Part shown: in pieces, positions 1 to 64,000 of the stretch
Numbering within the stretch: position 1 is the first letter of the stretch
Layout of the letters: the number at the start of each line of letters is the position of its first letter
The notes under the pieces: generated by a model
What the model saw: only the letters and a program-made list of their open reading frames with translations
The model's database searches: none
Told to the model about the DNA's origin: nothing
Position numbers and translations under genes: made by a program
NCBI GenBank assembly: GCA_013350285.1
Contig: JAAXWG010000004.1
Location: 62,001-126,000 of the forward strand
Source of the DNA: Candidatus Altimarinota bacterium
GTDB taxonomy: Bacteria; Patescibacteriota; Gracilibacteria; BD1-5; UBA6164
Direction of reading: 5' to 3'
Length of the DNA: 64,000 bases

Positions 1-132
1 GCACGAGCATTTATTTATTTTTCAAAAAAGCTAATAGAAAGAACCCCGGGATTGTGAAAATTTTAATCCCGGGGTTAGGTTAAGTGTAGTGTAAAACAAA
101 GCCCGGACTTCGGACTTTTTTAAGTCCGGGCT
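1..132. repeat. GC-rich palindromic intergenic repeat, copy 1
   Basis: It starts with the word gcacgagcatttatttat. It then carries two hairpins: AACCCCGGGATT with AATCCCGGGGTT (about 42-77), and AGCCCGGACTT with AAGTCCGGGCT (about 100-132). A second, slightly diverged copy lies at 1390-1536, on the other side of the homoserine dehydrogenase gene. The GC-rich arms stand out strongly in this AT-rich sequence. The window may cut the left end. Confidence 0.75.
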
Positions 133-179
133 AAAAAAAATACGAGGACGAGGAATGAAAAGTATTTTCATAAATAAAT

Positions 180-206
180 TTGACAAAAAGCAATAATATA
201 TATTAT
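180..206 (+). promoter_or_regulatory. Possible promoter of the first homoserine dehydrogenase
   Basis: TTGACA lies at 180-185 and a TATTAT/TTATAT-type -10 at about 201-208, giving a 15-17 nt spacer. It lies about 30 nt before the ATG. The AT-rich background makes the -10 uncertain. Confidence 0.4.
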
Positions 207-237
207 ATGAGTAATTATTATTTAATTATTTTAAAAT

Positions 238-1386
238 ATGTCTAATTTTATAAGTAATCAACAAACTCCACATATTTCCTTGGTATGACCATGAGATATA
301 TGAACTACATTATTTACTATATTATGTAATCTTGATTTTGGTAAAAAGGTGAGGAGAGTTATAAATTCTACTCATTGTCTTGAATTAGAAAATTGAAAGA
401 TTGGTAATGATAATCTTAATGAACTTATTTTAGAATTAGTTAATGGTTGAAAAACAAGGAAAGAAGCTTTTAGTGAAATATTATTACAACAATGAGAAAA
501 ATATGATTCTATTATTAATTGTTTTCCTCAAGAAGAAAAAGGACTTCTTATAGATACAAGTAATTGAGATGAAGGTTTCACAAATCTTTACTATAAATTA
601 CTTTTAGATAATAACGATGTAGTTACAGCAAATAAAAATCCATTTATATGAGATTATAATGCTTATAAAACACTTATTGATACTTCTAATTTTTTATGAA
701 AAGGTGCTACAGTTATGGCTTGATGAAATCCTATAATGGATGAACTTTCTAATTTAAAAAACTCATGAGAAAAAATAGTATCTTTAGAATGATGTTTTTC
801 TTGAACACTTGGTTACATCACTTCAGAGTTAGAAAAATGAAGAAAATTTTCAGAAATATTGAAAGAGGCCATAGAAAAAGGGTTTACTGAACCAAATCCT
901 TGGTATGATCTCAATGGTTTTGATGTAGCAAGAAAACTACTCATACTTGCAAGAGAAGCATGATATAATGCAGAAATGAAAAATATAGAAGTAAAACCAT
1001 TTATTGATGAGAAATATTGGGACTCTGAGAATGAAAAACTTATAGGAAATATAGATGAATTAGATAATTATTTTAGTGATTTATATAAATCAGCTAAGCA
1101 AAAAGGAATGACATTAAAATATGTAGCATCTTTTGTTCTATGAGATGATTGAAGTATACTTTTAGAAGTAAAACTAAAAGAAGTTTTTCTCAATTCACAA
1201 ATAGGAAATTTGAAAGGATCAGGAAATATAGTAGTTTTAGAAACAGAAGAATTATATCCTAAAGAAAATCCTTTTGTTTTTGGAAAACCTTGAGCTTGAC
1301 CGAAAGTTACAACACAAGCAATACTAAAAGATGTAAAAAAAATTATGGAAATTTATAATCTATTAGAAAAAAATAAAAGAAATTAA
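238..1386 (+). CDS. hom: Homoserine dehydrogenase (copy 1)
   Basis: 382 aa containing about 20 in-frame UGA codons. Homoserine dehydrogenase reduces aspartate semialdehyde to homoserine with NAD(P)H in the Thr/Met pathway. The N-terminus has a Rossmann-like segment (LVGPGDIGTT). Family signatures follow: TANKN near residues 130-134, GCFSGTLGY near 185-193, and [16 protein letters not shown] near 218-232. No ACT domain or aspartokinase fusion is visible. The length is close to the short monofunctional form. A paralogue lies at 36550-37668. The gene is alone between two copies of a GC-rich repeat, and no other threonine-pathway gene is in the window. Family assignment is firm. The true substrate is inferred. 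Confidence 0.85.
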
Positions 1387-1389
1387 TAT

Positions 1390-1590
1390 GCACGAGCATT
1401 TATTTATATTTAAAAAGAGCGAGTAGCTCTTTTTTTTGTCGAGAGAACCCCGGATTGGGAAAATTTTAATCTCGGGGTTAGGTTAAGTGTAGTGTAAAAC
1501 AAAGCTCGGACTTTGGACTTTTTTAAGTCCGGGCTTGAAGGATGAGCAGAAAAAACCCTGGGATTGGGAAAATTTTAATCTTGGTGTTGA
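1390..1590. repeat. GC-rich palindromic intergenic repeat, copy 2 plus a partial third
   Basis: 1390-1536 repeats the order of copy 1 at 1-132: the gcacgagcatttatttat start, the CCCCGG/CGGGG hairpin, the shared spacer ggttaagtgtagtgtaaaac, and the CTCGGACTT/AAGTCCGGGCT hairpin. A third, shorter unit (1551-1590, CCCTGGGATTGGG...) follows. Copies 1 and 2 are direct repeats flanking the hom gene. The rest of the 1387-1766 gap holds one terminator and a promoter but no gene. Confidence 0.75.
1411..1437 (+). terminator. Intrinsic terminator after hom copy 1
   Basis: Stem AAGAGC/GCTCTT with a short loop, followed by a run of eight T. It lies inside the second repeat copy. Confidence 0.7.
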
Positions 1591-1710
1591 TACGAATAAG
1601 TAAAAAAGACTTTTTTGTCTTTATTTTGACGATTATCAGTTTGCTTTGTTTTATAAATTAGAGAAGTTTTTATTTATCCTTCAAAAATAATTAAATTTTC
1701 TCATATTTTT

Positions 1711-1738
1711 TTGAAAAAAAATTTTTTTTTCGTATAAT
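1711..1738 (+). promoter_or_regulatory. Promoter of the lipoprotein-holB unit
   Basis: TTGAAA (1711-1716), a 16-nt spacer, then TATAAT (1733-1738). It lies 28 nt upstream of the lipoprotein ATG. Confidence 0.6.
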
Positions 1739-1766
1739 TCCTTTATAGTTTTTAATAAAAAAGTTT

Positions 1767-2132
1767 ATGAAAAAAATACTTATTTCCTGTGTAATCCTTT
1801 TAATACTTACTTCTTGTTCATTTAATAATAAAAAAGATCAAGAACAAACAGAGACAGATACTTGAGCAATAACAACAGATTTTGAGGAACAAGATGAAGA
1901 TGAAACTGCTACTTGAGAAGAAATCCAAGAACAAAAAAACCAAGAACAAAAAACTTCATCTTGAAATACAAATACTTCTTCACAAAATACTTCTTCAAAA
2001 GGAGAAACACCTAAAACTCAGACAATAAATTCAGTAAAAACTACAAAAAAAGAGGAAGAAGAAAAAATAGTAAAAGAATTTGAAAAAGAAATAGATGGAC
2101 TGTTTAATCTTATAGAAAAAGATGGAGAGTAA
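1767..2132 (+). CDS. Small lipoprotein, hypothetical
   Basis: 121 aa. A lysine-initiated hydrophobic N-terminus ends in the lipobox LTSC (Cys near residue 17), so the mature protein is probably lipid-anchored and exported. The rest is low-complexity, rich in Glu, Gln, Thr and Lys, with a short helical KEFEKEIDGLFNLI tail. No enzymatic motif is visible. Its stop overlaps the start of holB by 11 nt, so the two are co-transcribed. It could be a spacer or tether protein in the envelope. The function is unknown. Confidence 0.7.
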
Positions 2133-2823
2133 TTTTAAACAAAATTTGATACAAAAAATAAAGGAGTGAAAAGAAATTACTCCTTTTTTATTCTTATGAG
2201 ATTCAAAAGAAAATATTTTTATTGAGGTGCAGGATTTTGCAAGAGAGTTATGTGATATTTTTTGAGTAGACAAAAATAATATATTTTATTTTGCAAATGA
2301 AGAAGAGGAAAAAATAAAGATAGACAAAGTAAAACAATTTTTTACTATGGCTTACCAAAAATCAAACTTTGCTTTTCAAGTTTTTATTGTTCAAGATATA
2401 GAGAGAATGACGAGAGAGTCAGCAAATGCTTGTCTCAAACTTTTTGAAGAGCCTTGAGTTGGTAATATCATTTTTTTGACAAGTAAAAGCGAATCAGGAA
2501 TCTTGGATACCATCTTATCAAGAGTAAGTTTGGTTTTTTTGGATTCCCATATTTCTTTTTTGGAAAAATCTTTTTATTATGATTTGATAGATACATTTGT
2601 AAAAGAGGGCGATAGAGAGCTTATTTCATTGACTTACAAAACTCCTTTTGAAAAAGAAGAAGCAATTTTATTTCTTTCAGATTTATTGCTTTATATCAAA
2701 AATAATTGAATACAATTTGAACAATTTGAAGAAATAGAAGAAGATATAGTAGGAATAAGAAAAAATAATCTTTTGGCAAAATATATTGTGGATAAATATA
2801 TTATTAAACTTCTTTCAGTATAA
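2122..2823 (+). CDS. holB: DNA polymerase III delta-prime subunit-like (HolB)
   Basis: 233 aa, shorter than the usual 300 or more. Residues about 100-112 carry SANACLKLFEEP, the sensor-region signature of DnaX/HolB clamp-loader ATPases. LTSKSESGILDTILSR follows, matching the arginine-finger segment (IxSRC-like). The N-terminus (ITPFLFLGDSKEN) sits where Walker A normally lies, but the GKT is missing, as in many delta-prime subunits. Its role would be loading the sliding clamp. The only upstream ATG in frame overlaps the lipoprotein stop. A terminator-like hairpin sits inside its first 25 codons. Confidence 0.75.
2160..2189 (+). terminator. Terminator-like hairpin inside the holB start region
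   Basis: Stem AAAGGAGT/ACTCCTTT with an 11-nt loop, followed by T7. It lies 28 nt after the lipoprotein stop but within holB codons 13-23. It may attenuate holB transcription. Confidence 0.5.
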
Positions 2824-2838
2824 TTTTTTCAAAAAAAA

Positions 2839-2866
2839 TTTGCAAAAAACATAAAGAGTGTATAAT
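2839..2866 (+). promoter_or_regulatory. Promoter of comM
   Basis: TTTGCA/TTGCAA (2839-2845), a 15-16 nt spacer, TATAAT (2861-2866). The comM ATG lies 31 nt downstream. Confidence 0.55.
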
Positions 2867-2896
2867 AAGGCTGTATATTATATATATTTTTTGCTT

Positions 2897-4438
2897 ATGA
2901 TTTCAAAAATACATTCTCTTGCGGTAAATGGTCTTTCAAGTCACATTATAGATGTGGAAGTAGATATAAATAATGGGCTTCCAAATTTTACTATTGTTGG
3001 ACTGCCTGATCAGTGAGTCCAAGAAAGCAAAGAGAGACTGAGAAGTGCTTTTAAAGCAAGTGGAGCAAAGCTTCCACCAACAAGAATTACAGTCAATCTT
3101 GCCCCAGCAGATATAAAAAAAGTAGGACCAAGTTTTGATCTTCCTATAGCTATTTGAATCCTACTCAATGATGAACATATACAAAAGGATACTCGTATAG
3201 CAAAAAGTATCTTTCTCTGAGAATTATCTCTTGATGGAAAACTGAGAAAAGTTTCTTCTGTACTTCCTGCGACGATTGGAGCAAGAGATGCAGGATATGA
3301 AAATATATTTATTCCAAAAATAAATGCAAGAGAGGCATCTACTATTCCTTGAATAAATGTTTATGGGATAGAAACACTGAGCGAATTGATTGATTTTTTG
3401 AATGAAGAAAAAGAGATACAAGCAGAGTCTCTTCTTAGTATTCAAGATTTAAAAATTTTGAAACAAGAAAAAAAATCAAAATATGATTTTAAATATATTA
3501 TTGGTCAAGAACATGCAAAAAGAGCTCTTGAAATAGCTGCAGCATGAGGACATAATATAATTATGAGTGGTCCTCCATGAAGTGGAAAAACAATGCTTGC
3601 AAGGGGATTACAGACAATATTACCAGATTTAACTATAGATGAATCCATAGAGATATCAAAACTTTATAGTATTAGTTGACTTCTTTCTCAAGAAAATCCT
3701 TTGATTATAGAAAGACCGTTTCGTTCAGTACATCATACTGCAAGTAGTGTCAGTATTATAGGAGGAGGAATGCATGCAAAACCTTGAGAAATAAGCCTTT
3801 CTCATAAATGAGTTTTATTTTTTGATGAGATATTAGAGTTCCAAAAAACAGTGCTTGAAGTTTTGAGACAACCACTTGAGGATGGAATGATTACTGTAAC
3901 AAGAGTCAATGCTAGTTTTACTTACCCTGCAAAATTTATGCTTGTTGGTGCGATGAATCCTTGTCCTTGTTGATATCTTACTGATCCAGATAAAGAGTGT
4001 ATTTGTACTCATAATCAAATAAAAAATTATTCTTCTCGTTTATCTTGACCACTTATAGATAGAGTAGATATATTTATAGAGGTACCAAAAGTAAAAACAG
4101 AAAAATTTTGAGTAAAAGACAATTATGATGGAATAGAGTCTTCATATGATGTAAAAACAAGAGTACAAAAAGCAAGAGATAGACAAATAGAGAGATTTTC
4201 TTGACTTAAAATCAGTGCAAATAGTGAAATGAATACAGAAGAAATAAATAAATTTTGTCAGCTTGATATGGAAAGTGATGTACTTTTGAAAGGAGCAGTA
4301 GAAATGCTGAAACTTTCAGCAAGAAGTTATTATCGTATTTTGAAATTAGCAAGAACAATTGCTGACCTGGAAGGAAAAGAAAATATTTCTTCTGCTCATA
4401 TTTTGGAGGCTTTGAGTTTTAGAAAAAAAGAGGATTAA
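2897..4438 (+). CDS. comM: ComM/YifB family Mg-chelatase-like AAA+ ATPase
   Basis: 513 aa, full length for YifB/ComM. The N-terminal Lon-like domain reads [18 protein letters not shown] and ends with the LPDQGVQESKER region typical of the family. Walker A GPPGSGKT lies near residues 225-232, with one glycine encoded by [11 protein letters not shown] near 353-360 and the following cysteines match the conserved Cys cluster, and the C-terminal Mg-chelatase domain is intact. In other bacteria ComM is a hexameric helicase that promotes branch migration during natural transformation. It fits with the pilus genes at 47-52 kb. It has its own promoter and terminator. Confidence 0.93.
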
Positions 4439-4440
4439 AC

Positions 4441-4461
4441 TCAAAATATATTTTGATTTTT
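4441..4461 (+). terminator. Palindromic terminator after comM
   Basis: TCAAAATATATTTTGA is a perfect palindrome followed by five T, 2 nt after the comM stop. Confidence 0.6.
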
Positions 4462-4510
4462 CATATGAAACTTTTATACTGATAGCGATTTTACAATATA
4501 AAAAAAGACT

Positions 4511-4930
4511 ATGAATCAATTTTCTGGAGTAATAAGTTTTGTATGAGATATAAGTTCTTTTCATTTTGATTTACCTTTTTCTTATCTTATTTGAGAACAA
4601 GAAGATGGAAATACAACTATGTATTTTTATGGAGAGACAGAAATGAAATCTTCTGAAGAATTAGAAAAATTTATTATTTCTGTTGTTGGAAGGGAAAAGA
4701 TTACAAGTGATATATCTATCAGTACAGAAGATAAAATAGAGCTTTTTATAGAGAATGATGAAGAGCTTGAAGGAGAATATATGAGAACTATTATAGAAGG
4801 AGCAGGAGAGGATTTTGAGAGTGTAATGCAAAATTTTTGAGATTCTTCTCCTAATATTATTGCTATTAGAGAAGCAGAAAAAAGTGCATTTTTTTGAAAT
4901 AGAGTTATAAAAATAGATATTGTCTATTAA
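4511..4930 (+). CDS. Hypothetical protein
   Basis: 139 aa with four in-frame UGA codons and an acidic composition. The sequence alternates beta-like segments (NQFSGVISFVGDI, GNTTMYFYGETEM) with helical acidic ones. There is no signal peptide, membrane segment or Cys cluster. It lies between comM and the MFS transporter on the same strand. I do not recognise the family. Confidence 0.65.
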
Positions 4931-5017
4931 TAAAATTATCAATTTTTTGGCTAAAAACAATAATTTATGCTATTATAATATTGAAAAATATTAATAATTA
5001 TTGTTTTTAGTTTTTTT

Positions 5018-6520
5018 ATGCAAGAAAATAATTCACCTCTCGTAATATCGGTTGATAAAAACTTCAACGGAAACAAGAAAAGAAATTTTTTTATTACAAT
5101 TTTTCTTCAAGGATTTTTGTGGATGCTTTTTCATTTTACTGTCGTTTTTTTCTTTACTTTTAAATTAGAAAGTGTTGTTTTGGTATGAGTATTTCTCTGA
5201 CTTTGAAATTTTGTTTCTTTTCTTATTGATATTCCTATTGGGATATTACAAAAATATTTAAAATCAAAGACCCTATACCTTATAGGGGCAATATCTCAAT
5301 TTATAGCAATGCTTATTTTTGTCCTTTTTATATTTCAAATCACAGATCAAATTACTGAACTTAAAACAATGAATAATGTAGTAGATAGTATTTTAAGTTT
5401 TTTCTTGGGAAGTATTTTGAATATTGTACTTCTTCTTATAGCATCAATTTGTTATGGAATTACTCAAGAACTTAATTCTGTCACTTCTCTCTCGTATGTT
5501 ATGAATAATGTAGAACCAAGTAAATATGCTGAAGTACTTGCAAGAAGTAATATATTTTCTTGACTTTGAATGTTTGCCGGACTTATGTTTTCTTGAGTTA
5601 TTATGAGTTTTTCTCCAAAATCAATTATTTTTGCTCTTATCTTGATAATAGCATTAGTTCTTTATTTTATGAGCAAATTTTTTGATAATTCTGATGAATC
5701 TATTCAAATTTCGGATATTAAAAATTTAAAAGTATCTTTTAATAAGATGTCTTTAGAAAATGTAAAAGAATATATATCTGAAAATATAAAGAAGGAGGAC
5801 TTAAAAGAAATTGTTTCAAAAAGTAAATATATCTTTCTCAAACCAAAGGAAATAAAGGGAAAAATAGATATTAAAAAAGTTATGGAAGAAACAAAATCTA
5901 CATTTAATGTTGTTGTTGCTATTTTAAAAAAGAAGCCACTCAATATTACAATTTATTGGACTATAATAACTGTTTTGACTTTTGGTTTTTGGGATACATT
6001 TTCAACAACTTTTCTTATAAATTTTCTTGATAAAGTAAAACCATGATGGAGTTATTTTTTCTTATGATTAATAGCAATTCCTGCTTATTTACTTCAAGAA
6101 TTTTTTTGAAATATGGGGAAAAAATTTTGAACCTTAACGATTGCTTTTATCTGACTTCTTCTTTCGGGAATTTCTCTTATACTTATGGGAATATTTTCAA
6201 AATCTTGAGCATTTATGATTATGACCTTTGCTATTATGAATAGTATTGGTTATGCTGCTTGAATGGCTCTTGGTCAAATTAGTTTTCTTGATGCATACAA
6301 TAAAGAATATGCAAAATATATGAATCTCAAGGAAATAGATGCCAATGCCTCTGCTTGACCAATGAAGATTCTGCAGAATTTTGCAAATGTTGTTGGGCTT
6401 ATGCTTTGAGGATTTATACTTTGAGTTTTACAATATACTTGATTTTTTATATTATTTGGTATGCTTATAATACGGATTTTTATCTGGAGTATAAAAAATA
6501 AAAAAGGAATAAACTTATAA
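5018..6520 (+). CDS. MFS-type multi-spanning transporter
   Basis: 500 aa with about 12 hydrophobic segments. There are two six-helix halves, separated by a long charged cytoplasmic loop (about residues 230-310, rich in Lys/Glu: KKEDLKEIVSK). The first half ends around IALVLYFMSKFF and the second starts at PLNITIYWTIITVL. The layout matches the major facilitator superfamily. The substrate cannot be told. A -10-like TATAAT at 4974-4979 precedes it. The next gene, rlmH, begins 3 nt after its stop. Confidence 0.75.
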
Positions 6521-6522
6521 AT

Positions 6523-6972
6523 ATGTACAAAGTAATTAGTATATTTGATTCATTGAAACATTTTGAAGAAGGAGTAAAAGAATATGAAAAAAGATTTTGA
6601 AAAAATATAGAGCTTATCAAATTAAAACCTTCAAAAAAAGATAATAAAGAGGAAGTAAAAAAAGAAGAAACAAAAAAATTGATTGAAATACTTGAGCATG
6701 AAAATGCTTATAAAATACTTCTTGATATTCAATGAAAGCATTTTAATACGGAAGAATTAACAAAAATCATAGAACAAAAAAAACAATCTTTTTCAAATAT
6801 TATTTTTATCATAGGAGGAGTTTATGGATATCAAGAAGATTTGTATAAATATGTAGATATGAAACTTTCACTTTCTTCACTTACTTTTCCTCATGGACTT
6901 GCTTTGCTTATATTGTTTGAACAAATTTACAGAATGGAGACTATAATGATAGGAAAAAAATATCATTATTAA
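6523..6972 (+). CDS. rlmH: 23S rRNA pseudouridine-1915 N3-methyltransferase RlmH
   Basis: 149 aa, the usual RlmH length. The C-terminal SPOUT knot is clear: IIFIIGGVYGYQ near residue 100 (the SAM-binding GG-Y-G loop), then LSLSSLTFPHGLA, LLILFEQIYRMETI and the final KKYHY, matching the family end R-x-x-x-I-x-x-G-x-x-YH. The enzyme methylates the helix-69 pseudouridine of 23S rRNA as a dimer. It is tightly coupled to the transporter gene upstream. Confidence 0.93.
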
Positions 6973-7023
6973 ATAGAGAAAGATTGATTCAGTTAAAAAA
7001 ATTTCGCTTTCTACAAATTTTTT

Positions 7024-7058
7024 AAAGATGTGACAATTTATCATATCTTCTTTTTTTG
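7024..7058 (+). terminator. Intrinsic terminator after rlmH
   Basis: Stem AAGATGTGA/TCATATCTT (one G-T pair) with a 7-nt loop and a T-rich tail. It separates rlmH from the convergent solenoid gene. Confidence 0.7.
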
Positions 7059-7061
7059 TTT

Positions 7062-7091
7062 TAGATAATTCGTGAATTATCTCTACAAATA
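7062..7091. repeat. Palindromic repeat AGATAATTCGTGAATTATCT
   Basis: A near-perfect palindrome followed by CTACAAAT. An identical copy occurs at 22324-22353. Both sit just downstream of a cysteine-rich solenoid gene (on its strand). Confidence 0.7.
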
Positions 7092-7132
7092 TTTTAATCT
7101 TTTATACTTTTAATCTTTTTCACTATTCACTC

Positions 7133-9004
7133 TTAATACATCTCCTTATTATAACACTCTTCACAATAGACTATCTCAGGTCTTTCAGGAGCATAAGTTG
7201 TCTGTATTTCTTTTCCACACTTATCACAGTTCCTTGTATAAAGATGTCTTGGATTTCTTAAACTCATCCTATCAAGATGTCTTTGGTCTGGATGTCTTCT
7301 CGGTATAGGAAGATTATGTTTTCTATAAAAAGCGAGTTCTTCTTTTATTATTCTAAAAGGTTTCTTAGTAACTTCGCATTCAATAGCCCAGTTCAAAATA
7401 TCATCAGGAATATCTGCAATATTTTCAGGAAGCTTACTTGCAGGAATAATTTTTTCTACCTTAGGAAAAGGAGCTTCATAAGTAGACCATTTAAAGACTG
7501 GTCTTTCTCAAGCTTCTTCTAGAGTTTTATAAACAGTTCATTCTCTATCAATATAATTTATTTCTCACTCAAGACCGGTCTCAGAAGAAATGTTTTCATT
7601 TTGATAGATTCCTGCCTTCGCAGGAATGACATCTCTACGAGTAAGAGGATAATATTCTTGAGCAACTGTTTCATTATAGCCAAAAGGACTAAGAGAACTA
7701 GGAAAAAATTCTCCCCATTCTCAAGTCTTCATCATGTGTTCTATGATTTTTGGAACAAGAACTTCATATTCACTTTTCGTATATTGTTTATTGAGGATAC
7801 AATATTCTTTTCACACAAGTCAATTACACATAAAAGAATTTTTCGTCCTTTTACATTCTGTACAATAAATAAGATTTTCACAATTATTCCAACAATCATA
7901 ACAAAAAATTATATTATAACATGTTTTATTTATAAGGGCTGTATCATAAATTTTGAAACTATCATTTAATACAACATTTACATCAAAACAATCTCGAGCA
8001 TTACTATGGACATAATAAGAATATTTTATATTTTCTGAATCATAGACTTCAAAACTATTTTTTACATTTTTTGAATTAAAAATCACATTTCATAAAATAT
8101 TTTCAGAATTTCTTATAAGTAAACTTTGAATAGGAAACTTAAGTTTAAATTTTAAAAAATCTTTCAGAGAATAAGAATTATTTTTAATATTTTGAATTTC
8201 TTTTTTATAATCATTTTCAGAATATTCTTTATTAAAAATGCAATAAGATTTATTATTTAAATTTACACAACAAAAACAATTATGGCAATCATTACAATTA
8301 AATAAAAATTGAGAATCAGAACATTCGTTACAATTTTGTAAGTATTGAGAATTATAACAATATATAGAATCTATTATAGAATAACAATAACTACAATCTC
8401 TAGAGTAAGAAATATCAATACAATTAGTACATCTTACAACTCAGCTTCCATAAAAACAATTTTCATCTCCATTTGAATCAAAAATCAAATAACAATTTTT
8501 ACTTGCTCAAAGCAAGTTTGTATATTCACATTTTTCAGTTCATGTTCATTTTACAAGAGCTCTTTTGGGTACTACTTTTAATAATTCTTTAAATTGAGCA
8601 AAAAAACTTTTTTCAAAATTTATTTTCAAAAAATAATCTTCTATTTTCCAATTATCACTCCACCAAAAATCTAAATCATAAACAGTAAAATTTTTATCAG
8701 GACTAAAAATGGAAATAATCGTTTTTTTTATTTTATTACACTCTCTTTTATACAAATTTCTATCATTTCTCCAAGAAAGTCTTCTTTGGTTTCTACAATC
8801 AGGACAAAGAGTAGGAGAGGGGATAAGGTATTTAATTTTTCCGTTTTCAAGCAACTTCAACCCCGGGGTTGAAAAAGAAACCCCGGGGTTTGGGAATACT
8901 GGACTTACTTTTTCATAAAATTCCAAGTCTTTATCAGTAATATCAAAACTTGTTCCACAATGTCTGCAAATTTTTGTTTCTACTATTTTTTCGTTTTGAA
9001 ACAT
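7133..9004 (-). CDS. Cysteine-rich solenoid protein, paralogue A
   Basis: 623 aa. The N-terminal zinc-ribbon-like module has CRHCG near residue 13 and LCPDCRNQRR near 67-76, then a KREC motif. Next comes an aromatic module (FWWSDNW). The long middle is built on 12-residue units with Cys at positions 1 and 10 (for example CYSIIDSIYCYN). It is punctuated twice by a block ending in YCI-x-NK-x-Y. The C-terminus has a second ribbon, NCDKCGKE and VYCEECYN. There is no signal peptide. The family appears in CPR genomes as hypothetical zinc-ribbon proteins, and the function is unknown. Two palindromic DNA repeats are translated in frame (7606-7632 and 8856-8893). Confidence 0.85.
7606..7632. repeat. 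In-frame palindromic repeat (VIPAKAGI type)
   Basis: GATTCCTGCCTTCGCAGGAAT is a hairpin element of a kind common between genes. Here it is translated on the minus strand as VIPAKAGIYQ inside solenoid paralogue A. Copies occupy the same protein position in paralogues E (20890-20916) and F (22851-22877). A free intergenic copy is at 52970-52995. Confidence 0.8.
8856..8893. repeat. In-frame CCCCGGGG double palindrome
   Basis: Two AACCCCGGGGTT palindromes joined by GAAAAAGA, translated on the minus strand as FPNPGVSFSTPGLK. Equivalent copies lie in paralogue C (12577-12614), E (22148-22187) and a mutated copy in F (24138-24178). Confidence 0.75.
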
Positions 9005-9071
9005 AAAATTTTTTAAAAAGTTAAATTATTCTTTCTTTTAATCTTTTTTACTTTTAAACCTTTCCCCTTTC

Positions 9072-10709
9072 TTAATACATCTTTTTTTCATATTCTTCCT
9101 TACTTATAATATTTTTGTATCATAAACTTGGAGGATAATAGTGAGTAATTTCTTTTCCACTTATATTACATTTTGAAATATAAGGCTTTATATAAGACAA
9201 AGGCATATATTTTTCTTTCATTCTTTCTATATGGCTTATATTAGGAAGGGCTATATTATTTTTCTGGTGAAATTCTATTGCTTCTTTGGAAAAATTAAAT
9301 GGTTTATTTGTTTTTTTACATAAAATTGCTTTTGATGCAAAATCTGTGGAAATATCTTTTATATCATCCAGTAATTCAAATATTTCTCCTCAAAATTCTT
9401 TTTCCTCATCTTCTTCCCAATATCATCATAATCCTAAAACTTCTTCTTTTTCAAGAGGGAAATAAATGATCGCAAGAGTTGTGTTATATCAACTATACAT
9501 CATAGTATATGGAAAAAAGTTTCAAAAAATTCAAATATTCCTCATATTTTCTTCAATTTTTTTTATAGTTTTTTCATATTCTTCTTTTGTATATTGCTTA
9601 TTTAATATACAAAATTCTTTATTTTTTAATCCAACACAGCCAAAACAATATGAACAATTACTACAATTATCAAGATAAGAACTTTCTTTACAATTTCCAC
9701 AATAAGAAGAATATTTGAGATTATAAACATAGCTTGATTGATTAACCATATAGCATTTTTCTCCCTCAAGAAGACCCGAACAATTCATACTATTTTTATT
9801 TTTATATCCTCGTATTACATTGATACAATCCTCACTTTCCTCAAGAAGAAAACAATTTTCACAATTTTTGCAGTTTGTAAGAAAATTTCAGCTACTTTTT
9901 TCACAAGATACATTGATATTTTCTGTAAAGTAAGAATTTTCCTTTAAATGTTCATTAAATCATTTTTTGAGTTTTTCAATTTCTTGTCTTGATCAAAAAT
10001 TATATTTTTTTATAAATTTTTCATATTCTTCTTGAGTATACTGTTTATTGAGAATACAATATTCTTTATCTCTCAAATTCCAACACATAAAACAATTTTT
10101 TACATTTCTACAATCAGATAAAAACATGCTTTCTGAACTATTTTTTATATTAAATCCATAAAAAACTTTATAACAATGTGAACTAAGAGTCATATCGTGA
10201 CAATTTTCCATAAAATGGCAATATATAATATCAGAACAGTAAGAACAATCAATATTTCTATAACTATAAAAAATAGACTCACAGTTAAGCATAGAAAGAG
10301 AAAGATAACAATTTTTTGAACTCCATACATCATCACAATAATCACAATTTTCTTGGTTTTTTCCAAGCATATGTGGTCTTGGGGTTTTTTCTTGTAATTC
10401 TTTTATTTGTTTAAATATATTTTTTGAAAAATCTACACTCAAAAAAGGAGGAGACCAACTATCTGATTCAAAATATTTATATTTATAGATAGGAAATCTT
10501 GCATTTTCTGGATACATTGTCACGATTGTTTCTCATGAAAAATCACATTTTCTTTTATACCATTTTCCTATGGATGGCCAAAAAGAGAGGAGTCATTGCC
10601 AAGCACAATCTGTGCATATCTCTTCTTGTATTCATATACTTGTTTTTATTTTTTCTTCTAAAGGGCTTTCAATAATTACCTTTTTACAATTTTTACATTT
10701 TTTTTCCAT
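9072..10709 (-). CDS. Cysteine-rich solenoid protein, paralogue B
   Basis: 545 aa and more diverged than A, C, E and F. The N-terminal ribbon has CKNC near residue 5 and CTDC about 30 residues later, followed by YKRKCDFSG. The middle carries the same Cys-rich units (NCDYCDDVWSSKNC, CRNVKNCFMC) and two copies of the YCILNKQYT-x-EEYEK block. The C-terminal region keeps the KPFNFSKEAIEF and ISGKEITHYYPP features but lacks the paired CxxC ribbon. It carries none of the palindromic insertions seen in its neighbours. It lies 68 nt downstream of nothing else on its strand except A. The function is unknown. Confidence 0.8.
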
Positions 10710-10835
10710 AAAACATTTTTAGGAAATAAAAAAAGTCTTTTTATTTATTTTAAAATCTTTTTTTATAAATTCAATTTATTTTATTTTGTCTATTATTTTC
10801 ATTCTCTACAAATCTTTTTCACTATTCTCTCTTCT

Positions 10836-12725
10836 CTAATAAATTTCCCTATTATAACATTCTTCACAATAGACTATCTCAGGTCTCTCAGGAGCATAAG
10901 TTGTCTGTATTTCTTTTCCACACTTATCACAGTTCCTTGAATAAAGATGTCTTGGATTTCTTAAACTCATCCTATCAAGATGTCTTTGGTCTGGATGTCT
11001 TCTTGGAATGGGAAGATTATGCTTTCTATAAAAAGCTAATTCTTCTTTTATTATTCTAAAAGGTTTTTTAGTTACTTCACACTCAATAGCCCAGTTCAAA
11101 ATATCATCAGGAATATCTGTAATATTTTCAGGAAGCTTACTTGCAGGAATAATTTTTTCTCCCTTAGGAAAAGGAGCTTCATAAGTGCTATATTTAAAGA
11201 CCGGTCTTTTTCAAGCTTCTTCAAGAGTATTATAAGTATTTCATTCTCTATCAATATAATTTATTTTTCACTCAAGACCGGTCTTAGAAACCTCAGGATT
11301 TATCGGATAATATTCATTTGCAACGGTTTCATTGTATCCAAAAGGAGAGAGAGAACTTGGAAAGAATTCTCACCACTCTTGCTCCCCCTGCTTCACTATC
11401 GCTCAGCTTTCCCCCTCAATTGAGGGGGATTTAGGGGGAGTCATCATATGTTCTATAATTTTTGGAACAAGTATTTCATATTCTTCTTTAGTATATTGTT
11501 TATTGAGGATACAATAGGATTTATTTTTGAGTCAGACACATCAAAAGCAGTTTGATGTATTATTTACACAATCATAACAATAGAGTAAATTATTTATATT
11601 ATTTATACAAAAAGCTGAAAATGTAGTTTTTGAAACTCATTTTCCTATTTTATAACAATCATAACAATTTTCAGCAGTTTCTCCCCAGTCATAAACATCA
11701 TAACAATTTTGGGCTTCAAAAAGCCATCAAACATATTTACAATCTTTACAATGAGAAATATCATAACCATTATTAATATTTTGACTATTTATAATATATT
11801 CTCAATTACAATTTTCACTTCCTTTATTTTTATTATTTTTTTGAGGAATTTTTTTACCTATATTTTTAAATTCTTTTTGAATTTTTTCAAAAAAGAAAGT
11901 ATCGGTTTCTAATTTTTTATAAAGTATTTCATATTCATCTCTTGAGATTTGTTTATTAAGAAAGAAAAAATCTTTCCCTACAATATCACTACAAAAAATA
12001 CAATTTTTACAATTGAGTAAGTTTTTTGAATAAAAACAACTTTTACAGTCTTTTGAATTTTGAATATAAAAACAAGAATAACAATATAGGCTATCAACAA
12101 CAAAATAACAATTTTCTAAATATTGTGAATAAAGGCAATCCATAGAGTTTTTTGAGTATCGTAAGCCTTGTGAATAATAACAATCTTCATCATATCAAGA
12201 AAGAGTCATAAGATGGCAATTCTTTATCCATCAACAATAGTTTACATAAGGAGAATTTTCAAGTTTTTCTGTACTGAGAGAAATTTTTGGAACCTTTTTC
12301 AATATATCATTAAATTGTGTAAAAAAACTTCTACTAAAATCAAAATCTTTTCCATAATCAAGTGCTTCCCATTTATCACTCCACCAAATTTCTTGTTCAT
12401 AGACTTTGTAAGGTTTATCTGGTGAATATATTGAAATAATATCTTTGCCACTTGCATCACATTTTCTTTTATAAAGTTTTCTCACATTAGCAAAACTCAG
12501 TCTTCTTTGTTCTCTGCATTGGTGGCAGAGAGTAGGAGGAGGAATGAGGTATTTTATTTTTCCGTTTTCAAGCAACTTCAACCCCGGGGTTGAAAAAGAA
12601 ACCCCGGGGTTTGGGAATACTGGACCTATCTTTTCATAAAATTCTAAATCTTTGTCTGTGATATCAAAACCTACCCCACAATGTATACAAATACGAGTTT
12701 CTATGATTTTTTCTTTTTGATTCAT
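10836..12725 (-). CDS. Cysteine-rich solenoid protein, paralogue C
   Basis: 629 aa. The N-terminal ribbon is CIHCG...LCHQCREQRR, followed by YKRKCDASGKDI and the EIWWSDKW motif. The clearest 12-residue repeat of the cluster lies here: CYFVVDSLYCYS, CFYIQNSKDCKS, CFYSKNLLNCKN in direct succession. A first block ends in FFFLNKQ and a second in YCILNKQYTKEEYE. The C-terminal ribbon (NCDKCGKE, CEECYN) is nearly identical to A and E at protein and DNA level. A repeat at 11380-11440 is inserted in frame between EHMM and EWGEFF. The function is unknown. Confidence 0.85.
11380..11440. repeat. In-frame CCCCCTCAATTGAGGGGG palindromic repeat
   Basis: A GC-rich hairpin (core CCCCCTCAATTGAGGGGG) translated on the minus strand as TPPKSPSIEGES and following residues within paralogue C. 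Paralogues A and E lack it at this site, where they read HMMKTGEWGEFF. F has a different repeat at the same site (22966-23003). Confidence 0.8.
12577..12614. repeat. In-frame CCCCGGGG double palindrome (paralogue C copy)
   Basis: Same sequence and same protein position as the element at 8856-8893. Confidence 0.75.
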
Positions 12726-12735
12726 AAAAAAAATA

Positions 12736-13602
12736 TTAAATTTTTAATTTTTCTACCAATATTCATCAAGTTACAATAAGGATTCAACCAATAAATTGTA
12801 ATAATGAAAGATTTTCATGGAGTATAAAAAATCCTAAAATTGTAACAAGAAGAGGGGTAATTGAAAACATCATTGCAATATAAGAAGCAGATGCAAGTTG
12901 ATAAGCTTTAAATCTAAATACAGTTCATAAAACTGAGGCTATTCATAATAATAAAGTTAAAAATACAAATTTAGGGAAATGAATTCAATTACTAAAATAA
13001 ATAGATAACAAAATACTAGGAATAAAAGCCATCAAGAAACTCATAGTTGCACTTATAGTAGGGGACATATATTTTAAAGCAATTTTTCAAAGTATTGTAT
13101 TTCAAAAAGCCAAAAGAGAAGCTTGTAAAATAGAAATCCCATCAGATAAGCTTATATCTAATTTTTTTCAATTAGTTATAAGAAAAAAACATCCTATTAA
13201 GATAAGAGTTGCAATTATCCATTTTTTTTTATTCATAGATTCATTGAGAAATATGAAGGCAAAAAGAATAGTAAATAAAAGAGAGGTTCTTGTTAAAAAA
13301 GCATAGTTAAGAGAACTTCAAATTTTTAATGCATAAATTTCAATAATAGGAATAATAATTCAACTTATTATTGCTATAGTAAAAAGTATTCATAGAGATT
13401 TTTTGCTAATTTTTTTTATTTCTTTTCTTTGTTGATAAAATTTGTAAAACCAAAAAATAGAAGGGATAATAATTATCCAAAAAAGAAGTATAAAAGGATT
13501 TTCTCATAAGCTTATTACATATTTTGTAAGAAATATACTTATCCCCCAAAAAAGAGCGGTTAAAGATGTAAACAAAAGTTTAGAAGAAATATAATTTTTC
13601 AT
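12736..13602 (-). CDS. EamA/DMT-family transporter
   Basis: 288 aa with about ten hydrophobic helices arranged as two EamA repeats. The first half has LTALFGISIFLTKYVISLGENPF and the exit signature FLTRTSLLFTILFAFIFLNE. The second half ends with SITPLLVTILGFFILHE followed by the FIGGILIVTGG helix. These are standard drug/metabolite-transporter features. Substrate unknown. It lies between solenoid genes C and D on the same strand, 10 nt upstream of the C start codon. Confidence 0.85.
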
Positions 13603-13620
13603 TTATTAAAAATATAATTA

Positions 13621-15171
13621 TTAAATTTTAAACCCCATTTTTATCCTTTCAAGCCAATGAACTTCAGGAAGAGGAAGTCCATATTTCATCAAAAAGTCAT
13701 ATTCCATCGGAACAATTTTATAATAATTTCCATCATTGTCAATAATTACTTTTTTTAATATTTCTGGATTTATTTTCCAATTTCCGTTTTCGTCAAAGCC
13801 TTGATAATCATTTAATCCCCCTGCCTTCGCTCCGCTTTGGCTGTCCCCCTTAATAAGGGGGATGTCCGATAGGACTGGGGGATTTTTTGCATACACAATC
13901 TCAGCTCATTCAGGAATATCAACTTTTATTTTTTCATCTCTCCACATAAATCCTTCTTTTCCTACTTCTTCTTTAGTGAAACTATCATCAATTAGGTAAG
14001 CCATCGTATCATTGAAATAAAAAGGATTGAGACTTCATGGGAAAAAATCTCACAAGATTCAGTCTTTTTCCATAGAAGCAAATATTTTATCAGCGAGTTC
14101 ATACCATTCTTCTTTTGAATATTGTTTATTGAAGATACAAAAAGATTTATTTTTGAGTCAAATACACCCAAGACAAAAAGAACAATCACTTATATTAAGA
14201 CTGTAATAAATATTTGAAGACATTCCTATAGAATCACATATATAGATATTTTGAGCCGTTCAAGAAGAGCATGCTCCTGCATAATCATAAGAAACTCAAG
14301 ATCCACCAACACAAACATCATACATTCTTTCATCTCATTTTTCTGATCAGGTGAGAATAAGATTTCTTCCTTCTTTTACTTGATAGACTTTTACTCCATT
14401 TATAATATTTTCTGAGTCAATGATAAAACTTCAAGAAATAGAGCTACTTCAAAAATTTTTCCCATATTTTTCACTTTTTATTTTTCCTAAATTTTTTTTA
14501 TTTCTTAGAATTTCTTTTTTCTTGTTAAAATATATTTCTTTTTCATAACTTTTATTTTCTATACAATACTTTTGATTTTCCAAATCTTCACAAAAAATAC
14601 ATTCTTCACATCCAATCAAATTTCTACTCATCCATATATTATTTGAATTAATAATAAAATCAGAAAAAAATATATTATAGGATTTTATTATAGAGGCAGA
14701 AGAATAAATATTAGAAGAATTATCCCAAATATGTACACCATTAAATACATTATGGCAATTTCCTTTTGTTCCAAGAGTATAATAAATATTTTCATTATCC
14801 CATACGGAATTGAAACTTAAGTAAACATTTTTTGTATTATATGTAATATCTGCATATTCACATTTTTCTGTTCATCCGTAATCCATCAGATTTGGGAATG
14901 GTATTTCTTTTTTAAGTAAAGCAATATTTTCAAAAAAATCCTTCTCAAAATCATAATCTCTTCCATAGTGAGTAAGGCTTTCTCTTTCTTGTTCAAATTG
15001 TTTTGTTGAAATAATATTAGATCTTGTTGTTGGAGGAAAACGAGAAATAAGATTTTGATTTTTATAAAGATTAAGAGGCATCCAAGAGACAATTTCTTGT
15101 AAAAATTCTCTCCAAGGAGTAGATTTTCTTTTTTCTTTAATTTTATCTTCCCAAATTTTGAGCGATTGCAT
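13621..15171 (-). CDS. Cysteine-rich solenoid protein, divergent paralogue D
   Basis: 516 aa. The start lacks the zinc ribbon of A, C, E and F and begins with a charged helix (SLKIWEDKIKEKRK). The FEKDFFENIALLKKEIPFPNL segment matches the pre-solenoid region of the family. The middle keeps the blocks CEECIFCEDLENQKYCIENK and CSFCLGCIGLKNKSFCIFNK, but with fewer cysteines. The C-terminus is different, ending ...EYDFLMKYGLPLPEVHWLERIK. A palindromic repeat at 13814-13886 is inserted in frame near the C-terminus. A distinct subfamily; function unknown. Confidence 0.8.
13814..13886. repeat. In-frame palindromic repeat in paralogue D
   Basis: CCCCCTTAATAAGGGGG core flanked by AATCCCCCTGCC and GGGGGATT arms. 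On the minus strand it is translated as PPVLSDIPLIKGDSQSG and following residues. The element looks like a mobile intergenic hairpin placed in frame. Confidence 0.75.
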
Positions 15172-15233
15172 AAAAAAAGACTTAATATCTAATAAAGAAA
15201 TAATAAGCCTTTTTTAGTGTATGTAAAGAAATT

Positions 15234-16310
15234 TTAAAAATCCCAGCTTCCTTTCATAGAGCTTGATTGAGAATAATTTGTTACCGTGCTTTCAAAGAAA
15301 TTTCCTTTTTCAGAATTATTATCTTGCATCGCATCAAGATGCTTAAAAGGATTTATAAGCACTTCTTCATAAATTGGTTTGAGTCCAAGAAGACTCATTC
15401 TTTGATTTGAAAGCCGTTTTGTGTAGTTTTCTACATTCTCTTGGCTCATCCCAATAATTTTATTTCCGAGAATATGTTTACTCCATTTTATTTCCTGATC
15501 GACAGCTGTTTCCATCATTTCATAAATCATTTTTTCATCATAGACTTCTGGAAATTCTTTTTTCACTTCATTGATAATATTTGCAAAAATTGTCACATGA
15601 GTGAGTTCATCTCTCCTGATATAGTTTATCATTCTGTCCGTTGCTATCATTTTCGATTGACTTGCAAGAGTGTCAAAAAAGGCAAACCCATTATAAAAAT
15701 AAATACTTTCCAAAAGAAAATTTGCGATAAATCCTCTAAAGAGATTTTTATCATTTGGATTATCTATAAAATCTTGGTAAATTCAGCCAATAAAAGTATT
15801 TCTCTCAAGAAGATTTTTATCATCTCTCCAAAAATAATAAATTGCATCTCTTTCATGGCTATCAACAACGGTTTCAAGAATCGTTGCATAACTTTGTGAA
15901 TGAATTGCTTCTTGATAGGCTTGAATAGCAAGAATAAGATTTACTTCGGGAGCCGTGATATACTCAGAAAAATTTGGGAGATTTACAGTCTGGATACTAT
16001 CTAGAAAAATAAGAAAAGAAAGAATTCATTTATAGGCTCTTTTTTCATCTTCTGAGAGATTTTTCTTGAATTGCACTGCATCTTCTCAGAGTCATTTTAC
16101 TTTTTCTGGAACCCAAAAATTTCCTATCATCACTTGATACAGGCTTTTTGCCCAATTGTATTTTGTCAGATTAAGCTGAAAAAGCCCAGTAATATTTCAT
16201 TTTATAATGCTTCTGTTTTGTATGCTATCGTCTCCCTCAGGATTAAAGATTTGTGTTGCTTGGATTTTTGTCATAGTTTTCTTAGTTTTAGTATTAAATT
16301 TTTTTGTCAT
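15234..16310 (-). CDS. nrdB: Ribonucleotide reductase class I small subunit
   Basis: 358 aa from the first ATG, or 346 aa from an inner ATG at 16274 (MTKIQATQIFNPEG), which may be the real start. The di-iron ligands and radical tyrosine are visible: FLDSIQ (Asp), YQEAIHSQSY (Glu, His and radical Tyr), the helix FLLESIYFYNGF (Glu) and RRDELTHV (Glu, His). It makes the tyrosyl radical used by NrdA to reduce ribonucleotides. It is separated from nrdA by a GIY-YIG gene and repeats, an unusual split of the usual pair. Confidence 0.92.
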
Positions 16311-16327
16311 TTTTTCTGCTTGGTCTC

Positions 16328-16403
16328 GGTACCGAACTCTTAATCTTGAAAGCTTTTAATTTTGTTTTTTGTTTTATGCTTTCTTAAAGGAGAGTTCGGT
16401 ACC
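16328..16403. repeat. 13-bp inverted repeat upstream of nrdB
   Basis: GGTACCGAACTCT (16328-16340) and AGAGTTCGGTACC (16391-16403) are perfect inverted repeats around a 50-nt AT-rich spacer, just upstream of nrdB. They could be an operator pair, a cruciform or the ends of a miniature element. Confidence 0.65.
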
Positions 16404-16464
16404 AAATCGTGGGAGTAAGAGGAGTAAAAAAGATTTCTCCACTTCGGTTGAAAATAACAAATTT
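16404..16464. repeat. Intergenic repeat with AGATTTCTCCACTTCGGT, copy 1
   Basis: AAATCGTG...AGATTTCTCCACTTCGGT-x-GAAAATAACAAAT. It is repeated as a direct copy at 17411-17466, so the two flank the GIY-YIG gene. Confidence 0.7.
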
Positions 16465-16474
16465 AAGGAAAATT

Positions 16475-17332
16475 CTAAGAGATTTTTAAATTTTTTCTTT
16501 CCATTTCATCAAGAGTTTTTCATTCTTTGTTTTTCCACTCGATCCATCAATTTTGGTTTCATCAAGCAATTATATTACATGCTGATGTTGGAGTTTTAAA
16601 TAGATAATCATTTGTAAAGATTCAATTTAAAATAATTCAATTTTCAACTAATCTTTCTCTATTATTTTCAATATATCAAAGTTCTTTTTGATAAGGAATT
16701 ATTTCTTTAGGACTAATTTTGCTTCATTTTAATACAATGAATCACTCTTCATTATAAAATCATACTCAGTCTGATCATCTAGATTTTAAATAATATAAGT
16801 TTTCATTATTTTCTTGTTTTTTTGCTATATTTATTTCTTTTAAAATAGGATATCAAATAGCTGAAATAAGTAAATCTATGTTATCAAGAAATTCATTCAT
16901 TGTAGAAATTTGATATTCTGGAAGATTATTTGGTATTGGTTCAACTCAATTTTGTAAAATATACCTATTTGATTTTTTAGCTTTTTCTATGGCTTTTGCT
17001 TCAAGATACTTTACATCGGCTTTTGTAAGATTATTATCTTTTGAAACAAAGGCAATAACCAAATCCCAAAAATCTTTATTTGTATCATGATTTCAAATCC
17101 TATTTATTAAATTTTCAGCTTCTCAAATATATGCTAAATCGTTTCATTCCTCATTTTTTCAAAAAAGAAAATAAATAGCTGGTTGTAAAACTTCTTGTCT
17201 ATTTTTTACATCTTTTAATTTTGCTCTTGGTATTATAATGGCTTTTCAAATCCAGTTTGAAAGTTCTACTGTTTTTATTCAAGTAGGACTTCAATCAACT
17301 AAATAAGTTGTAATTGTTTTTCAGTAACTCAT
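16475..17332 (-). CDS. GIY-YIG nuclease family protein with DUF4357-like C-terminus
   Basis: 285 aa. After a short strand-rich start (GKTITTYLVDGSPTGIKTVEL) comes the GIY-YIG-type core: AIYFLFGKNEEG, LAYIGEAENLINRI and a downstream FWDLVIAF strand. The C-terminus (TSACNIIAGGNQNGWIEWKN) matches the DUF4357 module often fused to this nuclease fold. Such proteins are seen as single genes near mobile or defence loci, with unproven roles. It stands alone between nrdA and nrdB and is flanked by direct repeats, suggesting later insertion. Confidence 0.8.
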
Positions 17333-17410
17333 TATTTTAAAAACTTAGAAACTAAAACTTAGCTTTAAATATACCAATTTCTCTTAAAACTCAAAATAAA
17401 TTATTTCTTG

Positions 17411-17466
17411 CTAAATCGTGAAAGTAATGAGAAAGATTTCTCCACTTCGGTCGAAATGACAAATAT
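17411..17466. repeat. Intergenic repeat with AGATTTCTCCACTTCGGT, copy 2
   Basis: Direct copy of the element at 16404-16464: AAATCGTG, then AAGATTTCTCCACTTCGGT and CGAAATGACAAAT. Confidence 0.7.
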
Positions 17467-17492
17467 AAAAAATTTTCACTATTCACTCTCTT

Positions 17493-20108
17493 CTACCCTG
17501 TACAACTTTCACATTTTTCTACTTCAAGACTCATTCCTCTTACATAATATACGGTTTTTATTCCTTGCTTCCAAGCCTTGAGATAATAATTATAAAGCTC
17601 TACGGGCGATACTTTTTGAGGATTGATAATCCACTCAAAGCTTATAGATTGGTCAATCCATTTGTAGATAACACTCACCATATCTATGACATCTTCCATA
17701 TTCATATTTACATATTCTTTGTAATACCAAAAATTATCAGATGAAAGATTTGGTGCGACATTCACCGTTGGAGCAACAGAATTTGTCTCTATAAAATATT
17801 TTTTATAAATTGGGAGCACAGAAGCCGTTGTTCCCATTACAAGAGCCGTAGAAGTATTCGGAGCAGGAGCGAGATGATAAGCAAATCTCAAACCATCTTT
17901 TTTGATTTTTTCTATAAGCTCAGCCCATTCATGAGCCATATTTGAATTTTCTTGAAACCATTTTTTATCTTTTCCAAGAAGTATTCCTTTTGACCGTTCT
18001 GAACCATCAAAAATACTATATTTTCCTCTTTCTCTTGCCAATGAATTTGAGCTTTTGAGAGTTTCATAAGCAAATTTTTCAAAAAGACTATTTACAACTT
18101 CTCTTGCTTCAGCACTATCATAAGCAATTTTTCTTACGGCAAGATATTCAGCAAGCCCAAGAAATCCAAGCCCAACGGAACGATATTTTTTTGCAGTGAT
18201 TTCTGCTTCTTTGATAGGATAAAAATTGAGATCAATCACATTATCCAATAGTCGCATAACAATAGGAACAACAGCTTTTATATCCTCATCATTATGTACT
18301 TTTGCAACATTGATAGAAGCGAGATTACAGACAACAGAATCTCACGGAATATATTTTATGATAACATTTCCAAGATCATCTATACTTTCTTCCACAAATT
18401 TTGTCGGAGAGGTATTTTGACAGATTTCAACACAAAGTTGTGTAGAATACACATTTCAAGCATGTTTATTTGGGTTTGCTTTATTCACGGTATCTCTAAA
18501 AAAAGCATAGGGCATTCCCGTTTCTACCGTTGATTTGAGATATTTTTTGAAAAGATCTTTTGCTGGGACTTCTTCTTTGAGTTCCAGTTTTTCATTATTT
18601 TCACATTCCATATAAAACTTCTCAAATTCTTCTCAAAAACAATCTTGAAGTGATTTTCCAGTCACATCTTTGACTTCTTTTGGATCAAAAAGAGTCCATT
18701 TTCCTGCTTCTTGTATTCTTTTCATAAATAAATCTGGAAAACTTATAGAAGGAAATATATCAAAAGCCTTTCTTCTAATATCTCCTGTTTCAGTTTGTAA
18801 ATCCAAAAAATCATAAATATCTCTGTGCCAAACATCAAGAGTAACACTGATAGCTCCTGCTCTTGCTCAGAGTTGATTGACTGCAATAGCGGTATCATTG
18901 ATAACTTTTACCCACGGATTTACTCCTCCAGAAACTCATTTTACTCCTCTGATACTTCCTCACTTACTTCTAATATTTCCAAGATAGACTCCTATTCCTC
19001 ATCAAAATTTTGAGATTTGAGCCATATTTTCTATATTGTGATAAATACTTCTGAGGTCGTCATCAACATTGAGTTTAAAACAGCTTGAAAGTTGGTGATA
19101 GTTTGTTCTTGCATTGAGGAGAGTCGGAGTTGGAAGAGATATTTTTCCTTCTGAACAATATTCATAAATTTTAAAAGCGGTTTCAAGTCTTTTTTCTTGA
19201 GCTTCAGGGATAGCAAGAAAAAGAGCAATAGACATATACATTTCTTGAGGAAGTTCTTTGATTACTTTATTTGGATTGAGGAGGTATCTTTTTTTATACA
19301 TCAAAACCGTCGTGTAAGCATATTCTAAATCTGCTTCTTTGTTAAGTCTTTTTCCTGCTTGGATTATATCTTCTTCACTATAATATTTGTAAAAATCTTT
19401 GTAATAAAGTCAAAATTTAACATATTCATCAAAAAGAGCTTTGTAGCTTTTTCCTTTGTAAATATCACTAATTTCTATTTTTCTTGTTTTTGATGCTTTT
19501 TTGTAAAGATCAGCAATAGCAAGTCTTCCAGCAATGATTTGCCAAGATACATTTTCCACAGAAATGAGGTCTATAGATGATTTTATCATCATATTAATAA
19601 TATCGCTTGTATGCATATCATCTACAATATATTTTTTGAGCGATTCTTCTAGTGCTTCAAAAGGACAAGTTCTTGCAAGTTTATAAGAAATTTTTTTATA
19701 GGTATCTTTAATTTTTTCTCTATCAAAACTTTCTTTTTTCCCGTTTGATTTAATGATTTTGAGAGTTTTATTTTCTAGCTTTTTCTCAGCTTCTTCTTTT
19801 CTTTTTTCTCTTATTTTTGTTCTTTCATTTCTATAGAGGATATATTGTTTTGCAACTTCATAATAAGCATCTTCCATCAAATATTTTTCTATTAAATCTT
19901 GGATTTCCTCTATATGAAAAGTTTTTCCTTCTTCACTATTGATGAGAATTTCTTTCATTGTATGAACTACTTTTTGACTAATATCATCAATAAAATCAAT
20001 ATCAAATTGTTTTGCTGCTTGACTTGCCTTTTCTATAGCTCTTTCTATTCTTGTTATATCAAAAGGAATAAGGTCACCATCTCTATTTTTAATAAATTTT
20101 ATAATCAT
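17493..20108 (-). CDS. nrdA: Ribonucleotide reductase class I large subunit
   Basis: 871 aa. Two ATP-cone regulatory domains appear in series at the N-terminus (about residues 1-100 and 115-215; KFIKNRDGDLIPFDITRIE and IIKSNGKKESFDREKIK). The catalytic barrel follows with the redox and radical cysteines in LSSCFK, STQLCVEI (N-x-C-x-E-like) and VVCNLASIN. A substrate-binding PAPNTSTALVMGTT segment is also present. The C-terminal tail ends CESCTG, the redox pair that re-reduces the active site. It works with NrdB (15234-16310). Allosteric control by ATP/dATP is expected from the cones. Confidence 0.95.
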
Positions 20109-20417
20109 ATTCTCTTGGATAAAGAACTAAAATAATATCTTCATCCTATTGAATTTTTCTTTTTTTCCTAAAAAGATTAGAATAATGATGTTTAAAAATA
20201 GGGAATAATTGTTAAAAAATAAAATTTCTTGTGAACTTTAAAACAAAATGAGAATTTTTCTTATTTTGTTTTTTAAGTTTCTCTATAAACTTTTTTTAAG
20301 GATTTTGTCTATTTTTATAGATTTCTGCTGAATTTTATACCAAGATGGGTACAGAAGTAACAAAAAGAGTTTACTTTTTTCTTTTATACTTTTCCTCTTT
20401 TAATCTTTTAATTTTTT
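20109..20417. other. 309-nt gap, no gene
   Basis: AT-rich. The only structure I see is an inverted repeat at 20240-20275 (AAAACAAAAT...ATTTTGTTTT), which could terminate transcription of the solenoid gene to its right on the minus strand or separate it from nrdA. Confidence 0.5.
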
Positions 20418-22298
20418 TTAATAAATTTCTTTATTATAACACTCTTCACAATAGACTATCTCAGGTCTTTCAGGAGCATAAGTTGTCTGTATTTCTTTTC
20501 CACACTTATCACAATTCCTTGAATAAAGATGTCTTGGATTTCTTAAACTCATCCTATCAAGATGTCTTTGGTCTGGATGTCTTCTTGGTATGGGAAGATT
20601 ATGCTTTCTATAAAAAGCGAGTTCTTCTTTTATTATTCTAAAAGGTTTTTTAGTTACTTCACACTCAATAGCCCAGTTCAAAATATCATCAGGAATATCT
20701 GCAATATTTTCAGGAAGCTTACTTGCAGGAATTATTTTTTCTACCTTAGGAAAAGGAGTTTCATAATTACTCCATTTAAAGACCGGTCTTTCTCAAACTT
20801 CTTCAAGAGTTTTATGAGTATTTCATTCTCTATCAATATAATTTATTTCTCACTTGAGACCGGTCTCAGAAGAAATGTTTTCATTTTGATAGATTCCTGC
20901 CTTCGCAGGAATGACATCTCTACGAGTAAGAGGATAATATTCTTGAGCAACGGTTTCATTGTAACCAAAAGGACTAAGAGAACTAGGAAAAAATTCTCCC
21001 CATTCTCATGTTTTCATCATGTGTTCTATAATTTTAGGAACAAGGATTTCATATTTTTCTTTGGTATATTGCTTATTGAGGATGCAGTATTTTTTATATT
21101 TTAATCAAACACATAAAAAACAATATTCACAATAGACACACAAATCAGTATAATAACCATTTCTACATCAAAAACTTTTTGCAGTAAATGCACATTGGTA
21201 CATATTATCTCATCATCCAGAAATTTCATAACAAAGTTCCGCTTCTCACCAAGAAAAGAAATCCATACAATCTTTTCATTTCATAAACCAAGTACAATTT
21301 TTACAATCTTCAGCAGTATTTGCATCATAACAGTTGCTAAGATTTTTTGAATTATGAATAAAATCTCAAGTTACATTATAATTATTTATTCCATTGAGAT
21401 ATTTTCTTGGAGAAGATAAAGCAAGTTTGTTAAATTCTTTTATAAAATCATTTTGTAGTTTCCCATTTTTTATAATCTCTGCTTTCTTTTTTAAATACTC
21501 TTCTTTAGGATATTTTTTATTAAGAATATGATATTCGTTATTTCTTAATCAAATACATCAGATACATTCTTTACATCAAAGACAATCAATTATATTATTA
21601 CAATCATTACAATCTTTACTATTAAATCAATAAAATACCTTGAAACAATTATCAAGATTTACTGATTCATAACAAGATTTTGAATGAATAGTTAAAAAAC
21701 AATCTATACAATCCTTATCATAACTTATATAAGTAGAGTACATACAGTTTTCATCATCATTTGCTCAAAAAATAAGATAACAATTTTTTAGATCACCACT
21801 ACAATTTGTATATTCTGAATTTTCCATCCTATCTTCACTATAACAAAATCTATGTAATCTTGGAATATTCTCAGAAACTTCATTGAGTTGCTCAAAGATA
21901 GGTCTTGAAAAGTCTACATCTTTTCATTGATTCAAGCCATCCCAAGAATCGCCCCACCAATATTTATTATGAAAAACTTTTAAATTTTTATCAGGAGAAT
22001 ACATTGAAACTAAATCAATTCAAGAAAAATCACATTTCCTTTTGTAGATTTTTCTTTCATTTCTCCAAGTCATTCTTCTTTGCTCTCTGCATTGAGGGCA
22101 GAGAGTTGGAGAAGGAATAAGATATTTAATTTTTCCATTTTCAAGCAACTTCAACCCCGGGGTTGAAAAAGAAACCCCGGGGTTTGGGAATACTGGACTT
22201 ACTTTTTCATAAAATTCCAAATCTTTGTCTGTGATATCAAAACTTGATCCACAATGTTTACAAGTTTTTGTTTCTACTATTTTTTCATTTTCAAACAT
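20418..22298 (-). CDS. Cysteine-rich solenoid protein, paralogue E
   Basis: 626 aa. The N-terminal ribbon CKHCG...LCPQCREQRR is nearly the same as A and F, followed by YKRKCDFSG and YWWGDSW. The middle mixes 12- and 15-residue Cys units (CFLTIHSKSCYE, CNNIIDCLGCKE, CIGCIGLRNNEY) and two NK-x-Y blocks. The C-terminal third, from HMMKTGEWGEFF to CEECYNKEIY, is almost identical to A. It carries the VIPAKAGIYQ insertion (20890-20916) and the CCCCGGGG element (22148-22187). The function is unknown. Confidence 0.85.
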
Positions 22299-22323
22299 AA
22301 GGGTTTTTTAAGAAATAATTTTT

Positions 22324-22353
22324 TTAGATAATTCGTGAATTATCTCTACAAAT
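22324..22353. repeat. Palindromic repeat AGATAATTCGTGAATTATCT, second copy
   Basis: Same sequence as 7062-7091, again just past the 3' end of a solenoid gene (F) on the minus strand. Confidence 0.7.
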
Positions 22354-22377
22354 TTCTTTTTTTCTTTATTCTTTAAT

Positions 22378-24282
22378 TTAATAAACCTCTTTATTATAAC
22401 ACTCTTCACAATATATTACCTCAGCTCTCTCAGGAGCATAAGTTGTTTGTATTTCTTTTCCACATTTATCACAATATCTTTTATAAAGATAAAATTTATT
22501 CCTTTGTTCTAATAATTCTTGGTATCTTACATCAAAATGTTTATTAGGAATAGAAATTCAATTTTTTATATAAAATACTAATTCTTGTTTTGTTATTTTA
22601 AAAAGTTTTTTAGTTACTTCACACTCAATAGCCCAGTTCAAAATATCATCAGGAATATCTGCAATATTTTCAGGAAGCTTACTTGCAGGAATTATTTTTT
22701 CTACCTTAGGAAAAGGAGCTTCATAATTACTCCATTTAAAGACCGGTCTTTCTCAAACTTCTTCAAGAGTATTATAAATAGTTCATTCTCTATCAATATA
22801 ATTTATTTCTCAATCAAGACCGGTCTCAGAAGAAATGTTTTCATTTTCATAGACTCCTGCCTTCACAGGAATGACATCTCCGCGAGTAAGAGGATAAAAA
22901 TCATTTGCTATTGTTTCATTGTATCAAAAAGGAGAAAGAGAACTTGGAAAAAATTCTCCCCACTCTCTTACCCCCTCTCCTGCACGAGAGGGCTGGGGTG
23001 AGGACATATATTCTATGATTTTTGGAACAAGTATTTCATATTCTTCTTTCGTATATTGTTTATTGAGAATGCAGTATTCTTTACTTTTTAATCATACACA
23101 TCAAAAACAATTTTTACAAGAATTAACACAAAGAAAACAGTAATACATATCAGAACAATCGCCCCAATTTCCTATATTAAAAGCTGATTTATAGATATTT
23201 GATCATGTCATTACTGATTCATACACAAGAGACGAATTATCTCAATAAATGTCATAATCCTGACAATCTTTTGTATTATTGAAAATATAAAAGCAATTTT
23301 TACAATTTTCTATATCATCTACATTGTAACATTTTTTTATATTTTTACTATTATAAATATAATCTCAAGAAAAATTTTCATTATTTCTTCACCAATAGTA
23401 TTTTTTAGGAAATTTCTTAGAAAAAATACTACTTTTTTCATATATTTCACTTATTCCAAAATTTTTCATAGTTTGAGTAACTAATTCTTCATATTTTTCT
23501 TTTGAGTATCTTTTATTAAATGCATAATATTCTTTTCCAATCAAATTGTTACAACAAAAACATTTTTTACATTGAATACAATTATTCAAAAACATTCATT
23601 CTGAACAAGTATCAGAATTTCTAGAATATTTTAAATCATATGATTTATAGCAGTTAAAACATCTGTAACAATTTTCACATTCTGTGAGCATATAACAGTC
23701 TATGATATTTTTTGAATTAACACAAGTATAGGAATAGTAAGAATCTTCTAAATAATCACTATTAAAACATAAATAACAATTTTTTAGATGGGAAACTCAA
23801 TTTGTATAATCACTATTTTCAATATTATTCGTTGCCATTCTAGAAATATGTGGAACACTTTTTAAAAGTTCTTGAAATTGATCAAAAAAAGTTTTACTAA
23901 AATCAAAATCTTTTCAATAATCGAGAGCATCCCATTTATCACTCCACCAAATTTCTTGGTCATACACTTTGTAGGGTTTATCAGGAGAATAAATAGAAAT
24001 AATATCTTTACCACTAAAATCACATTTTCTTTTATAGAGATTTCTTTCATTTCTCCAAGCGAGTCTTCTCTGTTGTCTGCAATGAGGACAAAGAGTTGGA
24101 ACGGGGATGAGGTATCTTATGTTTCCATTTTCAAGCAACTTCAACCCCATGGTTGAAAAAGAACCCCCGGGGTTTGGGAATATTGGACTTACTTTTTCAT
24201 AAAATTCCAAATCTTTGTCTGTGATATCAAAATTCGCTCCACAATGCTTACAAGTTTTTGTTTCGACTATTTTTTCTCACAT
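22378..24282 (-). CDS. Cysteine-rich solenoid protein, paralogue F
   Basis: 634 aa, starting MGEKIVETKTCKHCG. The N-terminal ribbon is completed by LCPHCRQQRR, then YKRKCDFSGKDI and EIWWSDKW. The middle has Cys units such as CIQCKKCFCCNN and CFLCVNSCKNCFGC. The C-terminal ribbon is CDKCGKE and YCEECYNKE. It holds three in-frame repeats: a CCCCTCTCC/GGAGAGGGG-type insertion at 22966-23003 (SSPQPSRAGEG), the VIPAKAGI type with a substitution (VIPVKAGVYE), and a mutated CCCCGGGG element. Its start is only 2 nt from the stop of the LysE-like gene. The function is unknown. Confidence 0.85.
22966..23003. repeat. In-frame repeat at the EHMM/EWGEFF site of paralogue F
   Basis: TACCCCCTCTCCTGCACGAGAGGGCTGGGGTGAGG-like hairpin, translated as SSPQPSRAGEGVR on the minus strand. 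It is unrelated in sequence to the repeat at the same position in paralogue C. Confidence 0.75.
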
Positions 24283-24284
24283 AT

Positions 24285-24905
24285 TTAGTTTTTGTTAAAA
24301 ATTATTTTCACTCCTATTGCAATAAGAATTCATCCAAAAATCTTGTTAAAAGTTTTTTGGATTTTGCTAAAAAATATTTGTATCCTGCTTTGTGTAAAAA
24401 GCAGAGAAACGAAAATAAACCAGAGAATAGTATCAGCGATAAGTATGAGAGCAATAAGTAAAAGTATATGTATAGGAGTAGATGGGCTTAAGATAAAAGT
24501 AAAAAGACTCAAAAAAAATAAAGTGGCTTTTGGATTGAGAACATTTGTCAAAAATCCCATTTTAAAAGCTTGAAATTTTGAAATAGTTGCTTTTTCTTGA
24601 GTGATATTTATATCAATTCATTTTGATTTAAAAGAAAGAATTCATATGTATATTAAATACAAAGCTCAAAGAATTTTGATAGTATTGAAGAGAATAATAG
24701 ATTTTGATATAACGAGAGCTAAACCCAAAGCACAATAAAGAATATGAACTCCGATTCAAAGTCCTATTCAAATCGCTGTAAAAATTCAAATTTTTCTCCC
24801 ATAATTGAGAGAATTTTTTATAGTCATTATAAAATCTGGTCAAGGACTTATTGTTGCTAAAAGATGAATGCTAATAATAGTAAAGATAAGGTTTGTATAG
24901 TTCAT
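24285..24905 (-). CDS. LysE/RhtB family amino-acid exporter
   Basis: 206 aa with six hydrophobic helices. The family signature is at the N-terminus: LLATISPGPDFIMTIKNSL near residues 15-34, followed by GRKIGIFTAIGIGLGIGVH. The middle FLTNVLNPKATLFFLSLF segment is also diagnostic. Members export amino acids such as lysine, threonine or homoserine lactones; the substrate here is unknown. It lies directly upstream of solenoid gene F on the same strand (2-nt gap) and may be co-transcribed with it. Confidence 0.9.
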
Positions 24906-24996
24906 ATTGAAATTTTGGATAAAATATTATGAAGAATAAATATTTTTCATAAAAAATCAAGAAGCACTTTGTTTTTTATTTTAAATAAAGCATTTT

Positions 24997-26388
24997 TTAT
25001 AAATCTTTCAAAATCCCAGTAAGTATTTTTTCCACACGGGCAATAGAATCTATTTGTATTTTTTCGTCAACACTATGGATATTATACATATTTGGTCATA
25101 TAGAAATAGCATTGGCTCAATTATTGAGTCATTTTACAAAAAATCAACATTCAAGTCCAGCATGATGAGTAACAATTTTTACTTTATGTCAAAGTATTTT
25201 TTCAAAATTTCTTTCTGCTATTTGTAAAAGCTCTGAATTAATATCCTCTTGCCAAGCAGGATATCAAGTATCTGCTTGTATTTCAAAATTTCCCTGTCCT
25301 AAAATATGAATTATATTTTCTTGAAGATTTTGTAGCTCTTCATTATCATTTGATCGTGCAAGATAGCAAAGTTCTAAGATTCAATTTTGTATTTTTATTA
25401 CTCCAAGATTGAGAGAAGTTTGTACAAGTCATGGTATTTTTTTACTCATTGTATAAATTCCATCTTTGATTTGGAGAAGAGATTGTATTATTTTTTGAGC
25501 ATTTCTGATAGCATTTTTTTCATTTTCACTTTTTTGTATTGTGAAATCAATAGAAGGGCAATCAAAAAGAGTTTTTATATTTTCTAGATATCTCTTTAAT
25601 TTTTCTTCAAAATTATGTATATCATCTATCCCCAAAGATATTTGAATTTTTGAAGGAATAACATTTTCAGCAGTTCAAGCATTTATATTACACATTTCAA
25701 TTTCTTTTTCATAATTTGCTATAAAGTCTAGGGCAATAATAATAGCATTCCCCCTATTTTTATTTATTTCTAATCCTGAATGTCCTCATTGCATTCAAAA
25801 TATTTCTAGGTTATATTGTTCTTTTTTTGAAGTTGTAAATTCAGGTTTTTTGCTTCAAGAAATTCTCACTCATCAAGCACTTCCTATACATATTGCATTT
25901 TCATCCCCACTATCTAAGTTTATAATTTTTTTTCCTTCAAGAAGTGAAAAATTAAGTCATTTTACTCAGCTCATTCCTGCTTCTTCATCAATAGTAAAAA
26001 CAAGTTCCAAGGCAGGATGAGATGGAAAGTCTATTGCTGACATACAAAGAGCTATTCCTATTCCATTATCTGCACCAAGAGTAGTTTTTCCATTTGTATG
26101 AATAAATCCATTTTCTTCTCTTATTTCAAGACTATCATTATAAAAATCATGGTTTACTCATTCCGCTTTTACACAGACCATATCCATGTGAGCTTGGAGA
26201 ATAATAGTTTCTTGTGATTGACTATTTTTTGCAGGAATATAAACTATGAGATTTCAAGTCGTATCTACTTTGTAGTTATATCATTTTCAAGAAAAAAAAT
26301 CTATCAAAAAATTTCTTATTTTTTCTTCTTGTTTACTTGGTCTTGGGTATTTAGTTATTTCTTTGAAATAATTTAGTGTGTTGGGCAT
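24997..26388 (-). CDS. pepD: Aminoacyl-histidine dipeptidase (PepD-like, M20)
   Basis: 463 aa, close to the usual 480. The M20 zinc ligands and catalytic residues are in ILQAHMDMVC (His-x-Asp), TLGADNGIG (Asp), FTIDEEAGMSG (catalytic Glu plus ligand Glu) and THHAGLECG. The lid domain lies in the middle (EIFGMQGGHSGLEI). PepD hydrolyses Xaa-His and other dipeptides in the cytoplasm, which suits a peptide-scavenging organism. It begins 9 nt after the DUF4037 gene stop. Confidence 0.92.
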
Positions 26389-26397
26389 AGAGAGTGT

Positions 26398-27483
26398 TTA
26401 TTGATATAAATTTTTCATTTTGTGTAATAATATATCATTTTCCAATAAATCAACACTATTGCTTATTTGATTAACGGAACCAATATGAGATTCTATTTTT
26501 AAAATATTTTTATCTTTTATATGTTTTCTGATTTCTTCTGCAAAAATTTCTCCGTGAATTACAAGATAGGGTCTGTCATGAAAATAAGAAACTTTTGTGT
26601 GAAGTATTTTTGTTATTTCTAGATTATTATGATTATGAGCGAGGATTGAATAGGCTTTTGATAAATATTTTTCTCTTTCTTTCCACGATTCAGAAGAGAG
26701 AATTTTATTTAAAATAGGCATAAGTTTTTTTGCAGATTTTAGCTTTGAAAAAGCAGTGCCAAACCATTTACTGTAGGGAATATATTCTTTTTCCATCAAA
26801 AAACATAATCTCATTATTGATTGAACGAGTCTTGTTGCAATTATTTTTGAACCAAGTTCATCGTTTACATCACCACATCTCCCGACAAAAGGTTCTTCTT
26901 GACCAATTTTACCCCATTCTGAGACAAGAAGAAAAAGCCAGACATCGTGGGGATAATAATCAAATTTTTTTTGTATATTTTTCAATCCGATTTCATCATA
27001 AAAAATCTCGCCACTTTTTATCGTTTTGAGTTTTTGTTCTGAAAATGTAAGCCAGTCAAATACTGATAATTTCTTATTAATATAAATTTTTAGATATTCT
27101 TGGAAATAAGATTGTATCGTGTAAATTTCAACTCTGTGATTTATTGCTTGTCCTTTTTTTGCCGTTGATAATAATTGAACTCAGATTTTATCAGGTTCTC
27201 AAAAATGAGTGGAATATTCTTTGAATTGTGGAGGTAATTGTTGGCTCAAAATCTTTGAAATTTTACTTTTTTTCTCAAAATCTTTTTCTTCTAAAAATAC
27301 CATCACACGAGGTCACCAGTGGTGGTCTGTTGATAATTCCGTATCAAAGCCTAAAACTTCAGATCAAGAACCAAGAAGTCCAGCAGAATATTTTAAATCA
27401 GGAAAATTTTCATCAAGAATTTTTTTCACCACTTGAGTAAAAAAATCTTCGCTTAGTTTTTTTCCTTTTTCAAATTTTGTCAT
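26398..27483 (-). CDS. DUF4037 nucleotidyltransferase-like protein
   Basis: 361 aa. The N-terminus has a nucleotidyltransferase-like GSGSEVLGFDTELSTDHH element (near residues 38-55). The C-terminal half is the DUF4037 domain: DYYPHDVWLFLLVSEW, EEPFVGRCGDVNDELGS and LVQSIMRLCFLMEKEY, then PYSKWFGTAF. The family's reaction is not established. The gene overlaps the one upstream by 31 nt and is followed closely by pepD, so these three minus-strand genes likely form one operon. Confidence 0.85.
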
Positions 27484-27860
27484 ATATTAATTATTGTTAA
27501 ATTATTGTTAAGCTCTTTAATAAAACTCTGCCACTCATATTCTAAATTATTTACAAATAAGTTTTTATCTTGTGATTTCAAGAATTCTTTTTCATACTGT
27601 TTCTTTGTTTCAAGCTTAAATTTTTCTAATAATTCATCATAAGATTCTTTTGTTGGTCTAGTTTTTAAAATGTCGTGAGCAGAAATATTCCTTTTTCCTG
27701 TATCTTGTTGTGAGTTCTTTTGTAAAACATCTTTTAACAAGTCATACCAAATTATAATACCAATGGAATAATAACCATTTTTTGCTGAAATTAAAGCTTC
27801 TTCTACAGCATAATATAAAAATGGATTTTTATGAAGACCATTTATAAGTTTTTTTGACAT
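27453..27860 (-). CDS. Hypothetical helical protein
   Basis: 135 aa when one UGA near the end is read through; the frame then ends ...INIGQNLKKEKN. It is helical and charged (ELLEKFKLETKKQYEKEF), with an early YYAVEEALISAKNGYYSIG segment reminiscent of HEPN-like four-helix proteins. The resemblance is weak. It overlaps the DUF4037 nucleotidyltransferase-like gene by 31 nt. A HEPN-nucleotidyltransferase pairing would be a known arrangement, but I cannot confirm it from sequence alone. Confidence 0.55.
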
Positions 27861-27979
27861 AAAAACAAATAAACATGCATTAGGAGTTCATATATTAATG
27901 TATAAATTCATAAAAGTTATTAAAAATTAAGGATTTTCTATCATTGTAAAAATTACTGAAATATAAATTTTTCGCTTTG

Positions 27980-28684
27980 TTATTTTTTTCTGCACATTAG
28001 GCGAAGACTATTTCCTTTTTGAATTAGCATTTCCGAGGTATTATTTTGTATTGATTGCCATGGTTTTATGCAATATTCTATTATTTCCCAATCTTTATAA
28101 TAATCATCTAATAATTTTTTTGCTTCACTTCATTGTAGATTTTTTTCGACCATCGGTTCCAAAAATATATTTTTTAGAGGATTATAGAGAGTATTATCCA
28201 CGGATATTATTATATAGTTAATTCCTCATTTTTTTGTTCAATAGGTCATTTTTTTCAGAACTTTTTTTAATGTTTTTATATTTTCCGTATGTTCCAAGCT
28301 GGAAACTGCTATAATATAATCAAATTGTTCTTTTTCAATTTTGTAATCTTCAATACTTATTTTTTCAAAAAAAAGAGCATCTTTTTTCACTCAAAAATTT
28401 TTTTTATTTTCTTCTAGTTTTTCTCAGGCTAATGCTAAAATATCTATTCCTATCACTCAGCCTCAAGCATCCTGAATCTCCTTTGCTATAGGAATACAAT
28501 GCCTTCAAACTCAACATCAAATATCTAAGACAGAAATATTTTTAGTATTCAAGAAATTTACCCCATTGATTACAGAACTTATAGGACTTGAAAGCCATGA
28601 TCATTTTTCTCACAATTTCGTTGTAGCATACAAATTATCGTGATATTCTTGCTCGTATTTCCTTATTTTTTTAGACGGTTGCAT
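27980..28684 (-). CDS. SAM-dependent methyltransferase
   Basis: 234 aa. Motif I is VLDIGCGVGRHCIPIA near residues 49-64, motif II is GVIGIDILALAGEKL, and the post-motif strand is YIIAVSSLEH. This is the class I Rossmann methyltransferase pattern. The C-terminus (YYKDWEIIEY, RLMCRKK) is typical of small-molecule methyltransferases. Substrate unknown. It is followed upstream on the same strand by a NUDIX gene 13 nt away. Confidence 0.8.
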
Positions 28685-28697
28685 TTTTCCATAATAT

Positions 28698-29285
28698 TTA
28701 TTTTCTTACATATTTTTCAGGATATTTTAGGAAAAATTTAAATAATACTCAGATACTTCTATCTTCTTTCATATTTCCTCATTTTATAAGTTCTTTTATT
28801 TCTTCAAAAGTTTTCCATTCTATATTTATACATTCGCCGTGTTCAAGCTCTTGTCAGGCTTCACTTTCTTCAAAATCATCAACGATACAATAAAATAAAT
28901 CCCAAATAACGGTCGCTCAGGCATGAGCCGTTGCAAAATATTTTATATTTTTTGCTATGAGACCTGTTTCTTCTCTACATTCTTTTTTCCCTGCTTCAAG
29001 AGCAAAAGCCAAAATATCTTTTTCACGATGCTGTTCATATTCATCAAGAGTATCAAAAACTTTTCCTCACGGAAGGCGATAATCAAAATCGTCTAGTTCA
29101 CTACGAAATTCCTTTGTAATAAGCATCATATTTTCTTTTACGATAATGAGTCTCACTCACGGAGATCTACGAGCAATTTCAAAAATAATCTCTTTTTCAC
29201 CCGCTTTCATTGATTGTTTTATGACTTCAAAAATTTTTCCTTTATAGATAATTTGCTCAGGTCAATTTTTTTCTAATTTTTGCAT
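28698..29285 (-). CDS. NUDIX hydrolase
   Basis: 195 aa. The NUDIX box is present in a stretched form: LPGGKVFDT, an acidic insert, then KKECREETGL, which supplies the REUxEExGU end (first Arg replaced by Lys). The N-terminus (IYKGKIFEVIKQSMK, RSPGVRLIIV) resembles ADP-ribose or nucleotide-sugar pyrophosphatases. It would cleave a nucleoside diphosphate linked to another moiety. It probably shares a transcript with the adjacent methyltransferase. Confidence 0.8.
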
Positions 29286-29386
29286 AAAAGTAAGTTTTAA
29301 TCTATATTTTCTTGTAATTATTTTTACAAATAATACAATGAGCTAAGATTATTATAAAGATAAATGTTTTTTTTAAAATAAAACTT

Positions 29387-30085
29387 ATGAAAAAAATTTT
29401 TCGTGATACAATTATAAATGTTGATACAAATATTTTTGATTCTATTTTTTTATTTGATGTATTTTTTCCTGATTATACAAATGTTTTTCAAAGGGAAGTA
29501 ATTTTTATAAAAGACTTATTAGAGAAAAAGAAAAATGAAGAAATTATAAAAAAAACTGATACATTTCCTGCAATGTGGAGCGAAGTCTATAGTCCAAAAG
29601 ATGAGCTTGAAATTTTTACAGAAATTTTTGAAAATGCTGTAAAAAATAATAAAAAAATTCATATTGTTGGGATAACTCTTAGGGAAGAAATAGATATTTT
29701 GGAAAAATATTATGAAGAACTTGGTTTTATGAGAGAAGACATAAATTGTTTTGATGTGGATTTTTCTGTTCCTCTTATCACTTGCTCTTGTTACATAGAA
29801 AATATTATGTGGAGAGGAAGCGATTACAAAAGACTTGGAAAAAGTATTTTTAGAAATCCACCGATTAGAGAAGCAGGGCAAGTAAAAGCTCTTTTTAAGG
29901 GAATAAATAGAGGAGTTATTGCTGGACTTGCAATAGAAAAAATGAGCGATGAAATAAAAGATTTTCTTCAAAATCAACTTTTAGAAGAGCATATTCTTGC
30001 TCTTACTCTCGGAAAAATCTTGAGCTATAATTTGCAAGATATTGGTTTTTCTGGAAAGGTAGAAGAATTTAAAATAAAGTTTTAA
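29387..30085 (+). CDS. Hypothetical protein with no UGA-glycine codons
   Basis: 232 aa. About 11 glycines, all encoded by GGN, whereas neighbouring genes use UGA freely. The sequence is soluble, with a Rossmann-like segment (KNNKKIHIVGITLREEIDILEKYYEEL) followed by SVPLITCSCYIENIMWRGSDYK and a helical C-terminus. I do not recognise the family. Its glycine codon use suggests acquisition from a lineage where UGA is a stop codon, or strong selection. It stands alone between a divergent NUDIX gene and a convergent small gene. Confidence 0.7.
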   Translation: MKKIFRDTIINVDTNIFDSIFLFDVFFPDYTNVFQREVIFIKDLLEKKKNEEIIKKTDTFPAMWSEVYSPKDELEIFTEIFENAVKNNKKIHIVGITLREEIDILEKYYEELGFMREDINCFDVDFSVPLITCSCYIENIMWRGSDYKRLGKSIFRNPPIREAGQVKALFKGINRGVIAGLAIEKMSDEIKDFLQNQLLEEHILALTLGKILSYNLQDIGFSGKVEEFKIKF

Positions 30086-30087
30086 AA

Positions 30088-30138
30088 AAGATTTTTGATT
30101 TTTCACTTTAAATTATTATTATCAAATAATCTTTTGAT
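30088..30138. terminator. Imperfect bidirectional terminator
   Basis: AAAAGATTTTTGA pairs with TCAAATAATCTTTT across an AT-rich loop, between two convergent genes. Confidence 0.45.
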
Positions 30139-30146
30139 CTTTTTCT

Positions 30147-30527
30147 TTAAACTGTTTTATTTTTTCTTCCCCAAGTTAATAACATAGCAACTTTTGCTCT
30201 TACATCACCTCAAATATCTCATAAAATAGGAGAAATTTTAGATATATTAGTACTACTTAAGACAATATCAAGAATTCAATTAAAATTTTCATCAGGTTCA
30301 TCTTCTAATAATTTATTAACTTTTTCAGCTTCTCTATTCATAAAACCTTCTATATCTAATCAAGATCTTTTTTGTTCTTCAATTATATCGTCTATTGTTT
30401 TTTCATTCTCACCAGTTACATCTTCTTTATTTAATTCTCTTATTTTTCTATTAATCGCTACAAGAGTCATTGTAGATTCGATTAATATTCTATCTTTTTC
30501 AGATAAAGTTCAATTATTATGTTCCAT
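30147..30527 (-). CDS. Hypothetical small helical protein
   Basis: 126 aa, starting MEHNNGTLSEKDRILIES. It is predicted helical, acidic in the middle (KLLEDEPDENFNGIL) and ends LLTWGRKNKTV. No known motif, Cys pair or membrane segment. It is divergent from the small gene at 30777. Both start with short helical segments and may be related in size class only. Confidence 0.6.
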
Positions 30528-30776
30528 AATTTATAAATTTTGAAATAAAGTTATTTTATTATAAATAATTTTTAAATAAAAGTCAAATTTTTTTTAAATT
30601 CATATTTTATAAGTGGTAAACACTTATTAAAAACTCTTTATTTTTTTCGTTTTACTTTTCCTTGTTGAAGATAAAGTTCTAGGAAAATAATTTTTATAAA
30701 AAATTATCAAAATATTTGACAAGTAAAGGTTAGTTACTATAATAAATTAACTAAATTATCAATTAATTTCATATTT

Positions 30777-31094
30777 ATGGAAGAAATAATAGAAAAAATA
30801 GAAAACAGTGCCTGTTGACAAAATTTAGAAAGTTCAAATAAGATAACCTTAAATGAACAAGGAGTGTCTGAGTTATTAAAATATATAAAGTGACTAAGCG
30901 ATGCACAAAGTTTAGTAAATCTATCAACTAAAATTTTAAATAGTGTTTCGGAATGATATGAAAAAAGCTTAGTTCTTCAACAAATTTCAGTACAATTATA
31001 TAAAAAAATAGAAAGCGCTAATACTATTCTAGAAGGTGCATCTGAACAAGTTAAAGATATATTAATCTGACGATGGAGAAATATCATAAATTAA
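30777..31094 (+). CDS. Hypothetical small protein
   Basis: 105 aa with four in-frame UGA codons (for example ENSACGQNL and EGYEKS). Entirely helical-looking, with no motif I recognise. It has its own terminator at 31220-31259. The start follows an AT-rich leader with no clear Shine-Dalgarno. Confidence 0.55.
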
Positions 31095-31219
31095 AAGATG
31101 ATTTTTAATTTTATTTTTTAAGGTTCAATTTTTCTACTCTATTTTGGTATAGATAGGAATTTTATTGATTAAATATGAATAATTTAAACTTAATAATTTT
31201 TGTATATTTTTCCTTTACA

Positions 31220-31259
31220 AAAATAGAGATAGTCACAAAAAGACATCTCTATTTTTTTA
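31220..31259 (+). terminator. Intrinsic terminator
   Basis: AAATAGAGAT and ATCTCTATTT arms around a 14-nt loop, followed by seven T. Confidence 0.7.
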
Positions 31260-31265
31260 TATTCC

Positions 31266-31293
31266 TTGACTTAAAAATATTTTTGAATACAAT
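31266..31293 (+). promoter_or_regulatory. htpG promoter
   Basis: TTGACT (31266-31271), 16-nt spacer, TACAAT (31288-31293). It is immediately followed by a CIRCE-like operator. Confidence 0.65.
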
Positions 31294-31294
31294 T

Positions 31295-31321
31295 TTAGCA
31301 CTTTTATATTTAAGGTGCTAT
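31295..31321 (+). promoter_or_regulatory. CIRCE-like HrcA operator
   Basis: TTAGCACTT, a 9-nt spacer, AGGTGCTAT. The known CIRCE is TTAGCACTC-N9-GAGTGCTAA. Here the left arm matches 8 of 9 and the right 6 of 9, with the spacer exactly 9. The site overlaps the expected transcription start of htpG, the right place for HrcA repression. hrcA is not in the window. Confidence 0.6.
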
Positions 31322-31358
31322 TTTTTTATAACAATATTTATTATTTAACTAAAAAATT

Positions 31359-33260
31359 ATGTCAAAAAAATTTAATTTTGAAGCAGAAACAGGAAGAGTC
31401 CTTGAGCTTTTGACTCATTCTATTTATTCAAATAAAGAAATATTTTTAAGAGAACTTATTTCCAATGCAAGTGATGCTATTGATAAAGCTCGTCTTAAAT
31501 CTTTGACGGATGCGACTTTTTTATGAGAAAATACCAAGTTTGAAATAAAAATCTGGAAAGATAAAGAAAAAAATATTATCTATCTTGAAGACAATGGTAT
31601 TGGGATGACAGAAGAAGAATTACACAGTTGTATAGGAACGATTGCAAAATCAGGAACAAAAGAATTTTTAGAAAAATTAAAAAAAGCAAAAGAAGATGGA
31701 GAACATAATCTCATTGGGCAATTTTGAGTTGGATTTTATAGTGCTTTTATGGTTGCTGATAAAGTCCAAATAGATACAAAATCTCCTCTGGATACCAAAG
31801 CACATAGATGGCTTAGTGATGGAAAAAGTGAATATGAAGTAAGTGAAAGTGAGAGACAAGCAAGAGGAACGATTATTACTCTTTTTATTGATGAAGCAAA
31901 TAAGGAACTTTTGGAAGAATGGAAAATAAAAGAACTTATAAAAAAATATTCAAACTATGTGGCATTTCCAATACTCCTTCAAGTAGAAAAAGAAGAAAAA
32001 GCAGAAGAGGGAAAAGAAGCAAAAAAAGAGCTTGTATGGGAGCAGATAAATGAAACAAAACCAATTTGGCAAAAATCAAAAAATGAATTAAAAAAAGACG
32101 ATTATAATAAATTTTATACAGAAATAAGTTATGATTTCAAAGAGCCACTTACTTATACTCACATCAATGTAGAGTGAGCAGTAAGTTATAAGTCTATACT
32201 TTTTGTTCCAGAAGAAAAAAATATGTTTGTAAATATTGCTGATCCAAATACTGAATATGGATCAAAACTCTATGTTCAAAATGTACTTATTTTGGAGCAT
32301 GCAAAAGATTTGCTTCCTGTATGGCTCAGATTTGTTTCTTGAGTTGTTGAAACTCAAGATATTCCTCTCAATATCAGTCGTGAAATGCTTCAATCAAATA
32401 GTGTACTTGAGAAAATCAAGAAAAATCTCATAAAAAAAGTGCTTGGAGAACTCCAAAAATCTATGAAAGAAAATAAAGAAAAATATGATATATTTTTATC
32501 TCATTTTTGAAATATTCTCAAAGAATGAATTTATTATGATACAGAATTAAAAGAAGAAATTGCAGGAGTGATAAAATTTAAATCAATGCTTGAAAATAAA
32601 ATGATTTCTCTTGATGAATATAGAGAAAAATTAGGAGAAAAAGATGAATTAAAAACCATTTTTTACATTACAGGAAAATCTGAACAAGAAGTTTTGGCAA
32701 GTCCTTATATTGCTCAATTTAGAGAAAATAAAGTAGATATATTATTACTGACTAATCCCATAGATGAATGGCTTATACAAAGTCTTCCTCAATATAAAGA
32801 ATATAAGCTCAAATCTATAACAGCAAGTGATATAGAACTCAAAAAGGCAACAGAAGAAGAAATAAAAGAGCAAGAAACCACAAAAAAAGATTTCAAAGAT
32901 TTACTTGAGCTTATAAAAAATACAATAGGAGCAGAAAAAATAGAAAAAGTAGAGCTTTCTGATAAAATCGGGGAAAATGTAGGAGCATTAAAAACTCCTG
33001 AAAATGGTCTTACTCCACAAATGGAGAAAATGATGAAAGCAATGGGACAAAGTATGGGAAAACAAAAAAGAATTTTTGAGCTTAATCCAAAAAATGAAGT
33101 GGTGCAGATGATGAAGCAAGAATTTGAGAAAGATCTAAAATCAGAAAAACTCAAAGATATGATTCTTTATGCATACGAGCAAGCAATTCTTCTTGAATGA
33201 GGAGAGCTTGAAAATGTTGCTGAGTTTGTAAAAAGGGTCAATAAATTTGTAGGAAAGTAA
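31359..33260 (+). CDS. htpG: Molecular chaperone HtpG (Hsp90)
   Basis: 633 aa, full length. The GHKL ATP-binding motifs are [10 protein letters not shown] (N-box, near residue 36), [10 protein letters not shown] (G1) and [15 protein letters not shown] (G2, with a UGA glycine). The middle domain carries [19 protein letters not shown], the Hsp90 catalytic-loop signature. The C-terminal dimerisation region is present. It is an ATP-driven dimeric chaperone. The CIRCE-like site suggests heat-shock control. A clean terminator follows. Confidence 0.96.
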
Positions 33261-33271
33261 AAGGAAATATT

Positions 33272-33303
33272 AAAAAAGGAATGAAAACTCATTCCTTTTT
33301 TAA
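33272..33303 (+). terminator. htpG terminator
   Basis: AAAAAAGGAATGA/TCATTCCTTTTTT perfect stem with a 4-nt loop and T tail. Confidence 0.8.
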
Positions 33304-33637
33304 ACTTTTTTTAAACTCTCTTTGTTATAATGCTCGTGCTTTCAAAAAATGTAATTACAGGAAGCTTGAAAGTTTTATCATTATATAAGAGGAAAATATT
33401 TAAAATAATTTTAAAAATATTAAAATTAAAAAATTTAAAATTTATTTAAAGTCCTTCTGATATAATGTCCCTACTTAAAATTTTTATAAAACAAAAACAA
33501 AATTTTTTAAGTAATACAGTTAAGAAAGGATATAAATTTTTGAAGTACAGTTACATATGAAAATTTATATAAAAAACCGTCTCTTTCAGATTTTATCCTT
33601 TCTCAAAAATTTATTTTATATTTTTAAAAACAAATAT
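33304..33637 (+). other. Long gap upstream of the secreted protein, possible structured leader
   Basis: No gene. Two TATAAT sequences lie at 33326-33331 and 33461-33466. Downstream of the second, GAAAGGATA (33524-33532) can pair with TATCCTTTC (33594-33602) over a 61-nt AT-rich loop. The transcript leader would be about 170 nt, unusually long for this compact genome. Confidence 0.45.
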
Positions 33638-34441
33638 ATGAACAAAAAAAATATCATTCTTACATCATCTGCATGATTAGTGCTTGCTTCTCTTTTAGCT
33701 TGAAGCTTTGCTTTTGCAGATTCTTCAACAGGAGCAGTAGAAAATACTTTACTAAATAAAAATGTAAAACAAAATATGCAAACTTGAAAATGAGAAAAAA
33801 GAGAAATTCCAGCATTTATAAAAAATCTTCCAGAGGCAACTCAAGAGAAACTAAAAACATTGCAAGAAACTCATAGAGAAGAAGCTAAAGCAATTTTTGA
33901 TACTTACAAAGATAGTGAAAAAACAGATGCAATACAAGAAGAAATAGATGCAAAAATGGAAGCTCTTCAGACAAAACACAAAGCTGAATTAACAACACTT
34001 TTAAATTGAGTGGATGGAGCAGAAGATTTCATTGCTAAAATGTGAGAAGGTCCAAAAGGTATGGGAAGATGACATTTTGAATGAAGATGAATGTGAGAAA
34101 AAAGAGAAGTTCCAGCATTTATAAAAAATCTTCCAGAGGCAACTCAAGAGAAACTAAAAACATTGCAAGAAATTCATAGAGAAGAAGCTAAAGCAATTTT
34201 TGATACTTACAAAGATAGTGAAAAAACAGATGCAATACAAGAAGAAATAGATGCAAAAATGGAAGCTCTTCAGACAAAACACAAAGCTGAATTAACAACA
34301 CTTTTAAATTGAGTGGATGGAGCAGAAGATTTCATTGCTAAAATGTGAGAAGGTCCAAAAGGTATGGGAAGATGACCAAGAAATATGGATGGAGAACATT
34401 TTGAAAAAGCACAAAATCAAGCTGATGATTCAGCAGAATAA
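33638..34441 (+). CDS. Secreted protein with tandem internal duplication
   Basis: 267 aa. A signal peptide is clear (short Lys-rich start, hydrophobic core SAGLVLASLLAGSFAFA, cleavage after AFA). The mature part is two copies of a helical unit, starting EKREIPAFIKNLPEATQ and ending GEGPKGMGRG, about 94 residues each with a 101-residue period. They differ by about two residues. Helices are rich in Lys, Glu and Ala (EEIDAKMEALQTKHKAELTT). The shape recalls small periplasmic helical metal/stress sensors of the CpxP/Spy type, but the diagnostic LTxxQ motifs are absent. The next genes are a two-component system. Confidence 0.75.
33791..34376. repeat. 303-bp tandem duplication inside a gene
   Basis: 33791-34073 and 34094-34376 are nearly identical 283-bp segments at a 303-bp period. 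I see only two base differences (AAATTCC/AAGTTCC and AAACTCAT/AAATTCAT). The unit keeps the reading frame. Confidence 0.9.
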
Positions 34442-34466
34442 ATAAGTAGATATAAAATCTGTGAAT

Positions 34467-34504
34467 AAAAAAGAGAGATAAAGAGAGATTATCTCTCTTT
34501 TTTT
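34467..34504 (+). terminator. Terminator after the secreted protein gene
   Basis: AAAGAGAGATAA/TTATCTCTCTTT stem with a T-rich tail. Confidence 0.75.
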
Positions 34505-34525
34505 AAATTTGTTTTAAACAAAAAT

Positions 34526-34556
34526 TTGTAAAATGCTAAGAGAATAGTACTATAAT
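34526..34556 (+). promoter_or_regulatory. Likely promoter of the two-component system
   Basis: TTGTAA (34526-34531), 19-nt spacer, TATAAT (34551-34556). The ATG follows 21 nt later. Confidence 0.45.
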
Positions 34557-34577
34557 TTATAATTAACAGCAAGAAAT

Positions 34578-35243
34578 ATGAAAATACTTATCGTTGAAGA
34601 TCATCCAAAAATTAGAGAAAATATTATTAAGTTTTTTACTCTTAAATCTTATGTCGCTGAATGAGCATTTAATTGAGAAGAGGCTCTAACTAAACTTTCT
34701 AATTCTTCTTATGATATTATTATCCTTGATATAAATCTTCCTATTATGAATGGAAAAGATTTTTTGAAAATCTTGAGAGAAAAAGGAAATGGGGTTCCTA
34801 TTATTGCTTTGACTTCAAATAGTATGCTTGAAGATAAACTTGAACTTTTTGATTTATGAGTGGATGACTATCTTACAAAACCTTTTGAGCTTCTTGAACT
34901 TGAAGCAAGAGTGAATGCTCTTTTTAAGAGAAAAGATAAGCTTATGGAACAAAAAATACTTGTAAGAGATTTGGAAATAAATTTTTCAAAACATAAAATA
35001 TTTAAATGAAAAGAAGAAATAAATATTTCAAACAAAGAATACTTAATTATAGAATTTCTTGTAAAAAATGCTTGACTTCCAAAAAATAAAACAGAGATAC
35101 TTGAATATGCATGGTGAGAAAGAGAGGATAATCTTAATTTTAGTAGTGTTACTCTTGAGGCTCATATTTCCTATATCCGTAAAAAATTTTGAAAAGATTT
35201 TATAAAAACAATTAAATGAGTTGGTTATGTTATCGATAAATAA
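34578..35243 (+). CDS. OmpR-family response regulator
   Basis: 221 aa. The receiver domain has the acidic pair in LIVEDH near residue 7, phospho-acceptor Asp51 in IIILDINLP, a switch residue in ALTSN, and Lys101 in YLTKPFE. The C-terminal winged helix has NKEYLIIEFLV and VTLEAHISYIRKKFG, with the final KGVGYVI typical of the OmpR/PhoB class. Its stop overlaps the histidine kinase start by 17 nt, so the pair is co-translated. The target genes are unknown; the secreted protein just upstream is one candidate. Confidence 0.93.
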
Positions 35244-36465
35244 ATATTTTAAATCTGAGGAAAAACTTCTTGCAATAAAAATTAGTTCTATTGCATTTTT
35301 GGGGCTTGTTCTTTGTTTGACTTTTCTTATATCTTTAAATGGTCTTTATCTTGTTGCTTCTGAAAAATGAAAATTTCTTGAAGATATAGGACTTTTTAAT
35401 AAAACTTTGGAAGAATATCCTCTTCCATTTCTTGCATGAGAAAGGGATTTTCTCAATCCATTTTGAGCATGAAAAAGGGATTTTATGGAAAAATCTCAAA
35501 GAAGACCTATTTTAGAAAGACTTATGAGAGATTCTATTATTATAGAAAAATCATGAACAATGAAAAAAATGGGAATTTTTGAATATATAGAAGTAGGGGA
35601 TGATATAATATGAGATAATGATGGAGATGGAGATGATATATTTGCAAAGAATATAGATGATAGAAGATTTCTTTTGTATCATTTGGATCTTTGAGATAAT
35701 AATGTTATTTTTTCTCGTGATATTAGTTATATTTCTTTTTTTCAAAGTCGTCTAATTATTAATTCATTTCTTCTTTGAATTATATTTTTTATAATTATTT
35801 ATCTTATTTCTCTTAGACTTGCACACCTTACTATTGCCCCAATAACTGAAAATAATAAAAAATTAAAAGAATATAATCATAATCTTGCTCATGAACTCAA
35901 AACCCCCCTCAGTGTTATGGGCTCAAATCTTGAAATATTTAGTATATCACCTGATACAACTCTTATTTCTTCCTCAAGAGAAGAAATAAAGTCAATGGAA
36001 CAAATTATTAATTCACTTTTATTCCTCAGTGAAAATAGTATCATAAAAGAAAAAGAAAAAATTAATTTTTGAACTTTATTAAAAGAGCTTATAGAAGAAC
36101 AGAATACAGAAAAAAAGATTCATTTTGAACAAAAAGATAAAAAAGTTTTTATAGAAACAGATCCAATCTTACTCAAAAGACTTATAAAAAACTTGCTTGA
36201 AAATGCTATAAAATATTCCCTTGAGGATACTATTTTTGTTATTCTTTCAAAGAAAAATCTCATCATAAAAAATAAGACAAATATGATTGTAAACAATGAT
36301 GAAATCAAAAATTTATTGGAGCCTTTTTATCAGCTTGATACATCAAGAAATACTCACTGATATTGACTCGGACTATCTATAGTAAAAAGAATTTGTGAAA
36401 CTTTTTCTTGGAATATAGAACTTAAGATAGAAGAAGGATTTTTTGTAGTAAATATTGATTTTTAG
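35227..36465 (+). CDS. Sensor histidine kinase
   Basis: 412 aa. Two membrane helices flank an extracytoplasmic region of about 150 residues (first helix IKISSIAFLGLVLCLTFLI, second FFLLGIIFFIIIYLI). The external loop has an unusual acidic run, GDNDGDGDD, that could bind cations. The phospho-acceptor is His222 in the H-box NLAHELKTPLSV. The ATPase has the N-box NLLENAIKYS near residue 322 and the G-box HGYGLGLSIVKRI. No HAMP domain is obvious. Partner: the response regulator immediately upstream. Confidence 0.9.
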
Positions 36466-36549
36466 ATGTTTTACAAGTTTCTTTCTTTTCTTTTGACAAT
36501 GATGAAAAAAATATTATTCTCAAAAGTATATATTTTTTAATGTTTTTTT

Positions 36550-37668
36550 ATGCAACAAAAAGTATTTATTTTGGGAGCTTCAGGAAATGTAGGAACAACA
36601 CTCATTAAGCAAATAGCTCAATATGATCAGGACGGAATTAAAAATATAAACCCAACTCATATTGTTGGAATGGCAAATAGTAAATATATGTTTGTTCATG
36701 ATAGGGGATTGTCTAAAAAACTTCTTTTATGACTCAAAGAAAAAAAAGATATAAAAGAATTTCTTAAAGAAAAGGGAGAAAAATATAGTAATAATGAAGA
36801 AATTTTAGAAAAAATAAAATTATATTGATATTTTGGTGAGCTTATAATTGTAGATGTTACGGCAGACAAAAATATTGTTGAATTTCATAAAAAAGTTTTA
36901 AGTAATAAATATCGCTTTAAACTGGTTACAGCAAATAAAAATCCTGTTTCTCTTGTAAATCAAGAAACTTTTGATTCTCTTACAAATAACCACGGAATTT
37001 ATGATTATAATACTGCAGTAATGGCATGAGGGTGAGTAGTAAATGAAATTAGAAGAGCAATTAATGCTCATGATATTATTCAATCAATAGAAGGATGTTT
37101 TTCAGGAACTCTTGGCTATATTGCATCTAAGCTTGAAGAAGGTATAGCTTTTTCTGAAGTTGTTAAGGATGCTTATGAAAAATGATATACAGAACCAAAT
37201 CCATGGGATGATCTTAATGGGCTTGATGTAGCAAGAAAGCTTATTATTTTAGTAAGAACAGCAGGATATAATGTAGAAATGGAAGATATAAAAGTAGAAC
37301 CATTTATTGATAAAAAATATGCTGAAGTACAAGGAGGAATAAATGATTTTCTTAAAGCAATACAAAAAGAAGATAAGAATTTTTCAGAAAAATATAAAGA
37401 AGCTTTTAAAAAATGAAATACTTTTAAATATGTTGCTTCTATGCAAAAAATAAAAGGAAAATTGTTATTACAGGTTGCTCTTAAAGAAGTTCCTCTCAAT
37501 TCACAAATAGGAAGTCTTAAAGGGACAAGTAATATTACAGTTATTTATACGGATATTTATAAAGATGAACCACATGTCATCATTGCTCCATGAGCAGGAC
37601 TAGAAAAAACAGCAAGAGGATTGAGAGATGCTATTGCAGATATGATACCGACTGATTTTTTAAGATAA
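36550..37668 (+). CDS. hom: Homoserine dehydrogenase (copy 2)
   Basis: 372 aa, a paralogue of the gene at 238-1386. The Rossmann fold is clear at the start (FILGASGNVGTTLIKQI). TANKNPV, GCFSGTLGYIASKL, and EPNPWDDLNGLDVARKL match the family in order. The C-terminal FKYVASMQKIKGKLLLQVALKEV segment is shared with copy 1. It uses far fewer UGA codons than copy 1 (about eight against twenty). No other threonine or methionine pathway genes are nearby. Two copies in a reduced genome is odd. Confidence 0.85.
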
Positions 37669-37677
37669 AACAAAAAA

Positions 37678-37712
37678 AAAATAAACGAAAATTTCTTCGT
37701 TTATTTTTTTTT
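37678..37712 (+). terminator. Terminator after hom copy 2
   Basis: AAATAAACGAA/TTCGTTTATTT stem, A-rich before and T-rich after, so it can work in both directions. The convergent SulP gene ends beside it. Confidence 0.75.
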
Positions 37713-37715
37713 TGT

Positions 37716-39389
37716 TTAAAGTATTACTTGAAGAGCATATGAAGTAGAAGGGAATATTTGATTATTTTTCTTCATATGTTGATAAATATGAAGTTTTGAA
37801 AGAGTATCCTCTATATCTCATTCTACTCAAGAAAAATATACTTTTATATTTTTTGCTTCGACTTCTTCTATAATTTCTTCAAGAACTTCAAGACCATCAA
37901 TATCAATATCTCAGAGACTTGCGAATGAAATAATAAGACTTTCTCATGCTTCAATCTTTTTAATTTCACTTATATAATTTTCTATATTGATATAGTTAAG
38001 TCCCCAAGGAAGTTTAACGACAATTATATCATTTTTTTCTTGCTCATGGATATATTGTTTTAATGGCATTTTTCTAAAGAATTTTTTATCTCTAAATATA
38101 TTTACTATAGGTTTTGATTTGTATACTCATTTTAAGAATATAAGAAGAGAAATAGCTGTTCAGGCAAGGATACCATAGATAGGTTCTTCAAAAACCGCAA
38201 GGATAATAGTAATAATAACTATATAAAAAGCCTTTCTTTCTAGTCTATAAATTTTTTTAAGGAGATTTATATCTATTAATCCAAGAGCTATACTCATAAG
38301 AATAGCTGAAATTATAGGAAAAGGAATAAATTTAAAAAATCCATTAAAAAGAAGAGCTGAAATAAGAAGAGTAAATATTCCTATTAAAAAAGCTGCCATT
38401 TTATGATTTCCTCCACTTTTTATATTAAGAGCAGTTCTAATAAATACAGCGGAAACAGGCATACCTCCAGTAAGTCATGATGCAATATTTGAAAGAGAAA
38501 GCCCAAATACTTCTTTATTTTTATCAAAAGATTTTTTTGTAATTTTTTCAGCAATTTTTGCTGAAATAATTGTTTCAAGTATTGCAATGATAGCAATAGT
38601 AAAAGAAGTTACAAGAAGAGGTTTTATGAGAGTAATAATATCATTGAGATTTTTTATTTCAATTCCTTCAAAAGGATTTATAAACATTGCAAATTGTAAA
38701 TCTGCATATTTATCTTTGAGTAAAAGAAGATTTGGAATATATCCCCATTCAGAAAGAAATCAAATAAATATTCCAACAATACAAACAACAATAACAATAG
38801 GAAAATTTGGAAACTTCTTTTTAGAGAAAAGAATAGCCCCAAGTCAGAGTATAAAGGTTACAATAGTAGGAATACTTATTGATCCTATATGTTTAAAAGT
38901 TTCCCAGAGATTCAGATATATTTCTTTGTGTTGTGGAATATTAAGTTCCGGAGTATTAAGCCCAAGAGCTCCATTTATTTGAGTAAGAGCAATAGAAATC
39001 CCTACAGACATAAGAAATCAATGAAGAACACTAGAAGGAATAAGAGTAATATATTTTGTAATGTTGAGAAAGTAAATGATAAGCATAATTACTCAAGAAA
39101 TGATAGAAAGGAGAGGGATAAGATATATTCCATTTGCACCATTTGCAAGAACGAAAGAAAGCACAATAGAGGCAAGAGCTCCAGCTACTCAAAAGACATT
39201 ATGTTTACTAGAAGCAAAAATAGCAGCAAATATAGTTGACCAGATTCAGGTAATAATTCATTGAATAGGAGTTCCTCCACTTGCAACTGCAAGAGAAATA
39301 GAAAGAGGAATATTTATCATAGATACAGTAAGTCATGCTTGCCAATTTGAAGCAATATGTTTCCCAAGATTTTTAAAATTTTCGCTCAT
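37716..39389 (-). CDS. SulP-family anion transporter with STAS domain
   Basis: 557 aa. The N-terminal two thirds have about 11-14 hydrophobic helices, beginning WQAGLTVSMINIPLSISLAVASGG, with the family segment TAIIAILETIISAKIAEK-like (IAIIAILETIISAKIA). The C-terminal 110 residues form a STAS domain, with the loop SFASLGDIDIDGLEVLEEII. SulP proteins carry sulfate, bicarbonate or dicarboxylates; the substrate here is unknown. Its stop abuts the hom terminator. Confidence 0.9.
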
Positions 39390-39464
39390 AATAATAAATT
39401 AAAATTTAATAAAACCGAGTGATTTTCTTGAAAATTGAAAAAAAGTCAAATAATTTTTTCTTTA

Positions 39465-42400
39465 TTATTTTTTTCATCAAAGACTATCTAAAATCCAACT
39501 TACTGTATTTCAAAAATTACCTACTATTTCTCAAACACTTTCTATTATTTTTGATCAAGCATCTCATAAATTTTGTGATAAATTTCATATTCCATCACTA
39601 ATAATTTGCATATTTGTAGGAACATCAAAAGGATTTTCTCCAGTATCTTGAATTTGTGGATAAGGGGTTTCTTTTTGAGTTGTATGATTTATTTTATTTT
39701 CCTCCTTGAGAATGATAGAATGCTCAGTGATTTGATATCTCTCTCAAAGTTTTTGCTGTATTTCTTGTAAATTATTTTCCCTGATATCTCAAATATCTTC
39801 TAATACTACCCCTTTTCCAATATAAAAATTAGGAATATTTATATTTGTGTTGATTATTTTTGCTCAAGGATTTACTGATACTCATTTTCATAAATATGAA
39901 TTTTTTATAATTATTTCTCATTCTTGTCATCCTCATGAGATTTTTACTCATTTTGTAAAAATAGCATTTTCTATTGTTGCTCATACACAGACGATATCTC
40001 CTTCAGATGCTTGTAATTTTTTTATTGTTGTATTGTGAAGAGTAGAAGGATGATTTGGATTTCAAATCTGAGAATCTTCTATTGTTGTCGCTCCGTGTAT
40101 GACAGTATAATCAACAGAAGATTCTATTACTGTTTTATTTCCTCATCCATGAGCAACACAATTTTTTAGTATTGCATTTTTTCAAATAATTATTTCTTCT
40201 CATTCTCCGAGCTCATCTCCTCTCAGGTAACTATTATAAACTATACCACTATCATCCATAATAAATACACTTCCTGTAGAAATAACCTTTCCAAGAAGTT
40301 TTTTTGTAAATTTTTCTGTAAATACGGGTTCTAGATTTCTTTTTTTTTCTTTTACTTCTTCAGTGAATAGAATAATAATTTTTGGTTCGGAAAGATTTTT
40401 TTCCAACATATCTTTAGCTTCTTTGAGTTTCTCTTCTTCTATTAATTTTAAAACCTGAGGAAGTATCTCAAAGATAAATTTTTCTTTGTTTTTTGGGTAT
40501 AATCTTTGAGCATAAGTGATTTCTTTTAGTTGTTCTTTTGTTCTCTGTTTCTTTTTTATGTCTTTTATTTTCACTATTCTATTTATATCTAAAGAGCTTT
40601 CTAGGGATATTTCTTGAGTAGCTTTGAAAGTTGGAATCTCTCTTTCTAAATATGCAAAAATACTACTGAGAGCTGAGAAAAGCCTATTTTCAGGGACAAC
40701 AGCATTTTTATTAAATTTTACCATTCCAGCATAATTTGTATTGATAGAGCTTAGTTTTTCATTATGTGATTGACTGAGTTGTTCTTCTACTCTTTTCAAC
40801 TCATCACCTCTTTCTTTTTCACTTAATCATTCTCATAAATCAATTATGAAGCTTCTTCTTCCATTTTCTGTATACTTTGCAGTATGATATTTTTCAGGAT
40901 GATTAATAAAATCTTCATAAGAAACTGTAGGAGATTTGCTTGTAATATGAGCAAAATTTGGTACAAGATAATTATCTCATATTTCCACTCAGTCATCTAT
41001 TTTACATCCTGTTCCTATAAGGACATTATTTCCTATTCTTACATCTTCACCTATATGAGATTGGAACCATATAGTTGAATTATTTCACATTTTTAATCCA
41101 TTTCCTACCATAGAAGATATTCACACAAATGAATTTTCTCAGATGTTTATCTTTATAGTATATTGTTTTTCTTTATTTTCTTTTGCAAAAAAAGTTACCA
41201 CATGAGCAAGAGAAGATCCATTTCATATATGAAGTTTTAATTTATCTATTGTATCTTGCTTATCAAAAAAAAGCATAGATTCACTCTCTCATCATTTTCT
41301 CAATTGCAAACCTTCTTGTATATTTACTCATTGTCATAATTTTATATCTATATTTTCTGGAGATATAATTCAATATTCTATAAGTTTCCTAAGAGCATTA
41401 ACTGCTCATGGGATAAAAAATGAGGCTTCTCCCATTTCAAAACTTCAAGATTCTTTGATTTTTGTAAAAATTTTTTTATTGCTCTCAAGCATACTTTGAG
41501 TATATAACCAATCTTTTCATTTTCCTTGAAGTAATTGCATTATTTTTAAGAATTTTTCTTCTCTTATTGAATGATCTTTTCCTTTTAATTCTTCTAATAT
41601 TTTTCTTAGTCTCTCAGAGAGAGATGGAGAATGGCAAATTTTTCTTAATTTTTCTAAATTCCAAATAGTTTCCTTGTTTATTTCATTTCAAGTATTAACT
41701 TTTTCATAAATGCCTTGTTCTAATTGTAGCAATATTAATTCTATTGTTCCTCTGATTGCTATAAGTTGAGATGTGAAATTTGGATTTTGTACTAATTCTT
41801 CTTGTTCCCTATATTCTTCAAAGTATATATCTTTCAGACTGGTATAACTTGTTTGAATCAATTTACTATCATGATTGTCAGTTTGAGCAAATTTATTATC
41901 ATTTTCTTCATTTTTAAAATAAGAGAGTAAGTTTTCTAAGATATTATCACCTTGTTCAAATTGTTTCAGCAATACTAATAATTGAGTAAGAAAATTATCT
42001 AATATTGCATTTTCTCCTTGTCATTGTTGTTTTATCTGTCATACTTTCTTTACAATATTTACAATATCAAAAAATAAGGTTTCAGCAATGGTATTACTTT
42101 TTTCATATTCTTTAATATCATTTAATAATTTATTATCATAGTTGTATCATATTTCTATTCAGTCTACTCTTTTTATTTCATTTGATTTAACTTCTTGCAT
42201 CAAAGCTTGAAGGATTTTAAATTTATTTTCCTTAATTTCATTTAATAACTGATTTGTAAAAGACCAAAGACTATTTTTCAGTATTTGAAATTTTTCACCA
42301 ATACTTGCAATTTCTCCTAATGCTTCTATTTCTTTTGTAAATATTTCATTTTTCTCCATTATGAGGACATTTTTATCTAATTGTCACAAAAAACTTATAT

Positions 42401-42515
42401 CTTCTAGTCATAATAATAAAGATGCAGTTTCTTTTATCCTTTTCTTTATGCTATCAAGGGGAAAGGATGTGTTATTATAATACTCTTTTTCTTCTATTCT
42501 TAATGCTGCCCTCAT
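39465..42515 (-). CDS. Giant left-handed beta-helix (hexapeptide repeat) protein
   Basis: 1016 aa. It comprises about 390 helical residues (coiled-coil-like: EIKENKFKILQALMQEV), then a hexapeptide solenoid at about 440-560 (VGISSMVGNG, IGEDVRIGNNVLIGTG, CKIDDGVEIGDN), a second helical insert with charged Lys/Glu helices at about 570-760, and a second hexapeptide solenoid at about 770-900 (GEEIIIGKNAILKN, KGVKISGG, YLGKGVSVNPGAKI). It ends in a Gly/Ser-rich helical tail (SDGIGNLSQNLGDAG). The two solenoids resemble LbH acyltransferase or carbonic anhydrase domains, but no catalytic or CoA-binding motif was seen. The role is unknown; it could be a scaffold or polysaccharide-modifying enzyme. 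Confidence 0.8.
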
Positions 42516-42784
42516 AAAATTTTTAGAAAAGTAAAGTTAGTAAACTAAGTTTGTATTTTTTTATTAATTTATCAATTAAAACTTCTTTGTTTCTTCTTTA
42601 ATATGTAAAAAACAGATTAAGAAATACTTATTTTAGGATAAATCAAACGGACAATTTTTAGTAATTTTTTGTTTTTTGTCAAATTTATTTTTTATTTTTT
42701 TATTATATTTTATTTATTCTCTATTCGTTTTTTCTTTTCTTTGTCAAAAAAAAGGGGGGGATTGGAAAAAAATATTTTTAAAAT
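42516..42784. other. Low-complexity gap with no gene
   Basis: AT-rich and homopolymeric (long T runs; AAAAAAAAGGGGGGG near 42748). I see no reading frame with coding character. Confidence 0.5.
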
Positions 42785-42814
42785 AAAAAGCTTAAAATGT
42801 ATTTTAGGCTTTTT
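42785..42814 (-). terminator. Terminator of photolyase
   Basis: AAAAAGCTTAAAAT and ATTTTAGGCTTTTT form a stem just past the photolyase stop (minus strand), with a T-rich tail on that strand. Confidence 0.7.
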
Positions 42815-42830
42815 ATAATACTATATATTT

Positions 42831-44183
42831 TTATACTCTATCACCTTTGTAAATAGATTTTGTAAGTTTTTGTTCTTCAGAGTGATTGACTATGGGGACA
42901 ATATAATCAAGAGAATATTTGAAAGGATTGTGTATTTTTTGAATTTCTTGATTTTGCAGAGAGGGGAGATATTTTTTTATAAATTTTGCTTCACTATCAA
43001 ATTTTTCACTTTGTATACTTGGATTAAAAATTCTCAAAGGTTTTGGATCAGCTCATACACTTGCTGACCATTGCCAGTTTCAGAAATTCATATTTTCATC
43101 ATAATCAAGAAGATGTCTTTTAAAAAATTTTTCTCCTAGTCTCCAGTCTATATGCAAATCTTTTGTTAAAAAACTTGCAACAATCATACGAACTCTTCCG
43201 TGCATCCGATTTGTTTCAAGCAGTTGTTTTATACTTGCATCTATGATAGGATATCCCGTTTCTCATTTACACCATTTTTCAAAAAGCTCTTTATTTTGAT
43301 TCCATGCAATATTTCTTCTTTTTTCTTGAAATTCTAATTTTTTTGTTTCAGGAAAATAATAAGCAATATGTTGCCAAAATTCTCTCCAAGCAAGCTCAGA
43401 AATAAAAGTATTTTCCAAAGAATTTGTGTTTATAAAAGCCTGATTAAATATTTGCCTAATAGAAAAAATTCAAAAACGAAGATAGGGAGAAATTTTTGAA
43501 GTTCCATCAATATCAAGAAAATTTCTTGTCATTTCATAATTTTTCTTTATCCCATTATGAAGTCTTTCTTGTCAAAAATGAAGAGTAAAATAGGGATGTT
43601 TTTCAGTAGGAATAAAATCAGAGATTTTAAAATTTTCTTCTATCTTAATTTGATGTATTTGAGGACAATTTTTTTCTTGAATAATGGGAGAATTTTTAAA
43701 ATATTTTTCTTGGATTTTTTTGAGCCATATTTTTTTATACGGAGTAAATACTTTGTAAGAGCTTATTTCTTCAGGTTCTATAAGAAGAAAATCACTTACA
43801 CGAATAAAATCAACTCATTTTTTCGCAAGAATATTTTTGATATTTTCATCTCTTTTTATACCATTTTCGCTATAACTACGGTTTGTATACACAGCATTTA
43901 TCTTGTATTTTTCTACCAAAAAAGGAATAATATTTTCAGGATTGTCATGAAAAATTTTTATTCATATTCCTCATTTCTCTTGTACTTCTTTATTCAGATT
44001 TTCAAGAGTTTCACGGAGAAATCAAAATTTTTTTTCACTTAAATCTCAAAAATGTGTACAAATATCTCTTCAAATAATAAAGATGGGGAGAATTTCTCAT
44101 GAATTTTTTATAGCTTCCCAAAGACCATTATTATCATAAGTTCTTAAATCTTGTCTCAACCAAAAAATAGAATGATTGTACAT
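42831..44183 (-). CDS. phrB: Deoxyribodipyrimidine photolyase (class I)
   Basis: 450 aa, standard length. The N-terminal DNA_photolyase domain starts [19 protein letters not shown]. The FAD domain carries [35 protein letters not shown] and the tryptophan/Arg-rich [14 protein letters not shown] and [15 protein letters not shown] motifs, ending [15 protein letters not shown]. The enzyme repairs UV pyrimidine dimers using light. It suggests the organism or its host meets sunlight. Confidence 0.95.
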
Positions 44184-44189
44184 AAAAAA

Positions 44190-44375
44190 TTATTTACAGA
44201 TATTTTTTTCATAATCCCAAATTCTTTTCATTTGTTCACATTTATCTATAGCGAGAGAATCAGGATGAAAGTCATGAGCAATAAAAAGAGAAAAAATATA
44301 CATTACAAAAAGAGGGACGGCAAGAACTAGGCAAATAAGAATTATTTTTAACAAAAATATAAAGTAATTTTTCAT
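44190..44375 (-). CDS. Small single-span membrane protein
   Basis: 61 aa. One long hydrophobic helix (residues about 5-35) followed by a charged tail ending CEQMKRIWDYEKNICK with two cysteines. It starts immediately upstream of phrB on the same strand (6-nt gap). Function unknown. Confidence 0.6.
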   Translation of the reverse strand: MKNYFIFLLKIILICLVLAVPLFVMYIFSLFIAHDFHPDSLAIDKCEQMKRIWDYEKNICK

Positions 44376-44434
44376 ATTTAAAAAAATTAATTATAGTATT
44401 CTAAAAGAGAGTATTATTTTTTATTGAAAAATCA

Positions 44435-45421
44435 ATGTTAGAAAAAATTTTTAGTATTATTTTTATAATTTTTACATCTTTTCTTCCTCTTGTTTTTTGG
44501 GCTTATATTTTTAGCTATATTGATAGTTCGCTTCTTAATAAAAAAAGATTTTTACTTGGGATATTTGCCTGAGCTATATCTGTTTTACCATTTTTGTACT
44601 TTGAAAAAATTACAAAGATAACTTATTTTTCATTTTTTGATGTTTTTTCTTTTGCTAAAGAGATTACAAATTTTTCTTCATTGATATTATTTTCTTTTTC
44701 GCTTTTTTCTTTCCTCTTTCTTCTCTTTCTTTTCTCTTTATTTATTTGATTTTTTATGAAAATAAAAGGAAAAATAATGATTTTTTCACTAAAAATATTT
44801 TCTTTTTTCTTTGTTTTTACTTTGTTTATTTCATGATTATTTTATCTTTTTCATTTATTTTTTATTACTTTCCCAGATTTAAATTTTTTGTTAGATGAAA
44901 CAATTTATTTTTGAACAAATATATTTCAAACTTTTAAACTTCTTATTTTTTATTATTTTATTATTGCAATTATAGAAGAATCGGCAAAATATTTTCATTT
45001 TTTACATTCATCTATTTTTTCTGATAAATCTCTGAAAGAACTTGTTTTATACGGTATTTTTATTGCTTTAGGATTTTCTTTTATAGAAAATATTTTGTAT
45101 TTTACAAATATATTTTTTGCTACTTGATTTTCTTCTACTTTACTCACAACTTATTTTTTTCGTTCTGTATTTTCTATTTTTCTTCATATTTTATGCTCAA
45201 GTATAATTGTTTATAGTTTTGCTTTTTGTATAACAAAATATCAAAACTTTATTTTTTTAAAATATATAAAACGATTTCTAATAGCTCTTTTTTTAGCAGT
45301 ATTTCTTCATTCATTTTTTGATATTGCTTTGAGTCTTTGAATTTCATTTATAATTTTTCTTTATTTTCTCGGAGGATATATTTATGTAAGTAGTATTTTC
45401 TACAAAGAAGAAAAGCTTTAA
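44435..45421 (+). CDS. PrsW-family intramembrane protease-like protein
   Basis: 328 aa with nine or ten very hydrophobic helices. The PrsW/CPBP-type catalytic motifs are present: IIEESAKYFHF (Glu-Glu), GFSFIENILYF (Phe-x-x-x-Glu-Asn) and FLHSFFDIAL (His). In Bacillus, PrsW cleaves an anti-sigma factor; here the target is unknown. Its stop codon overlaps the stop of the convergent TraB-like gene (shared TTAA). Confidence 0.8.
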
Positions 45422-46428
45422 TTACGAATAGGATAAAGATATTCTTTTTTTATAATTTTCCGATTTTTATCAATTTTTTTTAACTTTTCAAGTACTCATT
45501 CAAAATGGAGGAGTCCATAAGTAATAAATATTTTATCATATTTTGATTTTTCTATATTTTCTACAAGTAATCCATTTCTTTTGTTAAGAATAACTTCAAA
45601 CAAAGCCTCATTTCAAAATTCTTTTAAGAAACTTTTTTGGAGAGAATCATTTTTTATAATGAAATTCATAATAGCTTGATTAATATAAATAAGAATTTGT
45701 AATTCTTTATCATTCAGTTTTGAAAGCTCTTCAATTACAATACTATCAACATCTTGTATTTCTTTTGGAAGAGTATTATTTTTTTTATTTTTTCAGATTT
45801 TTTCGTAGAGCTTAATTATTTCATCAATACTTAAATCTATATTGAAATCATAATTATTTACGAGTTCAAGAAAATAGATATTATCTTGAAAAGTAAGACC
45901 ATAAAGACGAGAAAAGTTTTCATACAAAGTAGGAGTAAAATTTATTCCAAGAGCTTCATCAAATTTTTTCATATTTTCTTCTTTTCATGGTCTTACTCAT
46001 TCAAAAAATAAGACATATCCTTCATCTTTTGCTATTTTTATATTTTTTCTTACTTTTTCATAAAAATGAGGAGTTCCTATATGAATCATTGTTTGAAATT
46101 TTATAATTTTTTTTCAATTACTTATTGTATAAAAAGGCATATAGGCTGGAGAAATTTCATTTTGATAATAAGAAAAACTTCCAATAATTCAAACACAGAG
46201 TATGAGAAAAAAAGAGGTTTTATAGAGAAATATCCATAAAAAATCAATAAAAAAAAGAGGAGTTTTTTTTATTGATTTTTTCCAATAAAAATAAATTCCA
46301 AAAAAAATAATAGAATACATGCTTATACTTACAAAAGCAGAGAGAAGAGAAATAATTCATCCTATAAAAAAAAGAAGAATTCAGAGGATACAATAAAAGA
46401 ATACAATAAAAATTTGTTTTTTTGTCAT
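45418..46428 (-). CDS. TraB/GumN-like membrane-associated protein
   Basis: 336 aa. Two or three N-terminal membrane helices (ILGILLFFIGGIISLLSAF, WIFLYKTSFFLILC), then a soluble domain with FQTMIHIGTPHFYEKV and EGYVLFFEGVRPG. This GxxHFY...FFEGV pattern is that of TraB/PrgY/GumN proteins, proposed metalloproteases. C-terminal GLLHFEGVLEKLKK adds a second His in similar context (the family's distal GHLHxxG). Function in this organism unknown. Confidence 0.7.
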
Positions 46429-46505
46429 AAATTTTATATATTATATTTTGAGTTTTTATAAATTTATATATAATTTCACAAAAGTAAATTTTAAAAATTA
46501 TATTT

Positions 46506-46928
46506 ATGAAGAAAATATTGAAAATCTTTTCGTTACTATTTTTAGTTTGAACTTCTTTTTTTAGTTCTTTTACATATGCTGGTTTTTTTGATTCAGAAAG
46601 TCCAACAATCCAATATTGTGATAATGATGAATGCTGACTTGAAGAATGAATAGAATTAACAAAGGATGGATTAAATGATATAGAAAAAGAAAGAAGATTT
46701 TCCGAATATATTCAAGATATTGTTATATATATACTTACATTTGTAAGTATTATAGGAGTTATATATATCATTTTTGCTTGAATAAGTCTTATGGTTGGAG
46801 GTTGAGCTGATGATAAACCTAAAAAAACAAAAAATATGATTACTTATGTTTTTATAGGTATTTTTCTTATGTGGTTAGCATACCCAATAATGAGATTTGT
46901 TATCAATGTATTAAACACATCTTCATAA
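46506..46928 (+). CDS. VirB2/TrbC-like small two-helix membrane protein
   Basis: 140 aa. A signal peptide (LFLVGTSFFSSFTYAG) precedes a short acidic segment with CDNDECG, then two long hydrophobic helices (IVIYILTFVSIIGVIYIIFAG and YVFIGIFLMWLAYPIM) around a GGGADDKPKK turn. This is the VirB2/TrbC-pilin arrangement, often found next to CPR type IV pilus genes. A weak promoter (TTGAGT at 46448, TATAAT at 46469) lies upstream. Confidence 0.7.
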
Positions 46929-46963
46929 AAAAGTCTATTGATTTTCAATAGACTTTTTTTTCA
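46929..46963 (+). terminator. Terminator after VirB2-like gene
   Basis: AGTCTATTGA/TCAATAGACT perfect stem with a 3-nt loop and a T run. Confidence 0.85.
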
Positions 46964-47029
46964 AATTTTGATTTTAAAGATAAAGTATGATACCATAAAA
47001 AAGTATTTTATAACTATATATTTAAAAAT

Positions 47030-47551
47030 ATGGCAATAGATCAAAATTTTTATGTAAATAAAAAAAATAAAGAATTTTTGTATAGTTTATGATTTCTATC
47101 ATTTGTTCTTGTCATAAGTATTGGAATCTTTTGATACAATACTTTCTTAGTCAAAGCAAATCAAGAATTAGAAGGACAGATTATTAATATTGATAATTCC
47201 CTTAATGAAGTAAAAAAAGATAAAAGAGTACAAATAAAAGAACTTGTTGATATAAATAAATCTATTTTAAAGGAACTTGATAGAAAATCAGATGTAGTAA
47301 GTTATATAAAGCATTTAAGACTTTTAAATTCTAAATATGGAATTAATCTTGAGGGCTTTGACTATAATGCATGAAAAATAACAACAACAGCTAAAATTTC
47401 ATCTGATGAAAGAGGTCCTGCCTATGGTAAGCTCGTAAGATTTATTCAAGATTATAGGTTAAATAAAGATAATGAACTTGACTTGATGTTTGTAAATACC
47501 ATATCTGGTCATGATACTATAGAATTTACTGCAAATTTTAAACTAAAATAA
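47030..47551 (+). CDS. PilN-like pilus assembly protein (first gene of the pilus operon)
   Basis: 173 aa. An N-terminal helix (SLGFLSFVLVISIGIFGYNTF) and then a coiled coil (NQELEGQIINIDNSLNEV...KELVDINKSILKEL), followed by a compact domain. This is the architecture of PilN/PilO-type inner-membrane platform proteins. The sequence similarity is weak, so the assignment rests on layout and context. It is the first gene of an eight-gene cluster. Confidence 0.6.
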
Positions 47552-47574
47552 ATTAAAAAATAATTATTAAAAAT

Positions 47575-48111
47575 ATGAACCAAAATAATAAATTTATTTC
47601 TCTTCTTCTCGTGCTTATTTCTTTCGTAATTATGATATTTTTCACAAAGTGAATTTTTTATGATTTACAATGAAATCTTGATATACATTCAAAAAACGAA
47701 AAAAAATTAGAAGAAAAAAAAGAGGAACTTTCTAAATTAAAGGCATTAAAAGACAGTCTTGCAAAATGAAAAGATGAAGAAATAGAAAAATATTCAGCTA
47801 ATTTTAGAGAAGATATTCTTTCGGCATATATTTATTGATATGTAGAAGATACAAATGGACAAGGATGAGTTATAGCAATAAAAGATATACATTTTGTGGA
47901 AGGAAAAAATAATGAATATTGATTTAAAGAATGAAAACTAGAATTAAATATCCGAGTTTCTGATGAACTTACTCTTCTTAGATTTCTTTCTTTCTTGATT
48001 TCAAAAGATTCTGAGCATAAGTTTTTTATAGAAAGTCTTTCTTATTCTGAAATAGAAAGTTCAATAGGGGGATTTAATATTAGTATTCCTTTGAAAGTAT
48101 TTTATAAATAA
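47575..48111 (+). CDS. PilO-like pilus assembly protein
   Basis: 178 aa. One N-terminal helix (FISLLLVLISFVIMIFF), a coiled coil (KKLEEKKEELSKLKALKDSL) and a ferredoxin-like C-terminal domain (KLELNIRVSDELTLLRFLSFLISK). Matches the PilO pattern. Follows the PilN-like gene by 23 nt. Confidence 0.65.
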
Positions 48112-48119
48112 TCAAAAAC

Positions 48120-49283
48120 ATGGAAAATAAAATTGAAAAAAATAATGAAGAAATTGAAAAAATAGAAAATTCTCAAAAAGACTTTGAATCATTACAGGAA
48201 AATGAAGAGAAAAAGAAATTTTATCTTTTTAAAAAAGTAGGAATTGTTGATAGATACAATTTTTATGAATACCTTTGAGTCCTTCTTGATGGAGGAGTAA
48301 ATATTGGTGAAGCAATTTTAACAGCCTGAGAAAAAATACAAAATTCTTTTTTTAGAGAAAAAATAAGAAATGAGCTATACACTTATGTATCAAGTGGGGA
48401 TACACTTTCAAAATCAATGAAAAAACTTCCTTTCATATTTGAAAATTCTGAGGTTGCTATTATAGAAGCAGGAGAAACTACAGGAATGATAAATATTGCT
48501 CTTTCTCGTTTAAGTGATGAACTCAAAAAAAATTATGTTTTGAGGCAAAAAGTAAAAAGTGCATTAACTTACCCTATTATCATATTTTTATTCCTTCTCG
48601 TTGCTCTTATTATTGTATTAACTTATGTAATTCCAGCTATTACACCTCTTTTTGATAATTCATGAGTAGAACTTCCTTTTTCTACAAAAGCACTTATTTC
48701 TACTTCTTATTTTGTAAGTCATAATTTTATTCTCCTTCTTCTTTGAGTTTTTGCTTTATTTGTATTTTTTATTTGATATAAATGAACAGAAAAAGGAAAA
48801 GCAAATATTGATTATTTTCTTCTTTCAATTCCTCTTATTTGAAAAGTTTATAGAAATTATATTCTTGCCTGAATTGCTTCAAATTTTTGAAACCTTATTT
48901 CTTCTTGAGTTCCTGTTATAAAAGCACTTTCTCTTGTAGGAAAAACATCAAATAATATGGTATATGAAACAATTTTTAATTCTATTATAGAAAGAGTTTC
49001 AAAGGGAGAAAAAATAACAGATGCTATGAAGGAAGTAGATAAAACTACATGATTTTTTCCTTGAGACTTTATTCAAATGCTTTCTGTTTGAGAAAAGACA
49101 GCTACTCTTGATAAGGTTTCTCAAAAAATTTATAATCAATACAGTAGAGAAGTAGAATATTCACTTGGAAATCTAACAAAATGGATTGAGCCGATTGCAA
49201 TACTTTTTGCATGAGCTTTTGTACTTTGGTTTGCATTTGCAATTTTTGGTGCTATACTTAAAGTCACTCAAACTGTTTGATAA
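48120..49283 (+). CDS. pilC: Type IV pilus inner-membrane platform protein PilC/GspF
   Basis: 387 aa. Two T2SF domains, each with a conserved helix pattern. The first has LGVLLDGGVNIGEAI, GDTLSKSMKKLP, VAIIEAGETTGMI and KKVKSALTYPIIIFL-like (KVKSALTYPIIIF). The second repeats with FGNLISSGVPVIKAL and FIQMLSVGEKTATLD. About three membrane spans. It is the ring under the pilus to which the motor ATPase docks; no pilB/pilT ATPase is in this window. Confidence 0.93.
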
Positions 49284-49299
49284 AAAGTAAAAAATATTT

Positions 49300-49872
49300 A
49301 TGCAACGATTAAAAAACATTAAAGCTTTTTCCCTTTTGGAACTTATTGTTGTTATTACTCTTATAGGTATAATGCTTTTAGTTACCTATGCACCTTATTC
49401 TTACTATCAAACAAAAGCAAAAGTAAGAATGACAATAAAAGATGTAGCTCAAAGTATTTATGAAGCGAGAAATATGGCAATAAATTGATATAATGAAGGC
49501 TCTTGAAGTATTTCTGTTGGGCTTTTTTTTGATGTTGATACTACACCAAATACAATAACCTTTTTTTCTTTTCCTTATTCTTATACGGGGACCCAAATTA
49601 TTCCTCAAGATAATGGAATTATAAAAATTATAAAAAAAGAAGAATTTCCTTCCTGAGTTCAAGTTAAAGATATAGGATGATATAAGAAGTGACTTTTATT
49701 TTTCCAAGCAATATCTTGAGATTGATCATATTTTTATTGGGAAAATACTCCTGAAAAAAAAGAGTTTGAGGAAGATTATATAGCTATAAAAATAGCTTAT
49801 GGAGATTCTAGTTCCAATAATTTATCCTGAATTGTAAAATATTATACTCCGACAAATATAGTTGATTATTAA
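49300..49872 (+). CDS. Type IV pseudopilin (GspH/FimT-like)
   Basis: 190 aa. The prepilin motif KAFSLLELIVVITLIGIMLL lies at the N-terminus. The residue before Phe is Ala rather than the usual Gly, which may still be cleaved. A periplasmic domain follows. First of four genes with class III N-terminal helices. Confidence 0.85.
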
Positions 49873-49878
49873 TCGTTT

Positions 49879-50493
49879 ATGAAAAAAACAAATACTTGAT
49901 TTTCTATTATAGAAGTTTTAGTGGGAATGCTTATATTTTCACTTGGACTTGTTGCTGTTTTGGTGCTTATATTTTCTAGTATGAATCTCAATGATTATAA
50001 TAAAAATTACATTATTGCATCAAATCTTGCAAGAGAACAAATAGAGCTTGTAAAAAATATACGAGACTCAAACTATAATACTATCCATAATTGGAATCAA
50101 ATAGATTATTTGTGAAATTATGAAGATGTTACTAATTATTTTTCTACTTGAACTTATTATACTTTAGAAAATGATTTTGCAACTCCAGATAATCCTATTA
50201 TAGTAAAAAAAATTGAGAATTTTTGAGAAGGAATAAATGAATTAAATAATAAAATGAAATCATATAAGCTTTGTCTTGATAATAAAAATAGATACACTTA
50301 TGATTGTAGTGGAATAAACAAACAGACAAAATTTTATAGATACCTCTATGTAGATAATCTAAACTATTCTTCTGGTGCTACAACATATATTGTTCCTGAT
50401 GCTTTTGTATTAAAATCAAAAGTCATTTGGTACATACGAGGCTATCATGAGGTAGAATTAAAAACAATCCTTACTGATTGGAAAAGACTTTAG
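49879..50493 (+). CDS. Type IV pseudopilin (PilV/GspI-like)
   Basis: 204 aa. The N-terminus NTGFSIIEVLVGMLIFSLGLV is a standard prepilin peptidase site (Gly-Phe, Glu5). The soluble part has one likely disulfide pair (CLDNKN...YDCSG). Starts 6 nt after the previous gene. Confidence 0.85.
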
Positions 50494-50510
50494 TTTTTTG
50501 AATAAGAAAA

Positions 50511-51104
50511 ATGAAAATAAAAAATCAATGATTTACTCTTGTAGAAACAATCGTTTCTATAACAATACTTTCCATCATTATGGTTTCGGTTCTTAGTATA
50601 TTTATTTCATCTTCTGATATGAGTTATAAGATAGATATAAATAGAGCAATGCAGGAAAATACAAAAAATATCGTTGAACATATTGCTGAAGATATCAGAA
50701 AAAATGGAATTAATATATGTGAATCTTCTTTAGGGGTAGATTGTTATGATTTTTCTCTTAAGCCAGCAGATACTTATATAGAAACTGATACACTTTATGT
50801 TTGAGGAAATAGTTATTATCTTGCAAAGACAACAACTGGATGAGATTTTATAAAAACATCTGATTGCAGCACTACATTACAATCGCAGTGTATCCTCGTA
50901 AAAAACTGAGAACAACCACTCTCTAATTCACATGTGCATATAAGCAATCTTCAATTTTTTATATCAAATAAAGATATTCCCAAGATTACAATAAATTTCA
51001 TTATAAAACCAAGTATTGGAAAATGAGTAAAACCAAGTCTTATAAAAGAAAATTCTATGGTCTTTCAAACAACGATAAGTGAAAGAATTATAAAAAATAA
51101 ATAA
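50511..51104 (+). CDS. Type IV pseudopilin (PilW/GspJ-like)
   Basis: 197 aa. N-terminal NQGFTLVETIVSITILSIIM is the prepilin motif. Three or four cysteines (CESSLGVDC, CSTTLQSQC) suggest disulfides in the periplasmic domain. Confidence 0.85.
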
Positions 51105-51109
51105 TATAT

Positions 51110-51922
51110 ATGAAAAAAAATAATAAATGATATTCTATATTTATAGCTCTTTTGGTAGTATGATTTCTTCTTATTTTAAGCTCTTGAATATACAAGCTTG
51201 TTTTTGAAGAACTGAAAGATAATAGAGGAAGAGGGGATTATTTAAAAGCTTTTTATGCAGCTGAATCTTGAATAGAATGGGCTCTTCTTGACATAAAAGA
51301 TGTGTGATATGCTTATTATGATGAAATACTCGGAAATAAAAATGAAAGATCAATTGTGCTTTCCGATTTCCCACTTGATCAAACTAAAATGAATAATAAT
51401 AAAGATCCTTTTGTTTCTTACCTTATTGATACAAAAACAAATACCTATTCTTGAGTGTTAAACTCATGAGAACATGTTATTATTCCACTTTATTCCATTG
51501 ATAAAAACAAAATTCAATATGATTGTAAGGATTTGGAACTTAATGTTACATCATCTAATAGTGAATCGCTTGTTTGGAATATTGTAGGAGAAGAATTTTG
51601 ACTTTCTGGATATTGAGAATTTGATGATGATATGGAATGAAGTTATAAACATATAGATACTAATGGGGATTTAAATTTTTCAAAAATGTTAGTAGGGGAT
51701 TTTTTAAATTCTTCTCAAAGTAATTATCTTATATTTTTTAATTCTCATCCATCAGAGCAGGTTTTTTATACAATTTCATCAAAATGAGATAATTTTTTTA
51801 CAAAACCAGTTTGAGATATATATGCATCCTGAAAAATTGGCTCATATAAGCAAAATATAGTAGTTTCCCTTGATAATACTTCCTACCTTAATATCCTTAA
51901 ATATTCAATCTTTAGTGACTAA
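51110..51922 (+). CDS. Pilus-associated protein (PilX/GspK-like)
   Basis: 270 aa. The N-terminal helix NKGYSIFIALLVVGFLLILSSG, with KGYS instead of GFxxxE, and the YLKAFYAAESGIEWAL segment are typical of PilX-type minor pilins. The long soluble domain has no clear further motif. Last gene of the operon, with a terminator following. Confidence 0.75.
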
Positions 51923-51945
51923 AAATAAAGTTTTTCTTTATTTTA
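51921..51945 (+). terminator. Pilus operon terminator
   Basis: AAAATAAAG/CTTTATTTT stem with T5 loop. Confidence 0.65.
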
Positions 51946-51967
51946 TGGTAAAAAATCAAAAAAAAAT

Positions 51968-51995
51968 TTGCATTTTTTTTTGATTTTGCTATATT
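51968..51995 (+). promoter_or_regulatory. Promoter of the HU gene
   Basis: TTGCAT (51968-51973), 16-nt spacer, TATATT (51990-51995); ATG at 52030. Confidence 0.6.
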
Positions 51996-52029
51996 ATTTT
52001 CGTGTATTTTATTATTAACAAACACACCT

Positions 52030-52302
52030 ATGAAAAAACAAGATTTTATTAAAGCTGTTGCTACTAAGGCTTGATTAAGTCAAGATGCTGTATCTAAATC
52101 ATTAACTGCAATGATTGAGGTTATTACTTCTCAACTAAAATCAGGAGCAGAAGTTAATGTTACAGGTTTTGGTGCTTTTAAAGTTTCTAAAAGAGCAGCA
52201 AGAAATGGTGTTAATCCAAGAACAGGAGCATCAATTAAAATTCCTGCTATGAAATCTCCTGTATTTAGAGCTGGAAAAACTCTTAAAGAAGCTGTAAGAT
52301 AA
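52030..52302 (+). CDS. hup: DNA-binding protein HU
   Basis: 90 aa, standard size. FIKAVATKAGLSQDAVSKSL (with one UGA glycine), GAEVNVTGFGAFKVSKRAAR and the arm tip GVNPRTGASIKIP are the HU/IHF signature, ending FRAGKTLKEAV. It binds and bends DNA as a dimer. Own promoter and strong terminator. Confidence 0.97.
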
Positions 52303-52312
52303 TAGGAAAAAT

Positions 52313-52354
52313 CAAAAAAAGAGTTTATATGAAAGTATAAACTCTTTTTTTTTT
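52313..52354 (+). terminator. HU terminator
   Basis: GAGTTTATA/TATAAACTC stem preceded by A7 and followed by T10; it directly abuts the next promoter. Confidence 0.8.
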
Positions 52355-52381
52355 GATTTTTTTTAAATATTTTAGTATAAT
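52353..52381 (+). promoter_or_regulatory. Promoter of the anti-sigma-like gene
   Basis: TTGATT (52353-52358), exact 17-nt spacer, TATAAT (52376-52381). This argues that translation starts at the ATG at 52410 and not at the ATG at 52353 inside the -35. Confidence 0.65.
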
Positions 52382-52409
52382 TATATTACTAGTAGCTATT
52401 TTTATTTTC

Positions 52410-52943
52410 ATGAAAGAACTTTATATAAATGATTTTGGTCTTTTACACCAAGATAAAAAAGAAATCATGAGAAAATTCTTAAGAAAAGATGGGATAAAAC
52501 TTCATCTTCTTTATGATTCAAAATTTGAAAGTGCTAAAATATTACGAGATTATGTTGAACTTGCCTCTTCTCTTGCTTGAATAGATACAAAATGGGTATC
52601 TCGTCTTATTTTGATAACTGATGAAATGAATAATAATGCTATAGAATATGGATCAAAACAAAAAGAAAAAAATAAATTAAATTTTGAAATAATAAAAAAT
52701 GAAAAAGAAATCTATATAAAAGTAGAAGTAGAAGATAATGGAAATGGAAAAAGTCCAAAAACAGCACAAGAGATGGAATCCTTAAGAAATGAAAAATGAA
52801 ATAAGAATTTTAAAACTCATCAGTCTATAAGAGGAAGATGACTTTTTATGATAATTTCAAGCCTTGTTGATAATCTTTATTTTAAAAATAATGAAAAATG
52901 AGGACTTATTGTAGGAATAGAAAAAACTCTTTTTTTGACTTAA
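52410..52943 (+). CDS. RsbW-like histidine-kinase-fold ATPase (anti-sigma type)
   Basis: 177 aa. GHKL-ATPase motifs are present: the N-box TDEMNNNAIEYGS, G1 VEDNGNGKS and G2 RGRGLFMIISSLVDNL. There is no H-box. Proteins of this shape (HATPase_c_2) act as anti-sigma factor kinases or partner-switching proteins. Its anti-anti-sigma partner is not adjacent, unless it is among the STAS-domain proteins such as the SulP at 37.7 kb (inference only). Confidence 0.8.
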
Positions 52944-52969
52944 GGAAAGTCTCTAAAAACTAACTTTTT

Positions 52970-52995
52970 GTCATTCCTGCGAAGATAGGAATCTA
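52970..52995. repeat. Free copy of the VIPAKAGI-type palindromic element
   Basis: GTCATTCCTGCGAAGATAGGAATC; same family as the in-frame elements in solenoid genes A, E and F. Confidence 0.75.
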
Positions 52996-53052
52996 TTAAA
53001 TAGACAAAATTCTTTTTTTTAAAATGAATAATTTGACTTTTTCAGAGCTCCC

Positions 53053-54012
53053 TTAATATGAATAGATATTTTTTAAATTAAGAATACAATTATTTTTCTC
53101 TTCTTGAGAACAGAAGAAAATTTTATTTTTTATTCTTAAATCTATATAACTAAAAACCATTTCTTTTAAATTAAACTGCTCTTTATGAAAAATAAGGAGT
53201 TTTTTTATTTGTTCATCAATATCTCCCATAAGATCAAAAATTAGTTTTGTTCCTGTTTTTAAATCTATATGAACCTCTCTTTCTGTTGGGAAATAATAAA
53301 TTGACTCTATTCCGATAATAATAAGATTTGCATTTATTTTATGCTGTATAGAGATTATTTTTTTTATTTCTTCACTTTTAAATATTTCTTTGTAATCAAG
53401 AATTCCAGAAACTTTTCCTTCTATTCCACCAAGTTTTATTTCTTTGAGCTCAGTTGAAAATTTTGAAGGAATAAAAACACCATTTTCTGTAATAATATAT
53501 TCTTTTTCATTTATTATTGTATTAAAGACTCATTTATATGATTCTATTGTTATTTTTAAAGTATCTGGAAAAATTCTTCTTATTTTTACTTCTTTAATGT
53601 TTTTTTGATAATTTTTAAGCTTTGTTGCTATGTTTTTACCATCTATGAGAAGAAGGGGAGTATTTCTTATATCTTCAACAGATTTATAAGCAATATTTAT
53701 GTTTGTAATATTTTCGTATCTGAGAATATCTATATTAACAACCTTAAAAAAAGGTCAGAAAAAAAGAAAAACAAGACTAAAAACTACAAAAAATATTGCT
53801 CATAAAATATAATATTTTAAATTTTTTTTGATATTTTCTATTTGGAAGAGAGGAGGAAATTTTATATTTATTTTAGTTTTTCTTTTTTTAAAACTTTTTT
53901 CACTTTGAATATGGGGAACAAAAATTTTTTTCCTCAGTTTTTTTTGTTTTTGTCTAAATTTATAATTTTTAATTTTTTTTAGAGCTCTTTTAATTTTATT
54001 TATCATAATCAT
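53053..54012 (-). CDS. ftsQ: FtsQ/DivIB-like cell-division protein
   Basis: 319 aa from the ATG at 54012 (a TTG two codons earlier is also possible). A basic cytoplasmic N-terminus is followed by one membrane helix (AIFFVVFSLVFLFFGPFF). Then comes a POTRA-type domain with FKVVNIDILRYENITNINIAY and KEVKIRRIFPDTLKITIESYK, the standard FtsQ arrangement. FtsQ links early and late divisome proteins. It overlaps rbfA by 17 nt. Confidence 0.75.
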
Positions 54013-54358
54013 TTTCAAGATTTTTTGTTAAATCAATTATTTTTGAATTAAGTTCTCAAGCGATAGCTCACCCTCAATCATAACGAAATCTAATTCTTGG
54101 AGTTTTTCTCAAAGGGAGATGTGCATTTAGTTTCTTTTGTATACTATAAGCATGTTTTGCAAGAGCTTTTGGAAGTGATTCTTCATTTTTAAAACAGCTT
54201 ACAAAAATATCAAGATATGAAAGGTCTGATGCCAATTTTACTGCTATAATAGTAATAATTCAAAATTCTTCATCTAGTCCTTCAATTTCTTCAAACATAA
54301 AACGACTTACAAGTTCACTTACGACTCATTCTATTTTTTTTACTCTTTCTTGTTGCAT
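53996..54358 (-). CDS. rbfA: Ribosome-binding factor A
   Basis: 120 aa. Family landmarks: RVKKIEGVVSELVSRFM at the start, VKLASDLSYLDIFVSCF in the middle and LNAHLPLRKTPRIRFRYD near the end. RbfA binds the immature 30S subunit near helix 45. Upstream of and overlapping ftsQ. Confidence 0.88.
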
Positions 54359-54406
54359 AAATTTTTCTAATGGAAATATTACCCTTATATTATCTAAAAT
54401 TTTTAT

Positions 54407-54433
54407 TTGACAAAAAGAAATTATAAATAAAAT
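54407..54433 (+). promoter_or_regulatory. Promoter and Shine-Dalgarno of rpsU
   Basis: TTGACA (54407-54412) with a TAAAAT -10 at 54428-54433 (15-nt spacer). An AAGGAGAT ribosome-binding site at 54460-54467 lies 8 nt before the ATG. It is one of the few clear Shine-Dalgarno sites in the window. Confidence 0.5.
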
Positions 54434-54475
54434 AAGAACACTTTAATATTTATAAACATAAGGAGATATAAACAC

Positions 54476-54676
54476 ATGATATATGCTGTAAAAAACCAAT
54501 GAGAAACAAATGAAAAATTAGTGTTGAGATATAAAAAACTATTTTTTCAATCAAGAATCTCAAGTAAGATAAAAATGGAAAGATATGCGAAAAAAGATAT
54601 AAAAAAAAGGAAACTAAGAGAAAAAGCAATCGTAAGAGAGCATTATAGAGAGTTAAGTACAAAAGTATATTTCTAA
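54476..54676 (+). CDS. rpsU: 30S ribosomal protein bS21
   Basis: 66 aa, basic. VKNQGETNEKLVLRYKKLFFQSRI followed by a Lys/Arg-rich tail (MERYAKKDIKKRKLREKA, REHYRELSTKVYF) fits bS21. Own promoter and terminator. Confidence 0.88.
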
Positions 54677-54677
54677 C

Positions 54678-54710
54678 AAAAAATCCTCCAATTTTGGAGG
54701 ATTTTTTGTT
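54678..54710 (+). terminator. rpsU terminator
   Basis: AAATCCTCCAA/TTGGAGGATTT perfect stem, T tail. Confidence 0.85.
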
Positions 54711-54782
54711 TTTTATCTTAAAAATTTTTTTACTTTCTCATAATTTTTTTTATAGTATGAAAAGTAATCTATAAATATTTTT

Positions 54783-56156
54783 ATGTTTAAAAAAATTGTT
54801 TGACTTTGATTTTCTACAAAAGGAAAAAATGCAAAAGATATAGAGGAATATATAGCAAGTCTTGTAAAAAATGGAGCAAATGAATTTTTTACAGGCTATA
54901 ATCCTCATTATTGGTATGAAAAATTTTGATTTGAAATCAGTCCAAATGGAAGATTTGCAGAGCATGAGCAGATCACTGATTTTGAGACTTTGAAAAAAAT
55001 AGTTGAAGAAGTTCATAAGCATAAACTTGAGATATTTGTAAATCTCAATGCATGGTACTATAGTGATGAGACAATGCCTTTGATAGAGAAGATGATATGA
55101 GAGATAAATAAAATTAATATAGACGGTATTATTTGCTGAAATATAGGTGTTTTAGAATATTTAAAGGAAGTTTGATATGCATGAAAAATAAATCTTTCTA
55201 CAATCCTGTCTTTATATAATAAGGAAGCAATACAGTTTTTTTTGGAAAATTACAAGATAAATAAGATAATTTTGAGTAGAGAATTGACTTTGAAAGAAAT
55301 AGAATCTCTTTTGTTAGCCTTTCCAGAAATGAAATTTGAAGTATTTGGTGAGGGAGATTTTTGTCGTTATAATAATGGCTTATGTTTTGCTGAACATAAA
55401 TATTCTTCTCGTGATATTTGTACGATTGTCGTGAATGACCTCGTGATAAAAAAAAGATTTCTCCCTGATTTTAAAAAAATTATTCTTGATGAAAAATGAA
55501 CATATAATGAAAAAATAGAAGAATTTGATGATAGTTATGAGGATAAATTTTATAAAGTGGAGAGTTTGCTCGGAAAAATATTTCTTTTTTGAGAAAAATC
55601 TGAGGATTTAGCTGAATTAAAGCAAAATATTTTTGATTTAGCCCCAAGAGAAGATTTATTTTTTGATGCCATGAAACCAATAAATAGTAAACATAATAAA
55701 AATATTTTAAGTTTTTTGAAATGAGTAAAATATCTTTTATCAAATAAAAATCTTTGAGAAGATGAAAAAAAAGAACTTCAAAATTTGGAAAAAGAAATAA
55801 CAAAATCTTTTCATTCTTGATTTTCATATTTTAAACAAAAAATAGAATCTCTTTGAGGACAGGCTAAATTAAAAGCCTTGGAATTGGGAAAATTTTATGC
55901 AAAATGAGATAATCTCAATCTCTATGCCTACTTATTTTTTGCAAAATTCTCCAATCTCGAAACAGTAAAATTTCCAACAAGAGGGAGAATATATGCTGAA
56001 AAAATTGCTCTTATTGAAATGGTCTTAAAAGAATGAAAGGTAGGAAAGCAGTTTATTGATAGAGGGCTAAGTTTAGAAAGGGCACATTATGATATGTCTT
56101 ATCTTTTTTGAGAAAAATTATGGTTTAGAAAAATGATACAAAATATTTGACAATAA
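54783..56156 (+). CDS. U32 family peptidase-like protein
   Basis: 457 aa. N-terminal TIM-barrel-like region in the U32 order: EFFTGYNPHYWYEKFG, LEIFVNLNAWYYSDET, NIDGIICGNIGVLEYLKE, INLSTILSLYNKEAIQ and INKIILSRELTLKEI. A Cys-bearing block, GEGDFCRYNNGLCF and RDICTIVVN, follows. Related proteins act as collagenase-like peptidases or in tRNA/rRNA hydroxylation. The C-terminal helical part is unassigned. Confidence 0.7.
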
Positions 56157-56173
56157 AAATAAATCCATATAAT
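56147..56173 (+). promoter_or_regulatory. Promoter of the rplJ-rplL transcript
   Basis: TTGACA (56147-56152), 15-nt spacer, TATAAT (56168-56173), overlapping the stop of the U32 gene. Confidence 0.55.
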
Positions 56174-56177
56174 CAAA

Positions 56178-56302
56178 TGGACTTCATCGAAGACAGTAGG
56201 CAATCCGTAAGACCTACCGAGATAAAGCAAAAGAATTTTTATACAAAGTTAAAAATAACTCTCTTTTGTCTTTTTCTGGATAAAGAGAGTTTTTTAGTTA
56301 AT
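56178..56302 (+). ncRNA. Ribosomal protein L10 leader
   Basis: The leader contains CGAAGACAGTAGGCAATC, then CCGTAAGACCTACCGAG, i.e. the AGTAGG/CCTAC stem and kink-turn-like segment of the L10 leader. It is followed by a CTCTCTTT/AAAGAGAG hairpin just before the rplJ ATG. In other bacteria L10(L12)4 binds it and represses its own translation. Confidence 0.75.
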
Positions 56303-56316
56303 AATTATTTACAAAT

Positions 56317-57063
56317 ATGGCTGTTACAAAAGCGAAAAAAATTGAAATTTTGGAAGAATTAAAAGAGAGTTTTAAAAGAGCAAATTCTATATCATTTACT
56401 TCTAACTCTGGACTTACTGTTTCTGAAATGAGTGAATTAAGAAAAAGTTTGAGAGAGGTAAATGCAAGTTTTACTCTTGCGAAAAAAACTCTTATTAAAC
56501 TTGCTATGAAAGAAATACATAATGTAGAACTTAATTATGATCTACTTCCATGACAAATAGCAGTGGTTTGTTCGTATGATGATGCAATTGCTGGTATGAC
56601 AAAAGCAAATGATTTTATCAAAGCAAAAACTGATAGAAAACTTGGAGAAATAAAGATTACTTGGACTGCAAGTTATTTTGAAGGACAACTACAAGATAAG
56701 GCTGCTACAAAAGAAATTGCATCTATGCCTTCAAGAGAAACATTACTTGGAAGATTGGTTGGAAGTATGCAAGCACCTCTTTCATCTCTTGCAAGATTTT
56801 TTGATGCTGCAAGTAAAAAACTTACAGAAGAAGGAAAAGATAATCTTGGGAGTGTAGAAGCAAAAAAAGTAGAAAAAGTAGAAATTAAAGAAGAAGTTAA
56901 AATTGAAGAAAAAATAGAAGAAGTTAAACAAGAAGTTGTTGCAGAAGAAACAAAAACTGAAGAAGTTAAAGTTGAGGAAGTATCAGAAACTCCTGTGGTT
57001 TCTGAAGAAGTTACTGCAGAAGAAGAAGCTCCAGTGGAAGAAGAAGAAAATAACAATGCTTAA
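56317..57063 (+). CDS. rplJ: 50S ribosomal protein uL10 with long acidic tail
   Basis: 248 aa, against about 170 in most bacteria. The rRNA-binding domain is normal: TKAKKIEILEELKESFK at the start, then FTLAKKTLIKLAMKE. PSRETLLGRLVGSMQAPLSSLARF is the L12-binding end. After this come about 75 residues of Glu/Lys/Val-rich repeats (VEKVEIKEEVKIEEKIEEV...). It anchors the L7/L12 stalk. The L10 leader suggests autoregulation. Confidence 0.95.
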
Positions 57064-57074
57064 TAATTGGTGTA

Positions 57075-57210
57075 TTTCATCTCTTTTTTAAAAGAGATGA
57101 AACCACTAGCTTTTAAGCTAGCTCGTGTCATCCTGAAATTGATTCAGGATCTCAAAAAGGAAACTTTTTGAAATTTGAAAATTGAGATTCTGAAATAAGT
57201 TCAGAATGAC
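57075..57210. repeat. Hairpin and palindromic repeat between rplJ and rplL
   Basis: First, TTTCATCTCTTT/AAAGAGATGAAA (57075-57102) makes a hairpin without a T run. CTAGCTTTTAAGCTAG follows. Then GTCATCCTGAAATTGATTCAGGAT and ATTCTGAAATAAGTTCAGAATGAC form a large imperfect inverted repeat (57126-57210). Transcripts crossing the gap must pass these structures; they may set the L10:L12 ratio. Confidence 0.65.
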
Positions 57211-57241
57211 AAAAAATATTTTATATTTTTATTATTACAAT

Positions 57242-57619
57242 ATGGCTGAATTAAGCTCAAATGCACAAAAAATTATGGATCTAGTAAAACAACTTAGTAT
57301 TGTTGAACTTAATGATCTTGTAAAAGCTATGGAAGAAGAATTTGGAGTTTCTGCTGCTGCTCCTGTAATGGTTGCTGCTGCTGGTGTTGCTGGTGCTGCT
57401 GAAGAAGAAAAAACTAACTTTGATGTAGTTCTTACTTCTGCTGGAGGACAAAAGATAGCTGTTATTAAAATTATTAGAGAAATTACTGGTCTTGGACTAG
57501 TAGAAGCAAAAGGTCTTGCTGACAATGGAGGAAATGTAAAAGAAAAATTAGCAAAAGCTGATGCTGAAGAAATAAAGAAGAAATTAGAAGAAGCTGGAGC
57601 AACTGTAGAATTAAAATAA
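57242..57619 (+). CDS. rplL: 50S ribosomal protein bL12 (L7/L12)
   Basis: 125 aa. N-terminal dimerisation region ([21 protein letters not shown]), Ala/Gly-rich hinge ([12 protein letters not shown]) and C-terminal domain ([22 protein letters not shown]). About 11 glycines, none of them UGA, consistent with codon selection in a highly expressed gene. The ATG at 57206 lies in a repeat and is unlikely to be used. Confidence 0.97.
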
Positions 57620-57633
57620 TTTTTTTCAAAGAT

Positions 57634-57670
57634 AAATCCGGATATTGAAATTATTCAAATCCGGATTTTC
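57634..57670 (+). terminator. rplL terminator
   Basis: AAATCCGGAT/ATCCGGATTT perfect stem, extended by ATTGAA/TTCAA, T-rich tail. The tRNA starts 9 nt later. Confidence 0.8.
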
Positions 57671-57678
57671 TTTGCTTT

Positions 57679-57752
57679 TGGGATATCGCCAAGTGGTAAG
57701 GCCGCGGACTCTGAATCCGCTATCGGGGGTTCGAATCCCTCTATCCCAACCA
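57679..57752 (+). tRNA. tRNA-Gln (anticodon CUG)
   Basis: TGGGATA acceptor pairs with TATCCCA. The anticodon loop is CTCTGAA (anticodon CTG) on a GCGGA/TCCGC stem, and the T arm is GGGGGTTCGAATCCCT. The CCA end is encoded. It reads CAG codons. Confidence 0.93.
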
Positions 57753-57800
57753 AAAAAACCTTATTAAGAAAATCTTTTTTAGATTTTAAGTATCAAAAAA

Positions 57801-59165
57801 ATGTCAAAAATACAGTCAGTAAATCCATATACTTGAGAATTAAATGCAGAATATGAGTTGTATTCTGATGAAATAGTTGATGAAAAAATTAATAAAGCCT
57901 ATTTTGCCTTTTTAGAATGGAAAAAAACAAGTTTTATGGAAAGAAAAAATTTATTTTATAAATTAATAGAAGTAATAGAGAAGAATATAGAAAAATATGC
58001 AAGATTACAAACAATAGAAATGTGAATGCTCTATCATACTTCTATAGCAGGATTAAAATCAACTATTAGTCTTATAAAATGGTATGCAGACAATGCAGAA
58101 AAAATATTATGAAATCAAGAATTTAGTGAAAATTGAACCACATGAAAATATATTTATGATCCACTTGGAGTAATATTTTGAATTTGACCTTGGAATTTCC
58201 CATTTAGTCAAATACTTAGAGCAGCAGTAGCAAATATAATCGCTTGAAATACTGTTGTATACAAACATGCTTCAAATGTTCCAATGTGTGCAGAACAAAT
58301 AGAAAAAATTTTTTTGGATGCAGGTTTTGGTGAATGAATATATACAAATTTATTTATCTCAGCTTCAAAATCAGAATACATTATTGCAAATAAATATATT
58401 AGATGAGTAAATCTTACTTGATCTGAACCAGCTTGAAGAAGTGTTTGATCTTTGGCTTGAAAATATTTAAAACCATCCATATTAGAACTTTGATGAAATG
58501 ATGCTTTTGTATTATTAGAACATAGTGATATGAAAAAAGTTGTTGCAGAAGCAACAGCTTGTCGTATAGCAAATGCCTGACAAAAATGCAATTCTTCAAA
58601 AAGATTTATTATACTAGAAAAACATTATGATGATTTTGTAAAAGAGATTTGAGAATATATGTCAAATTTGATTGTATGAGATCCAATGGATTCAAAAACT
58701 CAAGTAGCTCCACTTGCAAAAAAACAATTAGTAGATGATTTAGATAAACAAGTACAAAAATCTATAAGTGAGTGAGCAAAATTAATAACTTGATGAAAAA
58801 AGCTTTGAAATAATTGACAGTTTTATACTCCTACAGTTTTAGCAGATGTAAAAAGGGGAATGACTTGTTATGAAGAAGAAACATTTTGACCAGTATTAAA
58901 TATAATTAAATCAAAAAGTGTAGAAGAATCCATAAAAATAGCTAATGATAGTGATTTTTGATTGTCAGCAGTCGTATATTGAGAAGATATAGAACAATGC
59001 AAAAAAGTAGCAGAACAACTTGAATGATGAATGATTTTTATAAATACTCCAGCATGATCAAAAGCTCACTTACCATTTTGAGGAGTTAAAAACTCTTGAT
59101 ACTGAAAAGAAAATTGACCAGAAGGATTAAGAGCTTTTGTGAATAAAAAAGTAGTTATATATTAA
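57801..59165 (+). CDS. gabD: Succinate-semialdehyde dehydrogenase-like aldehyde dehydrogenase
   Basis: 454 aa. Catalytic Cys263 in GQKCNSSKR and general-base Glu229 in LELGGNDAF are 34 residues apart, as in the family. GPWNFPFSQILR and FGGVKNSGYGKE are the other signatures. It oxidises an aldehyde (probably succinate semialdehyde) with NAD(P). About 34 of some 42 glycines are encoded by UGA, the highest share I see in the window. Confidence 0.9.
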
Positions 59166-59269
59166 GACTTAAAAATAAAATTAAGTTTATAATCAAAGTG
59201 AGAAACCAAAACCAAAAAAATATAAAGGAACCGATATCTTTTGAAAGGGTTTTGGTTTTTTGTTTTTTC

Positions 59270-59304
59270 AAAAAAAGAAGTGATTTGAAAATCACTTCTT
59301 TTTA
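59270..59304. terminator. Bidirectional terminator
   Basis: AAAAAGAAGTGATTT/AAATCACTTCTTTTT stem with a 1-nt centre, between convergent genes. Confidence 0.8.
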
Positions 59305-59328
59305 GAATTTGTTAAGGAAAAGAGAAAA

Positions 59329-59718
59329 TTATTTTTTAATTTCAGTTTTTAAGCTTGATCCTAATACTATTTCAACAAATCCCTTTACATCTTCAGGGAG
59401 TTTTTGTAAATTTGTACGAACCATATTTTCTACTCTCTGTCTTGAACCATTAAGCTCTTTATTTTCTAATAATTCCCCTATTTCCATTACTAGTTTTAAT
59501 GAATTTTCTGGGGGTTGATTATTTTGTTTTTTTCTTGTTATTGGTTTTAATTGTTCTTCAGAGACATTTTTAAGATTACTAATTTCCTCCACCATTTTCT
59601 TTATACCTTCTACAACACCTGTTAGAAGGTCTATAATCTCTGGATTTACAACCAATTTCAAGTCTTCTTGAGCTTCAAGAATTTTAATATCATCTTGATT
59701 TATTGTATCTGCACTCAT
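59329..59718 (-). CDS. Hypothetical helical protein
   Basis: 129 aa, no in-frame UGA, all Gly GGN. It is mostly helical, and the middle (SEEQLKPITRKKQNNQPPEN) is a Pro/Gln linker. No motif recognised. It is convergent with the aldehyde dehydrogenase. Confidence 0.65.
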   Translation of the reverse strand: MSADTINQDDIKILEAQEDLKLVVNPEIIDLLTGVVEGIKKMVEEISNLKNVSEEQLKPITRKKQNNQPPENSLKLVMEIGELLENKELNGSRQRVENMVRTNLQKLPEDVKGFVEIVLGSSLKTEIKK

Positions 59719-59845
59719 TCCTTTTTCCCCATAATATAAATATTTAAAATATAAAAGTAAAATGATTTTAAAAATAAATTCTTCTTTGTCAAATAACTTT
59801 TAGACTTTTTTGTATTTTTATGGTTAATAAATTTTAAAAACGGAT

Positions 59846-59943
59846 TTATACCGTAAAAAATTTTTCTATTTCTTGGATAATCCTGATAGTTTCAGTCAAA
59901 GCAGCTATCATTTTTTGATAATTTTCAAATTCATTGGAATTGA
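59846..59943 (-). pseudogene. Possible remnant of a four-helix-bundle (S23-type) protein
   Basis: On the minus strand an open segment reads LNSNEFENYQKMIAAL and continues to TETIRIIQEIEKFFTV before a stop. It resembles the C-terminal helix of small four-helix-bundle/S23 proteins common in CPR genomes. The frame is closed by TAA just upstream, so only a fragment survives. Low confidence. Confidence 0.3.
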
Positions 59944-60097
59944 GTTTTTATAATTTTCTTGAAAATATTGATAATTTGGATATATTGAGTGTAATAAAAG
60001 TAATTAAAAATATGGAAAAAATAAAATAGTGATATATCTTAGATTTGATGAAATTTATAAAAAAATAGATTTCAAAAATTGGAGGTTTATAATTATT
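59944..60097. other. Gap with no recognised gene
   Basis: AT-rich sequence next to the pseudogene fragment. The stretch 59719-60097 otherwise holds only a small ACGG/CCGT hairpin (59839-59854). Confidence 0.4.
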
Positions 60098-61852
60098 TTA
60101 ATTGATTATTTCTTTTAATTTATCTATTAACAATACCTTTCTTTTTTCAATAAAATCTTCAAAATCTTTAAAATCAATAATACTAGGAATTAAATGATTC
60201 TCACAAAATTTTTCAATAGATATATTTTGCTTATTACTTTCAAAAATAGCCCATTCGTTTAATTCTTTGTCATTTTTTGACTCATTTTCATTAGCATCTA
60301 ATAATTGTAGATTTAAAATACTATTATTGTTATTTTCGCTTAAAAAGAAATCTATTTTACTATCATCTATATTCTTTTCTTTTAAGTTTGTTTTTCTAAA
60401 AGAAGAATGTGGATGTAGGTGGTCTTTATGAAAATTTCAATTTTTGTAATCTAAATTTGGATAAAGTAATGATAAAATTGAAAATGCATGCGGACTATCT
60501 TTCTGAGTATTTAAAATATTTAAAATAAAATCATCATCAATAGTCATATCTTTTGTTGTTCATTTAAGTTTATCCTGAATCTCTTTGATTGGAAAAGAAG
60601 AAATAGTATTATTTATTGCAAATTTTGTAATATCATCTGTAAATACACTCCTAATTGACGATAAAATTTGATCAGATTGTCAACCAAAAATCCTCTTTAC
60701 TAAAACAATATTTAACCATTTTTTTATTAATTTCCTATCTTCTTCAAATCAAACTCTTGAATTAAATCAATCACTATTTTGTTTATGATAAATATAATAT
60801 ACAATAGGCATTAATGCATTTTTAGAAGTCAAATTTGAATCTAAAAAACCGAAATCCTTAATCAAATCAAAAGTAGTATGAATTGCATTACTTATTTTTT
60901 CCCATTGTTTTTCAAAATCTCTTGCATTTTCAGTACTAAAATTTGTTACTTTAAACTTTATATCTTTACTATGTAATAATAGAAAAACTTTTAAAATAAA
61001 ATCTTTAGGAATAAAAAAACCTTTGTCTCTTATTTCATCAACTAATCTATGAATCTCTTTTCTAGCATTTTTTTCTTGCCAATTAGCAACAGCAATTGAC
61101 ATAATTAAATCTGAAAAATTCAATGGTTCTCAACCACTATTTATTCTTATAAATATATTTAAAGCTTTATCAATATCTTGTTCTTTTTCTAAGAAAAAAT
61201 TTATTATCCTTTCCAAATGAATTACAGAATGAAGTCTTGAAAGTGTTTTGTAGGTAAATTCATTTTCTTTAAAATTATTAGTATCTAAAAACTTGTTAAA
61301 CTCATAATTATCCCTTAAATCTAAAATTTTTCAAACTTTAAACCATTTATTTGTATTTTCAGAGTATTCATCATTTGTTAAAAATTTAAACTCATATATT
61401 CTTCAATCTTCTTCATCTTCTAAAGGTTTTTCTATATTCAAATATAAGTGTCTAGTTGGTAAGGCATATTCTGTATCAGCCCAATTAACTCTAGTTTTTT
61501 TGTAAGCATAGCTTCATTTTAAAGCAATATACAAGGAAGTTAACCTTTGTTGACCATCTAATACAGCGGTAAAATCATTTAATCAATTTGTGTTAATCTC
61601 TTCATTATGAGTACGATATTCTTGTCTATATGATTTTAAAAATTTATAAAACTTATATGATTTTTTAGTATCTCATTCAACTCTCCAAAATAAAAAAGAA
61701 CTTATTGGATAATTTCTCATTATTGAATCAAATAGCCATTCTATTTTTGTATGTTCCCATTCAAATTCTCTCTGAATTGAGGGTAATAAATATCTATCAT
61801 TATCTATGTTATCAATAGCTTCTCAAATTGTAATTGGAGTTTGAAATGACAT
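60098..61852 (-). CDS. DUF262 GmrSD-like restriction/defence protein
   Basis: 584 aa. The N-terminal DUF262 (ParB-like) domain contains RYLLPSIQREFEW and LDGQQRLTSLYIAL (near 92-105), the signature of GmrS. IRINSGGEPLNFSDLIMS follows. The C-terminal part has an HNH-like core DHLHPHSSF near residue 475 and NSILNLQLLDANEN, like GmrD-type DUF1524 domains. GmrSD is a type IV restriction enzyme that cuts glucosylated phage DNA. Stand-alone DUF262-DUF1524 proteins are linked to phage defence. Confidence 0.85.
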
Positions 61853-61946
61853 AATTTTAAGTTAAATACTAATTACTGAACTGTAATTAAATTATTTAAT
61901 ATTACAAATAATTATCTCTGATTTTTTCTTTTCACCCCATGCTTCT

Positions 61947-62549
61947 TTATAAAAAATCCTTTACCACTTCCTCAAACTCTTCAAAATTTTTATAAAAAAA
62001 TCCATTAATTCATACTTTTTTGGCTTCGTTGATATTTTTCTCTGAATCATCAAAAAATAGAGTTTCTTCAGCTTCAATGCCCTTTTTATTTAAGTAATTT
62101 AAAATAAATTCATAAAATTCTTTTTCAGGTTTTTTATAAGCAATCTCAGCAGATGAAAAAACGAAATCAAATAATTCACCAAATTTCATATTTTTCCTCA
62201 TAAATTGTGTTCTATATTTTTCTTGATTTGTTGCGATACAGCATTTTATTCCTTTTTTCCTCAATTTTTTTACGATTTCAAGCATTTTTTCATCTGGATT
62301 ATTTCCCATTTCAAACCAAAATTCCAAAAATTCATCTGTTGTTTTTTCCCAGTTCCATTTTGGGAGCCATATTTGTAGTATTTCTTTTAGATCAGCTTTT
62401 CCAATGATGCAATTTTGAAACTCCCCTTCAAAAAAGGGGAGCATTTCTCCACTTGGGAGATTATATTTTTTTTCATACTGAGTACTAAATATTTCAGAAT
62501 TTCTTATTACAACACCATCTGCATCAAAAAGTATACATTTTATTGCCAT
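61947..62549 (-). CDS. HAD-family phosphatase
   Basis: 200 aa. Motif I FDADGVVI near residue 8 (nucleophile Asp), motif II CIATNQ, motif III Lys in YKKPEKEFYE, motif IV LFFDDSEKNI. The cap is a small helical C1 type. It cleaves a phosphate monoester; the substrate is unknown. Read-through of one UGA adds the C-terminal INGFFYKNFEEFEEV helix. Confidence 0.88.
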
Positions 62550-62557
62550 AATGACTC

Positions 62558-63028
62558 TTATTTCTCAAGATTTACAAATTCTGTGATATCTCCTGCAAGC
62601 TCTCATTTGAGTTTGTAGCTTTTTACAGCTTCTTTGTGTTGAGCAAGAGTATTAAAAAATATATCTTTTTCTTCTCCATAGGGAAGTACAAGCTTTGCTT
62701 CTATGTTTTCATATATTTTCACTGCATTTTTTGTTCCTGGAAGAATAAGTACATCTACATCTCAAAAAAAACTAAGATTTTCTTCATTAAGTTCAAAACT
62801 ATCACTTGTAAGGATAACAATTCTTACCTTTTCAGCATTAAATTTATAAAATAGATTTTCTTGTTTTTCCATTACTTCCAAGAGAATTTCTGACTTTTCG
62901 TATTCTCATGGGAAGTTTATATCAAATCCATCAAGAAGGACTGTTTTTTCTTGGAGAAAAAAATTAATTTCTTTTTTATTATCATTAACAATAGCAAGAT
63001 TATCTCATTTATAAAAAAATTCTAACAT
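62558..63028 (-). CDS. Degenerate metallo-beta-lactamase-like (UlaG-type) protein
   Basis: 156 aa. The strand pattern FFYKGDNLAIVNDNKK, TVLLDGFDINFPGEYE, VRIVILTSDS and GDVDVLILPGTKNAVKI, then KLVLPYGEE, follows that of short MBL-fold proteins of the UlaG type. However, there is no HxHxDH motif, and only one His in the chain. If it is an MBL fold it has lost catalytic metal binding. It begins 9 nt upstream of the HAD gene. Confidence 0.5.
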
Positions 63029-63040
63029 AAATATAAAAAA

Positions 63041-63493
63041 TTATATAAAATAAACTTTATTTTTATTTACAAGACTTACAATGTCAAACTTTATCTCAAG
63101 ATTTTTTATTTCATCAAGAGAAAACCATTTGTATCAAGTAAATCTTTCTTCTGTTCTCACTTTTGGGGTTTCATTTCAATTATATTTTACCAAAAAAAGA
63201 TACACATCTTTTTCTATCAAAGGATTATCTTGTAAGTGTCATGCAGTAAAAGTATAGCTTAGTTTAGTCATAAATTTTATGATTTCTAGGTCTTTTTCTT
63301 TTAATCCTGTTTCTTCACTTATTTCTCTTACAGCTGTTTCTTTTGCGATTTCTCCTTCTTCTATTTTCCCTTTAGGAAGAACATACTCTTCCTCTTGTCT
63401 TGAATTTGTCCATCTAAGAAGCAAAATTTCTATTTTGTTTCCATTTTTTCTGTAGACGACTCATCACGAGCTTTTTTCATATCTTTTTGCCAT
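63041..63493 (-). CDS. NUDIX hydrolase
   Basis: 150 aa. The canonical box is GKIEEGEIAKETAVREI followed by SEETGL (Gx5Ex7REUxEExGU exact). Also ILLLRW at the start and GYKWFSLDEIKNLE, typical of MutT/Ap4A hydrolase-like members. It probably hydrolyses damaged or signalling nucleotides. Precedes the MBL-like gene on the minus strand by 12 nt. Confidence 0.92.
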
Positions 63494-63576
63494 AAAAATA
63501 ATTTGAAAATCTAAATGTAGTGAAAAACTTTCTCTAATATAAACAAAAAGATAAAAAAAACAAATCTTTATAATTT

Positions 63577-63605
63577 TTGAAATATTTTAAAAACTATGTT
63601 ACAAT
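63577..63605 (+). promoter_or_regulatory. Promoter of the last gene
   Basis: TTGAAA (63577-63582), exact 17-nt spacer, TACAAT (63600-63605). ATG at 63655. Confidence 0.65.
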
Positions 63606-63654
63606 AAATAAGGATACACAAAAACAAAAATAAAATATAAAATAAAAACAAAAA

Positions 63655-64000
63655 ATGGAAGATAAAATTAATGATTGAGATATTCTTGCATCTCTTGATT
63701 TGAATACAGAAAATGAATCAAAAGAAACAAATTATGAAGAAGTTGTTGCTTCTTATAATGAAAACAAAAACTTTGAAGATGTTTTTTGAGTTTCAGATTT
63801 TGCTATAAGTTGAGAAGAACAAGAACAGATATTACAAAATACTTTTTCTTGAGAATGAGAAAATGAGGAAAAGATTTGAGAAAAAAATTTTTTTGAAAAA
63901 CTAAAATCTCTTTTTCATTTTACCACAGGGTATGCTTTTACTTCAGCAATTATATTTGTAGTTTTACTTCTTTTTTCAAATTACAATGCTTATTATAATA
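63655..64000 (+). CDS. Membrane protein with acidic N-terminus (partial)
   Basis: 115 residues are visible before the window ends. About 80 acidic residues (many Glu/Asn, several UGA glycines) precede a basic-hydrophobic segment (KLKSLFHFTTGYAFTSAIIFVVLLLF) that looks like the first membrane helix. The rest is outside the window. Function unknown. Confidence 0.65.

Follow-up and report, generated by a model that had tools for sequence, protein, structure and literature searches.

CpxP of Escherichia coli K-12 damps its kinase. In the same species, the regulators ZraR, BaeR, and CpxR are described as controlling zraP, spy, and cpxP along with their own genes (PMC7657598), and Spy is presented as a chaperone that chlorite induces by way of BaeSR, with MsrPQ repairing its methionines (PMC12503329). 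At the promoter level, CiaR promoters of streptococci were predicted with the sequence TTTAAG, five bases, TTTAAG, ten bases, and TATAAT (PMC3091779), while the enterobacterial PmrA box is given as the half-sites CTTAAG and XTTAAT five bases apart (PMC3973317). For Gracilibacteria, the accessible text of PMC6851277 mentions two-component once and histidine kinase never. A literature search for DUF2202 together with two-component retrieved no paper, and wider searches retrieved none on such a system in candidate-phyla bacteria among the matches listed. To our knowledge, regulation in candidate-phyla bacteria with an altered genetic code is experimentally almost uncharted.

The stretch of DNA studied here (the window, 64,000 nucleotides) belongs to a 1.28-Mb genome that is 98% complete and distributed over 8 contigs, with a G+C content of the genome fragment of 26%. 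Gracilibacteria and Absconditabacteria use TGA as a glycine codon, and the genes of the window, including the neighbors of the gene at 33638-34441, are open only with this code (table 25). A table 11 reading of 33638-34441, with 13 in-frame TGA codons and no open reading frame of at least 80 amino acids, was rejected. Read with TGA as glycine, this gene (33638..34441, +) encodes a two-unit helical protein of 267 amino acids, single copy in the genome. A signal peptide of 27 amino acids (33638..33718, +), with a presumed cleavage site at ...SFAFA/DSS, was predicted by sequence inspection and a hydrophobicity rule, and the units are predicted to be helical, which bears out the sequence-only reading of a secreted helical protein. 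The mature protein (240 residues) has no cysteine and 6 histidines. Elsewhere in the window there are six large Cys-rich paralogues (7133-9004, 9072-10709, 10836-12725, 13621-15171, 20418-22298, and 22378-24282, −), most of them with near-identical ends and variable middles, and another copy of their N-terminal part is found in the same genome at G000:C5 near 138000 (L102). Two similar genes (238-1386 and 36550-37668, +), presumably homoserine-dehydrogenase-like, coexist in this one small genome.

Directly after the secreted-protein gene there is a two-component pair. The response regulator (34578..35243, +; 221 amino acids) is of the OmpR/PhoB type, with both domains over the Pfam cut-off (Response_reg, PF00072, E 6.9e-29; Trans_reg_C, PF00486, E 1.3e-14), and is followed by a membrane sensor histidine kinase with HisKA and HATPase_c domains in Pfam (35227..36465, +; the first ATG is at 35227, and the listed translation begins at a TTG start at 35221). 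The genome has one other kinase of the same kind. In that other kinase-regulator pair (G000:C4:149000-156000, L042), the kinase gene is followed by one for a secreted helical protein of 260 amino acids. This pair also has a TTTAAA-N5-TTTAAA box, lacking a −10 element at the right distance. Relatives were searched in 99 genomes, none from the genus of the window, and 75 of them had at least one match to the kinase. A contig scan with the secreted protein as query found no relative, and one with the response regulator found 7 loci. The nearest of these, with 40% identity, is on a contig of “Candidatus Absconditabacteria” and has no gene for a secreted protein directly upstream.

As in CpxP/CpxRA of E. 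coli K-12, a small secreted helical protein is found here beside an OmpR-type regulator and a kinase. However, cpxP is divergent, 149 bp from cpxR, whereas the window gene is co-directional and contains two near-identical units, and the two proteins have no detectable sequence similarity. ZraP of E. coli K-12 also adjoins its two-component genes, ZraSR, and is described as a direct target together with them, but the same source presents ZraR as a sigma-54-dependent regulator (PMC7657598), in contrast to the OmpR type of the window, and ZraP lacks sequence similarity as well. Spy, a secreted helical stress protein and target of BaeSR, shares these traits, although again without sequence similarity, and E. 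coli spy was not beside baeSR in the stretch examined. Of the traits of the Spy/CpxP family, the window gene has a signal peptide, adjacency to a two-component system, and probable control by it, the latter suggested by a shared promoter box (see below).

Membership in the known families was assessed by profile. No Pfam family reached its cut-off among 25 of the 33 matches listed for the secreted protein, and PF07813 (LTXXQ) was not among these 25. The NCBIfam CpxP model (NF009391) gave an E value of 7e-5 but only 22.8 of the 148 bits of its cut-off, and hhalign comparison of a profile of the repeat units (A1) with Spy, CpxP, and ZraP of E. coli returned probabilities of 1.3, 1.5, and 0.3, giving no indication of homology. 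The proposed kinship with Spy/CpxP is consequently not borne out by sequence. By analogy, the window system would work like those of CpxP, Spy, or ZraP, but the sequence tests place the protein in none of the families Spy, CpxP, ZraP, and Metal_resist.

The last of these families (PF13801) bears on another reading, namely, that the protein is mainly a periplasmic copper or zinc buffer of a metal-responsive system and not a chaperone. Metal_resist matched the secreted protein with 16.1 of the 29.2 bits required in Pfam, and weak sub-threshold matches of this kind were also seen at four relatives' loci (L044, L049, L052, and L080). In the same direction point an HxxE motif in each helix of the unit (HREEA and HKAEL), partner proteins with 12.5 to 13.5% Met at two loci (L059 and L060), and the second-best NCBIfam match of the regulator, the CzcR/SilR/CopR subfamily, below its cut-off. 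However, the best NCBIfam match, likewise below the curated cut-off, was PmrA (166.5 of 330 bits), the histidines are few and cysteine absent over the mature chain, and Metal_resist at an E value of 0.001 had matches in none of 98 relatives, versus 3 of 14 control genomes. We regard a dedicated metal buffer as unlikely and favor a stress protein of the CpxP/Spy/ZraP kind.

Within the gene, tandem repeat analysis (TRF) detected a repeat at 33791-34376 (period 303, 1.9 copies, 99% matches), with a score of 1158 that far exceeds the remaining 17 rows of the window. TRF and direct comparison placed copy 1 at 33791..34093 (+; 303 bp, 101 codons, in frame) and copy 2 at 34094..34376 (+; 283 bp). Each is predicted to form a hairpin plus a short helix (H66-90/H97-121 plus H128-135 and H167-191/H198-222 plus H229-236, respectively), and a Gly/Met-rich linker joins the two hairpins. 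Over 283 bp (33791-34073 versus 34094-34376), the copies differ at two bases, both of which change the amino acid (33806 A versus 34109 G, Ile to Val; 33870 C versus 34173 T, Thr to Ile), while the final 20 bp of copy 1 (34074-34093) have no counterpart in copy 2. The period of 303 bp and the two differences initially noticed were therefore confirmed, although the second copy extends over 283 bp only.

At the protein level, the copies are 98% identical over 83 residues. Relatives of the protein have one or two units, and in the 8 two-unit proteins that were aligned, the units of a protein are only 35 to 47% identical to each other. Given that two units are common in relatives, it is the near identity that is special to the window gene, pointing to either a recent re-duplication or gene conversion. 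The recent expansion that had been proposed is likely, although two older units that were recently homogenized would have the same appearance. Gene conversion that maintains the identity of an old pair, as the two-unit relatives might suggest, is in our view the less probable origin, since their units have diverged far more than those of the pair found here, the linker and flanks fit one additional in-frame copy, and a donor copy is absent elsewhere in the genome. The near-identical second unit thus likely arose by recent in-frame (re-)duplication of one unit.

With the whole protein as query, matches were found in 10 of 99 genomes at an E value of 0.01, most of them weak, while the unit profile A1 (14 units) reached 44 of 98 relatives and, in the window genome, a third, weaker hairpin protein (G000:C5:127370). 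Just past the window (L157:1514-2482, G000:C5), another secreted hairpin protein is encoded, and its C-terminal helical domain resembles that of the L043 and L075 partners. AlphaFold2, run on the single sequence without an alignment, modeled each unit as a long helical hairpin followed by a short third helix. Hairpins mostly had pLDDT values of 73 to 86 in a model with a mean pLDDT of 62.8 and a pTM of 0.32, and the N terminus, linker, and tail were disordered. As to the four-helix cradle fold of the Spy/CpxP family, fold searches (VIA and Foldseek) were uninformative, with generic helical matches only. Sequence searches of the PDB likewise yielded nothing usable. Neither Spy nor CpxP nor ZraP was among the matches listed in these searches, an absence that is no evidence.

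When the loci from which the profile was built are set aside, 47 hairpin-protein loci remain. Of these, 9 were within 3 kb of a kinase match, compared to 0.42 expected, a figure that is not corrected for genome relatedness. The other 38 had no kinase match within that distance, many of them on short contigs, as could be the case if the window protein were a surface or structural helical protein encoded beside two-component genes by chance. Such a coincidence seems to us very improbable, given that adjacency recurs and that both genes have the same box and promoter geometry.

This geometry was found in the regions upstream of the two genes. The gene at 31359-33260, which we take to be htpG, ends in a terminator-like hairpin, and a second terminator-like hairpin (34467..34503, +) is located between the secreted-protein gene and the regulator. 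Because it separates them into distinct transcription units, each gene has its own box. Two boxes TTTAAA-N5-TTTAAA precede the secreted-protein gene: box 1 (33299..33331, +; repeat at 33299-33315, −10 TATAAT at 33326-33331), which begins in the htpG terminator tail, and box 2 (33434..33466, +; repeat at 33434-33450, −10 TATAAT at 33461-33466). Box 3 (34502..34534, +; repeat at 34502-34518, −10-like TAAAAT at 34529-34534) precedes the response regulator and, like box 1, begins in a terminator-like tail. OmpR/PhoB response regulators bind half-sites arranged head to tail with a period of 11 bp. The arrangement has the geometry of streptococcal CiaR-activated promoters, in which a TTTAAG-N5-TTTAAG direct repeat is followed ten bases on by the −10 element (as described in PMC3091779 and PMC9603419), but the half-site in the window is TTTAAA(C), and lineage and regulon are different. 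It also resembles the PmrA box in the spacing of its half-sites, which nevertheless differ in sequence, and the similarity of the regulator to PmrA is below the curated cut-off.

The pattern was first spotted by eye in the window, so that the count of TTTAAA-N5-TTTAAA-N10-TANAAT there (3 matches, compared to 0.01 expected and with none of 100 shuffles reaching 3) is post hoc, and other genomes were therefore used as independent tests. In the whole 1.28-Mb genome, the same pattern had 3 matches, all of them before the secreted-protein gene (2) and the regulator (1), and the reversed control had none. A scan of the genome that allowed two mismatches showed no excess (53 matches versus 66 for the reversed pattern). 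Identical box/−10 geometry before both genes and nowhere else in the genome supports the view, already put forward from the sequence, that the secreted protein is a probable target of the adjacent system.

The box was then sought in relatives as YTTAAA-N5-YTTAAA within 250 bp upstream, leaving out the window. Two regulators at contig ends (L068 and L084) were dropped, and two others (L066 and L071, with 48.7 and 48.6% identity) were placed in the less similar group. Of 26 orthologous regulators, 11 had the box (shuffle mean, 0.20; maximum, 2), as did 6 of 15 of their partner genes (shuffle mean, 0.12). Among the less similar regulators, it preceded 1 of 20, and among other gene starts, 5 of 187. 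The single less similar regulator with a box was the second regulator of the window genome itself, without a −10 element at the right place. Before orthologous regulators, the box stands at a constant distance, and HIS is the core of the recognition helix in all 11 regulators that have a box, whereas the 4 scored regulators with HIY had none. In an AT-rich genome such as this one, where terminator-like tails contain the starts of boxes 1 and 3, the boxes might be by-products of these tails and not regulator sites. Dinucleotide shuffles, the uniqueness of the pattern in the whole genome, its recurrence at a constant distance, and its correlation with the recognition helix make this extremely improbable, and we interpret the boxes as putative sites of the regulator.

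At five sister-family loci, which have the most similar two-unit partner (L044 and L049 to L052), a box was seen only before some regulators and never before the partner, so that the partner is either not controlled everywhere or controlled from another site at these loci. The fixed N10 pattern gave only scattered sites in relatives, where the distance from the box to the −10 element is nine in many cases. Upstream of both partner and regulator at three other loci (L080, L081, and L087), we observed an apparent box of their own, approximately TTAA-N7-TTAA, with TTC before the second half and then TATAAT. The less similar regulators thus seem to have their own box.

We also compared what is encoded beside these regulators. 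From 150 kinase matches, 40 loci were fetched, comprising 28 of the 30 best (leaving out the window's own and one fetched separately) and 12 chosen from the following rows, and 7 further regions were added. With the window included, 31 regulators were at least 48.6% identical, and in 29 the upstream side was on the contig. A secreted protein of more than 180 amino acids was encoded directly upstream of, or divergent to, the regulator at 19 of these 29 orthologous loci (window included; L072 and L086 were added to the others afterwards), a short secreted protein or lipoprotein at 2, and no secreted neighbor at 8. The partners were helical in the window, L044, and L049 to L052 and of another helical type in L045, L066, L067, L071, L072, and L086. 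DUF2202 proteins were found in L053 and L061 (confirmed by Pfam) and in L055, L063, and L065 (by eye), and the Met-rich partners were those of L059 and L060; families beyond the Pfam-checked ones were assigned by eye. A helical partner was directly upstream in 8 of 18 less similar regulators. Unrelated proteins can thus occupy the place of the partner next to a single conserved sensor system.

The kinase has an acidic stretch, GDNDGDGDD (35611..35637, +), in its sensor region, and this stretch is indeed located outside the membrane, in the extracytoplasmic part. A special role of this loop was not supported, since none of the other 41 kinases in the comparison has the DxDxD pattern; that of L070 has a different acidic run. 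An EF-hand-like loop acting as a conserved calcium site was rejected, the stretch being present only here among the 42 kinases compared, and the acidic loop is not needed for the best explanation. Among the other kinases, those of L053, L055, L063, and L065, which are beside DUF2202 partners, have a very short Gly/Met-rich extracytoplasmic loop.

Taken together, we consider it reasonably probable that the secreted-protein gene is a target of the adjacent OmpR/PhoB-type system, which is autoactivated via TTTAAA-N5-TTTAAA, that its product is likely an envelope-stress protein of the CpxP/Spy/ZraP kind, and that its second unit is a recent in-frame duplication. In each of the two transcription units, the regulator would bind the direct repeat located ten bases ahead of the −10 element and would thereby activate the secreted-protein gene and its own. 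Outside the cytoplasm, the secreted protein would most likely bind damaged proteins, metal, or the sensor of the kinase, perhaps as a chaperone or metal buffer. It can probably be counted among the outputs of an envelope stress response, and the loop would sense this stress and feed back. By analogy with CpxP, the protein may damp the kinase, so that it is perhaps a feedback modulator of an autoregulated envelope-stress system.

A strict, unbiased scan of 60 genomes (YTTAAAC-N4-YTTAAAC, without a −10 element) found 25 sites in 17 genomes. The reversed pattern was commoner (40 versus 25), and the evidence is therefore in the location of the sites and not in their number. Orthologous regulators were preceded by 8 of the sites, secreted, lipoprotein, or envelope proteins by 9 (window gene included), and ferric-reductase-like proteins by 2, while 6 were elsewhere, 3 of them inside genes. 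In the window genome, the scan added two genes. One encodes a DUF2202 secreted protein (G000:C5:39139; DUF2202 E 8e-28). The other encodes a Met-rich membrane protein (G000:C4:91365), and after it come genes for an HlyD-type adaptor, an ABC ATPase, and a MacB permease. Another genome (G037) has a related box and then a comparable operon, downstream of which a rubredoxin/ferric-reductase/FAD protein and a ferredoxin-type lipoprotein are encoded.

The occurrence of ferric-reductase/rubredoxin domains and of MacAB pumps among the members fits a redox or methionine-stress response, and some kinase sensor loops are short and Met-rich. It is conceivable, although we propose it only tentatively, that in code-25 candidate-phyla bacteria an envelope regulon for redox or methionine stress is under the control of one conserved regulator and one conserved box, with an exchangeable secreted partner (helical hairpin, ferritin-like DUF2202, Met-rich, or lipoprotein) that changes with the kinase sensor loop. 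The window would then be the helical version, in which the stress-binding unit was recently doubled and its valency tuned. With a box of published geometry recurring before the same regulator in many genera, the regulon becomes open to testing, and several secreted proteins that lack a family assignment receive a first role.
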